From contig JAIPJH010000017.1 of NCBI GenBank assembly GCA_021734245.1, positions 1-39,696 of the forward strand: a stretch of DNA of 39,696 nt, written 5' to 3'. Source of the stretch: Candidatus Cloacimonadota bacterium. Lineage in GTDB: Bacteria > Cloacimonadota > Cloacimonadia > Cloacimonadales > TCS61. Every line of letters begins with the position of its first letter. Position 1 is the first letter of the stretch. The position numbers and the translations under genes are program-made. A model generated the notes under the pieces. That model was not told the DNA's origin and ran no database searches. It worked only from the letters and a program-made list of their open reading frames with translations. Positions 1 to 39,696 of this stretch are shown one piece after another.

Positions 1-518
1 AGAAATTTTAAAACAGGATTTCCTCTTTGAACTAAATGCTCTTTTGAATAATTGATGAGAAAAGATTTCTTATTGAAACCTAAAAACTCTACTCTGTAAT
101 CGTTTAGATAATCAAATTTGAAAGAATAATCATTAATATAACCCAACACTTTTTTTCCTGATAATAGACCTAATGCAGCATAACGTAAAGCTCTTGCATT
201 AAGTATAATGCAATCTACATCGCTTTTTCGAACTTTCTTTATTGTAGAAAATAAACCGTCATATTCTATATATCCATCTAATTTACAAAACTCTTGCTGC
301 ATTGTTATAAAATGTTTTGGAAAACATCCATAAATATCATATTTTTTTGAATTCTTAATTCTTTTAAGAAAAGGTGTATGGCATACAACATCGCCTATTC
401 CCATGATTTCAATAAGAAGAAGTTTTTTTACTCTCTGTTTTTCATTTAAACTTAATTTTCGATAATAAGTTAAAATTATAAAGAATATGTTCAATATAGA
501 TTTGTATAAAACTATCAT
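1..518 (-). CDS. Glycosyltransferase family 9 (heptosyltransferase-like), 3' end outside window
   Basis: This is an open frame on the minus strand that starts with ATG at 518 and runs off the left edge; 172 codons are visible and none is a stop. After a hydrophobic N-terminus (residues about 3-17) and a basic stretch, residues 33-49 read LLLIEIMGIGDVVCHTP. This is the first beta-strand and G-D loop of GT9 enzymes, which add heptose or another sugar to lipid A core or other glycans. The start overlaps the stop of the upstream GT4 gene in an ATGA, so the two are translationally coupled. It is probably the distal gene of the polysaccharide operon. The donor sugar cannot be read from the sequence, and the C-terminal nucleotide-sugar domain is not in view. 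Confidence 0.75.
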   Translation of the reverse strand, partial: MIVLYKSILNIFFIILTYYRKLSLNEKQRVKKLLLIEIMGIGDVVCHTPFLKRIKNSKKYDIYGCFPKHFITMQQEFCKLDGYIEYDGLFSTIKKVRKSDVDCIILNARALRYAALGLLSGKKVLGYINDYSFKFDYLNDYRVEFLGFNKKSFLINYSKEHLVQRGNPVLKF

Positions 519-1795
519 TTAGGATAACACTCAATTAATTTTTTCGTTAAACTTTCTCTTGAATATTCACTAATTTTATCTCTTGAAAATCTGAAATTGT
601 TTTTTTTGTTTATAATTTTTTCTATAGCTTTCAATATTTCTTTTTCATCTTCACAAAATGCATATTCGCCGAGTTCGTTCTCAATAATGAAATTTTCCAA
701 AAGACTATTTCGAGGACCAAGAGCTAAAATTGGATTACCAATGCGTGCTAATTCGAAAACTTTTCCTGTCAATACACCTTTTGATTCAGGATCGTTATTC
801 ACTATAATCACAGAAATATTTGCACCAGATGCGTATGAAATTGCATTATGATGAGATTTATATCCAAGATAATTGTAAAAATTCATCTTTTGTGTAGAAA
901 TATAATCTAATATTTCTTGAGCAACAGTACCAATGTGGATGAAATTGAACTCAAAATTATTATCTATTTCTAAATATTTTTTCATAGCGTTCAATAGTGG
1001 GACTGGTGAGCGTTTAAACGAATATAATTTCCCCATATAAAGAAATGTAAATTTATTAAATTTAAATTGTACTATTTTTTTAAAATCATCTTCATCATAC
1101 CCATTTGTAATAGTAATCGACCGATCTACAATTTCTGGAAATTCACTTCTATATTTTTCAGTAATATAGTCAGTTGCAAAGACAAAATAATCTGCATATC
1201 TTATAATCTTTGATTCCGTCTTTTTGATTATCTTAAGTCTTAATTTGTTTATATTCTCATCCAATTTGGGTTCAAATTGCCAAGCATCTCGATAATCCGC
1301 AAGCCAGAAAATCTTTTCATGAAATTTTTTTTTGAGTAAAACTCCAATGATAAAAGCGGAATAAGGAAATCCAGTTATATACACATTTTTTATCTTAAAC
1401 TTTTTGATAAGCTTAATAGCTTTGAAATATGCAAATGGCACCCAACCAATTTGCTTATCAATAGGAAAAATTAAATCATTTATATTTTTCAATAACTTCC
1501 AAATTATTTTTTTGAAGATATTGGGTTTTCTATTTACATTATATCTAAAATCTCTTATTGATTTGGTTCTATTTCCTGTTAGTCCACAACTTATTGTTTT
1601 CTGAATATGTACATTTTCTGGAATTTCCTTTAAAAGCGAATAATCTAATACTTTTTTTGTGGGTTTCTTAGGAGCAATAACATAAACTTTATATCCAGCT
1701 CGTGATAAATATTTAACAAATTTTAATGGTCTTTGAACTCCACTTTCTCCTGTTGGTGGAAATTCATTAATTATCATTAATATTCTTTTATTCAC
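515..1795 (-). CDS. Glycosyltransferase, GT4-like
   Basis: A 426-aa protein with two Rossmann-type halves. The N-terminal half starts with a hydrophobic strand followed by NEFPPTGESGVQR, the flexible acceptor-side loop common in GT4 enzymes. The C-terminal half has the FLYMGKLYSFKRS strand and a GKVFELARIGNPILAL segment that matches the donor-binding region. It probably transfers a sugar to a lipid-linked intermediate at the inner face of the membrane. The GTG start at 1795 overlaps the upstream gene by 8 nt. An ATG six codons later (1777) is an alternative. The EX7E pair is not clear, so the subfamily is uncertain. Confidence 0.72.
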   Translation of the reverse strand: MNKRILMIINEFPPTGESGVQRPLKFVKYLSRAGYKVYVIAPKKPTKKVLDYSLLKEIPENVHIQKTISCGLTGNRTKSIRDFRYNVNRKPNIFKKIIWKLLKNINDLIFPIDKQIGWVPFAYFKAIKLIKKFKIKNVYITGFPYSAFIIGVLLKKKFHEKIFWLADYRDAWQFEPKLDENINKLRLKIIKKTESKIIRYADYFVFATDYITEKYRSEFPEIVDRSITITNGYDEDDFKKIVQFKFNKFTFLYMGKLYSFKRSPVPLLNAMKKYLEIDNNFEFNFIHIGTVAQEILDYISTQKMNFYNYLGYKSHHNAISYASGANISVIIVNNDPESKGVLTGKVFELARIGNPILALGPRNSLLENFIIENELGEYAFCEDEKEILKAIEKIINKKNNFRFSRDKISEYSRESLTKKLIECYPK

Positions 1796-2765
1796 TATAG
1801 TAATTCCCTATTTTCTTATAAAGTGAAACTAATTTAGTATAGTTGCTAAATTTAGCTTTTACACTCTCAGCAGCATTTGCTCCAATATCATTTCTCAGCT
1901 CCGGATTTCTAATTAATTTTATTAAATTTTCAGCTAAGCTCGTTACATCATTTTTATCTACCAGAAAACCTGTCTTTTCATTTTCTATATAAGTCGATGG
2001 TCCCTGAGTTCTGGTTGAGATTACCGGCAATCCGCAAGCCATAGCTTCTACAATCGTCATCCCGAAAGTTTCACTAAGCGAAGTTTGCACATAAATATCA
2101 GCATTTTTCATAAAATCAGCAATTTCAGAATGATCTGCCTGATCAATAATTTGAACATTTTCCTGAATACTTAGTTCTTCACAAAGTTTTTTATAATATT
2201 TTTTTAACACACCTTTGCCAATTATTTGAAGTTTTACATCTGGAAATTCACCATTTATTTTATTATAAGCTCTCATCAGCATTTCATGATTCTTGACTGG
2301 TATGAAATTTCCCACAGTAAGAATTGTACAAGATTTACTACTTTTATGAGCTTTTCTGCCAAATTTATTAAATAGTTCTTTATCATAAACATTTGGCACT
2401 ATTTTCAGGTTAATCTTGGGAAAATAGCTTTTTACGTGATTTCCGAATATCTCCGAAACACAAATGAATTGAGTAACTTTTTCCATCGCATCACGAATCA
2501 ACTGCTTCTCTTTGATATTGTATGAATTACCACGATGATCGGGGTCGGTTTTGGGCAAAATTCGATAAAAGTCAAACCCATGAGATGTTATTAAAAAAGG
2601 TTTATCATATTTCTTCGCAAGCAAATAAGCAGCAATACCACTGGGAAAAATTGTGTGTGCATGAATTAAATCAAACTCATCAACATTACAATTCTTTTCT
2701 ATTTTTATTTTTTTTTCATACGTCACCATATATCCTAAAGATGAATTAAAATCATTTTTATTCAT
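1788..2765 (-). CDS. Glycosyltransferase family 4, N-terminally short
   Basis: A 325-aa GT4 enzyme. The C-terminal donor domain is complete: ILTVGNFIPVKNHEML, then SETFGMTIVEAMACGLPVIS, which holds the EX7E motif (E of SETF and E of VEAM), then GFLV. The N-terminal acceptor domain is short. The protein enters at FDLIHAHTIFPSG, which in full-length relatives lies about 80-100 residues in, so the first strand and the Gly-rich loop are missing. The ATG overlaps the stop of the upstream gene as ATGA, which supports this start. The gene therefore looks like a 5'-deleted copy that is still translated. Whether it is active is unknown. Confidence 0.7.
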   Translation of the reverse strand: MNKNDFNSSLGYMVTYEKKIKIEKNCNVDEFDLIHAHTIFPSGIAAYLLAKKYDKPFLITSHGFDFYRILPKTDPDHRGNSYNIKEKQLIRDAMEKVTQFICVSEIFGNHVKSYFPKINLKIVPNVYDKELFNKFGRKAHKSSKSCTILTVGNFIPVKNHEMLMRAYNKINGEFPDVKLQIIGKGVLKKYYKKLCEELSIQENVQIIDQADHSEIADFMKNADIYVQTSLSETFGMTIVEAMACGLPVISTRTQGPSTYIENEKTGFLVDKNDVTSLAENLIKLIRNPELRNDIGANAAESVKAKFSNYTKLVSLYKKIGNYYSE

Positions 2766-3991
2766 AATAATCCATTAACAATTTGTTTTAATTTCAATTC
2801 TTCTTTTTCCCAAGTATTTTCACGAAATGCTTTTCGAGAATTTACTTTCATTTTTTTTATCAGTTCTTTATTACTAGTTATTTCCAATATTGCATTTCTT
2901 ATATCTTTTTCTGAATCTGGATTTACTACTTTACCAATGTGATATCCTTTTATTATTTTTTTTATTTCCGGGAAATCACTTGCAATGATGGCTAATCCTG
3001 CAGCCATATACTCAAAAATTTTATTTGAAATGGTTGAATAATGATTTCTATTTACATTATGTAACAGTTGCAATCCAATATCTGCTGAAGAAGTATATTT
3101 AATCAAATCACCCGGCAAAACTGCATCTTTTACAAAAATCCGATTTTCCAATTTCTTTTCTTTAATATAATGAGTCAATGCTTTCTTATCTCTACCCATT
3201 CCCATGAATATTAATGAGATATCATTAAGCTCGGAAACAACATCCACCATTGTAAAAATTCCTCTTACACTGGTCAAACCACCTTGATAAAGAAGTATTG
3301 GAGTGGTTTTATCAATTAAGAATTCATCTCTAAATAAATCATATTTCTTTTCTAAAAAGACTTCATTATGACAATTTCTGATAACATTAATATTAGTAAT
3401 TTCGTATTTTTCTTCTAGGATTTTTTTTCTAAGATCTGTTGTTACAATTACTTTATCTACTTTTCTAATAACATGTTTTTCAAGATTTTGCCAAATTATC
3501 TGTCTCAATTTAGTTGCGTTATGAAACCTAGAACCCTCTAAAAAAATCTCATGGCTATCAAAAATTATTTTTGATTTATATAATTTAGAAATCAAGTAAC
3601 CTATATCCAAAGTATCCAGATCATTACAATAAATCAAGTCAGGTTTATTCAATGAAAAATATTTCAATAATTTAAAATGATAAATAATTACATTAATAAA
3701 TTCAATAAGTACCAATTTTAATCTATTATTTTTAATTTTTTCCTCATATATGGAATTCAAATTACTTAATTTGCTAGAAGCATTATGGTTTGATTTTCCC
3801 TTTTTTAGGGATGAAAATAATGGAATACGGTATATTTGATACTTAATTTTTTCGTGTGTAGGTAATTCTGCGATAGTCTTTGCTGCTAAAACAGTAGTAT
3901 CATAATTTTTTGAAAAAAAAGATGCTACATTCATAACTCTTTTATCATATACAAAATTATTCCACACCAAAATTGCTACACGTTTTCTCAT
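2762..3991 (-). CDS. Glycosyltransferase family 4
   Basis: A 409-aa GT4/GT1-clan enzyme. The N-terminal domain contains KPDLIYCNDLDTLDIGYL and SKIIFDSHEIF, typical of GT4 acceptor domains. The C-terminal domain has the strand PILLYQGGLTSVRGI and the donor-site segment SNKIFEYMAAGLAIIASD. It is a full-length member and likely acts in assembly of the polysaccharide repeat unit. It starts within the stop codon of the flippase gene (ATGA overlap at 3988-3991), and its own stop overlaps the next GT4, so three genes are translated in a coupled chain. Acceptor and donor are not predictable. Confidence 0.78.
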   Translation of the reverse strand: MRKRVAILVWNNFVYDKRVMNVASFFSKNYDTTVLAAKTIAELPTHEKIKYQIYRIPLFSSLKKGKSNHNASSKLSNLNSIYEEKIKNNRLKLVLIEFINVIIYHFKLLKYFSLNKPDLIYCNDLDTLDIGYLISKLYKSKIIFDSHEIFLEGSRFHNATKLRQIIWQNLEKHVIRKVDKVIVTTDLRKKILEEKYEITNINVIRNCHNEVFLEKKYDLFRDEFLIDKTTPILLYQGGLTSVRGIFTMVDVVSELNDISLIFMGMGRDKKALTHYIKEKKLENRIFVKDAVLPGDLIKYTSSADIGLQLLHNVNRNHYSTISNKIFEYMAAGLAIIASDFPEIKKIIKGYHIGKVVNPDSEKDIRNAILEITSNKELIKKMKVNSRKAFRENTWEKEELKLKQIVNGLL

Positions 3992-5430
3992 ATATTGCCT
4001 TTCAAAATATTTTTCATGTTCGATATTCTTAGCTTACTTATCTTCATTAATACACCTATTGAAATTACTAATAATATTATTCTAAAAATTAATACTAAAT
4101 TATAATTCATTGTTAAATATGTTACACCAAAACATATAATAACGCTTTCAAAAAATAATAAAATATTATATGAAATACGATAATTTTTTTGAGCAAAAAA
4201 GTATTGCAAAATTATCAACAAGACTGATGCAATCATACTTGCATAAGCAGCTCCATAAATATTGAACTTTGGTATTAAAATAAAATTAAGTAGAATATTT
4301 ACTGAAGCTGCTATCATTGTAGCTATAGAAGCAAGTTTATTCTTATATGTTAGAGTTAATCCGACAGACAACAACATAAATAAACCACTGAATAATGCCG
4401 AGGCAGTTAATAAAGGAATAATTTTGTATGCTTCATGGTAGTCTGAATTCTTTGCTATAATTTCAATTATTGGTTGCGAGAAAATTACAATTCCGATGAA
4501 AAATATGGCTTCAATTACAAGGAAGTATTTAAATGTACGTGCATAGAAAGCTTTTGCATCCCCAGCCTTCTCATGCTTGTACATGGCTACTCCCCAAGAT
4601 AAGGAAAAGGGTTGAATTATGATCATTTTTACAATATTTGCAAATTTCGCTGCTAAACTGTAAATTCCGATTTTTGAAAAGGCAATTTCCGCTGGTAGAA
4701 GAAATTTTAACATATATCTGTCTGTAAGATTCAAAATCCATAAAGATAGACCACTTACAATTAATGGTAAACCAAATTTTAAAATATTTTTCAGGATTTT
4801 GAAATCCACTGTCAATTTTATGTTTTTCAGTAAAATAAAGGAAGAAGCTATAAATGTAATTATGGTTGCGGAAGTTATACCTTCACAGACTCCAACATAT
4901 CCTCTTTTCAGTACAACAATCAGATAAATGTTCACAGTTGCATAAATTATAGTTCGCAGAACATTGAAAATTGTAAAAAGAATTGGCTTCTCCTTTGCCC
5001 TGATTACTGCATAATTTACCCCTAAAAGTACTGCAAAATATGTATTGATAATTAAGAGAATGAACAGATATTGTTGTTTTTCTACTCCAAGTAAAATCGG
5101 AGCCAGGACCTTACTGAAAGAAATTAAAATTATAAGAATTACCAATCCTACGATAAGCAAGAAAAGAAATGCTGTTCCGATTATCTTCTTTTTGTATTCT
5201 GTACTTTCTTCTCTATAATATTCCCTGAAAACGGCAGAGGAGACTCCAAAACCCATGATTATCGTTAGAACTGAAATCAAGATATTAATTATCTCGACAA
5301 CCCCATAATCAGCAGGAGATAAATAAGCCAGGTAAACAGGTAATAATAAAAATGATATTAGTCGCAAACTCATACCACCTAAGCTGTAAATGATTGTCTG
5401 AGAAAAGAGATCTTTTATTTTGCTTTTCAT
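3988..5430 (-). CDS. Polysaccharide flippase, Wzx/MOP superfamily
   Basis: A 480-aa integral membrane protein with about 12-14 hydrophobic segments along its whole length and short basic loops, as in Wzx/RfbX oligosaccharide flippases. The N-terminus (FSQTIIYSLGGMSLRLISFL, then a conserved LSPADYGVVEI loop) is characteristic of this family. Its role would be to move undecaprenyl-PP-linked repeat units across the inner membrane for Wzy polymerisation. The neighbours fit: a polymerase-like protein and a chain-length regulator lie just upstream in the same operon. It is separated by 1 nt from the preceding GT4 and overlaps the following one. Confidence 0.85.
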   Translation of the reverse strand: MKSKIKDLFSQTIIYSLGGMSLRLISFLLLPVYLAYLSPADYGVVEIINILISVLTIIMGFGVSSAVFREYYREESTEYKKKIIGTAFLFLLIVGLVILIILISFSKVLAPILLGVEKQQYLFILLIINTYFAVLLGVNYAVIRAKEKPILFTIFNVLRTIIYATVNIYLIVVLKRGYVGVCEGITSATIITFIASSFILLKNIKLTVDFKILKNILKFGLPLIVSGLSLWILNLTDRYMLKFLLPAEIAFSKIGIYSLAAKFANIVKMIIIQPFSLSWGVAMYKHEKAGDAKAFYARTFKYFLVIEAIFFIGIVIFSQPIIEIIAKNSDYHEAYKIIPLLTASALFSGLFMLLSVGLTLTYKNKLASIATMIAASVNILLNFILIPKFNIYGAAYASMIASVLLIILQYFFAQKNYRISYNILLFFESVIICFGVTYLTMNYNLVLIFRIILLVISIGVLMKISKLRISNMKNILKGNI

Positions 5431-5431
5431 A

Positions 5432-6622
5432 CTATATTTTATTTATTCTCTGTTTCAATCTCTTGATAGATCTTTCCCAGGTAAATGTAGTTTCTACTTT
5501 TTTTCGAGCATTATAGCCCAAATCTCTACAATAATCTGGATTTTCTAATAAATATATAATTTTCTCTGCAAGTTCCATATGTGATTCTGGTTTAAATAGC
5601 AATCCATTTTCACGATCTTTAATAATTTCTGGTATTCCACCTACATCTGAGCCAATTACAGGTTTACCACAGGCATTTGCTTCTAATATTACAAGACCAA
5701 AAGCTTCCTTTCTTGATGGAAGAACTACAAAATCACATGAATGATAAAAAGAAGGCAATTTATCGTGATGTACTCCATCTTGAAATTGAACAAAATCTTT
5801 CAATTCTTTTTTTACAATTAACTCATCTAAGTAGTCTTGATAACTTCCATCTCTTCTATTTCCAAGCATAATATAAATAAAATCTTGTCTTGTTTTCTTA
5901 ACTTCTGCCAGTGCATTCAATAGTATATCTAATCCTTTTCCATAGACGAAATTCGAAACAGTCAAAATTACGGATTTATAATATTTTTTTTTTTCATGAT
6001 AATTATTTTTTATATTGAATATTTTATCATCATATCCCATATAATTAACAAAAACATTATTCATTTTTGAACCAACAAATTTCTGAACTTCACTTTTCAT
6101 AAAGAAACTATTTGCTACAACAATATCTGAATTTTCTAAGATATATTTCATTAACCATTTATGCTGAAATCTTCCAGAAAAAGAATGAATTTCTGAACCA
6201 TGCAATAAAATGACGGATTTAAAACCATATAATTTTTTCAATATAACTGGAATCAGACCTTCTGGAGAAACAATCGCAGAAATACATATATTTATATCCT
6301 GTTTCTTAATACTTTGTAACGCATTTAATAATCTTTCAGAAATTTGATATCTTACAGTTCTATTAATAACCAAAAGAAAAAATAATTTAATAAATCCTTT
6401 CACAAATAATTTAATTAAAAAATTGCATTGGATATTGCGCAATTTCTTTTTGTAACAATAATATACTTTATGATTTTTGATTGGTATTTTGTGTGGTTTA
6501 TTTGAATTCTTTGCTATTATCGATAAAGAATCGTTAAAATAGCCTTTATCAATTGCTTCAATGTAAGTTTGAATCCCACTTGTAGAATGATGGAAATAAC
6601 GACTAATTAGTAGGACATGCAT
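5432..6622 (-). CDS. Glycosyltransferase family 4
   Basis: A 396-aa GT4 enzyme. The N-terminus MHVLLISRYFHHSTSGIQTY has the first strand and acceptor loop. The C-terminal domain has VSNFVYGKGLDILLNAL (donor-side strand) and a textbook EX7E motif in SRKEAFGLVILEANACGKPV, followed by GLLF. It probably adds a sugar of the repeat unit on the cytoplasmic face of the membrane. Its start lies 20 nt inside the end of the polymerase gene, so translation is likely coupled. Among the GT4 genes of this cluster it has the best preserved motifs. Confidence 0.8.
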   Translation of the reverse strand: MHVLLISRYFHHSTSGIQTYIEAIDKGYFNDSLSIIAKNSNKPHKIPIKNHKVYYCYKKKLRNIQCNFLIKLFVKGFIKLFFLLVINRTVRYQISERLLNALQSIKKQDINICISAIVSPEGLIPVILKKLYGFKSVILLHGSEIHSFSGRFQHKWLMKYILENSDIVVANSFFMKSEVQKFVGSKMNNVFVNYMGYDDKIFNIKNNYHEKKKYYKSVILTVSNFVYGKGLDILLNALAEVKKTRQDFIYIMLGNRRDGSYQDYLDELIVKKELKDFVQFQDGVHHDKLPSFYHSCDFVVLPSRKEAFGLVILEANACGKPVIGSDVGGIPEIIKDRENGLLFKPESHMELAEKIIYLLENPDYCRDLGYNARKKVETTFTWERSIKRLKQRINKI

Positions 6623-7868
6623 CTTTTGTTTTCTCTATATGAACTTCTCTGTAACCAAACAAAGCATATATCAGCATTATCCAAAATATATGATAACCCA
6701 TTATGGAGCTAGGAATGATTGAACTAGCAATAAAAAAAAGTATCATTAATAAATAATGTAGTCCTAATTCTGATTTTTTAAAAACCATTTTTAAATAGAA
6801 TATCCCAGAACTCACAATTAAATATATAAAAGTAACTGCTAAGATTATCCCATTATTTGATAATATTTCTAAAAAAAGATTATGATTTTTTATAATTCCA
6901 CCAGTCTTAATTGATTTTACAGGATTCATGAAAAAATCAAAATTACCACTACCCACTCCAAAACCCCAGGTTTTAATCAAAGCATCGAAGGATTTATTCA
7001 TTAATTCAATCCTTACTTCAATAGATGAAGATAGAACGTTTTGTGTTTCAGTTGAAAGTGTGCTAAATTGAAATTCTATATAATCCTTTGCTAAATAATA
7101 ATGATCTGTCCAATAAAAACTCACAATAAGTAACGCCAAAATCAGAAAGATGATTGTTAAGATTTTTGTTAATTTTCCTGTAAAAAACAACCAATATAAA
7201 GGCAAAATTAAAAATATGGTTAGTATTGCTAACCTTGCTCCATTAAGGATAATAATGAAAAGAGATAAAAACATCATCGCAATACTAACAAATTTCACAA
7301 TAATGTTTTTACTCCTTTTTAAATAAAATAGACCTATTGGAAAATATAACATCAAAATAGAAGCATTATCATTTTCATTTGAAAAAACAGCAGTTGGTTT
7401 AAATGTAAACACCTGCATTTTAACAAATCGAGAATTAGGTAAATGATTCCAGGTAAGCATTTCCCAGATTGATATAGCTAAATATAAAATAATAACTAAT
7501 GTGAAAAAAAAACGAATATAATCGAAAAAATTTTTTAATGTAGATTCCTGTGAAAATATAAATGCAATTGTAAAATAAAAAATATTATAAATCAAATATG
7601 TAGTTATTACGTCTTGGTTTATTGCCCAAAACATAGATAATAAAGTCCAGATAATCCAAAAACCAAAAAACAAATTTATTATTACTGACTTTGAATCATA
7701 AATAATTGATCTTTCCCAAAAAAACATAACAATAAAATACAAACAAAAAACTATTATTGATAGCATTAAGCCTGGTTTATGTATTGTTGGATAGATAATA
7801 CTTAATAAAAAAAGGCCATACAATATAACCGTTATTGTACGAAAATTCAAGACTTTAATATTTATCAT
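6603..7868 (-). CDS. O-antigen polymerase/ligase-like membrane protein (Wzy/WaaL)
   Basis: About 421 aa with ten or more transmembrane segments. A large polar segment with SSSIEVRIELMNKSF precedes GFGVGSGNFDFF and then KNHNLFLEILSNNGII. The latter is the H-N-x-(F/Y)-L-E motif of the Wzy_C/O-antigen ligase domain. The likely role is polymerising flipped repeat units on the periplasmic side, or ligating them to an acceptor. I chose the ATG at 7868 because it overlaps the wzz stop as ATGA. A TTG at 7892 would add eight residues but has no such support. Polymerase versus ligase cannot be settled from sequence alone. Confidence 0.8.
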   Translation of the reverse strand: MINIKVLNFRTITVILYGLFLLSIIYPTIHKPGLMLSIIVFCLYFIVMFFWERSIIYDSKSVIINLFFGFWIIWTLLSMFWAINQDVITTYLIYNIFYFTIAFIFSQESTLKNFFDYIRFFFTLVIILYLAISIWEMLTWNHLPNSRFVKMQVFTFKPTAVFSNENDNASILMLYFPIGLFYLKRSKNIIVKFVSIAMMFLSLFIIILNGARLAILTIFLILPLYWLFFTGKLTKILTIIFLILALLIVSFYWTDHYYLAKDYIEFQFSTLSTETQNVLSSSIEVRIELMNKSFDALIKTWGFGVGSGNFDFFMNPVKSIKTGGIIKNHNLFLEILSNNGIILAVTFIYLIVSSGIFYLKMVFKKSELGLHYLLMILFFIASSIIPSSIMGYHIFWIMLIYALFGYREVHIEKTKDACPTN

Positions 7869-9040
7869 TCTTTCGAGAATAGAATCTTCCAAAATTTTCT
7901 AATTTTTACTTTTTGTTCATCTGAAGTATATTGAGAGATAATAACTAAAGTACTGCTGATGATAATGGCAGATAAAAACATAATGATACAAAATCTAGCT
8001 CTTTTTGGTTTTGACCGATAGCCAGCAATATTTCCTTCATCAATTATTTCTAATGATGGTAAATCTTTTAATTCCTCAAGTCGAGCAGATTCTAGTTGTG
8101 GAAATATAAATTCATACAAAGTCTTGTTTATTTCCAATTGACTATAAAGTGAAGAATAAGAATTCGCTAATTCTGGTACATTCTCCATGCCAAGCATATA
8201 TTTATAATCTGAACCAGATTCTAACCCTTTTATCTTTTTATCGATTTCTGATAATGAAAGTTCAAGGATTTTCAATTTTGCAGATCCCTCTGGGTACAAT
8301 TCATTATATGATACGATTTCCATTTCAAGTTCTAATTGTTTCTTAAGCAATGAGCTATAGAGATCTATTGCTCCTCTTATTTGACTATCGATTTCTAAAA
8401 CCCTATTTTTTTCTTGAAAATTTTGCATTCTTAGTTTTAGTTCATCCATTTTTGATTCTATTTCTTCAATTCGACTTTCCAGAAAAATCCTTTTTTGTCT
8501 TCCTTTAGATTTTTGCACAGTTAAATTATATTCTTCAATTTTTTTTACATAATAATCTACAATTTCTTTTGATAGCAATCTATCTTTTGTTTCCGCATAA
8601 ATATGAATTATACCTGTTTCTGGGCTAACATAGAAACTCATAATTGATTCTTGTAATAAGGCTGTAGCTGTTTCCATCACTCTATAAGGATCTTCTTCTA
8701 CAATTTCAAAATAGGTAGCTAAATCAAAATGCTTAACAACGTCTTCCGAAAAAGTGCGACTATTCATAATCGATACAAAATCTATAGATGACGTCGTAAC
8801 ATTACCATTTAAAAAAGAACTTCCTAAACCCATTAGAGCACTTGATATATTCAAACCCTGGTTATTATCTGTGACAGGTTTTATAGTCGCTTTCGACACC
8901 CAATACTGAGGTATAATCAGAACAAAAAGAACTGATAGAATCGATACTATGAGAGTAACCAAAATAATTATTTTTTTTCTTTTTGCCAAAACAATAAAGA
9001 TATCAATTAAATTAACTTTTTTTATTTGCTCATTACTCAT
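7865..9040 (-). CDS. Chain-length determinant protein, Wzz family
   Basis: A 391-aa polysaccharide co-polymerase with the typical architecture. A short cytoplasmic N-terminus (LIDIFIVLAKRKK) leads into TM1 (about residues 23-46) with a following PQYWVSKATIKP motif. A long periplasmic part carries a coiled-coil region (about 175-240), and TM2 lies near residues 345-368, preceded by a Pro/Lys-rich RSKPKRAR. No C-terminal tyrosine-kinase domain follows, so it resembles the enteric Wzz type rather than the fused Wzc type. It would set polymer length together with the adjacent polymerase. Its ATG overlaps the stop of exonuclease III (ATGA). Confidence 0.85.
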   Translation of the reverse strand: MSNEQIKKVNLIDIFIVLAKRKKIIILVTLIVSILSVLFVLIIPQYWVSKATIKPVTDNNQGLNISSALMGLGSSFLNGNVTTSSIDFVSIMNSRTFSEDVVKHFDLATYFEIVEEDPYRVMETATALLQESIMSFYVSPETGIIHIYAETKDRLLSKEIVDYYVKKIEEYNLTVQKSKGRQKRIFLESRIEEIESKMDELKLRMQNFQEKNRVLEIDSQIRGAIDLYSSLLKKQLELEMEIVSYNELYPEGSAKLKILELSLSEIDKKIKGLESGSDYKYMLGMENVPELANSYSSLYSQLEINKTLYEFIFPQLESARLEELKDLPSLEIIDEGNIAGYRSKPKRARFCIIMFLSAIIISSTLVIISQYTSDEQKVKIRKFWKILFSKE

Positions 9041-9801
9041 TTTCTAATCTCCACTCCAACAGGACAATGATCACTTCCTAAAATGTCCTGTCGAATATAT
9101 GCTTTTTTTATGTTTTTTAAATTTTCTTTATTTGTAAAAAAGTAATCGATGCGCCAACCTACATTTCTGCTGCGCGCACCAAAACGATAAGTCCACCAGG
9201 AATATTGATCTGGTTCATTATTGAACTCGCGGAATGTATCGACCCAGCCATTTTCTACGATTTTATCAAGCCAAGCTCTTTCAATCGGTAAAAATCCTGA
9301 AATTTTCGCATTTTGCGTGGGATTTGCCAAATCGATCTCTTTATGTGCTGTATTGAAATCACCGCAAACGATCACGTTTTTTCCCTCTGCCCGTAAAACC
9401 TGCATTAAAGTGAACATTCGTTCATAGTAATCCATTTTATACTTGAGTCTCTTATCACTCATTTGTCCGTTTGGAAAGTAGCAATTCATCAGAGTAAAAT
9501 CTTCATACTCAGCAATGATCAATCTTCCTTCGGTATCAAATTCCGGATGACCAATGGAATATTCCACGCTTTTCGGTTTGATCTTTGTGAATAACGCTAC
9601 GCCTGAATATCCTTTCTTCTCAGCAAAATTCCAATATTTGTAATAATTTTTTAGTTCTTGAATCTCCTTGGGAATCTGCTCTTTCTGTAATTTGGTTTCC
9701 TGAATAGCTAAAATATCGGGATCTTCATTTCCCAGAAATTCTAGAAAATTTTTTCTTAGAACTGCCCTTAAACCATTAACATTCCATGATACAATATACA
9801 T
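9037..9801 (-). CDS. xth: Exodeoxyribonuclease III / AP endonuclease
   Basis: A 254-aa member of the ExoIII/ExoA class of the EEP (endonuclease/exonuclease/phosphatase) superfamily, which cleaves abasic sites and degrades 3' ends in base-excision repair. Active-site elements are all visible: VSWNVNGLR (Asn7), AIQETKLQ (metal-binding Glu35), GDFNTAH, and GSDHCPV near the C-terminus (His245). The ATG at 9801 is preferred because GGTGAG lies just upstream. A TTG at 9816 would add five residues and consume that ribosome-binding site. Its stop overlaps the wzz start, so a DNA repair gene is coupled to a surface-polysaccharide gene. Confidence 0.92.
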   Translation of the reverse strand: MYIVSWNVNGLRAVLRKNFLEFLGNEDPDILAIQETKLQKEQIPKEIQELKNYYKYWNFAEKKGYSGVALFTKIKPKSVEYSIGHPEFDTEGRLIIAEYEDFTLMNCYFPNGQMSDKRLKYKMDYYERMFTLMQVLRAEGKNVIVCGDFNTAHKEIDLANPTQNAKISGFLPIERAWLDKIVENGWVDTFREFNNEPDQYSWWTYRFGARSRNVGWRIDYFFTNKENLKNIKKAYIRQDILGSDHCPVGVEIRK

Positions 9802-9821
9802 ATTTTTTCTCACCAATAATA

Positions 9822-11378
9822 TTAAGATTTTAGAAATTCATTCAGAGTCATTAGATTTGTAAAATAATAATAATTCCGAGTTATTTGCTTATCACTAATT
9901 GATTTGACTAAATATCGCTCTAACAAAGGATGAGGGTTATCGTATAACTCTTTGAAATCACTATGAAAATCTTTGAAAATACGTTTATAATAATTTGTTT
10001 TAAATAGATTACTAAATTTATTTTTAACTTGGAGAAGCTTCTGCAAATTTATATTATAATTCTTGTTTTCAAAAGATTTACCATTTATTTTATATTTTGT
10101 TAATCGGGAATCATTAAATTTTATTATTTCTTTTAACATTTTTCCATTCTTAACTTGCTCATATTGCATCCCAATGATAAACTTTATTAAATCCTTAGCT
10201 ACAAAAGGTTGAAATATTTTAAATAATTTGCCTGACATCTGTAAAGAATAACCTGAAAAATTTGCATATCGATTTAATATGTAGTAAATATTCAATTTAG
10301 TTCTACATTCAAATTCACTATGTTCCTTTAGTTCCAAATTCAATGAATTGTAAAAAGCATCCTTTTGAATTAGAGGTATAGGTAGAGAACGTGGGATAAT
10401 AATTTGTTTTCCAAACTCTATTATATCAAAACTATTATCACAGAATTTTCCAAAGTAGTTCCTATAAATTTCTCCGCCATTACTATTCCATAAAGTATCT
10501 CCATAAAATTCTGCACTTTCGTGAGAACCATATAATGGAATAAATAAATATGCATTAATCATAGACTGGAATTCTTCTAAAGTTTTTCTAAAATTTTTCT
10601 TTGAATATATCTCATTCCATAAATGGTTTTTATGTTTTAATTTAAAATCTTCACAAATTTTTTTTGCTTGTTTCATATCTACATTATCGTTATTGATGTG
10701 AGTAAATAAGGTTAGATCATTTGTATAATTGTTCATCCCTGATAACACAACACGACTATCTAAACCAGCTGTTAATGGCAAAATTATCTCTTTTGATAAT
10801 TTCTTTCCTAAAAAAATATGATTATTAAACATTTCAATAAAATGTTTTGAATTTACTTGTTTTGGTATAATTTTGTGATATTTTTCAATGCTTACAGTTT
10901 GTTTAAACTTATAAATAGAACCTGCAGAAAATTTTTTGACCTTCTTGAAAAATGTTTTATTTCCAATTACGTAGCCTGACAGAATAAAATCATTTATTGC
11001 TATTTCATCAAACTCTTTACAATCAATTTGATCTATTATTTTTTTTAATTTATCTGAAATAAAATATTTATTTTCATAATTACAAAAATACAATTTATAA
11101 ACACCAAATGCATCTGTTATTACAAATGTATTTTTACCTGAAATTATTATTATTACAAAAATTCCATCAATTTTGTTTAGAAAATCGGTACCATTTGCAA
11201 TAAACATCTCTGATATTTCACAAGCAGTTAACCACTTTGGATTTATTATATCATATGGATATCCGAAAACAATTGTTGTTAATTTATTACTTCTTTGAAT
11301 TGAAATATCCTTATTTACATTCAAATCAATATTTATACTATTAGTATTAACAAATAATCGCTTATTATTTAATAACAT
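9822..11378 (-). CDS. Asparagine synthase-like protein without the glutaminase cysteine
   Basis: A 518-aa protein with the two-part layout of class B asparagine synthetases. An Ntn-like N-terminal half includes FLNKIDGIFVIIII and TDAFGVYKLYF. The C-terminal synthetase half has the PP-loop TAGLDSR at residues 203-209, in place of the usual SGGLDS. There is no Cys2: the protein begins MLLNNKR, so glutamine cannot be used as nitrogen donor by the standard mechanism. Such proteins often sit in polysaccharide clusters, where they may amidate sugar acids. It overlaps nth by 14 nt and lies 20 nt from xth. Its base composition is visibly more AT-rich than both, which suggests it was inserted between two repair genes. 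Confidence 0.7.
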   Translation of the reverse strand: MLLNNKRLFVNTNSINIDLNVNKDISIQRSNKLTTIVFGYPYDIINPKWLTACEISEMFIANGTDFLNKIDGIFVIIIISGKNTFVITDAFGVYKLYFCNYENKYFISDKLKKIIDQIDCKEFDEIAINDFILSGYVIGNKTFFKKVKKFSAGSIYKFKQTVSIEKYHKIIPKQVNSKHFIEMFNNHIFLGKKLSKEIILPLTAGLDSRVVLSGMNNYTNDLTLFTHINNDNVDMKQAKKICEDFKLKHKNHLWNEIYSKKNFRKTLEEFQSMINAYLFIPLYGSHESAEFYGDTLWNSNGGEIYRNYFGKFCDNSFDIIEFGKQIIIPRSLPIPLIQKDAFYNSLNLELKEHSEFECRTKLNIYYILNRYANFSGYSLQMSGKLFKIFQPFVAKDLIKFIIGMQYEQVKNGKMLKEIIKFNDSRLTKYKINGKSFENKNYNINLQKLLQVKNKFSNLFKTNYYKRIFKDFHSDFKELYDNPHPLLERYLVKSISDKQITRNYYYFTNLMTLNEFLKS

Positions 11379-12012
11379 TTACTCCAATTCTCTCACACTC
11401 ATCAAAAATCGGACATAAATCACATTTGGGATTACGCGGTGTGCAATGATTCTGCCCGAAAGCTACCAGATAAGAATTAAAATGAATCCAATATTTTTCA
11501 GGAAGCTTTTTCCTTAACGCCATTTCAGTTTCCAGCGGCGTTTTCGTTTTCACATATCCAAGACGATTTGAAATTCGGTGTACGTGGGTGTCAACACAAA
11601 TTGCTGGTTTTTTGAATGCAATTGCTCTAACCAGATTTGCTGTTTTCCTGCCAACTCCCGGCAACTTTAAAAGATCATCAATATCTTCCGGAACTCTGTC
11701 GTTGAATTCTTTTCTCATAATTCCCGGAAGTTGTTTCAGGTGTCTTGCTTTATTTCGAAAAAAGCCTACAGGATAGATCATCTCTTCGATTTCTTCAATT
11801 GTGTAACTATTAAAATCCTCTGGTTTATGAATGAATTGAAATAGAAAATTAACAACTTTTGTAGTTGTTTCATCTTTTGTTCTGGCACTCAATATAGTTG
11901 CTATCAAAATTTTGAAGGGATCTTTGGTTTGAGCTTCCACCAAATCCACAACTGGCGCTTGATAGTTATCAAACTTATTTTTTAAAATTTTATATATCTT
12001 ATCAATATTCAT
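11365..12012 (-). CDS. nth: Endonuclease III (DNA glycosylase/AP lyase)
   Basis: A 215-aa bifunctional glycosylase that removes oxidised pyrimidines in base-excision repair. The helix-hairpin-helix LPGVGRKTAN is at residues 117-126 with the catalytic Lys123, followed by the catalytic Asp141 in CVDTHVHR. The C-terminus carries the [4Fe-4S] ligands Cys190, Cys197, Cys200 and Cys206 with the standard 6-2-5 spacing. The ATG at 12012 is chosen. A TTG at 12033 would add seven residues not expected for the family. It is the first gene of the minus-strand unit and sits back to back with the heparinase-like gene. Confidence 0.93.
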   Translation of the reverse strand: MNIDKIYKILKNKFDNYQAPVVDLVEAQTKDPFKILIATILSARTKDETTTKVVNFLFQFIHKPEDFNSYTIEEIEEMIYPVGFFRNKARHLKQLPGIMRKEFNDRVPEDIDDLLKLPGVGRKTANLVRAIAFKKPAICVDTHVHRISNRLGYVKTKTPLETEMALRKKLPEKYWIHFNSYLVAFGQNHCTPRNPKCDLCPIFDECERIGVNVIK

Positions 12013-12127
12013 AATTAAACACTTGTGAGCCAATTAGAAAGTTAGCATTTGGATGTCAACGAAAATGAATAACAATATAATTGACTAAATCAATTAAATA
12101 TTAAGTTATGAACATTAGGAGGAATTT
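12013..12127. promoter_or_regulatory. Divergent intergenic region between nth and the heparinase-like gene
   Basis: About 115 bases separate two back-to-back genes, so promoters for both units must lie here. On the minus strand a TTGACA (complement of 12054-12059) lies upstream of nth, but no good -10 hexamer follows at the usual distance. On the plus strand TTGACT occurs near 12080, again without a convincing -10. A strong AGGAGG stands just before the GTG at 12128. I can support the region as regulatory, not exact start sites. Confidence 0.4.
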
Positions 12128-14068
12128 GTGAGAAAAGTATGTTTGATTTATTTAATTGGTCTTCTTATTATATTAGTTTCTTTGTTTGGTCCATTAGTTT
12201 ATCGTGAATTTCCAAAAAAGAAATTTAGTATTATATATTATGATTATAAGAAATTACCAAATTTCGATTTTCATGTTCAGAAAGAAAAAGATATAATCAT
12301 TAGAAATGCTAATGCTGCGTTAAAAAATATTTATTATGTTGGAACACCCTCCGTTAACTTTCCTCCTATTAAAGAAAAATTAGAAACTATCTGGCATAAT
12401 AGAAATATTGCTTCAAGTAATTCTCATGAACTTTATATTCATTCATTGTTTATTGTCTGGGATCTATATTATGCTTACCAATTTACATCTAATGAAGAAT
12501 ACATTGAAAAAGGAAAAGATATAATTTCATCATGGATAAGTAATAATAACCGTTGGCGACCAACAAAAAATCCGTATATTTGGAATGATCATTCAACTTC
12601 TGAACGAACAATATTAATTCTGTATTTTTGGGATTATATCAAAAACAAGAATTTTTCAGACTCACGTTTTGATAAATCTATAGAAAATTATTGTAATCAA
12701 GCAGCAAAATATTTAGCAAATCCTCAAAACTACATTTATTTTCATAATCATGGTATTTTTGAAGATATTGCCCTTCTATTAATTTCATATCATATCTTGG
12801 ATGATAAAAAAGCAGCTTTCTACGAAAATCTTTCAAAAAAACGTTTTATGGAACAAATCGAATATGCTTTCTCAGATAATTCAATTCACCTTGAGAATTC
12901 GCCAGGCTATCATTTTGTAGTTACAGATTTGGCTCAATTTTATCTAGATTTAGCTGGAGAAAAAACAGAGCTTACAAATTCACTAAAAAATATCATTATT
13001 GCTGCACAGAAAATGAAAGCCCTTTTATTGATGCCAGACGGAACCTTACCACCCATTGGCGATACAAATCCAGACGACAAGATTGAAGGCACTAATCTTT
13101 TATCTGATCTGATGATCGCAGATTCTCTTGCAGGATGTTTCATAGTTTCTACTTCCGACCAATATCTTTTAGCAAGAAGTACAGGTATTTCCAAAGTGCA
13201 TTCTCATGATGATCCATTATCTTTTGTATATTATAATGAAGGAGCATTAATAATTGATGATACTGGATTTTTAAATTATAAAGGGAACACAGAGCAAAGA
13301 TATACCAAATCCTATTTAGCACATAATGGAGTTTTTCCGTCTTTAGAGAATCCAAATTTTGATAAACAAGCTTTTATACGAAAAATTGGAATTAAAGAAT
13401 CTATTTATGCGTGTAACCTGGAAATGCAAACTCAATACGGAACGATTCAAAGAACTTTTGTAGTTGATGGTATAAAAAATAGATTAGAAGTAATTGATTT
13501 GCCATTCAACACCGAAAGAGACAGATGGGTAAGTACTTTTCTACTAAACAACCAGTTAAATTCAATTGATCAAATTGACAGTTTAAACATAAAAGTAACA
13601 TTTAATGATGAAATATATTTAATTTCTTCTAATAATTCCATGCAATTGGTTTCTGCAAAGAGCAAACCAAAAATTGGATGGAGAGCAAGAACATTGGACA
13701 AGCTTTATCCTGCAACAACAATAGTAAAAGAAATTTATAATAATGAAACATCAAGATTAACAATACAGAATTACAAAAATATGTTATCAAATGATTCTTT
13801 AGATAGTGTTGTTAACAATATTAATTTAGAAAACTACCAAAGAGCTGATTCAATTCATCAAAGATCTAAGATATTATGGGGTACACAATATCATAGAAGA
13901 ATTTACCTTTTCACAATTTTATTAGTTCTTTTATTAGTTTCTTTTTTATTTTCATTTTTGCTCTACAATCTAAAACTCTTAAAGAGATATACTTTGATTT
14001 TCTCAATATCTGCAAATTTTATAGCTATTCTGGCTGTGCTTTATGTAGTAGTTAGACATGTTAATTAA
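12128..14068 (+). CDS. Membrane-anchored heparinase II/III-like (alginate lyase-fold) protein
   Basis: A 646-aa protein that starts with GTG behind an AGGAGG. TM1 is near residues 5-24. The body resembles heparinase II/III family lyases: an alpha/alpha-toroid part with NHGIFEDIALLLI and ENSPGYHFVVTD, MPDGTLPPIGDTN, then the beta-sandwich part with HSHDDPLSFVYY, corresponding to the family's H-x-H-x-D-x-x-SF signature, and IIDDTGFLNY. Two further hydrophobic segments close the protein (about 594-614 and 620-642). Family members cleave uronic-acid-containing polysaccharides by beta-elimination. Here it probably trims or modifies the polymer made by the divergent operon. The extra C-terminal membrane helices are unusual. 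Confidence 0.72.
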   Translation: MRKVCLIYLIGLLIILVSLFGPLVYREFPKKKFSIIYYDYKKLPNFDFHVQKEKDIIIRNANAALKNIYYVGTPSVNFPPIKEKLETIWHNRNIASSNSHELYIHSLFIVWDLYYAYQFTSNEEYIEKGKDIISSWISNNNRWRPTKNPYIWNDHSTSERTILILYFWDYIKNKNFSDSRFDKSIENYCNQAAKYLANPQNYIYFHNHGIFEDIALLLISYHILDDKKAAFYENLSKKRFMEQIEYAFSDNSIHLENSPGYHFVVTDLAQFYLDLAGEKTELTNSLKNIIIAAQKMKALLLMPDGTLPPIGDTNPDDKIEGTNLLSDLMIADSLAGCFIVSTSDQYLLARSTGISKVHSHDDPLSFVYYNEGALIIDDTGFLNYKGNTEQRYTKSYLAHNGVFPSLENPNFDKQAFIRKIGIKESIYACNLEMQTQYGTIQRTFVVDGIKNRLEVIDLPFNTERDRWVSTFLLNNQLNSIDQIDSLNIKVTFNDEIYLISSNNSMQLVSAKSKPKIGWRARTLDKLYPATTIVKEIYNNETSRLTIQNYKNMLSNDSLDSVVNNINLENYQRADSIHQRSKILWGTQYHRRIYLFTILLVLLLVSFLFSFLLYNLKLLKRYTLIFSISANFIAILAVLYVVVRHVN

Positions 14069-14083
14069 AACTGTTCGTGATGA

Positions 14084-14140
14084 TCCCGAAGGTTTTCGGG
14101 ACGACCCTTCACCCGAAAGTTCGGATATTCCGATATTCTG
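14084..14140. repeat. Palindrome-rich intergenic element
   Basis: A perfect 7-bp stem TCCCGAA/TTCGGGA (14084-14090 and 14095-14101) with loop GGTT is followed by a second CCGAA/TTCGG dyad near 14113-14124 and by TCGGATATTCCGA. No T-run follows, so it is not a standard terminator. The stacked dyads look like a dispersed palindromic repeat placed between the heparinase-like gene and tRNA-Pro. I cannot see another copy in this window. Confidence 0.45.
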
Positions 14141-14169
14141 TTTACACTAAACTCACATTCAAAAAAAAC

Positions 14170-14247
14170 TGGTCGGGATGAGAGGATTTGAACCTCCGAC
14201 CTTTCGCCCCCCAGACGAACGCGCTAACCGGGCTGCGCTACATCCCG
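14170..14247 (-). tRNA. tRNA-Pro (anticodon GGG), CCA encoded
   Basis: On the minus strand the acceptor stem CGGGATG (14247-14241) pairs with CATCCCG (14180-14174), followed by the discriminator A and CCA. The D-arm is the TA-GCGC..GCGC type common in tRNA-Pro. The anticodon stem TTCGT/GCGAA closes the loop CTGGGGG, giving anticodon GGG for CCC/CCU codons. The T-arm is GGAGGTTCAAATCCTC. All arms pair, so the gene should be functional. It lies antisense to the flanking protein genes as a single tRNA. Confidence 0.93.
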
Positions 14248-14349
14248 ACTGAGGACACAAATATAAACCACCATTTGCATGACAAGTAATTTTTCAACAT
14301 GGAATTTGACATTTTACTCAAACTTAGAATTTTAGGCTTCGAGGAAATA

Positions 14350-16245
14350 ATGAGTATTATTAGTTTATCAAATATATCGCATAATTTTGGAGATGCAGAA
14401 ATCTTCAATAACATCTCTTTTTCATTGGAAGATAACAGTCGAATCGGCTTGGTTGGAAAAAATGGAACCGGAAAAACAACTCTTTTCAAAATAATCATGA
14501 ATCGCATTCTTCCAAAACGAGGAGAAATTCACGTAGCAAAAAATAGAAAAATCGTTTATCTAACACAAGAACCTGAATTAGATGAAACTCAAACTTTAAT
14601 GGAATGTGTATTGGAATCCCGACAGGATTGGGTTGATTTAAGACAAAAATTGAAAACATTTGAGAAAGAGTTAACACACGATCACAGCGATGAAAAAATG
14701 AAAAAGTATTCCAATATCATTCAGCAATTTGAGCTTGCCGGCGGCTATGATTTTCAGACTGAAATGAAGCTGGTTCTCACTCATCTCAAATTTCCTGAAA
14801 ATACCTGGTACAGAATAATTGATAATTTCAGTGGTGGCGAGAAAACACGCATCCAATTAGCCAAATTTCTTCTGCAGCCTTTTGATGCCATCCTGCTGGA
14901 TGAGCCAACAAATCATCTGGATCTGGAAATGATCTACTGGCTTTCATCTTATCTGAATCGCATAAACAAACCCTACATAATAATCTCTCATGACAGATAT
15001 TTCCTTGATTCAACCGTTACAAAAATCGTTGAGATCAAAAACAAAACACTCCATCATTATGGTGGCAACTTCAGCTTTTACAAAGAAGAGTCAAAAAGAC
15101 GATTAATTCTGCAGGAAAAGGAATACAAAAATCAGCAGAAGAAGCTGAAAAAAATGGATGAACAGATCAAACAGTATCTTATCTGGGGACGGGCGCGAGA
15201 CAGCGAAGTTATGTTCAAACGAGCCAAAGAGTTGGAAAAACGCAGAGCAAAAATTGAAGAGATCGAAAAACCAACTCAAGCCAAATCAATAAATCTAAAT
15301 ATCCAAACAAACAAAAGAAGCGGAAACGATGTTTATATTTTAGAAAATATGTCATTTGGATTTCCTAACAAAACTTTAGCAAAAAATATAAATTTGAGAG
15401 TTGGTTATCAAGATAGAATTGCAGTTTTAGGTCATAACGGCTGCGGAAAAACTACACTTCTGCGAGTCTTGAATAAAGAGATTAAACCACTGAGTGGAAT
15501 CGCAAAAAAAGGTGCTAGTTTGAATGTGGGTTATTACGATCAGATGCATTTGATCCTGGATGATTCACTAACAGTTCAAGAAACAATCTGGCAGTTGGTT
15601 CCGCTGGAAACAAGAGGTTACGTGCTTACATATTTAGCTCGTTTCGGATTTCGGGGTGATGATGTTGATAAAAAAGTTGGAATTTTAAGTGGTGGTGAAA
15701 AATCACGGCTTTATCTGGCAAAACTTATACATCAAAAACCAAATCTACTTATTTTGGATGAACCTACAAATCATCTTGATATCAATATGATCGATAGTTT
15801 GGAAGATGCTCTTCTAAACTATGATGGAACTATTATCTTTGTATCTCACGATACTTATTTTATCGAAAAAATAGCCCAGAAAAAGTGGTTTTTTAGAAAC
15901 GGTTCTGTGAAAGAAACTAAACGTTCGTTACAGGATCTTTTTGCTGAAAAGGAAGAAATTACAAAATCTAATAAAAGTGTAAAAAAGAAAACAAAATCCC
16001 AAAATGTGAATCCTATAGTTTTGGAAAAGTTGTATGAGGATATCGAAAAAAAATCATCTTCTATAATGAATCTAGAAAAAGAAATCTTGAAAATGGAAGA
16101 TTCGTTTCAAGATCCTGATTTTTACAAAAATGATCAGAAAGTGAAAAATCTCACATCCCAGATAAAAGCAAAAAAAATTATGCTTGCCGAAAATAAGATC
16201 GAGTTGGAGAAATTGGAACATGAATATTTGGAGATGTCAGATTAG
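14350..16245 (+). CDS. ABC-F family ATPase (Uup/YdiF-like)
   Basis: A 631-aa protein with two ABC ATPase domains and no membrane segment. Domain 1 has Walker A GKNGTGKT (residues 36-43), signature FSGGEKTR and Walker B AILLDEPTNHLD. Domain 2 has GHNGCGKT, LSGGEKSR and LLILDEPTNHLD. Between them is the charged linker (P-site tether), with long Lys/Glu-rich helices. A C-terminal coiled coil (about 555-630) resembles the Uup CTD. ABC-F proteins act on the ribosome (E-site), and Uup-like members have also been linked to DNA structures. ATG 14350 has GAGGAAAT upstream. An ATG at 14299 would add 17 unsupported residues. Confidence 0.9.
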   Translation: MSIISLSNISHNFGDAEIFNNISFSLEDNSRIGLVGKNGTGKTTLFKIIMNRILPKRGEIHVAKNRKIVYLTQEPELDETQTLMECVLESRQDWVDLRQKLKTFEKELTHDHSDEKMKKYSNIIQQFELAGGYDFQTEMKLVLTHLKFPENTWYRIIDNFSGGEKTRIQLAKFLLQPFDAILLDEPTNHLDLEMIYWLSSYLNRINKPYIIISHDRYFLDSTVTKIVEIKNKTLHHYGGNFSFYKEESKRRLILQEKEYKNQQKKLKKMDEQIKQYLIWGRARDSEVMFKRAKELEKRRAKIEEIEKPTQAKSINLNIQTNKRSGNDVYILENMSFGFPNKTLAKNINLRVGYQDRIAVLGHNGCGKTTLLRVLNKEIKPLSGIAKKGASLNVGYYDQMHLILDDSLTVQETIWQLVPLETRGYVLTYLARFGFRGDDVDKKVGILSGGEKSRLYLAKLIHQKPNLLILDEPTNHLDINMIDSLEDALLNYDGTIIFVSHDTYFIEKIAQKKWFFRNGSVKETKRSLQDLFAEKEEITKSNKSVKKKTKSQNVNPIVLEKLYEDIEKKSSSIMNLEKEILKMEDSFQDPDFYKNDQKVKNLTSQIKAKKIMLAENKIELEKLEHEYLEMSD

Positions 16246-16247
16246 AA

Positions 16248-16275
16248 GTCATTGGTCATTAGTCATTGGTCATTT
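16248..16275 (+). repeat. Two 14-bp tandem repeats upstream of the S23 gene
   Basis: GTCATTGGTCATTA (16248-16261) is followed by GTCATTGGTCATTT (16262-16275). The core GGTCATTGG/GTCATTGGT is the reverse complement of the 15-bp units downstream of the same gene (from 16674) and is in the same orientation as the array at 22917. The repeat starts three bases after the stop of the ABC-F gene. Confidence 0.75.
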
Positions 16276-16301
16276 GTAATTTTTTTATAGGAGGGGAAAC
16301 G

Positions 16302-16673
16302 ATGAAGGATATTATGGAATTAAATGTTTACACTGAAGCATTGGATTTTTCAAACCAGATTTGGACTTTTTGCAAACAATTCGATTATTTTGCACAACAA
16401 ACTGTTGGAATCCAACTTGTAAAATCAGCTGATTCCTTTTCTGCTAATATTGCTGAAGGTTTCGGCAGGTATCATTTCAAAGAGAATCTAAATTTCTGTT
16501 ACTTTGCAAGAGGATCTGTAGAAGAAACCAAAGATTGGTTAAGAAAAGCTTTTCAGCGAAAATTAATCTCATCAAAACTTGCTGATGAAATTAATTCAGA
16601 AATCATAATAATTGCTAAGCAGTTAAATAATTATATCAACTCTATTAAATCTCGTGCTTCGATCAAAAAATAA
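16302..16673 (+). CDS. Four-helix-bundle protein, S23 / 23S rRNA intervening-sequence protein family
   Basis: A 123-aa, all-helical protein. The family signature is clear: KSADSFSANIAEGFGR at residues 41-56 (N-I-A-E-G-x-G-R), then FCYFARGSVEETKDWLRKA. Members were first found as ORFs inside 23S rRNA intervening sequences, but most are free-standing genes. They form small homo-oligomeric helical bundles of unknown biochemical role. ATG 16302 is preceded by an unusually strong GGAGGGG. The gene is enclosed by related short repeats in inverted orientation (16248-16275 and 16674-16767) and shares no obvious function with its neighbours. This suggests a small mobile or recently acquired cassette. 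Confidence 0.85.
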   Translation: MKDIMELNVYTEALDFSNQIWTFCKQFDYFAQQTVGIQLVKSADSFSANIAEGFGRYHFKENLNFCYFARGSVEETKDWLRKAFQRKLISSKLADEINSEIIIIAKQLNNYINSIKSRASIKK

Positions 16674-16767
16674 TTCACCAATGACCAGTTCACCAATGAC
16701 CAATTCACCAGTGACCAATTCACCAATGACCAGTTCACCAGTGACCAATTCACCAATGACCAATGAC
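16674..16767 (+). repeat. Six-copy 15-bp tandem array downstream of the S23 gene
   Basis: Units of TTCACCAATGACCAG begin at 16674, 16689, 16704, 16719, 16734 and 16749, with A/G changes at two positions (AATGACC/AGTGACC and CAG/CAA). The array starts immediately after the S23 stop codon and ends 12 nt before the next gene. Because 15 is divisible by three, the minus strand reads as an uninterrupted GELVIGELVTGEL-type peptide, which I regard as an artefact. The same unit occurs in opposite orientation at 22917-23007. Confidence 0.92.
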
Positions 16768-16778
16768 AAGGAACTATT

Positions 16779-17750
16779 ATGAAAATCGGCTTCACAACAT
16801 CCTTCCCGGTAGAAATAATATTTGCTGCCGGTCACACTCCAATAGATCTGAATAACATTTTCGTAACAGGAAATGCATCGAAATTTGTGGAAGATGCAGA
16901 GTTTGAAGGCTATCCACGCAATATCTGCAGTTGGATAAAGGGAATGTACAGCGTAGTTCTGCAGTCCGATATCGATGCTGTGATCGGCGTGGTGGAAGGT
17001 GATTGCTCAAATACACATTCGCTGATGGCAACATTGCAGGATAAAAATGTGGAAGTCATTCCTTTTTCCTTTCCGCATGATAGAGATCGCACTAAACTGG
17101 AGCAGGAAATTGCCAAACTGGAATCTCATTTCGGCGTGACCCACCAGCAGGTTCTGGAAATGAAAAAACGTCTCGATCAAATCCGCAGAAAACTGATCAG
17201 ATTGGATGAACTTACCTGGAAAGATAACAAAATCACAGGATTGGAAAATCATCTGTGGCTGGTAAATTCCTCTGATTTCAACAGCGATCCTGACAATTAT
17301 GAAAACCGGCTCGATGCATTCCTGCAGGAAGCAGAAAGAAGAAATCCAATAAAATCAGATTTCAGGTTTGGTTTTCTGGGTGTTCCGCCTATCATTGAAG
17401 ATCTTTATGACTTTTTTTTGGAGCAAAATGTGAGTGTGGTTTTCAACGAAATCCAGCGTCAATTTTCCATGCCCTATTTGGAGAAAGATATTGTTGATCA
17501 ATATTTAAAATATACTTATCCATATTCTATTTTCGATCGATTAGAAGACATAAAATCCGAAATTATAAAACGCAACCTGGATGCTGTGATCAGCTATTCG
17601 CAATCTTTCTGTCATCGCCAGATCGACAACATCCTGATCAAAAAATATGTGGACATTCCGGTGCTGACGATTGAAGGTGACCAGCCGGGAAAGCTGGATG
17701 CCAGAACAAAGTTGAGAATTGAGAGTTTTCTGGATATGTTGAGGTATTAA
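16779..17750 (+). CDS. 2-hydroxyacyl-CoA dehydratase D-component-like protein (HgdB/COG1775 type)
   Basis: A 323-aa protein resembling the subunits of 2-hydroxyglutaryl-CoA dehydratase and benzoyl-CoA reductase that carry a [4Fe-4S] cluster. Three cysteines in the usual places can ligate the cluster: Cys50 (RNICSWIKG), Cys76 (EGDCSNTH) and Cys278 (SQSFCHRQ). The C-terminus (PVLTIEGDQPGKLDARTKLR) also matches the family. Known members are paired and need an ATP-dependent activator (HgdC). Neither a partner nor an activator is in the window, so this may be one of the stand-alone members of unknown substrate. It is more GC-rich than the polysaccharide genes. Confidence 0.72.
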   Translation: MKIGFTTSFPVEIIFAAGHTPIDLNNIFVTGNASKFVEDAEFEGYPRNICSWIKGMYSVVLQSDIDAVIGVVEGDCSNTHSLMATLQDKNVEVIPFSFPHDRDRTKLEQEIAKLESHFGVTHQQVLEMKKRLDQIRRKLIRLDELTWKDNKITGLENHLWLVNSSDFNSDPDNYENRLDAFLQEAERRNPIKSDFRFGFLGVPPIIEDLYDFFLEQNVSVVFNEIQRQFSMPYLEKDIVDQYLKYTYPYSIFDRLEDIKSEIIKRNLDAVISYSQSFCHRQIDNILIKKYVDIPVLTIEGDQPGKLDARTKLRIESFLDMLRY

Positions 17751-17755
17751 TGTAA

Positions 17756-18147
17756 CTCAAAGCTCTGTCTTTGAGAATCGCAAACAAGGATGTTTGCAGT
17801 ACAAAAAACTCAAAGCTCTGTCTTTGAGAATCGCAAACAAGGATGTTTGCAGTACAAAAAACTCAAAGCTCTGTCTTTGAGAGTTGCAAACAAGGATGTT
17901 TGCAGTACAAAAAAACTCAAAGCTCTGTCTTTGAGAATCGCAAACAAAGATGTTTGCAGTACAAAAAACTCAAAGCTCTGTCTTTGAGAGTTGCAAACAA
18001 GGATGTTTGCAGTACAAAAAACTCAAAGCTCCGTCTTTGAGAGTTGCAAACAAGGATGTTTGCAGTACAAAAAACTCAAAGCTCTGTCTTTGAGAGTTGC
18101 AAACAAGGATGTTTGCAGTACAAAAAACTCAAAGCTCTGTCTTTGAG
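17756..18147 (+). repeat. 53-nt double-hairpin tandem array, seven full units plus a half
   Basis: Units begin at 17756, 17809, 17862, 17916, 17969, 18022, 18075 and 18128; the last has only the first hairpin. Each unit holds two perfect 7-bp stem-loops: CTCAAAG-ctctgt-CTTTGAG and GCAAACA-agga-TGTTTGC. They are joined by AATC or AGTT and followed by AGTACAAAAAA. The third unit is 54 nt because of one extra A. The single-base differences I see fall in loops (ctctgt/ctccgt, agga/aaga) or the linker, never in stems. It fills the 423-nt gap between two co-directional genes, so the transcript would contain fifteen consecutive hairpins. Confidence 0.95.
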
Positions 18148-18173
18148 AAAAAAATGATGAGGTAAAATTTATT

Positions 18174-19568
18174 ATGAAAATGACCATAGAAAAAGCTGTA
18201 GATGAACTTATCAAAGCAAAAGAAATAAGTACATTAGAAGATTTCATTAGTAAAGTAAGAACAAAAACCGGCACGGTACTGAATGATAGTAGATTGGTAT
18301 TGGAAATAAATAAAAATTTGCTCAAAACTGGAGATATCGCAATTTCATTACAGAATAATAATGATCTTATTCTGAGAGAAAATTTAGCAAAGAATGCTAA
18401 AGTTACAATTCAAATAACCGATGAAGAACAGCAAATGCGCAAGCTGTTTATCGGTCATCGTTTGATGCCTTTTATCAATCCCATCTTTTTCAATTCATTG
18501 GATTTGGATTTCAGAGATAAGAATGGAAAAAAATTAACCTTACAAAAGCAGAAAATCGATATGAAACAAGCTCTGAAATATGTCCGATTTTTAGATTGGT
18601 ATCTGTTACTGCCGGATTACGGTAAAGATGAAAACGTATATCTCTGGGTAAACCTGAGTTATCTCGACATATCACCATTCAGTTCAAAATATCGCTATTT
18701 TGAAGTTTCTTTTTTAGATTATTCCCGGCGGAAGTTCGTGATTGAACCAATAGATGATTCCGACTATTTGAAAAGACATTTTACAAATAAAAGAAAAGAC
18801 CAGTTACTTATCGAAAGCGTGATTAATCTGGTAGAATATGATACAAATTTTTACTCAGTTGATGAAACTCTTTTAAGCGCATATTTTCATTTTGCCAAAG
18901 AAAACATATCCGATCCTGGCTCACCTTTTGCAGCTATCTATAATGATAACAAACAATTGCAGGTTTACACATCTGAAAGTATTACTTATTTCAATACAGA
19001 CAACAAACAAATAAATATCAATAAAGAGATCGAAAGAAATATTGTACCAGGAAAAGCCAAAGATATTGATGGTATATTTCGCGAATTAGGATTGTCTTTT
19101 TCTTCCAATTTTGTTTATTTATTGTTTATATATTTCATAATTGAAGATAAAGAAATTGATGAAGATTACATATTTGAAGATATTTTAGATATCGCGGATC
19201 GTATTGCCAATGTACAGCAAACACGAAATTTTGAAAAAGCCTATAATAAACTTCAAGAGAAGGCTATTAAAGATGTTGCTGAATTTGATAAGAGTGAAAC
19301 ATCGATCGAATATTTAAGGTTAATTGTAGATTTGGAAGAAGAAATAATCTTCTTTATCAGAAATCTTGATGAGGCATTTCATTTGTCATACGAAGAAAAA
19401 ATGAAAATAATAATGCCGTTAATCGAGTTAGATCGAATTGTTCACGATTTAATTAACAGATTCGCTGCTGAAAAATTTGCTGACCAGGATGATTTAACAG
19501 TTCTTACGGATTTATACGACAGTATTTTGGATACGATTGAAACATTACAATATGAAAATGATATTTAA
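18174..19568 (+). CDS. Unknown protein, 464 aa
   Basis: I do not recognise this protein. It starts at ATG 18174 with GAGGT upstream, directly after the hairpin array. The first 90 residues are Lys/Glu/Ile-rich and probably form a small folded domain. A central part is rich in aromatic residues and beta-prone (RFLDWYLLLPDYGKDENVYL, YRYFEVSFLDYSRRKF). A hydrophobic stretch near residues 318-334 (SSNFVYLLFIYFII) could be buried or membrane-associated. The C-terminal 130 residues are predicted long acidic helices. There is no signal peptide and no obvious catalytic motif. It lies 29 nt before a GNAT gene in what looks like one operon. Confidence 0.75.
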   Translation: MKMTIEKAVDELIKAKEISTLEDFISKVRTKTGTVLNDSRLVLEINKNLLKTGDIAISLQNNNDLILRENLAKNAKVTIQITDEEQQMRKLFIGHRLMPFINPIFFNSLDLDFRDKNGKKLTLQKQKIDMKQALKYVRFLDWYLLLPDYGKDENVYLWVNLSYLDISPFSSKYRYFEVSFLDYSRRKFVIEPIDDSDYLKRHFTNKRKDQLLIESVINLVEYDTNFYSVDETLLSAYFHFAKENISDPGSPFAAIYNDNKQLQVYTSESITYFNTDNKQININKEIERNIVPGKAKDIDGIFRELGLSFSSNFVYLLFIYFIIEDKEIDEDYIFEDILDIADRIANVQQTRNFEKAYNKLQEKAIKDVAEFDKSETSIEYLRLIVDLEEEIIFFIRNLDEAFHLSYEEKMKIIMPLIELDRIVHDLINRFAAEKFADQDDLTVLTDLYDSILDTIETLQYENDI

Positions 19569-19597
19569 AGAAATTACAATTTAGTTGGTGAAAAATA

Positions 19598-20047
19598 ATG
19601 TATAATATCAAAATCGTCGAACCACGCAGTACAAAAGAATTTGAATCATATTATAATCTGCGCTGGAAAATCCTGCGTAAACCCTGGAACCAACCACTCG
19701 GAACTGAAAAGGATGATAAAGAAAGAGGTGCAATTCACCTGATGGCAATTCTGACCAATAAAATTGTTGGTTGCGGTCGAGGACATTTCAATTCAATTTC
19801 TCAGGCACAGATAAGATACATGGCTGTAGCAGAAAGCATCAGAAATAGCGGAATTGGAACTCAAATTCTAAAAGAACTGGAAAAACATTTGATTGCTGAA
19901 GGAGCCAAAGAAATTATTTTGAAAGCTCGTGAAAAAGCTGTTCCACTTTATGAAAGACAAGGTTACAAAGTCTACAAAGATGGCGATGTTTTGTTTGGTG
20001 AAATTTCACATTTTTGGATGATAAAATTTTTAAAAAAAGGAGACTAA
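19598..20047 (+). CDS. GNAT family N-acetyltransferase
   Basis: A 149-aa GNAT-fold protein. The acetyl-CoA pyrophosphate-binding loop is IRNSGIGTQIL at residues 81-91, a form of (Q/R)xxGxG/A, preceded by the beta-4 strand QIRYMAVAES. The C-terminus has the usual AVPLYERQGY motif (R-x-x-A-x-x-x-Y-x-x-x-G-F/Y). The N-terminal ISTL-like part (NLRWKILRKPW) resembles the ElaA/YitI group. The acceptor amine is unknown. It overlaps no gene, and the lipoprotein gene begins 3 nt after its stop, with the ribosome-binding site of the latter inside this gene's last codons. Confidence 0.85.
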   Translation: MYNIKIVEPRSTKEFESYYNLRWKILRKPWNQPLGTEKDDKERGAIHLMAILTNKIVGCGRGHFNSISQAQIRYMAVAESIRNSGIGTQILKELEKHLIAEGAKEIILKAREKAVPLYERQGYKVYKDGDVLFGEISHFWMIKFLKKGD

Positions 20048-20049
20048 TT

Positions 20050-20718
20050 ATGAAAAAAATTATTTTGTTTGCTACAATTCTAGTTATTATTTCATGTTCA
20101 CATTTTAACAACATCAGTGAACCCTACCGTAATACTGTTATTGAAAACAAATCTCTAGCAATATCTCAATTCGACATCAAATTAGATGTAGATGAAAGCT
20201 ATTTGAAGTTTTTTCAAAACGGAGACGTTAAAAAAAATGTAATAGATTATGTAATGTTTACTTTCAATGATAATTTCATGAACACTTCCACCTTCAAGAC
20301 AGTAGAAATTGTTGATATTGATAAAAGTGATTTTGAAAATAGATCGTATAAAGCTAAAGATGAGTTTGAAATGCTTACTCCTATTAATGGTTCGACAGTT
20401 AAATCAAACTCCACTTACGATTTTGTAATGATCATTCAAGATTTTGAGATACACTCAAAAGAAGGTTCCAGTTCATCTGGTGTATATTCAGGTGGAAGTT
20501 GGAGTGGTGGAGGAAATTTTCCTCCAACTATTAATGCAAAATTCAAATATCTAATTTGGGACAATAATAATAAACAAATTGTTCTTTTTGGAGAATCTTC
20601 TTCTATTGCAGCAATAACATCTGAAGATGAAAGTCCTTGGTTTGAATTAGTTTCAAAAGCTTCTCGTAAAACAATCAAGAAAACACCTTTTGACAAATAT
20701 CCTAACATGATGTATTAA
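20050..20718 (+). CDS. Predicted lipoprotein, unknown function
   Basis: A 222-aa protein with a lipoprotein signal: MKKIILFATILVIISC, lipobox VIISC, lipidated Cys16. ATG 20050 is chosen because AAAGGAG lies at a good distance and because the signal peptide starts there; an upstream ATG at 20014 would bury it. The mature protein is acidic and has a Ser/Gly-rich stretch near residues 137-157 (SSSSGVYSGGSWSGGG) before a beta-rich C-terminus. It is probably anchored in the envelope. The stop overlaps the mtnA start (TAATGA), although no functional link is evident. Confidence 0.75.
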   Translation: MKKIILFATILVIISCSHFNNISEPYRNTVIENKSLAISQFDIKLDVDESYLKFFQNGDVKKNVIDYVMFTFNDNFMNTSTFKTVEIVDIDKSDFENRSYKAKDEFEMLTPINGSTVKSNSTYDFVMIIQDFEIHSKEGSSSSGVYSGGSWSGGGNFPPTINAKFKYLIWDNNNKQIVLFGESSSIAAITSEDESPWFELVSKASRKTIKKTPFDKYPNMMY

Positions 20719-21815
20719 TGATAGTTAACGGCAAAAACTACCGCACAGTTTGGATGGAAGACAAATCTGTATTCCTGATCGAACAAAATCTGTTACCTTT
20801 CAATTTTGACATTTTCGAATCAAATTGTTATAAGCAAACCTGTTTGGCAATAAAAGATATGTTAGTCCGTGGAGCCGGAGCAATAGGTTCTGCTGCAGGT
20901 TTTGCCATGGCTCAAGCTTTTCTGCAAGCGCCGGAAGATGGTTTCTGGGAATTTGTGGAAAAGGCAAAATTAGAGATAGAAAAAACCAGACCAACTGCCC
21001 AGAATTTATTTCACGCCACAAATCAAGTTTTTGATGCTGCCAGAAAATCTACACACCCCACTCCGGTTGCCACCGGAGCACCCCTCTCGAGAGGGGAATT
21101 GGAACATCTACAAAAAATAGCTGTAAAGAAGGCGCAGGCTGTCGCCGACAAAGATGCTGAAGATTCCCGTAAAATTGGAAAATTCGGCAATGAACTGATC
21201 AAAGATGATTTCAGAATATTAACTCACTGCAACGCTGGTTGGCTGGCTTTCACGGATTTCGGAACTGCTCTCTCCCCTATTTATTCTGCTCATCGATCAG
21301 GTAAAAATATTTTTGTATATGTGGATGAAACTCGTCCACGCAGTCAGGGAGCCCGTTTAACTGCCTGGGAACTGAAAAATGAAAATATTCCACACGTAAT
21401 AGTTCCTGATAATGCTGCTGCTCATCTGATGCAGCAAAGCAAGATCGATCTGGTGATCGTAGGAGCGGATAGAATTGCTGCCAATGGTGATGTAGCAAAC
21501 AAGATCGGAACTCTGGAAAAAGCTATTTGTGCCAGAGAATTCAGCATTCCTTTTTTTGTTGCTGCTCCTTCTTCCACTTTTGATATTGAATGCCCAACCG
21601 GAAAAGATATACCAATTGAGGAACGTTCCCAGGAAGAAGTTCTTTATCAAAAAGGTTTGGATCAAAAAGGTCAAATACGCAAAATCCTAGTTTGTTCTCC
21701 AGGTTCACAAGCTTACAATCCTGCTTTCGACGTAACTCCTGCAAAATATATCACAGGAATTATAACAGAAAAAGGAATTGTGAAACCAGAGAACATATCG
21801 AAAATCCCCTCTTGA
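20718..21815 (+). CDS. mtnA: S-methyl-5-thioribose-1-phosphate isomerase with an in-frame repeat insertion
   Basis: A 365-aa member of the eIF2B-like isomerase family, which converts methylthioribose-1-phosphate to methylthioribulose-1-phosphate in methionine salvage. Conserved parts are LVRGAGAIGSAAG (residues 49-61), THCNAG with the catalytic Cys171, and GADRIAANGDVANKIGT with the catalytic Asp251. Residues 112-127 (THPTPVATGAPLSRGE) are encoded by a copy of the palindromic element at 21051-21100 and have no counterpart in the family. They fall in a helix-connecting region between domains. The last residues and the TGA stop also come from a second copy of this element. Both catalytic residues are intact, so it is probably active. 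Confidence 0.9.
   Translation: MIVNGKNYRTVWMEDKSVFLIEQNLLPFNFDIFESNCYKQTCLAIKDMLVRGAGAIGSAAGFAMAQAFLQAPEDGFWEFVEKAKLEIEKTRPTAQNLFHATNQVFDAARKSTHPTPVATGAPLSRGELEHLQKIAVKKAQAVADKDAEDSRKIGKFGNELIKDDFRILTHCNAGWLAFTDFGTALSPIYSAHRSGKNIFVYVDETRPRSQGARLTAWELKNENIPHVIVPDNAAAHLMQQSKIDLVIVGADRIAANGDVANKIGTLEKAICAREFSIPFFVAAPSSTFDIECPTGKDIPIEERSQEEVLYQKGLDQKGQIRKILVCSPGSQAYNPAFDVTPAKYITGIITEKGIVKPENISKIPS
21051..21100 (+). repeat. Palindromic element copy inside mtnA (coding)
   Basis: The element has three parts: ACACACCCC (21051-21059), a variable hairpin CTCCGG-ttgcca-CCGGAG, and the invariant palindrome CCCCTCTCGAGAGGGG (21081-21096), ending in AATT. It is in frame and adds 16 residues to MtnA. The same architecture is found at 21804-21848, 21852-21897 and 22248-22290. 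Confidence 0.9.
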
Positions 21816-21897
21816 GAGGGGTCACCAGCTTGTCTGGTCGGGGTGTGTAAAATCCCCTCTTGAGAGGGGTGGATTCCAAAGGAAGACGGGGTGTGTA
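21804..21897 (-). repeat. Two tandem copies of the palindromic element upstream of the DUF559 domain
   Basis: Two direct copies (21804-21848 and 21852-21897) each begin with ATCCCCTCTTGAGAGGGGT and end with GGGGTGTGT. They are inverted relative to the copies at 21051 and 22248. The variable hairpins differ: ACCAG/CTGGT in the first and TTCC/GGAA in the second. The first copy provides the final codons and TGA of mtnA. The second ends two bases before the ATG at 21900 and supplies the purine-rich stretch that would serve as ribosome-binding site. Confidence 0.9.
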
Positions 21898-21899
21898 AA

Positions 21900-22922
21900 A
21901 TGCATGATGTTCTAAAATACAACCCAAAACTAAAAGAACTAGCAAAAGAATTACGAAAAAACAGTACTTTATCGGAAGTTCTTCTTTGGCATGAGATCAA
22001 TAAAAATAAGCTTGGAGTTGATTTTCATCGTCAAAAACCTATTGGAAATTATATTGTAGATTTTTACTGCCCCAAATCAAAACTCGTTATTGAAGTCGAT
22101 GGAATATCTCATGCTGGAAAGTTGGAATATGATCAAAAAAGAGATGATTATTTAAACAAGATTGGTTTAACTGTAATCCATTTTTCTGATGAAGAAATAA
22201 AACAAAATTTGGTAAATGTAATAGAATATTTAAAAGATTGGATTGAAACACACCCCACGACTAAAGTCGCACCCCTCTCAAGAGGGGAATCTCACGCTCT
22301 AAGACTAAAGTCGCACTCCTCTCAAGAAAGGATTTACCAGGGCGTTAAATTCCATACAATATTCATTCAAAAAACTCCACCGAACCACAAAAATATCGAT
22401 GAACTGAAAAAATGGTGTAAGATTTTCCATGAAAAGAAATTGGCCCCACCTTATCCTGGTGGTTCTTTTGGAAATCTGAGTTTTGGAACAGATAATAATA
22501 CTTTCATAATAACCGGTTCCAGGATTGGTTTAAAATGTGATCTTGCAAATGATTGTTTCGTGGAAATCATTGATTGTGATTTTGAGAATCAAAACATAAA
22601 AGTAATTGGAACTCGCGAACCATCTTCTGAAACGATGTTACATGCGGTGATTTATAATAAACGAAAGGATGTGAAAGCAATTTTTCATGGTCATTCAGCC
22701 GAATTGCTGCAAAATGTAGAACAGCTCAAAATTCCCGCAACTAAAGAAGAAAAACCTTACGGAACCATGGAATTAGTCGAGTCGGTAATAGAAATAATTG
22801 ACAGAAACAACCTGATAATGATGAAGAACCACGGTTTTATAGCTGTGGGAAGAAATATGCAGGATGTGGGAAATTTGTTAATGAAAACCTTGCGGATGGT
22901 CGCAGACCTTCGCAATGGTTGA
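21900..22922 (+). CDS. Fusion of a DUF559 nuclease-like domain to a class II aldolase
   Basis: A 340-aa open frame with two unrelated parts. Residues 1-116 form a DUF559 domain (PD-(D/E)xK/Vsr-like): FHRQKPIGNYIVDFYC with Asp54, then LVIEVDG with Glu65 and Asp67. Residues 117-145 are encoded by one intact and one decayed copy of the palindromic element. Residues 146-340 are a class II aldolase/adducin domain: FGNLSF, PSSE with Glu244, FHGHS with His263 and His265, and KNHGF with His311 as zinc ligands. Beside mtnA the aldolase suits cleavage of methylthioribulose-1-phosphate (DHAP shunt) or an MtnB-like dehydratase. No ATG, GTG or TTG lies in frame between the repeat and the aldolase core, so the aldolase seems to be made only as this fusion. 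Confidence 0.8.
   Translation: MHDVLKYNPKLKELAKELRKNSTLSEVLLWHEINKNKLGVDFHRQKPIGNYIVDFYCPKSKLVIEVDGISHAGKLEYDQKRDDYLNKIGLTVIHFSDEEIKQNLVNVIEYLKDWIETHPTTKVAPLSRGESHALRLKSHSSQERIYQGVKFHTIFIQKTPPNHKNIDELKKWCKIFHEKKLAPPYPGGSFGNLSFGTDNNTFIITGSRIGLKCDLANDCFVEIIDCDFENQNIKVIGTREPSSETMLHAVIYNKRKDVKAIFHGHSAELLQNVEQLKIPATKEEKPYGTMELVESVIEIIDRNNLIMMKNHGFIAVGRNMQDVGNLLMKTLRMVADLRNG
22248..22335 (+). repeat. Palindromic element, one intact and one decayed copy, inside the fusion gene
   Basis: The intact copy (22248-22290) reads ACACACCCC, the hairpin CGACTAAAGTCG, then CCCCTCTCAAGAGGGG and AAT. The next 45 nt repeat the pattern with mutations (GACTAAAGTC, then CTCCTCTCAAGAAAGG), which breaks the palindrome. 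Both are read through in frame and encode the linker THPTTKVAPLSRGE plus the following 15 residues. Orientation is opposite to the pair upstream of the DUF559 domain, so the domain is bracketed by inverted copies. Confidence 0.88.
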
Positions 22923-23007
22923 ACTGGTCATTGGTGAACTGGTCATTGGTGAATTGGTCATTGGTAAATTGGTCATTGGTAAATTGGTCACTGGTGAATT
23001 GGTGATC
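22917..23007 (+). repeat. 15-bp tandem array, five units, inverted relative to the 16674 array
   Basis: Units of TGGTCATTGGTGAAC begin at 22925, 22940, 22955, 22970 and 22985, with partial copies at both ends. They are the reverse complement of the units after the S23 gene. The array starts at the last codons of the aldolase fusion. It is followed by GATCAAAAAATAAT (from 23003), which also occurs at the 3' end of the S23 gene (from 16661). This could be the tail of a deleted S23 cassette. Confidence 0.88.
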
Positions 23008-23041
23008 AAAAAATAATAAAATTGGAAAAAGGAAAAAACTT

Positions 23042-24370
23042 TTGAAAAAGATAGATCTATTAATAAAAAACGGATTGATCTTAACTTACGACAAAAACCC
23101 TGAAATCAGCAGTATCGCTGTGAATTCAGGAAAGATCATCGAAATCGATAAAATTGATAAATTAGAAAAGAAATACGCTCCCAGCCAGACTATTGATGCT
23201 GAAGATAAAATCGTAATGCCTGGTTTTGTAAACACACACACTCATGCCGGAATGATCTATTTTAAAGGAATGGCAGATGATCTGCCATTAATGGATTGGC
23301 TTTCCAATCACATCTGGCCGGCCGAAAGTCATTTCCTGAAAAAAGAGTTTATGAAAGATGCCGCTTTACACGGATGTGCCGAAATGATCAAAAATGGCAT
23401 CACAACTTTCAATGACATGTATTTTTTTGGCAATGAAGTTGCCGAATCTGCCGAGAAAGTTGGTATCAGAGCAGTATTGGGCGAAGTTGTTCTGGATACT
23501 TCAGTAGCAAATTGTTCAACTGCCGATGAAATTTTTTCCTACACAAAAATGATGCATTCCAAATATAAAGATTCAGAACTGATCGATGTGGCAGTTGCTC
23601 CACATGCAATTTACACAGTCAGCAAAGAAAACCTGATAAAATCAGCAGAACTTGCAGAAAAATTGGGTGTTACACTTCATATTCACATTTCCGAGACTCA
23701 CCAGGAAGTGGAAGATTGCATTCAGAAAACTGGTAAGCGACCTGTGGAATATCTTGATTCAATTGGATTTTTCCGCAGTCCGGTTTTAACTGCTCATGCC
23801 ATTTGGCTGGATGAAAACGAACATAACATTCTGGCAAAACATGGAGCATCAATAGCAATAAATACCAGCAGCAATCTTAAGCTCGCTTCCGGTTTTGATT
23901 CGTTTGCATCTTATCTAAAAAAAGGAATAAACTTAAGCATTGGAACTGATGGCGTAGCCAGCAATAATAATCTGAGCTTATTGGAAGAGATCAGTTTAAC
24001 TTCCAAACTGCAGAAAGCATTGAATAACGATCCGACAATTCTTCCAGCCAAACAGATGATCGAAATAGCAACTCTGGGTGGAACAAAAGCACTTTTGAAA
24101 GACAAAGAGATCGGATCAATCGAGATCGGCAAGAAAGCTGATCTGCTTTTGATAGAAACAAACAGCCTGGAAGCCCAACCTATGTACAATCCATTTTCTC
24201 ATCTCGTTTATACATTCACATCCGAAAGCATCAAAGACGTGATTATCAATGGGAAAATTGTTATGAAGAATAGAAAACTAACAACCCTCGACGAAGCTGA
24301 ATTGCTGGATAAAGCAAAATTTTATCAAAAAAAAATCATCGCATTTAATAAGAAAAATCACACCAGTTAA
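23042..24370 (+). CDS. mtaD: 5-methylthioadenosine/S-adenosylhomocysteine deaminase
   Basis: A 442-aa amidohydrolase of the TRZ/ATZ type that deaminates methylthioadenosine or S-adenosylhomocysteine to the inosine derivative. Metal ligands are visible: His66 and His68 (VNTHTHAG), His213/His215 (HIHISETH), His252 (AHAIWL) and Asp303 (SIGTDGVASNNN). The PLMDWLSNHIWPAE segment is typical of MtaD. It starts with TTG at 23042, with AAGGAAAA upstream. Together with MtnA and the aldolase it forms an MTA salvage set that would need a separate methylthioinosine phosphorylase, not seen here. Confidence 0.88.
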   Translation: MKKIDLLIKNGLILTYDKNPEISSIAVNSGKIIEIDKIDKLEKKYAPSQTIDAEDKIVMPGFVNTHTHAGMIYFKGMADDLPLMDWLSNHIWPAESHFLKKEFMKDAALHGCAEMIKNGITTFNDMYFFGNEVAESAEKVGIRAVLGEVVLDTSVANCSTADEIFSYTKMMHSKYKDSELIDVAVAPHAIYTVSKENLIKSAELAEKLGVTLHIHISETHQEVEDCIQKTGKRPVEYLDSIGFFRSPVLTAHAIWLDENEHNILAKHGASIAINTSSNLKLASGFDSFASYLKKGINLSIGTDGVASNNNLSLLEEISLTSKLQKALNNDPTILPAKQMIEIATLGGTKALLKDKEIGSIEIGKKADLLLIETNSLEAQPMYNPFSHLVYTFTSESIKDVIINGKIVMKNRKLTTLDEAELLDKAKFYQKKIIAFNKKNHTS

Positions 24371-24448
24371 AGTAATTCTTAAAAAAATATACTTGATTTA
24401 AATAACATTCATTTTATTTTACGTAAAAAAATTATTAGTGGATATAAA

Positions 24449-27160
24449 ATGAAAATTATTTTAAGTATAATATTACTAATTTCCAGCCTAACACTTTCTT
24501 CACAAATTATTGCAGAAGTAGGAACTTATCAGATATCTCAGCAAGAACTTTCGGAAGAGATGAATACTTTTGCCGATGTAGATGACCTTACCTACAAACA
24601 AGTACGTCAGATGGCATTGGATAATTTGATCGAAAAATATATTTTGATAAATTATGCGGAAGAAAATAATATCGAAGTTGATGATGTAGAACTGGAAGCA
24701 TTTTTCATGCGGGAACTTGGGGATCTTCCCCGCTTTCAAACCAATGGGCAATTCAGTGTGGCAAAATATAGAGCATTCCTGGAAACAGCAAATGGACAAA
24801 GCATAAAAGCCGAAATGGAAAAAGAAATTCTGGTAAATAAAACCAGAACTCTCATCAGAAATAGTTATAATATAGCCGATGAACAACTGCTGCATCAGTT
24901 TTTGATGGAAAAGATCATCATTGATCTGGGATACGCGATTATCGATGTGGAAGATGCAAATGTAACAGATAATATTTCCCTGCAGGAAGCGGAAAGATAT
25001 TATATTCGAAACCGTTCTAAATATGCTGAAACAAAAAAAGTTAAGCTGGAATTTTTTCTCATATTCAAAGACGATTACAAAGATTCTGTTGAGATCACAG
25101 TTCAAGAACGCCTGAAAAAACTTTCGGAAATGGATTCTACCCTCACTTTGGAAGATATCGAAAAATTACGTTCCGTTTTTACTTTGGAAGAAGCAACCGA
25201 AAGAGCATTGAATAGCACCAGACAATTGTTATTTCAATGGTCGAATGACGTAGAAATTTTAATCCCTATTTTAGAAAGTCCATATCTTGAAATCGATGAG
25301 AAGATAGGAAACATTCCAAATGAAATTATTAAGCAAGCCTTCCAAATGCGAAAAGGAGAATTTTCTGAACCTATTGATATTGGAAAAGCTTTCATAGGTT
25401 TTAGAGTAAAGAATATCAAAACAGTAAAAAACCCCAACGAAACGGAAGTGGCAAATTTAGTTTGGAAGGATTTCCTGGAACAAAAGAAACGATCATTTTC
25501 CGATTACCGGGAATTTTTTGACAATAATATCGATAAATTTACTTTGGATGTTGCAGTTGTAAATATTGTCAATATCTCAGAGCCACCCAGATTTTCATCA
25601 ATTACAAAGCAGGAATTCGTGGAAAATGTAAGAAGTTCTATCCAGGAAAACATCAACGATCCCTATATAGTTCAGGATGTTTTAGAAAAAAACGGACTGG
25701 CAGTGAACACCAGAATATTGTATCTGGAAACGTTTGAAAACAAAAACATTGTGGAAAATGTGATTTCAAATATGGTGAAAAATAATAGCACCTACGGTTT
25801 TCTTCCAACTACAGAAGGTTTGGTATTTTTCCAGGTTCTTTCTTATTTTCCCAGCTATATTCCTCGCTACGAGGACATTCGAGATCAGATGCCTAATTTC
25901 ATTGCCATCTCTAAAACAGATACTACAGAATTTAGAGAATATTACAACGAACACAAAAAAGATTTCATGAGTCCAGACAGCTTGAAGTTGGGTGGAGTGC
26001 ATTTTGATATTTCAACGATCGCCGATACTTTGAATATTGAAATATCTGAAGACGAATTGATGGAAGTTTATCAGAAGGATATCGATTCCTACTATCGCAA
26101 AAGATCAGTAAAATTTGATTTTATTTATGTGAAAGATGAAAATATGGCAGATAAGATCAATGATTATCTACTGCAGGGATACCCATTTTCTTTGCTAAAA
26201 TTCAGTTTTGCCGAACCTTATCGAATTAAAAAAATAAATTCTGAAAAAAATGAAAATATCATTCTTGATGATCCGGTTCAATACGACGATTTGCCGCGAG
26301 TTCTACGCGAATCTTTATCACGCATGCTGGAAGGCAGTATCTATCAACCAGTTCATTTCGATCACGGCTGGTTCATTTTGAACAAGATCAAAGAATTTGG
26401 TGCTGGCATTATTCCTTTTGAAGAGATAAAACCAGAAATTGCAGAAGAGCTGAAACAAGTCTATGCAGAACAAATTGCCTATATGAAAGCCAAAACGATC
26501 TTCGATTCAACCAGCTATTATTCACATCTTTTCAAGTATTTAGAAGATAAGGATATCTTTGAAACAGAATACCAAAATGCAAACGATGATTTTGAAATTC
26601 TTGGTTCTTTACAAGAATACAAGCGTGATCTGATGCGGGTTTGGAGAAATGAAAAATTCAGCAGCATTATCGAAACTGAGAATGGTTTTGCAGTTATTTT
26701 TGTTCTGAAAAAACATTCAGCTTCTCAACAAACATTTGAAGAATCTCTTCCGGCTATAGAAAGCGTTATTGCCGCAAACAGCCGCTTTGAAAACGCAAAG
26801 GAATTTGTAAACGTTCTCAGAGATTCAATAATGAAGGGAGAAAATCCTGATGATCTAATGCTGTTTTTTGGAGGGTGGAAAAGAGCTCGTAATTTGAACT
26901 TATCCAGCACGATTCCAGGTGTAAACTTCAGCAAAGATATCATGACAGATATTATTAATCGGGAAGAAAATTATTGCAGTCCCGTGATTGCAATTAGTGA
27001 AAATCAACTTCTTTTCTATTATATTGAACGTTACGAAAAGCCTGATAATACTGACTTTGTGGAGAACAAAGAGAAGTTTAAAAGTAAATACATTGATAAA
27101 AGATATCACGATTGGCTATCGCAATATCGCGCAAAATTGAATATTGAGATTTTTAACTAA
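24449..27160 (+). CDS. Large periplasmic SurA/PpiD-like PPIase-domain chaperone
   Basis: A 903-aa secreted protein with a signal peptide at residues 1-22 (hydrophobic core IILSIILLISSLTLSS). A SurA_N-like helical domain follows (about 23-150; QQELSEEMNTFADVDD and LIEKYILINYAEENNIEVDD). Then come at least three segments that resemble parvulin domain ends: KGEFSEPIDIGKAFIGFRVKNI, a middle one ending DHGWFILNKIKEFGAG, and NGFAVIFVLKKHSASQQ. The likely role is folding outer-membrane or secreted proteins. It is far longer than SurA (about 430 aa) or PpiD (about 620 aa), and there is no N-terminal anchor beyond the signal. Whether any of the domains is catalytic is not evident. Confidence 0.78.
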   Translation: MKIILSIILLISSLTLSSQIIAEVGTYQISQQELSEEMNTFADVDDLTYKQVRQMALDNLIEKYILINYAEENNIEVDDVELEAFFMRELGDLPRFQTNGQFSVAKYRAFLETANGQSIKAEMEKEILVNKTRTLIRNSYNIADEQLLHQFLMEKIIIDLGYAIIDVEDANVTDNISLQEAERYYIRNRSKYAETKKVKLEFFLIFKDDYKDSVEITVQERLKKLSEMDSTLTLEDIEKLRSVFTLEEATERALNSTRQLLFQWSNDVEILIPILESPYLEIDEKIGNIPNEIIKQAFQMRKGEFSEPIDIGKAFIGFRVKNIKTVKNPNETEVANLVWKDFLEQKKRSFSDYREFFDNNIDKFTLDVAVVNIVNISEPPRFSSITKQEFVENVRSSIQENINDPYIVQDVLEKNGLAVNTRILYLETFENKNIVENVISNMVKNNSTYGFLPTTEGLVFFQVLSYFPSYIPRYEDIRDQMPNFIAISKTDTTEFREYYNEHKKDFMSPDSLKLGGVHFDISTIADTLNIEISEDELMEVYQKDIDSYYRKRSVKFDFIYVKDENMADKINDYLLQGYPFSLLKFSFAEPYRIKKINSEKNENIILDDPVQYDDLPRVLRESLSRMLEGSIYQPVHFDHGWFILNKIKEFGAGIIPFEEIKPEIAEELKQVYAEQIAYMKAKTIFDSTSYYSHLFKYLEDKDIFETEYQNANDDFEILGSLQEYKRDLMRVWRNEKFSSIIETENGFAVIFVLKKHSASQQTFEESLPAIESVIAANSRFENAKEFVNVLRDSIMKGENPDDLMLFFGGWKRARNLNLSSTIPGVNFSKDIMTDIINREENYCSPVIAISENQLLFYYIERYEKPDNTDFVENKEKFKSKYIDKRYHDWLSQYRAKLNIEIFN

Positions 27161-27178
27161 TTTTCTGGGAGGATCAGT

Positions 27179-28078
27179 TTGAAAGATCGTAATTATCAAA
27201 ATCTTTTGGATAATCTTTATGAAGGTGTGTATTACGTCGATCTAAATCGTAAGATCAAGTATTGGAGCAAAGGAGCAGAAAATATTACCGGATACAAAAG
27301 TGAAGAAGTAATCGGAACATATTGTGGTGAGCGTTTCTTAGCTCATACCGATCTTGATAATCATCCTCTTTGTGAAACCGGTTGTCTGGTTTTGCAAACC
27401 TTGCTGACTGGTACTTACTGTAAAACTGAAGCTTATCTTAAACACAAAAAAGGGCATCGAATACATGTTTCTGTGCGAGTTTCTCCCATGTACGATACAA
27501 AAGGGAATATTATCGGGGCTACTCAGATCTTTACGAATAATGATTATTATCTGAGCAAAAAAAGCGATGAAGAAGACGAATCTTATGCGCTGTATTATGA
27601 TAAAATGACCAGACTTCCTACAAAATACAACATGAAATTGAAAATAAAATCAAAGATTCAAGAATTCCGTCGTTATGGTTGGAAATTCGGCCTTTTCTTA
27701 TTGGAAGTCGATGACTTCGTAGAATATAAAAGGAAATTTGGTCCCGAAAAAACCGATGAATTAATATTGACGATAAGCAAAATTTTGAAAGCAGATCTTC
27801 GTCCTTTCGATATGCTCTCTCGCTGGCAGACAAATCAATTCATGATTTTGATGGTGAATTTGAAAGAAGAAAACTTGAAAATGCTGACAGAACGACTTAG
27901 AAAAACTATTAAAAAGAAAGGAATTCCAGGTGTCCAAAAAAACAAAGAAATGAGTTTTTCAATAGGAGCTACTATAGTTAGTGAAGGCATCACAATCGAA
28001 GAAATTTTAGATAAAGTATCAAAATTTAAAAATATCAGCCAGGAAAATGGTGGAGATATGGCCACAATAAATTTCTGA
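27179..28078 (+). CDS. PAS-GGDEF protein with a degenerate active site and a retained I-site
   Basis: A 299-aa soluble protein. The N-terminal PAS domain (residues about 5-120) carries a Cys cluster (Cys49, Cys65, Cys69) in the CGERFLAHTDLDNHPLCETGC motif region common in PAS-GGDEF proteins. The GGDEF-type domain (about 140-299) has QTNQF (217-221) where GGDEF is expected, so it should not make c-di-GMP. Five residues before it stands RPFD (208-211), the RxxD inhibitory-site motif that binds c-di-GMP. It is best read as a PAS-controlled c-di-GMP receptor. TTG start at 27179 behind GGGAGG. The next gene starts 2 nt after its stop. Confidence 0.8.
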   Translation: MKDRNYQNLLDNLYEGVYYVDLNRKIKYWSKGAENITGYKSEEVIGTYCGERFLAHTDLDNHPLCETGCLVLQTLLTGTYCKTEAYLKHKKGHRIHVSVRVSPMYDTKGNIIGATQIFTNNDYYLSKKSDEEDESYALYYDKMTRLPTKYNMKLKIKSKIQEFRRYGWKFGLFLLEVDDFVEYKRKFGPEKTDELILTISKILKADLRPFDMLSRWQTNQFMILMVNLKEENLKMLTERLRKTIKKKGIPGVQKNKEMSFSIGATIVSEGITIEEILDKVSKFKNISQENGGDMATINF

Positions 28079-28080
28079 TT

Positions 28081-28758
28081 GTGTTTTCAATGAAAGAAAA
28101 TCTTAAAAGAAGTTTTGCAGCAGTAATATTCGATATGGATGGCGTTCTGCTTGATAGTGAACCGATCTATAGAAAAATTCAGGATAATTTTTTTGCTGAA
28201 TTGGGCTTTTCAGTTTCCGATAAGGAATATGATGAATTCATTGGATTGGGGCTGGAAAATATGTGGAAGATGATAAAAAGTAAACGTGAAATTCCTTATG
28301 ATATTCCCAAACTAATTACTATGAATAACCAAAAAATATTGGATTTCATCAAAGATTTGAATGATTTAAATTCCATGCCAAATCTTTTGGAATTCTTAGA
28401 AATATGTAAGAAAAATAAACTTAAAACTGCTGTTGCTTCCTCTACCAATTTACAAATAGTAAAAACGATTTTAAAGAAATTGGGAATTCATGAGTTTTTT
28501 GATGAGATAATTAGTGGTGAACAGGTCGAAAACAGTAAACCAGCTCCAGATATTTTTTTGCATACAGCTTATTTACTGAATATTCCTCCTGATAAATGTC
28601 TGGTTGTCGAGGATTCGGAAAATGGAGTTACGGCGGCAAAATCTGCCGGCATGTACTGTATTGGTTTCAACAATCCCAACTCTGGAAAAATGAATCTCTC
28701 CAGGGCTGATATTGTTGTAGATAATTTTTATGAAATAACAGGAATGTTCAAGCAATGA
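28081..28758 (+). CDS. HAD-superfamily phosphatase, beta-phosphoglucomutase-like
   Basis: A 225-aa HAD enzyme of subfamily IA with an alpha-helical cap. Motif I is FDMDGVLLDSEP with nucleophile Asp18 and acid/base Asp20. Motif II is VASSTN, motif III the Lys in NSKPAPDIF, and motif IV VVEDSENGVTAAKSAGM. This pattern fits sugar-phosphate phosphatases or phosphomutases. The substrate is not predictable. GTG 28081 is 2 nt after the previous stop; an ATG at 28090 is an alternative start. Its own end overlaps the next gene as ATGA, indicating a polycistronic unit. Confidence 0.87.
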   Translation: MFSMKENLKRSFAAVIFDMDGVLLDSEPIYRKIQDNFFAELGFSVSDKEYDEFIGLGLENMWKMIKSKREIPYDIPKLITMNNQKILDFIKDLNDLNSMPNLLEFLEICKKNKLKTAVASSTNLQIVKTILKKLGIHEFFDEIISGEQVENSKPAPDIFLHTAYLLNIPPDKCLVVEDSENGVTAAKSAGMYCIGFNNPNSGKMNLSRADIVVDNFYEITGMFKQ

Positions 28759-29972
28759 AAATACTACATGTATTAGCTCAAAAACCTGGAATGACCGGTA
28801 GCGGAATCTATCTGCAATCAGTTGTAAATGAAGCAGCAAAAAAAAATTACGAGCAAGCAGTCGTAATGGGAATTCATAAAGATGAATCTTTCGATTTCCC
28901 GCAAAATGTAAAAGTTTTTCCCGTACTTTTCGAAACCGAAGAATTGCCCTTTTCGGTAGTTGGAATGAGCAATATAATGCCTTATGAAAGCACACGTTAT
29001 TGCGATATGAACGATGAGATGATTTCGTGCTGGAAAAAGGCATTTGGCAGGCAAATTGAAAGAGCTGTAAATAATTTGAAACCTGATGTAATCTTGTCAC
29101 ATCATCTCTGGATGCTAAGTGTTTTCGTAAAAGAGCGATTTCCACAAATTCCAGTAATAGCAATAACACACGGTACCGGTTTGCGACAGATGGAATTTGC
29201 TGAGGAAATGGGAAAATACGTAAGATCAGGATGTGATAAAATCGACCTTATTTTATGCCTGAATGAAATCCAAAAACAAAAACTGAAAGAAAAATATAGC
29301 CTTCCCGAAGAAAAATTTGTAATAACAGGTACAGGTTACGATTCCGATATTTTTTATTTAAACAGAAAACTGAAACCCGAAACTGTGAGAATGGTTTATG
29401 CTGGAAAACTTTCCCGAACCAAGGGTGTTTTTTCTTTGATGAATGCACTCCATAAAATAAAAATTGAAAATATTTTGATGAATTTTATTGGTTCTTCCGG
29501 TAAACATAATACGGTAGAACTTCTGGAAAAAAGTGCTGAAACCTTCCATTCGATAATTTTCAGTGGAGCCTTACCACAAACTACTCTGGCAAAAATATTC
29601 AGGAAAAGTGATCTTTTTATTCTGCCTTCCTTTTACGAAGGCTTGCCCTTAGTTCTCATTGAGGCAATTGCCTGTGGAATGAATGTGGTTGTTAACGACC
29701 TGCCGGGATTGCGCGAATTTTTGGGAGAAGAATATTGTGAAAGTCCTTACGTCAGTTTTGTTACTCTACCTCGTATGAAATCCATCGATGAGCCCTATAA
29801 AACCGATCTTGCAAAATTTGAAGCACTGCTGAAAACAGCTATCGAAACCCAAATCTATCATATTGCAGAACATCAGATAGCACCCAGAAACCTTATCGAA
29901 AAAACGGTTGGACGCTGGACCTGGTCGAAGCTCTTCAATAAAATTGAGACTCAAATAAATAAATTGGTATGA
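28755..29972 (+). CDS. Glycosyltransferase family 4
   Basis: A 405-aa GT4 enzyme, more GC-rich than those of the left-hand cluster. The N-terminus MKILHVLAQKPGMTGSGIYL has the acceptor loop, and the C-terminal domain contains MVYAGKLSRTKGVFSLMNAL, the EX7E pair in PSFYEGLPLVLIEAIACGMNVV, and NDLPGLREFL. It is coupled by 4-nt overlaps to the HAD gene upstream and the 5'-nucleotidase downstream. That setting suggests a small-molecule glycoside or glycolipid pathway rather than the Wzy polymer, but no specific product can be named. Confidence 0.82.
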   Translation: MKILHVLAQKPGMTGSGIYLQSVVNEAAKKNYEQAVVMGIHKDESFDFPQNVKVFPVLFETEELPFSVVGMSNIMPYESTRYCDMNDEMISCWKKAFGRQIERAVNNLKPDVILSHHLWMLSVFVKERFPQIPVIAITHGTGLRQMEFAEEMGKYVRSGCDKIDLILCLNEIQKQKLKEKYSLPEEKFVITGTGYDSDIFYLNRKLKPETVRMVYAGKLSRTKGVFSLMNALHKIKIENILMNFIGSSGKHNTVELLEKSAETFHSIIFSGALPQTTLAKIFRKSDLFILPSFYEGLPLVLIEAIACGMNVVVNDLPGLREFLGEEYCESPYVSFVTLPRMKSIDEPYKTDLAKFEALLKTAIETQIYHIAEHQIAPRNLIEKTVGRWTWSKLFNKIETQINKLV

Positions 29973-31537
29973 AGAAAAATCTTATTTTTTTCATATTGAT
30001 ATTTCCATTTTTTCTTTTTTCTCTAATTGATACTCTTTTCGTTCTAAATACCACCGATATTCACGGTCAAATTTTCCCATATGATTATTATCTGGATGAA
30101 CCAGCTGATTATGGTTTGGCAAAAATTCATACGCTTGTAAAAAAATATCGCCGATCTCATCCAGATATTATTTTGTTGGATTCTGGAGATTTATTTGAAG
30201 GCTCTTTTTTTGATCATAAATATCTGGCTGAAAATCCTGATATAATTCATCCTTACATAAAAGCTTTTAATATGATGGGTTACGATGCTTTTACACCTGG
30301 AAATCATGATATAGAAACTGGCAGAGAAATTTATGGGACAGGCAGAGATGAATCTGGATTTCCCTGGTTGGCTGCAAATTCCGTTATTACTCCATGGCAG
30401 ACTTATTTTTTACCCTATTTTATCAAAGAAATAAACAATATAAAAGTCGGAATATTGGGGATTTCAACTCCATCATTAAAAAGATTAAAGCAAGATGATA
30501 AACCTGAAATTTGTTGGATGGACATTGAAACTACATTAGAGGAATTTTTACCTGAATTACGATCTCAAGTCGATATTCTTATCGGATCATTTCATTTTGG
30601 TTTAGAAGAATTGGAAGCACTGCCAGACTTTGCCAACCAATTTGATGTGATGTTTGGAGGACATATTCATAGTACTATTCCAGCAATAAATGATACAATT
30701 ATTACAACTTCTGAACCTGTACAGATTATTTCTGGAAATCATGCGAAGTCATTGGGAGTGGTAAAATTAGTTTTCCAAAAAACTGATGATACATTCCAAA
30801 TTATCGAAAAATCTGCCTGGAATGAAAATATAAAAAATGAAGTTCCTGCACCAGAATTCCAAGTATTTCAGGATTATCATCAGGAAAAGATTGAATTTAT
30901 GAATCAAACTGTGGGAATTATTCAAGATACACTTACGACCGTTTATTCTCGCAGGCAAGACAGTGCTGTCTTAGAAATGATTAACCATGCTCAAATGCAG
31001 TTTGCAGATTGTGATATTTCGTTTACTTCTTGCTTTGATGCATCATTAGTTTTTGCACCTGGAATAATAAATTACAAGGATATTTTAAGTCTTTACAAAT
31101 ATAAAAATAAATTGTGTGTTGTAGAATTAACAGGAAAGCAAATTAAGCAATATCTGGAATATTGTACCAATTATTTTCTTTGGCAAGATGATCAAATTCA
31201 GATTAATCCTGAAATGAAAGGTTATAATTATGATGTAGCTGAAGGTTTGAACTACGAAATTGATGTTTCAAAACCTGTTGGAAAGCGGATAATCAAACTT
31301 CAATTAACTGCAAATGATAAAGATCTTGTTCCAGAGAAAAAATATAAAGTTGCTATGAACAATTATCGAGCTTCAGGAGGTGGTGGACATCTAAAGAATA
31401 TTGGAGCTGATCAAAATAATATTATTTCTACTTCGGAAAAAACGATTCCGGAAATCTTATTGGAATATGTTTCCAACAAAAATATTATAGAAAATGAAGT
31501 TGATTCGAATTGGTCTATTCTTCAATATTCAAAGTAA
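29969..31537 (+). CDS. Periplasmic 5'-nucleotidase/metallophosphatase (UshA-like)
   Basis: A 522-aa secreted enzyme. The signal peptide is residues 1-19. The N-terminal calcineurin-like metallophosphatase domain has all metal motifs: TTDIHGQ (Asp30, His32), DSGDLFEG (Asp74), PGNHDIE (Asn112, His113), GSFHFG and GGHIHS. The C-terminal 5'-nucleotidase domain ends with NYRASGGGGH, the substrate-binding loop. It should release phosphate from nucleotides or related esters in the periplasm. The start overlaps the GT4 stop (ATGA). A promoter for the next gene begins right after its stop. Confidence 0.9.
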   Translation: MKKNLIFFILIFPFFLFSLIDTLFVLNTTDIHGQIFPYDYYLDEPADYGLAKIHTLVKKYRRSHPDIILLDSGDLFEGSFFDHKYLAENPDIIHPYIKAFNMMGYDAFTPGNHDIETGREIYGTGRDESGFPWLAANSVITPWQTYFLPYFIKEINNIKVGILGISTPSLKRLKQDDKPEICWMDIETTLEEFLPELRSQVDILIGSFHFGLEELEALPDFANQFDVMFGGHIHSTIPAINDTIITTSEPVQIISGNHAKSLGVVKLVFQKTDDTFQIIEKSAWNENIKNEVPAPEFQVFQDYHQEKIEFMNQTVGIIQDTLTTVYSRRQDSAVLEMINHAQMQFADCDISFTSCFDASLVFAPGIINYKDILSLYKYKNKLCVVELTGKQIKQYLEYCTNYFLWQDDQIQINPEMKGYNYDVAEGLNYEIDVSKPVGKRIIKLQLTANDKDLVPEKKYKVAMNNYRASGGGGHLKNIGADQNNIISTSEKTIPEILLEYVSNKNIIENEVDSNWSILQYSK

Positions 31538-31539
31538 TA

Positions 31540-31567
31540 TTGACATTTTTTTTGGGAATAATATAAT
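31540..31567 (+). promoter_or_regulatory. Sigma-70-type promoter
   Basis: TTGACA (31540-31545) and TATAAT (31562-31567) are both exact consensus hexamers with a 16-nt spacer. They lie 51 nt upstream of the ATG at 31619 and immediately after the 5'-nucleotidase stop. This is the clearest promoter in the window and should drive the secreted Lys-rich protein and the pilin-like genes. Confidence 0.75.
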
Positions 31568-31618
31568 TTGTTAGTTGATTTTTTATTTTTATGAATACTT
31601 GATAAAGTGAGGTGTAAA

Positions 31619-32425
31619 ATGAAACGAATTATTTTATTGGTTATGTTACTGTTGAGTTTATGCTTGTTTGGTCAAACCAAATTGAAAGAAAAAAATGAAA
31701 ACAGCGAAGAAAAAGTAAAGAAAACTGAGCAAAAACAAGAAATCAACGAAGAAAAGAAAAAGGTAAAAAATAACCAACCAGGAAAAGAAAAAGATTCAAA
31801 ACAAACAAGTTATCAAAAGACAAAGCAGGACGATGATGAAAAAGTCTTCTGGCAACAAAGCAAAAAAGGCAATCAGATCAAAACCGAGGAAAAAAGATAC
31901 AAGAAACCTGTAAATGTAGATCAGATAAAACAAACAAAACAATGGAAACATCCTAATGCAGATTCCGAAATGAAACCTCTAAAATTTAAAAAACATCATC
32001 ACAAACCTTTGATTAAAATTCCTCAACAGCAGGAAATTCACTATAATTCTTCGGTGGAATATCACTACACTATTCATCCTGTTTTTCTTTATCGTGGAAT
32101 GTGGATAAGATATTATTTTATACATGATAACGGATTTTTTTTCTATAATGGTTATCCCTATTATGTTTATAACAATCATATTCATCGATATAGTTTTGAT
32201 GATCAGGGATTTTATGATCTTGTAGATAGCGATACAGATGAAGTTTATGCAACTTTTTACGGAAGAAATTTAAAAGAAAGTTACGATAGAGCTGCAGAAA
32301 TTCGAGACCTTATGAATAATGAAGAAGGCTATTATCGCTATTTCTGTGCTGAAAGATTTGAATACGATCCTGATTATTACTATGGCTGGGATCCTGCAGA
32401 TTTTCCAGATTGGTATTGGGAGTAA
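31619..32425 (+). CDS. Secreted Lys/Glu-rich protein with an aromatic C-terminal domain
   Basis: A 268-aa protein with no family that I recognise. Signal peptide MKRIILLVMLLLSLCLFG is probably cleaved before Gln19; Cys15 lacks a proper lipobox. Residues 20-125 are low-complexity, very rich in Lys, Glu and Gln, and likely extended or coiled. The C-terminal 130 residues are full of Tyr, Phe, Trp and His (YHYTIHPVFLYRG, YYYGWDP). ATG 31619 has GAGGTG at good spacing. A GTG at 31607 would place four residues before the signal peptide. It heads the pilin-like gene group. Confidence 0.72.
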   Translation: MKRIILLVMLLLSLCLFGQTKLKEKNENSEEKVKKTEQKQEINEEKKKVKNNQPGKEKDSKQTSYQKTKQDDDEKVFWQQSKKGNQIKTEEKRYKKPVNVDQIKQTKQWKHPNADSEMKPLKFKKHHHKPLIKIPQQQEIHYNSSVEYHYTIHPVFLYRGMWIRYYFIHDNGFFFYNGYPYYVYNNHIHRYSFDDQGFYDLVDSDTDEVYATFYGRNLKESYDRAAEIRDLMNNEEGYYRYFCAERFEYDPDYYYGWDPADFPDWYWE

Positions 32426-32430
32426 AATAA

Positions 32431-32892
32431 ATGGGTTCTCAACAAATTCTGCTTCTAGTTCTTGGAGCTATTATTATTGCTGTTTCCACAGCTGGAGCAA
32501 TCGGTTTATTTAAGCAGAATTTAGTTTCGGAAAACAGAAAAGCTATCCTTTCGGATTTACAGCAAATGGCTGCTCATGCAAATGCCTATTACAAAGCTCC
32601 TCTCAATGTAGGTGGAGGCGGCAGACTCTGGGTTCCAAAGGTGAATGGAGTTTATCAGGGAAATCGTTGCGGTTTATGGCTCAATTATGCCGGTTATGAA
32701 GAACATAATTCCGGTGATACTTTCATCACTGATAATGGAACATTTTTGATGTGGATAAATTCTTATACAGATGATGTTCTGAAAATCGAGGGAACGGGAA
32801 CTGAAATTGGAAGAGATGGAGAAAATCCAGTAAAAGCCAGAATGAAATTGACCGGAGCAACAGGTCAAATTGAATTTACGGTACTTAATTAA
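32431..32892 (+). CDS. Pilin-like single-pass protein, copy 1
   Basis: A 153-aa protein with an N-terminal hydrophobic helix (residues 5-26, ILLLVLGAIIIAVSTAGAIG). An amphipathic helix follows (ENRKAILSDLQQMAAHANAYY), then a small beta-rich domain with a GGGG turn before LWVPK. The helix-plus-globular layout resembles type IV pilins and pseudopilins, but the G-F/xxxxE prepilin peptidase site is absent. It starts 5 nt after the preceding gene. The next gene is a paralogue with the same layout and about the same length. Confidence 0.65.
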   Translation: MGSQQILLLVLGAIIIAVSTAGAIGLFKQNLVSENRKAILSDLQQMAAHANAYYKAPLNVGGGGRLWVPKVNGVYQGNRCGLWLNYAGYEEHNSGDTFITDNGTFLMWINSYTDDVLKIEGTGTEIGRDGENPVKARMKLTGATGQIEFTVLN

Positions 32893-32911
32893 ATAGTGGA
32901 ATAACAAAAAA

Positions 32912-33367
32912 ATGAAACAATTTTTGCTGGTTTGTATAGCTGTTATCATTCTCGTTGTGGCTATTGTAGGAATTACATGGTTAATTCAACAAGATATTGT
33001 ACACGATAATCGTGAAGCCATGATAACCGATCTAAACAAAATGGCAAAAAGCGCTCTTGAATATTTCAAATCACCGGTTTATATTGGAGGTGGCGGTGGT
33101 AAATGGGTTCCAAAAATTGACGACGAATATCAAAAGGCAAGATTAAATTTATGGTTAACACACGCTGGATTTCGCCAACATACAACTGAAAACACCTTTA
33201 TAACAAATAACGGCATATATGAAATGTGGTTAAGATCTTACGAAGATATTCTTTTAAACATCGAGGGAACGGGAATCGAAATTGGAAAAGATAATATTAA
33301 TCCTGTTAAAGTACTACTTAAAATTTATGGACCTACTGGTGGTATATCAATAGAAATTTTAAATTAA
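32912..33367 (+). CDS. Pilin-like single-pass protein, copy 2
   Basis: A 151-aa paralogue of the preceding gene. It shares the N-terminal membrane helix (residues 3-25), the HDNREAMITDLNKMAKSALEYF helix, the GGGGGKWVPK turn, NTFITNNG and the INIEGTG-like motif (ILLNIEGTGIEIGKD), ending in IEILN. Divergence is high outside these motifs, so the duplication is old. No prepilin cleavage site is visible. It may form a two-component filament or complex with copy 1. Confidence 0.65.
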   Translation: MKQFLLVCIAVIILVVAIVGITWLIQQDIVHDNREAMITDLNKMAKSALEYFKSPVYIGGGGGKWVPKIDDEYQKARLNLWLTHAGFRQHTTENTFITNNGIYEMWLRSYEDILLNIEGTGIEIGKDNINPVKVLLKIYGPTGGISIEILN

Positions 33368-33377
33368 GGAGGGGATA

Positions 33378-33665
33378 ATGGATTCAAAAGAAGTTCAAAC
33401 CGGTAAGAAGGAATTACCTTGGTACACTGTTACAATGTTGTTAACCGTGCTGGGAGCTATTTCGATATTTATGCTGTTCGGTGTTTATTTCTACAAAGAA
33501 CATGGAATCGTTTTCTGGAGTATCATCGTATCCTGGATAACTATTCTCCTGGGAGCTACACTGGAAATCGGCAGACAGGAACGCCTTCGCAGAGATCTTA
33601 ACAAACAAAAAAATAAAGAAATTGCCGAATTGAAACAGCAGATAGAAGAACTACAAACAAAATAG
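33378..33665 (+). CDS. Small membrane protein with a C-terminal coiled coil
   Basis: A 95-aa protein with two membrane helices (about residues 16-39 and 45-64) and a charged C-terminal helix of about 28 residues (LRRDLNKQKNKEIAELKQQIEE) that should form a coiled coil in the cytoplasm. It has a strong AAGGAGGGG ribosome-binding site. I know no family. It sits between the pilin-like pair and the rhodanese in the same orientation and may be an accessory subunit. Confidence 0.65.
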   Translation: MDSKEVQTGKKELPWYTVTMLLTVLGAISIFMLFGVYFYKEHGIVFWSIIVSWITILLGATLEIGRQERLRRDLNKQKNKEIAELKQQIEELQTK

Positions 33666-33678
33666 TTTGGAAGTTTTT

Positions 33679-34005
33679 ATGAGTGAAATCATAAATCTGT
33701 CACCCAGAGAAACTAAAGATTTAATTGATAACAATATCTCAAATAAAGATTTTATCATTTTAGATCTTAGAAGTAAAGCTGCTTTCCAAAAAAAACACAT
33801 ACAGAATGCAGTACATTTAGATTATCATGCAGATGATTTTGATGATAATCTTGAAAATTTAGACATATCAAAAACATATCTAATTTATTGTGATGGAAAT
33901 GCCAAAGCAAACATTACTTCTGAAATGTTGCAAGACCTTGGTGCAAAAAATATCTATAAGCTTGATGGTGGTATGATACGATTGTATAATGAATTTGATT
34001 TGTGA
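33679..34005 (+). CDS. Rhodanese-like domain protein
   Basis: A 108-aa single rhodanese domain. The N-terminal part has FIILDLRSKAAFQKKHIQNAVHL (CH2A-like), and the active-site loop is YCDGNAKA with Cys71 (CxxGxx). It ends in the usual KNIYKLDGGM. Such proteins carry a persulfide sulfur for transfer reactions. The loop is atypical but keeps Cys and Gly. ATG 33679 is preferred; a TTG at 33667 would add four residues. It lies 13 nt after the small membrane protein. Confidence 0.82.
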   Translation: MSEIINLSPRETKDLIDNNISNKDFIILDLRSKAAFQKKHIQNAVHLDYHADDFDDNLENLDISKTYLIYCDGNAKANITSEMLQDLGAKNIYKLDGGMIRLYNEFDL

Positions 34006-34086
34006 AAATTTTACGCAATGAATTAAATTCTTGCACAAAAAATGTAAAAAACTTAATTGGATAAAAAAAATATTTATTTGGTGAAT

Positions 34087-35808
34087 ATGAAAATTTCTAG
34101 AAAGTTGTTATTGGTACTTTTTATGATCATTTTCAAATTGGTTTCTGCCCAATTTGATCTTGATACTCTCAGTTTTAATTATAACAGCCTTCCAGAAAAT
34201 GAAAAAGCTGAACTCTTGAAAGACGTTGGTTTGGGATATGTAAATTTGAACGATTATTCCAAAGCATTAGACTACTTCAACAGTGCTTTAAAGATCTACA
34301 AAAGCACAAATGATGAATCCGGGCTTTCTGATATTTCCAATCATCTTGGAACGATACACAATAAATTGGGAACATACGAAAAAGCATTAGAATTTCATTT
34401 TGAATCCTTAAGGATCGATGAGAAACTGCAAAATAAGCAGGGTATCGCTCAATCGCTCAATAATATTGGGATCGTCTATCAGAATTTGAAAAAATATGCC
34501 GAATCTTTGGAATATTACAATCATGCTCTTCAAATAAATTATGAGATCGATGATCTTGATGCTGCCAGCAAAACATTAAACAATCTTGGAAATATTCTGC
34601 TTTCATTAGAAAATTTTAGTCAAGCTCTGTCATATTATCAAAGATCCCTGACTTTAAAAGAAGAATTGGAAAATGAATATGGAAAAGCAATCACCTTGAA
34701 TAATATTGGAATGGCATATCAAGGGTTAAACAGCTTTAACCAGGCTATGCAGAATTTTGAAATGTCACTTCAGATCATGAAGAATTTAAACGATTCACAT
34801 GGAATGGCTTCTTCTTACTACCATATTGGTCTATTGTATTACCAACAGAATAATTATTCATCTGCACAGAATTACTTGGATAGTGCGCTTAGCTATGCCA
34901 TTATGGGAAATGAATTAAACATCCAAAAGAATTGTTATAACCTTCTGGCAAGAATACACGCCAGCAGAAACGAATTTGAACAAGCCTATAATAGCTTCAA
35001 AATGTACGTAGACATGAAAGATGCTCTTTTCACCGAGCAGAACAATCGAAATATTACTGAAATGAAAATTCGCTATGAAACCGAAAAGAAAGAAACAGAA
35101 ATAAATTTATTACAAAAAACCGCAGACCTGCAGAATTTCATGGTAAAGCGTCAGCAGATATATTTGATCATCTTTGTAGTAGGATTTGTTATTCTTGCAG
35201 TATTAGCATTTTATGGATATGCTCAATATCGTCTTAAATCTCGTTCATATAAAATTATTGAAGACCAAAATAAGCAACTGAAGGAAGTCAATGATCAAAT
35301 TAGAAAACTATCTAAAACAGATGCACTCACCAAACTCTTGACCAAACAGGATATACTTGAAAAGATAAATTATGAGGTTGTTCGTTTCAAAAGAAACAAG
35401 AAAACTTTTGTTTTAGCACTTTGCGATATAGATAATTTGCAATCAATAAACGATCGTTTCACTACAGATTGCGGTGATCTGTTATTGAGATCGATCGCAG
35501 AACTGGTTCGAAAAAGATTGCGTAGTCAAGATCATATCGCTCGTTGGACTGGAGGAAGTTTCTTGATCTTGCTTCCTGATACCGACTTAGCCGGAGCCAA
35601 AGTAGCAGCAGAAAAAATTCGCAGAGAGATCAAGAATTTCGAGATGATTTACGGTAGATATACAGTTAAATCCACAGCAACCATCGGAATTAGTTCTTAC
35701 GCTTCTACAGAAGATATGGAAACATGTTTGAAGAATGCGGATAAAGCATTACATTATGGAAAGAAGAATCACAAAAACTGTGTAGTTGCTTTTGAAGAAT
35801 TGAAATAA
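34087..35808 (+). CDS. Periplasmic TPR, one TM, degenerate GGDEF protein with a retained I-site
   Basis: A 573-aa membrane protein. A signal peptide (KLLLVLFMIIFKLVSA) is followed by about seven TPR units (residues about 40-320; repeated GxxYxxLxxYxxALxYYxxAL), which would lie in the periplasm. A TM at about 359-381 and a short coiled coil precede a cytoplasmic GGDEF domain (about 410-573). The signature reads TGGSF (488-492) instead of GGDEF, so the catalytic Glu is lost. RSQD (479-482) at the correct five-residue spacing preserves the RxxD I-site, and the metal-region CDIDNLQSIND is intact. I read it as a c-di-GMP-binding receptor driven by a periplasmic protein-interaction sensor. A TTG at 34057 is a possible earlier start. 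Confidence 0.82.
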   Translation: MKISRKLLLVLFMIIFKLVSAQFDLDTLSFNYNSLPENEKAELLKDVGLGYVNLNDYSKALDYFNSALKIYKSTNDESGLSDISNHLGTIHNKLGTYEKALEFHFESLRIDEKLQNKQGIAQSLNNIGIVYQNLKKYAESLEYYNHALQINYEIDDLDAASKTLNNLGNILLSLENFSQALSYYQRSLTLKEELENEYGKAITLNNIGMAYQGLNSFNQAMQNFEMSLQIMKNLNDSHGMASSYYHIGLLYYQQNNYSSAQNYLDSALSYAIMGNELNIQKNCYNLLARIHASRNEFEQAYNSFKMYVDMKDALFTEQNNRNITEMKIRYETEKKETEINLLQKTADLQNFMVKRQQIYLIIFVVGFVILAVLAFYGYAQYRLKSRSYKIIEDQNKQLKEVNDQIRKLSKTDALTKLLTKQDILEKINYEVVRFKRNKKTFVLALCDIDNLQSINDRFTTDCGDLLLRSIAELVRKRLRSQDHIARWTGGSFLILLPDTDLAGAKVAAEKIRREIKNFEMIYGRYTVKSTATIGISSYASTEDMETCLKNADKALHYGKKNHKNCVVAFEELK

Positions 35809-35905
35809 TTTTATCATACAATATCACTTTTTTATTGACACTAATAACCCCGATTTTGTTCTGTCCTTTCTATCAAATCAGGATTTAATGTTATTCTGAT
35901 TTTGT

Positions 35906-35981
35906 GGCGGGATAGCTCAGTTGGTAGAGCAGAGGCCTGAAAAGCCTTGTGTCCCCAGTTCAAGTCTGGGTCCTGCCACCA
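35906..35981 (+). tRNA. tRNA-Phe (anticodon GAA), CCA encoded
   Basis: The 76-nt cloverleaf has acceptor GGCGGGA/TCCTGCC with one G-T pair, D-arm GCTC-AGTTGGTA-GAGC, anticodon arm GAGGC-CTGAAAA-GCCTT with anticodon GAA, and T-arm CCCAG-TTCAAGT-CTGGG, followed by A and CCA. It is a single tRNA gene. A TTGACA at 35835-35840 may be part of its promoter, but I see no clear -10. A run of eight Ts follows directly and may end transcription. Confidence 0.95.
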
Positions 35982-36135
35982 TTTTTTTTATTTATACTTA
36001 TCATCCTTTCCTAATAACAAATATCACAACTGTTTAATATACATATTTTGCAACAACTTACACAAATTTATTAATTGACTGCTTTCATAATTTTTCTGAA
36101 ATGAGAGTTAGAAAAAATATTTGAAGGAGAAGCCT

Positions 36136-36855
36136 ATGGCTGAAGAAATGAAAATAGGATGTGCACGACCAACTGGAGGACCTATTGGAGAAAAGAAAGC
36201 TGATGAAATCAAAGAAAAAACTAAGAAGAAAGATGAAGGGGGAAATATGATCAAGGTTGGACAAAAAGCACCGGATTTTACAGCGCCGGCGTATCAGGAT
36301 GGAAAATTTATTAATATCAAATTATCGGATTATCTTGGAAAATGGGTTGTACTTTGTTTTTATCCTGGTGATTTTACTTTCGTCTGAGCTACCGAAGTTT
36401 CAGCAGTTGCTGATAAATATCCGGAATTTCAAAAATTGGGAGTAGAAGTTCTATCTATGAGTGTAGATAGCGTTTTTGTTCATAAAATGTGGAACGAAAC
36501 TGAACTTTCCAAAATGGTAGATGGTGGGGTTCCTTACCCAATGTTGAGTGACGCAGGAGGTAAAGTTGGAACTATCTATGGTATTTATGATGAAATAGGT
36601 GGAGTTGAAACACGTGGTCGTTTTATCATTGATCCTGATGGAGTTGTTCAGGGTTTTGAAGTGCTTACTCCGCCTGTCGGCAGAAACGTGAATGAAACTT
36701 TTCGCCAGATTCAAGCTTTTCAACTGGTGAGAAAATCCAAAGGTACAGAAGCTACTCCTTCCGGTTGGAAACCCGGAAAAATGACCTTAAAACCCGGCCC
36801 TGATCTGGTGGGAAAAGTTTGGGAAGTATGGACAACTGACAAAGCATTTGATTAG
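36136..36855 (+). CDS. Selenocysteine-containing peroxiredoxin (AhpC/PrxU type)
   Basis: A 239-aa peroxiredoxin read through an in-frame TGA at 36385-36387. The frame on both sides is one AhpC-family domain: [13 protein letters not shown], then [10 protein letters not shown]-Sec-[20 protein letters not shown] and TPSGWKPGK. The TGA stands exactly at the peroxidatic Cys (family DFTFVCPTE). A 5-bp hairpin TCAGC-agtt-GCTGA (36400-36413) lies 12 nt downstream with a G in the loop, as expected for a bacterial SECIS. The usual C-terminal resolving Cys (VCP) is replaced by ATPS. The protein would reduce peroxides in the cytoplasm, probably through another thiol. Two starts are possible: ATG 36136 (AAGGAG) and ATG 36247 (AAGGGGGA). 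From the latter, Sec is residue 47, the position numbered Cys46/47 in AhpC. Confidence 0.85.
36388..36425 (+). promoter_or_regulatory. Candidate bacterial SECIS element
   Basis: Directly 3' of the UGA, the stem TCAGC/GCTGA (36400-36404 and 36409-36413) closes the loop AGTT. The loop G at 36406 is 19 nt from the last base of the UGA, within the distance range that SelB needs. A weaker lower pairing CCG/CGG (36392-36394 and 36422-36424) could extend it. This is a reading by eye with no folding energy calculated. Confidence 0.65.
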
Positions 36856-36879
36856 TTTTACATCAAAATAGTTTATAAG

Positions 36880-36914
36880 AAAACAGCCTTGAAACTTCGG
36901 GGCTGTTTTTTTTA
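36880..36914 (+). terminator. Rho-independent terminator after the selenoprotein gene
   Basis: AAACAGCC (36881-36888) pairs perfectly with GGCTGTTT (36901-36908) around a 12-nt loop, and the 3' arm continues into an unbroken T-run. It lies 25 nt after the peroxiredoxin stop and ends that transcript. Confidence 0.88.
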
Positions 36915-36938
36915 TTAGAAAACTTTGTCTAAAACTAA

Positions 36939-36998
36939 TTGACACCTGCAGGTATAAAATTTTCTATTTGATTAGGAAATTTTTGTGAAAGAGTAGAA
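36939..36998 (+). promoter_or_regulatory. Likely promoter region of the histidine kinase gene
   Basis: After the terminator, TTGACA stands at 36939-36944. The hexamer 17 nt later (TTCTAT) is a poor -10, while TATAAA at 36953 is too close. Transcription probably starts in this region because the terminator isolates the kinase gene from its upstream neighbour. The precise site is uncertain. Confidence 0.4.
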
Positions 36999-39557
36999 AT
37001 GAGAATAATTGATAATGTAAGCTATAGAAAAATATTTTATACTTGTTTGATTTTAATTTATCTCATCCCGTTACTTTCTAGCGTTCAAGTAGAATCATCA
37101 TACATTGAACCTGAATTAATAACTGATTTTGAAAGGATTGAGATATTATTGGAAGATGCTGAAACTACAAGGGAAATTGATCCTCAAAAAGCCATAGAAA
37201 TTGGAAATCAGATATTCAATTTAGCAAAAACTATCCATTCAGACTCACTACAAATAGAAGCTCTTATCTCACTATCAGCATCCTATACAAGACTTGGTAA
37301 TTATTCTAGAAGTAATGAAATTGGCAATAAAGCTTTAAAGAAATCTGAAGAAATCAAAAACAATTTTTTGATCTCAAAAACTTTAGAACGCTATATTTTC
37401 AACTCTATTGTTTACAATGATTTAACAACAGCTTTTGAAAAAAGTTCTTATCTTCTAAAAGTAAATTTCGAGAAGAGTAATGAATTTGTTGGTTTAGCAT
37501 ACAAATATTTTGGTGATATTTTTTTTAAAATCAGAAATTATGAAAAAGCTCTTGAATATCATAAACTATCCTTAGAGTTTTTTCAGAATAACAAGCATAA
37601 ATCTGAATATATCCTGAAAAGTAATATTGGTTATCAATATCAAGAAATAACCTCCATTGGCATGGATTATCAAGAAAATGGAGAACTAAACAAGGCTTTA
37701 GAATATTTCTTTATCTTACTTGATATAACTACACAGGAAGATGTTTACAGCAGAGCAAGAGCTTTAAATCATATTGGAGTAGTCTACATTATTCAGGAAA
37801 ATTTTGATAAAGCACTTGAATATTGTGAACAAGCTTTGCAATTATTCAAAATTGAAAACAAACTCCATAGAATGGGTAATATATATAACGATTTAGCCAG
37901 AATATATTTTTTAACAGGTGATTTTCAAAAGGCTTTAGAATACAATCTAATCTCTCTGGAAAATAGAAAATCACTTAATCTTACAATTTTAGTAGCCAGT
38001 TCATACAGAAATATTGCAGACAATTATTTAGATTTGGAAAATTTCGATGAATCTGAACGATACTATAAATTAGCTTTGAACGATGCAACTAAGATGAATG
38101 ACCTTGTTTTGCAGAAATATGTTCATGAAAAAATGGCTAAATTATTTGAAGAAACAAACAATTTTGAAAGATCTTTAGCACATTACAAAGATTATCTTAG
38201 TTTATATAAAGTTCTATATGATCAAGATCTTCAAACTAAGATGGTTAACGAACAATTCAACCTTGAAATCACAACGATAGAACAGGAGAATCAAATATTA
38301 AAAAAAACTAATACAAACTTAAATCAGGAAGTCTTAAAAACTAAAAAAATAAGTTCATCTTTGATGTATGGATTGATCTTAGCTTTGGTCACTTTGATCT
38401 TCGCAATAGTCATTTATTATGATAAGAGAAAATACAGTAGTAAACTTGAACGTGAAGTTGCTGAGAAAACAAAAGAACTTAACAATTCAAGATTGGTTCT
38501 GAAAAACATTGGTAGTGAAAAAGATCAGCTTCAATCTGAGATGTTGAATCTCAGATATACTTTTGAAAACCTTTTTCAAAACCTGGGAGAAGGAGTTGCA
38601 ATTATTTCTTCAGATGAAGAATTTTTATCGGCAAATCCTGCTGCTGAAAATATTTTTGGTATGAAATCCATGAATTTGAATGGAAGAAATTTAAATGAAT
38701 TCATAAGCTTGGAAGAGAAAACAAAAATTCAGGATAAAATCTTAGATTTTTCTGATAATAAAATATTATCCACCGAATTAACAATAAAAAGACAAAAGAA
38801 CGACGAAAGATATTTAATTTTAACAGCAACTCCAATTACAAATAGCGACGGAAAAGTAATTTCAATTTTGGGTATTTTCAGAGATATCACCGAAAGAAAA
38901 TTAGACGAAGATAACAGAAAAAGAATGCTCAAGAATAATCTAATACTTCTTCATGAACTAGAGCATCGAGTAAAAAACAATCTTCAACTAATTTATAGTA
39001 TTGCCGGATTGCTTTCAAATTACACCAAGGAAAATCCAAATCTTCTGCTAAAGAAATTTAAGAGCTTGATTTATGTTATCGTACTGATGCAAGATTTAGT
39101 CCTTCCAGAAGACAAACACATAATAGACTTATTTAGCTTTATTAATTCTATTTATACAAATCAATTATCCATGATTCCAAATTCCGCTATTAGAATTAAA
39201 TTCATAAATGAAGTAGAGATAAAAGAAATTAATATAAATTATGCTACTCCACTGGGAATGATTATAAACGAGTTAATATCAAATTCCATTATTCATGGTT
39301 TCAAAGATAATAAAGAGCCCAAAATCATCATCAAATTCTATTCCATAGATGAAAAAAACATATTGGAATATTTCGATAACGGAATTGGTTTAGATAAAAA
39401 AATTAATATTTCGAATCCGGACAGTTTCGGTTTTAATCTTATTAACTTGCAGGTTCGGCAACTAAAGGGAAAATTGGAAATAGAAAGTTCAAAAGGTTTT
39501 AAGTTAAAATTGACATTCAAAAACTTGAACTTGAGCACGTATTCCGTGATCAAATAA
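36999..39557 (+). CDS. TPR-PAS sensor histidine kinase (HisKA_2 type)
   Basis: An 852-aa membrane kinase. An N-terminal signal or anchor (residues about 11-27) is followed by TPR-type helical repeats (about 45-410; YEKALEYHKLSLEFF, FDKALEYCEQALQLF, FQKALEYNLISLENR), probably periplasmic. A TM at about 453-473 and a coiled coil lead to a PAS domain (about 522-640). The HisKA_2 domain has the phospho-acceptor His656 in ELEHRVKNNLQ. The HATPase_c domain has an N-box NELISNSIIHGF and a G1-like EYFDNGIGL. Such kinases usually signal to a detached response regulator, and none is in the window. The layout matches the TPR-GGDEF protein at 34087, with a different output domain. Confidence 0.88.
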   Translation: MRIIDNVSYRKIFYTCLILIYLIPLLSSVQVESSYIEPELITDFERIEILLEDAETTREIDPQKAIEIGNQIFNLAKTIHSDSLQIEALISLSASYTRLGNYSRSNEIGNKALKKSEEIKNNFLISKTLERYIFNSIVYNDLTTAFEKSSYLLKVNFEKSNEFVGLAYKYFGDIFFKIRNYEKALEYHKLSLEFFQNNKHKSEYILKSNIGYQYQEITSIGMDYQENGELNKALEYFFILLDITTQEDVYSRARALNHIGVVYIIQENFDKALEYCEQALQLFKIENKLHRMGNIYNDLARIYFLTGDFQKALEYNLISLENRKSLNLTILVASSYRNIADNYLDLENFDESERYYKLALNDATKMNDLVLQKYVHEKMAKLFEETNNFERSLAHYKDYLSLYKVLYDQDLQTKMVNEQFNLEITTIEQENQILKKTNTNLNQEVLKTKKISSSLMYGLILALVTLIFAIVIYYDKRKYSSKLEREVAEKTKELNNSRLVLKNIGSEKDQLQSEMLNLRYTFENLFQNLGEGVAIISSDEEFLSANPAAENIFGMKSMNLNGRNLNEFISLEEKTKIQDKILDFSDNKILSTELTIKRQKNDERYLILTATPITNSDGKVISILGIFRDITERKLDEDNRKRMLKNNLILLHELEHRVKNNLQLIYSIAGLLSNYTKENPNLLLKKFKSLIYVIVLMQDLVLPEDKHIIDLFSFINSIYTNQLSMIPNSAIRIKFINEVEIKEININYATPLGMIINELISNSIIHGFKDNKEPKIIIKFYSIDEKNILEYFDNGIGLDKKINISNPDSFGFNLINLQVRQLKGKLEIESSKGFKLKLTFKNLNLSTYSVIK

Positions 39558-39560
39558 AAC

Positions 39561-39696
39561 TAGTGTCATGTCAAGCTTGACAAGTCGCAAGGGATGAGAA
39601 TAATTGTCTCACAAAAGTGAGGTGATTATGATAAAGTACAGAGTGACGCTAAGCAAGGCAGAACATGAAGAACTTGAGACTATTGTTAGTAAAGGC
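39561..39696 (+). mobile_element. Left end of an IS630-like insertion sequence, cut by the window edge
   Basis: The element appears to begin after the kinase stop, at a TA dinucleotide (39561-39562), the usual IS630 target. A perfect 14-bp palindrome TGTCAAGCTTGACA (39569-39582) is near its end, followed by a CTCAC-aaaa-GTGAG hairpin (39608-39621). The transposase start follows. The other end is not in the window, so the boundary is provisional. Confidence 0.6.
39628..39696 (+). CDS. IS630-family transposase, N-terminal fragment
   Basis: Only 23 codons are visible, starting with ATG 39628 (GAGGTG upstream): MIKYRVTLSKAEHEELETIV followed by SKG. This is the usual N-terminus of IS630-family transposases, leading into a helix-turn-helix. 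The ribosome-binding site overlaps the 3' arm of the hairpin at 39608-39621, a common way to prevent translation from read-through transcripts. The catalytic DDE domain is beyond the edge. Confidence 0.7.
   Translation, partial: MIKYRVTLSKAEHEELETIVSKG

Follow-up and report, generated by a model that had tools for sequence, protein, structure and literature searches.

In a Candidatus Cloacimonadota bacterium, a single open reading frame joins a DUF559 nuclease domain, through a linker coded by inverted copies of a palindromic repeat, to a class II aldolase that has no start codon of its own, and the same fusion is found in two other species. The explanation that best accounts for the whole of the evidence, to which we assign a probability of roughly three in four, is that a palindrome-flanked DUF559 element was inserted at this place and would now persist as a conserved N-terminal fusion to the aldolase. 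The stretch analysed, called here the window, has 39,696 nucleotides and corresponds to contig C17 of a genome of 3.1 Mb (G000); this genome and those compared with it are metagenome-assembled drafts.

The fused frame and its surroundings

The frame runs from GTG 21891 or ATG 21903 to the stop codon at 22922 (343 codons from the GTG), and lies between mtnA and an amidohydrolase gene (Table 1). Counting from ATG 21903, Pfam places DUF559 (PF04480) at residues 9-110, with 109 bits against a curated cut-off of 20.6 and profile positions 2-104 of 109 covered, so that the domain is present as a whole, and Aldolase_II (PF00596) at residues 171-322, with 61 bits against a cut-off of 22.2 and the metal-binding histidines of class II aldolases/adducins kept. 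The nuclease part also matches PDB 3hrl, a solved endonuclease-like protein, at 3e-21, and the motif HRQK..GxYIVDFY..LVIExDGxSH is invariant among the fused DUF559 copies; by homology, it would be expected to cut DNA. In the alignment of aldolase homologues, the SSE, HGH and later HGF histidine positions are invariant, and Foldseek shows a structural resemblance to FucA and to the radical-SAM by-product aldolase of Bacillus thuringiensis (6btg, 6btd). This likeness would fit the adjoining mtnA and deaminase genes, as well as the DHAP-shunt and 5-deoxyribose salvage pathways (PMC10986504, PMC6079011). In the AlphaFold model of the fused protein, both domains are predicted with confidence and the linker between them is disordered (pLDDT below 50 at residues 121-146); a single-sequence model of DUF559 alone reached a pLDDT of 53 and was set aside.

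Table 1. Positions of the features discussed (window coordinates unless a locus is given)
Feature	Position	Strand	Evidence or remark
mtnA (S-methyl-5-thioribose-1-phosphate isomerase)	20718..21815	+	NCBIfam NF004326 4.7e-120, TIGR00512 1.6e-114
Solo two-stem repeat, in frame within mtnA	21053..21096	-	pattern match; +17 residues, ..THPTPVATGAPLSRGE..
Upstream repeat copy 1	21806..21846	+	CCCCTCT-TG-AGAGGGG palindrome, variable second stem, GGGGTGT
Upstream repeat copy 2	21854..21894	+	end GGGGTGTGT, then AAA-ATG of DUF559; possible ribosome-binding site
DUF559 domain (Vsr-like PD-(D/E)XK-type endonuclease)	21903..22247	+	PF04480 1.4e-31; GTG 21891 = alternative start
Downstream repeat copy, inverted orientation	22250..22287	-	reads in frame as THPTTKVAPLSRGE
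Second downstream repeat copy, degenerate	22289..22331	-	reads in frame as SHALRLKSHSSQER; disordered linker ends here
Class II aldolase (FucA/DrdA-like) without own start codon	22335..22922	+	PF00596 1.6e-16; alignment with native-start homologues; Foldseek 4c24, 6btg
Next salvage gene, amidohydrolase of MTA/SAH/5'-deoxyadenosine deaminase type	23042..24370	+	NCBIfam NF006549 7.9e-140, under the model's curated cut-off
G024 HsdR and HsdM with DUF559 insertions	L296:541-4317 and L296:8732-10912	- / -
G033 HsdM with in-frame DUF559, position unlike G024's	L298:1228-3186	+
G025 HsdS, DUF559 after first specificity domain	L297:868-1920	+

A preliminary description of the window, made from its letters, had proposed that the frame is open from the nuclease domain through the repeat linker into the aldolase, and that ATG, GTG and TTG are all missing between the repeat and the aldolase core. 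Both statements hold. The frame is open throughout 21891-22922, the last in-frame canonical start within DUF559 is TTG 22209 and the next one is TTG 22440, at the conserved APPYPGG core; from 22212 to 22440 there is none, which leaves the linker and the first 35 aldolase codons without a start. Taken from the window alone, an open linker is not improbable by chance, with a probability of about 0.5 for its 29 codons in a Markov simulation, to be multiplied by 1/3 for the right frame.

The repeats also touch mtnA, whose stop codon, TGA 21813, falls within the first upstream copy, and whose 17-residue insertion, coded by the solo repeat, is missing from the other MtnA homologues aligned. A second repeat family is present 3' of the aldolase stop as a tandem TGGTCATTGGTGAAC-type repeat (22919-23010), and the genome contains about 18 places that resemble it.

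Orthologous fusions, empty sites and a scar

In a search of 40 genomes of the family, the DUF559-aldolase fusion was found again, with its junction at the identical codon (..I-Y-Q-G-V-K-F), in G002, of the same genus (L010, 1024-2082; aldolase 72% identical to that of the window), and in G043, of another genus (L037, 853-2085). DUF559, linker and aldolase are free of stop codons in G000, G002 and G043, and in each of the three species the linker is open solely in the frame that leads from DUF559 to the aldolase. Because three species keep this frame without stops, the fusion goes beyond chance, and the comparison rules out a fortuitous open frame, for which the window by itself would be insufficient. 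A sequencing frameshift, which the preliminary description had named as its possible undoing, is very unlikely and was likewise discarded, since the fusion is shared by two further species and the three assemblies are separate. Thus, the proposal that read-through of the repeat joins a nuclease to a start-less aldolase is supported by the presence of the same frame in G002 and G043.

The linker repeats have been remodelled, with G000 and G002 using one frame of the first downstream repeat (THPTTKV / THPPAKA) and G043 a different one, by way of tandem 51-nt copies (HTPSFRKTKIHPSQE); linker length differs between species. Under neutrality, about 7 stops would be expected over DUF559 and the linker (about 155 codons, at a dS near 2, which is saturated), and the probability of finding none is about 0.001. 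Between G000 and G002, dN/dS is 0.10 for DUF559, 0.07 for the aldolase and 0.05 for mtnA, ratios that are approximate because dS is saturated. The two domains have diverged in parallel (72/63/70% for DUF559 versus 72/61/65% for the aldolase). In the DUF559 tree, the three fusions do not separate from the type IIG, G002-C6 and G023-C11 copies, with which they form an open six-member fork (91/83). The comparison of species goes beyond the preliminary description and indicates that the fusion is old and maintained by purifying selection rather than an accident of one genome. The strong conservation of DUF559 suggests that the nuclease fold is still needed, whether for enzymatic activity or as a stable domain at the N-terminus.

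In G043, the open frame has its first ATG, GTG or TTG no earlier than residue 46, inside DUF559; GGGAGG followed by ATA ATA is present, and a GTG occurs within the linker. A frameshift or an ATA start may explain the missing start. In the same locus (L037:853-1000), the mtnA stop overlaps the DUF559-aldolase frame by 11 nt.

The junction had also to be compared with that of relatives without the insert, and these, which are other species, have a separate and intact aldolase start. In G020, the aldolase begins ATG AAT AAA AAA TCT ATT TAT CAA GGC, overlapping the mtnA stop, and in G005 it begins TTG CAA TAT CAG GGC, with the start two codons upstream of the homology. Among the best 80 aldolase loci in 84,980 genomes, the aldolase is fused in G002, G043 and G042 only, and in nearly all of the other 77 or so a canonical start precedes the homology by 1-10 codons. 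The case of G042, which belongs to the genus of G043, is different (L038/L093): the mtnA frame continues through a palindrome scar, TCC TCT CAA GAA GGG ATT TAT, into the aldolase, and no nuclease is present. Its product could be a bifunctional MtnA-aldolase salvage enzyme. The simplest order of events would be that a state like that of G043 came first and the element was then lost, although the scar may instead represent a state preceding the insertion.

Taking these data together, the following course is proposed. In an ancestor shared by two or more Cloacimonadota genera, a palindrome-flanked, Vsr-like DUF559 endonuclease element would have entered between mtnA and the aldolase, parting the aldolase from its ATG, which formerly lay across the mtnA stop. 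As one frame of the downstream repeat is free of stops, DUF559, linker and aldolase came to lie in a single frame, and the aldolase would be produced as the C-terminal part of a nuclease-linker-aldolase protein of about 339 residues, with a disordered linker of about 26. Initiation would occur at ATG 21903 or GTG 21891, the repeat end GGGGTGTGTAAAATG presumably providing both ribosome-binding site and start. Purifying selection would keep the fusion, which may have been retained for want of any other start for the aldolase, whereas in G042 the element would have gone, leaving a palindrome scar through which MtnA runs into the aldolase. Movement of the element or its repeats may be driven by the nuclease or by the palindromes, along a homing-like or REP-like route.

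It has to be considered whether the aldolase is translated on its own from a non-canonical start (ATT 22332, or ATA in G043), with no fusion protein and an open frame that is incidental. This had been foreseen as an outcome that would overturn the proposal, and it appears highly improbable. All inserted copies do have ATT or ATA at this place, after a purine-rich repeat end (AAGAAAGG / AAGAGGGG), and the DUF559 of G043 has no obvious start. However, ATT 22332 is a native internal isoleucine codon in the uninserted G020 homologue (MNKKS-I-YQG) and therefore gives no sign of evolving as a start; the purine run abuts the codon, with no Shine-Dalgarno spacing; three species keep the fusion frame as the sole one open; and the aldolase of G042 is instead continuous with MtnA. 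It is quite unlikely that the fusion is translated and then cut by a protease in the repeat linker, giving separate working enzymes: predicted disorder and variable length would suit such a process, but no conserved cleavage motif was seen in the linker. As for a dying aldolase pseudogene deprived of its start by the insertion, the missing start codon is all that speaks for a reading made scarcely credible by the invariant active-site positions, by a dN/dS of about 0.07 between two species that both carry the insertion, and by the absence of stops from every copy. Two splicing elements were also tried and rejected, a group I/II self-splicing intron (no Rfam match with E up to 0.5 at six loci) and an intein (no Hint domain, Pfam finding just DUF559 and host domains). 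With no intron RNA and no Hint domain, the element is therefore not predicted to splice.

The palindromic repeat and other DUF559 copies

The repeat consists of two stems, a CCCCTCT-n-AGAGGGG palindrome and a variable second stem, followed by GGGGTGT. The variants of the second stem stay self-complementary (CGGCTTTAGCCG, CGACTTTAGTCG, ACCAGCTTGTCTGGT and others). A pattern search for exact two-stem copies returned 23 in G000 and 29 in G002, and the reversed control pattern returned none in any genome searched. When the G000 copies were examined by stretches, most were not covered by any long frame, and one was the copy in frame in mtnA.

The repeats that flank DUF559 face each other. CT/AG palindromes occur on both sides, within 250 nt, in 37 of 62 DUF559 genes, and in none of 100 control ORFs (0/68 from the same loci, 0/32 from the window), a contrast that is descriptive because the palindrome was defined after the repeats had been seen. 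A simple best-inverted-repeat score separates the two groups poorly (3/65 versus 1/45 controls at a strict cut-off). Most of the DUF559 copies seen here are stand-alone frames of about 120-170 codons. The selfish-type gene recognised in the window is part of a wider class of palindrome-flanked DUF559 genes, whose members are also found in restriction-modification genes.

The type IIG restriction-methyltransferase of G020 (L083) has DUF559 and repeats embedded in frame; an intact homologue, 67% identical, is present in G048, and in that of G043 the same point is occupied by a different insertion. In the G024 operon (L296), HsdR and HsdM each contain an in-frame DUF559, of different subfamilies and with different repeats, and the HsdM proteins of G024 and G033 are mutual empty sites. 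The HsdS of G025 probably carries a further in-frame insertion, with its downstream boundary unseen because the contig ends there. In all, there would be about six separate in-frame events in one bacterial order, five of them in restriction-modification genes, an apparent enrichment that was recognised in retrospect and is based on a small number of cases. When plasmids were searched with the HsdM junction, 167 records were returned and none covers at least 80% of the query, giving no second copy there. Three long DUF559 frames, those of G021 (1596 aa), G049 (1478 aa) and G020:C47 (275 aa), were left out of the count, as they have the appearance of ordinary proteins that are multidomain or divergent. 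Solo repeats occur in a type IIG-like restriction gene of G018:C22 (L261, 2018-2973), three of them in frame within a 1030-codon frame, and G043:C277 has one of the three at the same position.

The frequency of in-frame copies in restriction-modification genes, together with purifying selection on DUF559 at a fixed locus, could mean that the domain serves its host, for instance as a defence nuclease, and merely lies in repeats without being borne by a mobile element. This is unlikely; the empty sites, the scattered positions, the subfamilies with their own palindromes and the recurrent inverted palindromes in the flanks fit an element better.

Relation to known systems and significance

Unspliced palindromic repeats in frame in unrelated protein genes have been described as Rickettsia palindromic elements (RPE) and as the Wolbachia/Methanocaldococcus repeats (PMC10969869, PMC2996958). 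The present insertions resemble RPE in architecture, being palindromic, in frame and absent from homologues (in MtnA, the linker and restriction-modification genes). However, RPE are about 150 bp long and code for a short peptide, whereas the insertions described here have a whole nuclease domain between paired inverted repeats and bring the start codon with them. In REP/RAYT systems, the gene for a DNA-cutting enzyme lies between palindromes, with solo palindromes scattered over the genome (PMC2817692, PMC8266576). DUF559 genes likewise have inverted palindromes in their flanks and solo copies elsewhere, but RAYT is a tyrosine (HUH) transposase, whereas DUF559 is Vsr-like, of PD-(D/E)XK type and not HUH/Y1 (TnpA_REP); moreover, REPs are extragenic, and some of the copies found here are intragenic and in frame. 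The EDxHD family of homing endonucleases is also Vsr-like. The existence of this family is documented (PMC3943268, PMC6083498). As in inteins and homing systems, the nuclease is coded in frame inside a host protein, but here neither a Hint domain nor a known intron RNA was found, and the nuclease stays in the protein. The element thus appears to combine features of RPE, REP/RAYT and inteins, and lacks what defines the last two, an HUH transposase and splicing, respectively.

With respect to the DUF559/PF04480 family, in which most copies here stand alone, the window copy differs in being fused to an unrelated metabolic enzyme. The aldolase shares with the DHAP-shunt and 5-deoxyribose salvage aldolases (Ald2, DrdA; 6btg/6btd; PMC10986504, PMC6079011) a class II fold and the adjoining mtnA and deaminase genes, and differs from them in its N-terminal nuclease fusion; the likeness in substrate is putative. 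In the literature searched, mostly outside subscription journals, no description was found of a nuclease-coding version of in-frame palindromic repeats, and the titles and opening lines of abstracts on DUF559 mention neither flanking repeats nor in-frame mobility.

A more general proposal, which we advance tentatively and at somewhat less than even odds, is that Vsr-like DUF559 genes lying between inverted palindromes make up a class of mobile elements that insert in frame into host protein genes, are not spliced, persist as permanent domains and prefer restriction-modification genes, the mtnA-aldolase case being one of stable domestication across genera, as part of a chimeric salvage enzyme. 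If true, in-frame selfish DNA, so far known mainly as the short palindromic repeats of Rickettsia and a small number of other organisms, would extend to carriers of whole nucleases. The recurrent insertions in restriction-modification genes bear on how such enzymes acquire extra nuclease domains, and fusions of this type, which are easily mistaken for sequencing or gene-prediction errors, call for caution in annotation. The occurrence of one junction in empty, inserted and scar-only states constitutes a natural experiment in which the cost of the nuclease to a metabolic enzyme could be measured directly. In sum, if the proposal is true, mobile nucleases would have a way of turning into lasting parts of host enzymes.
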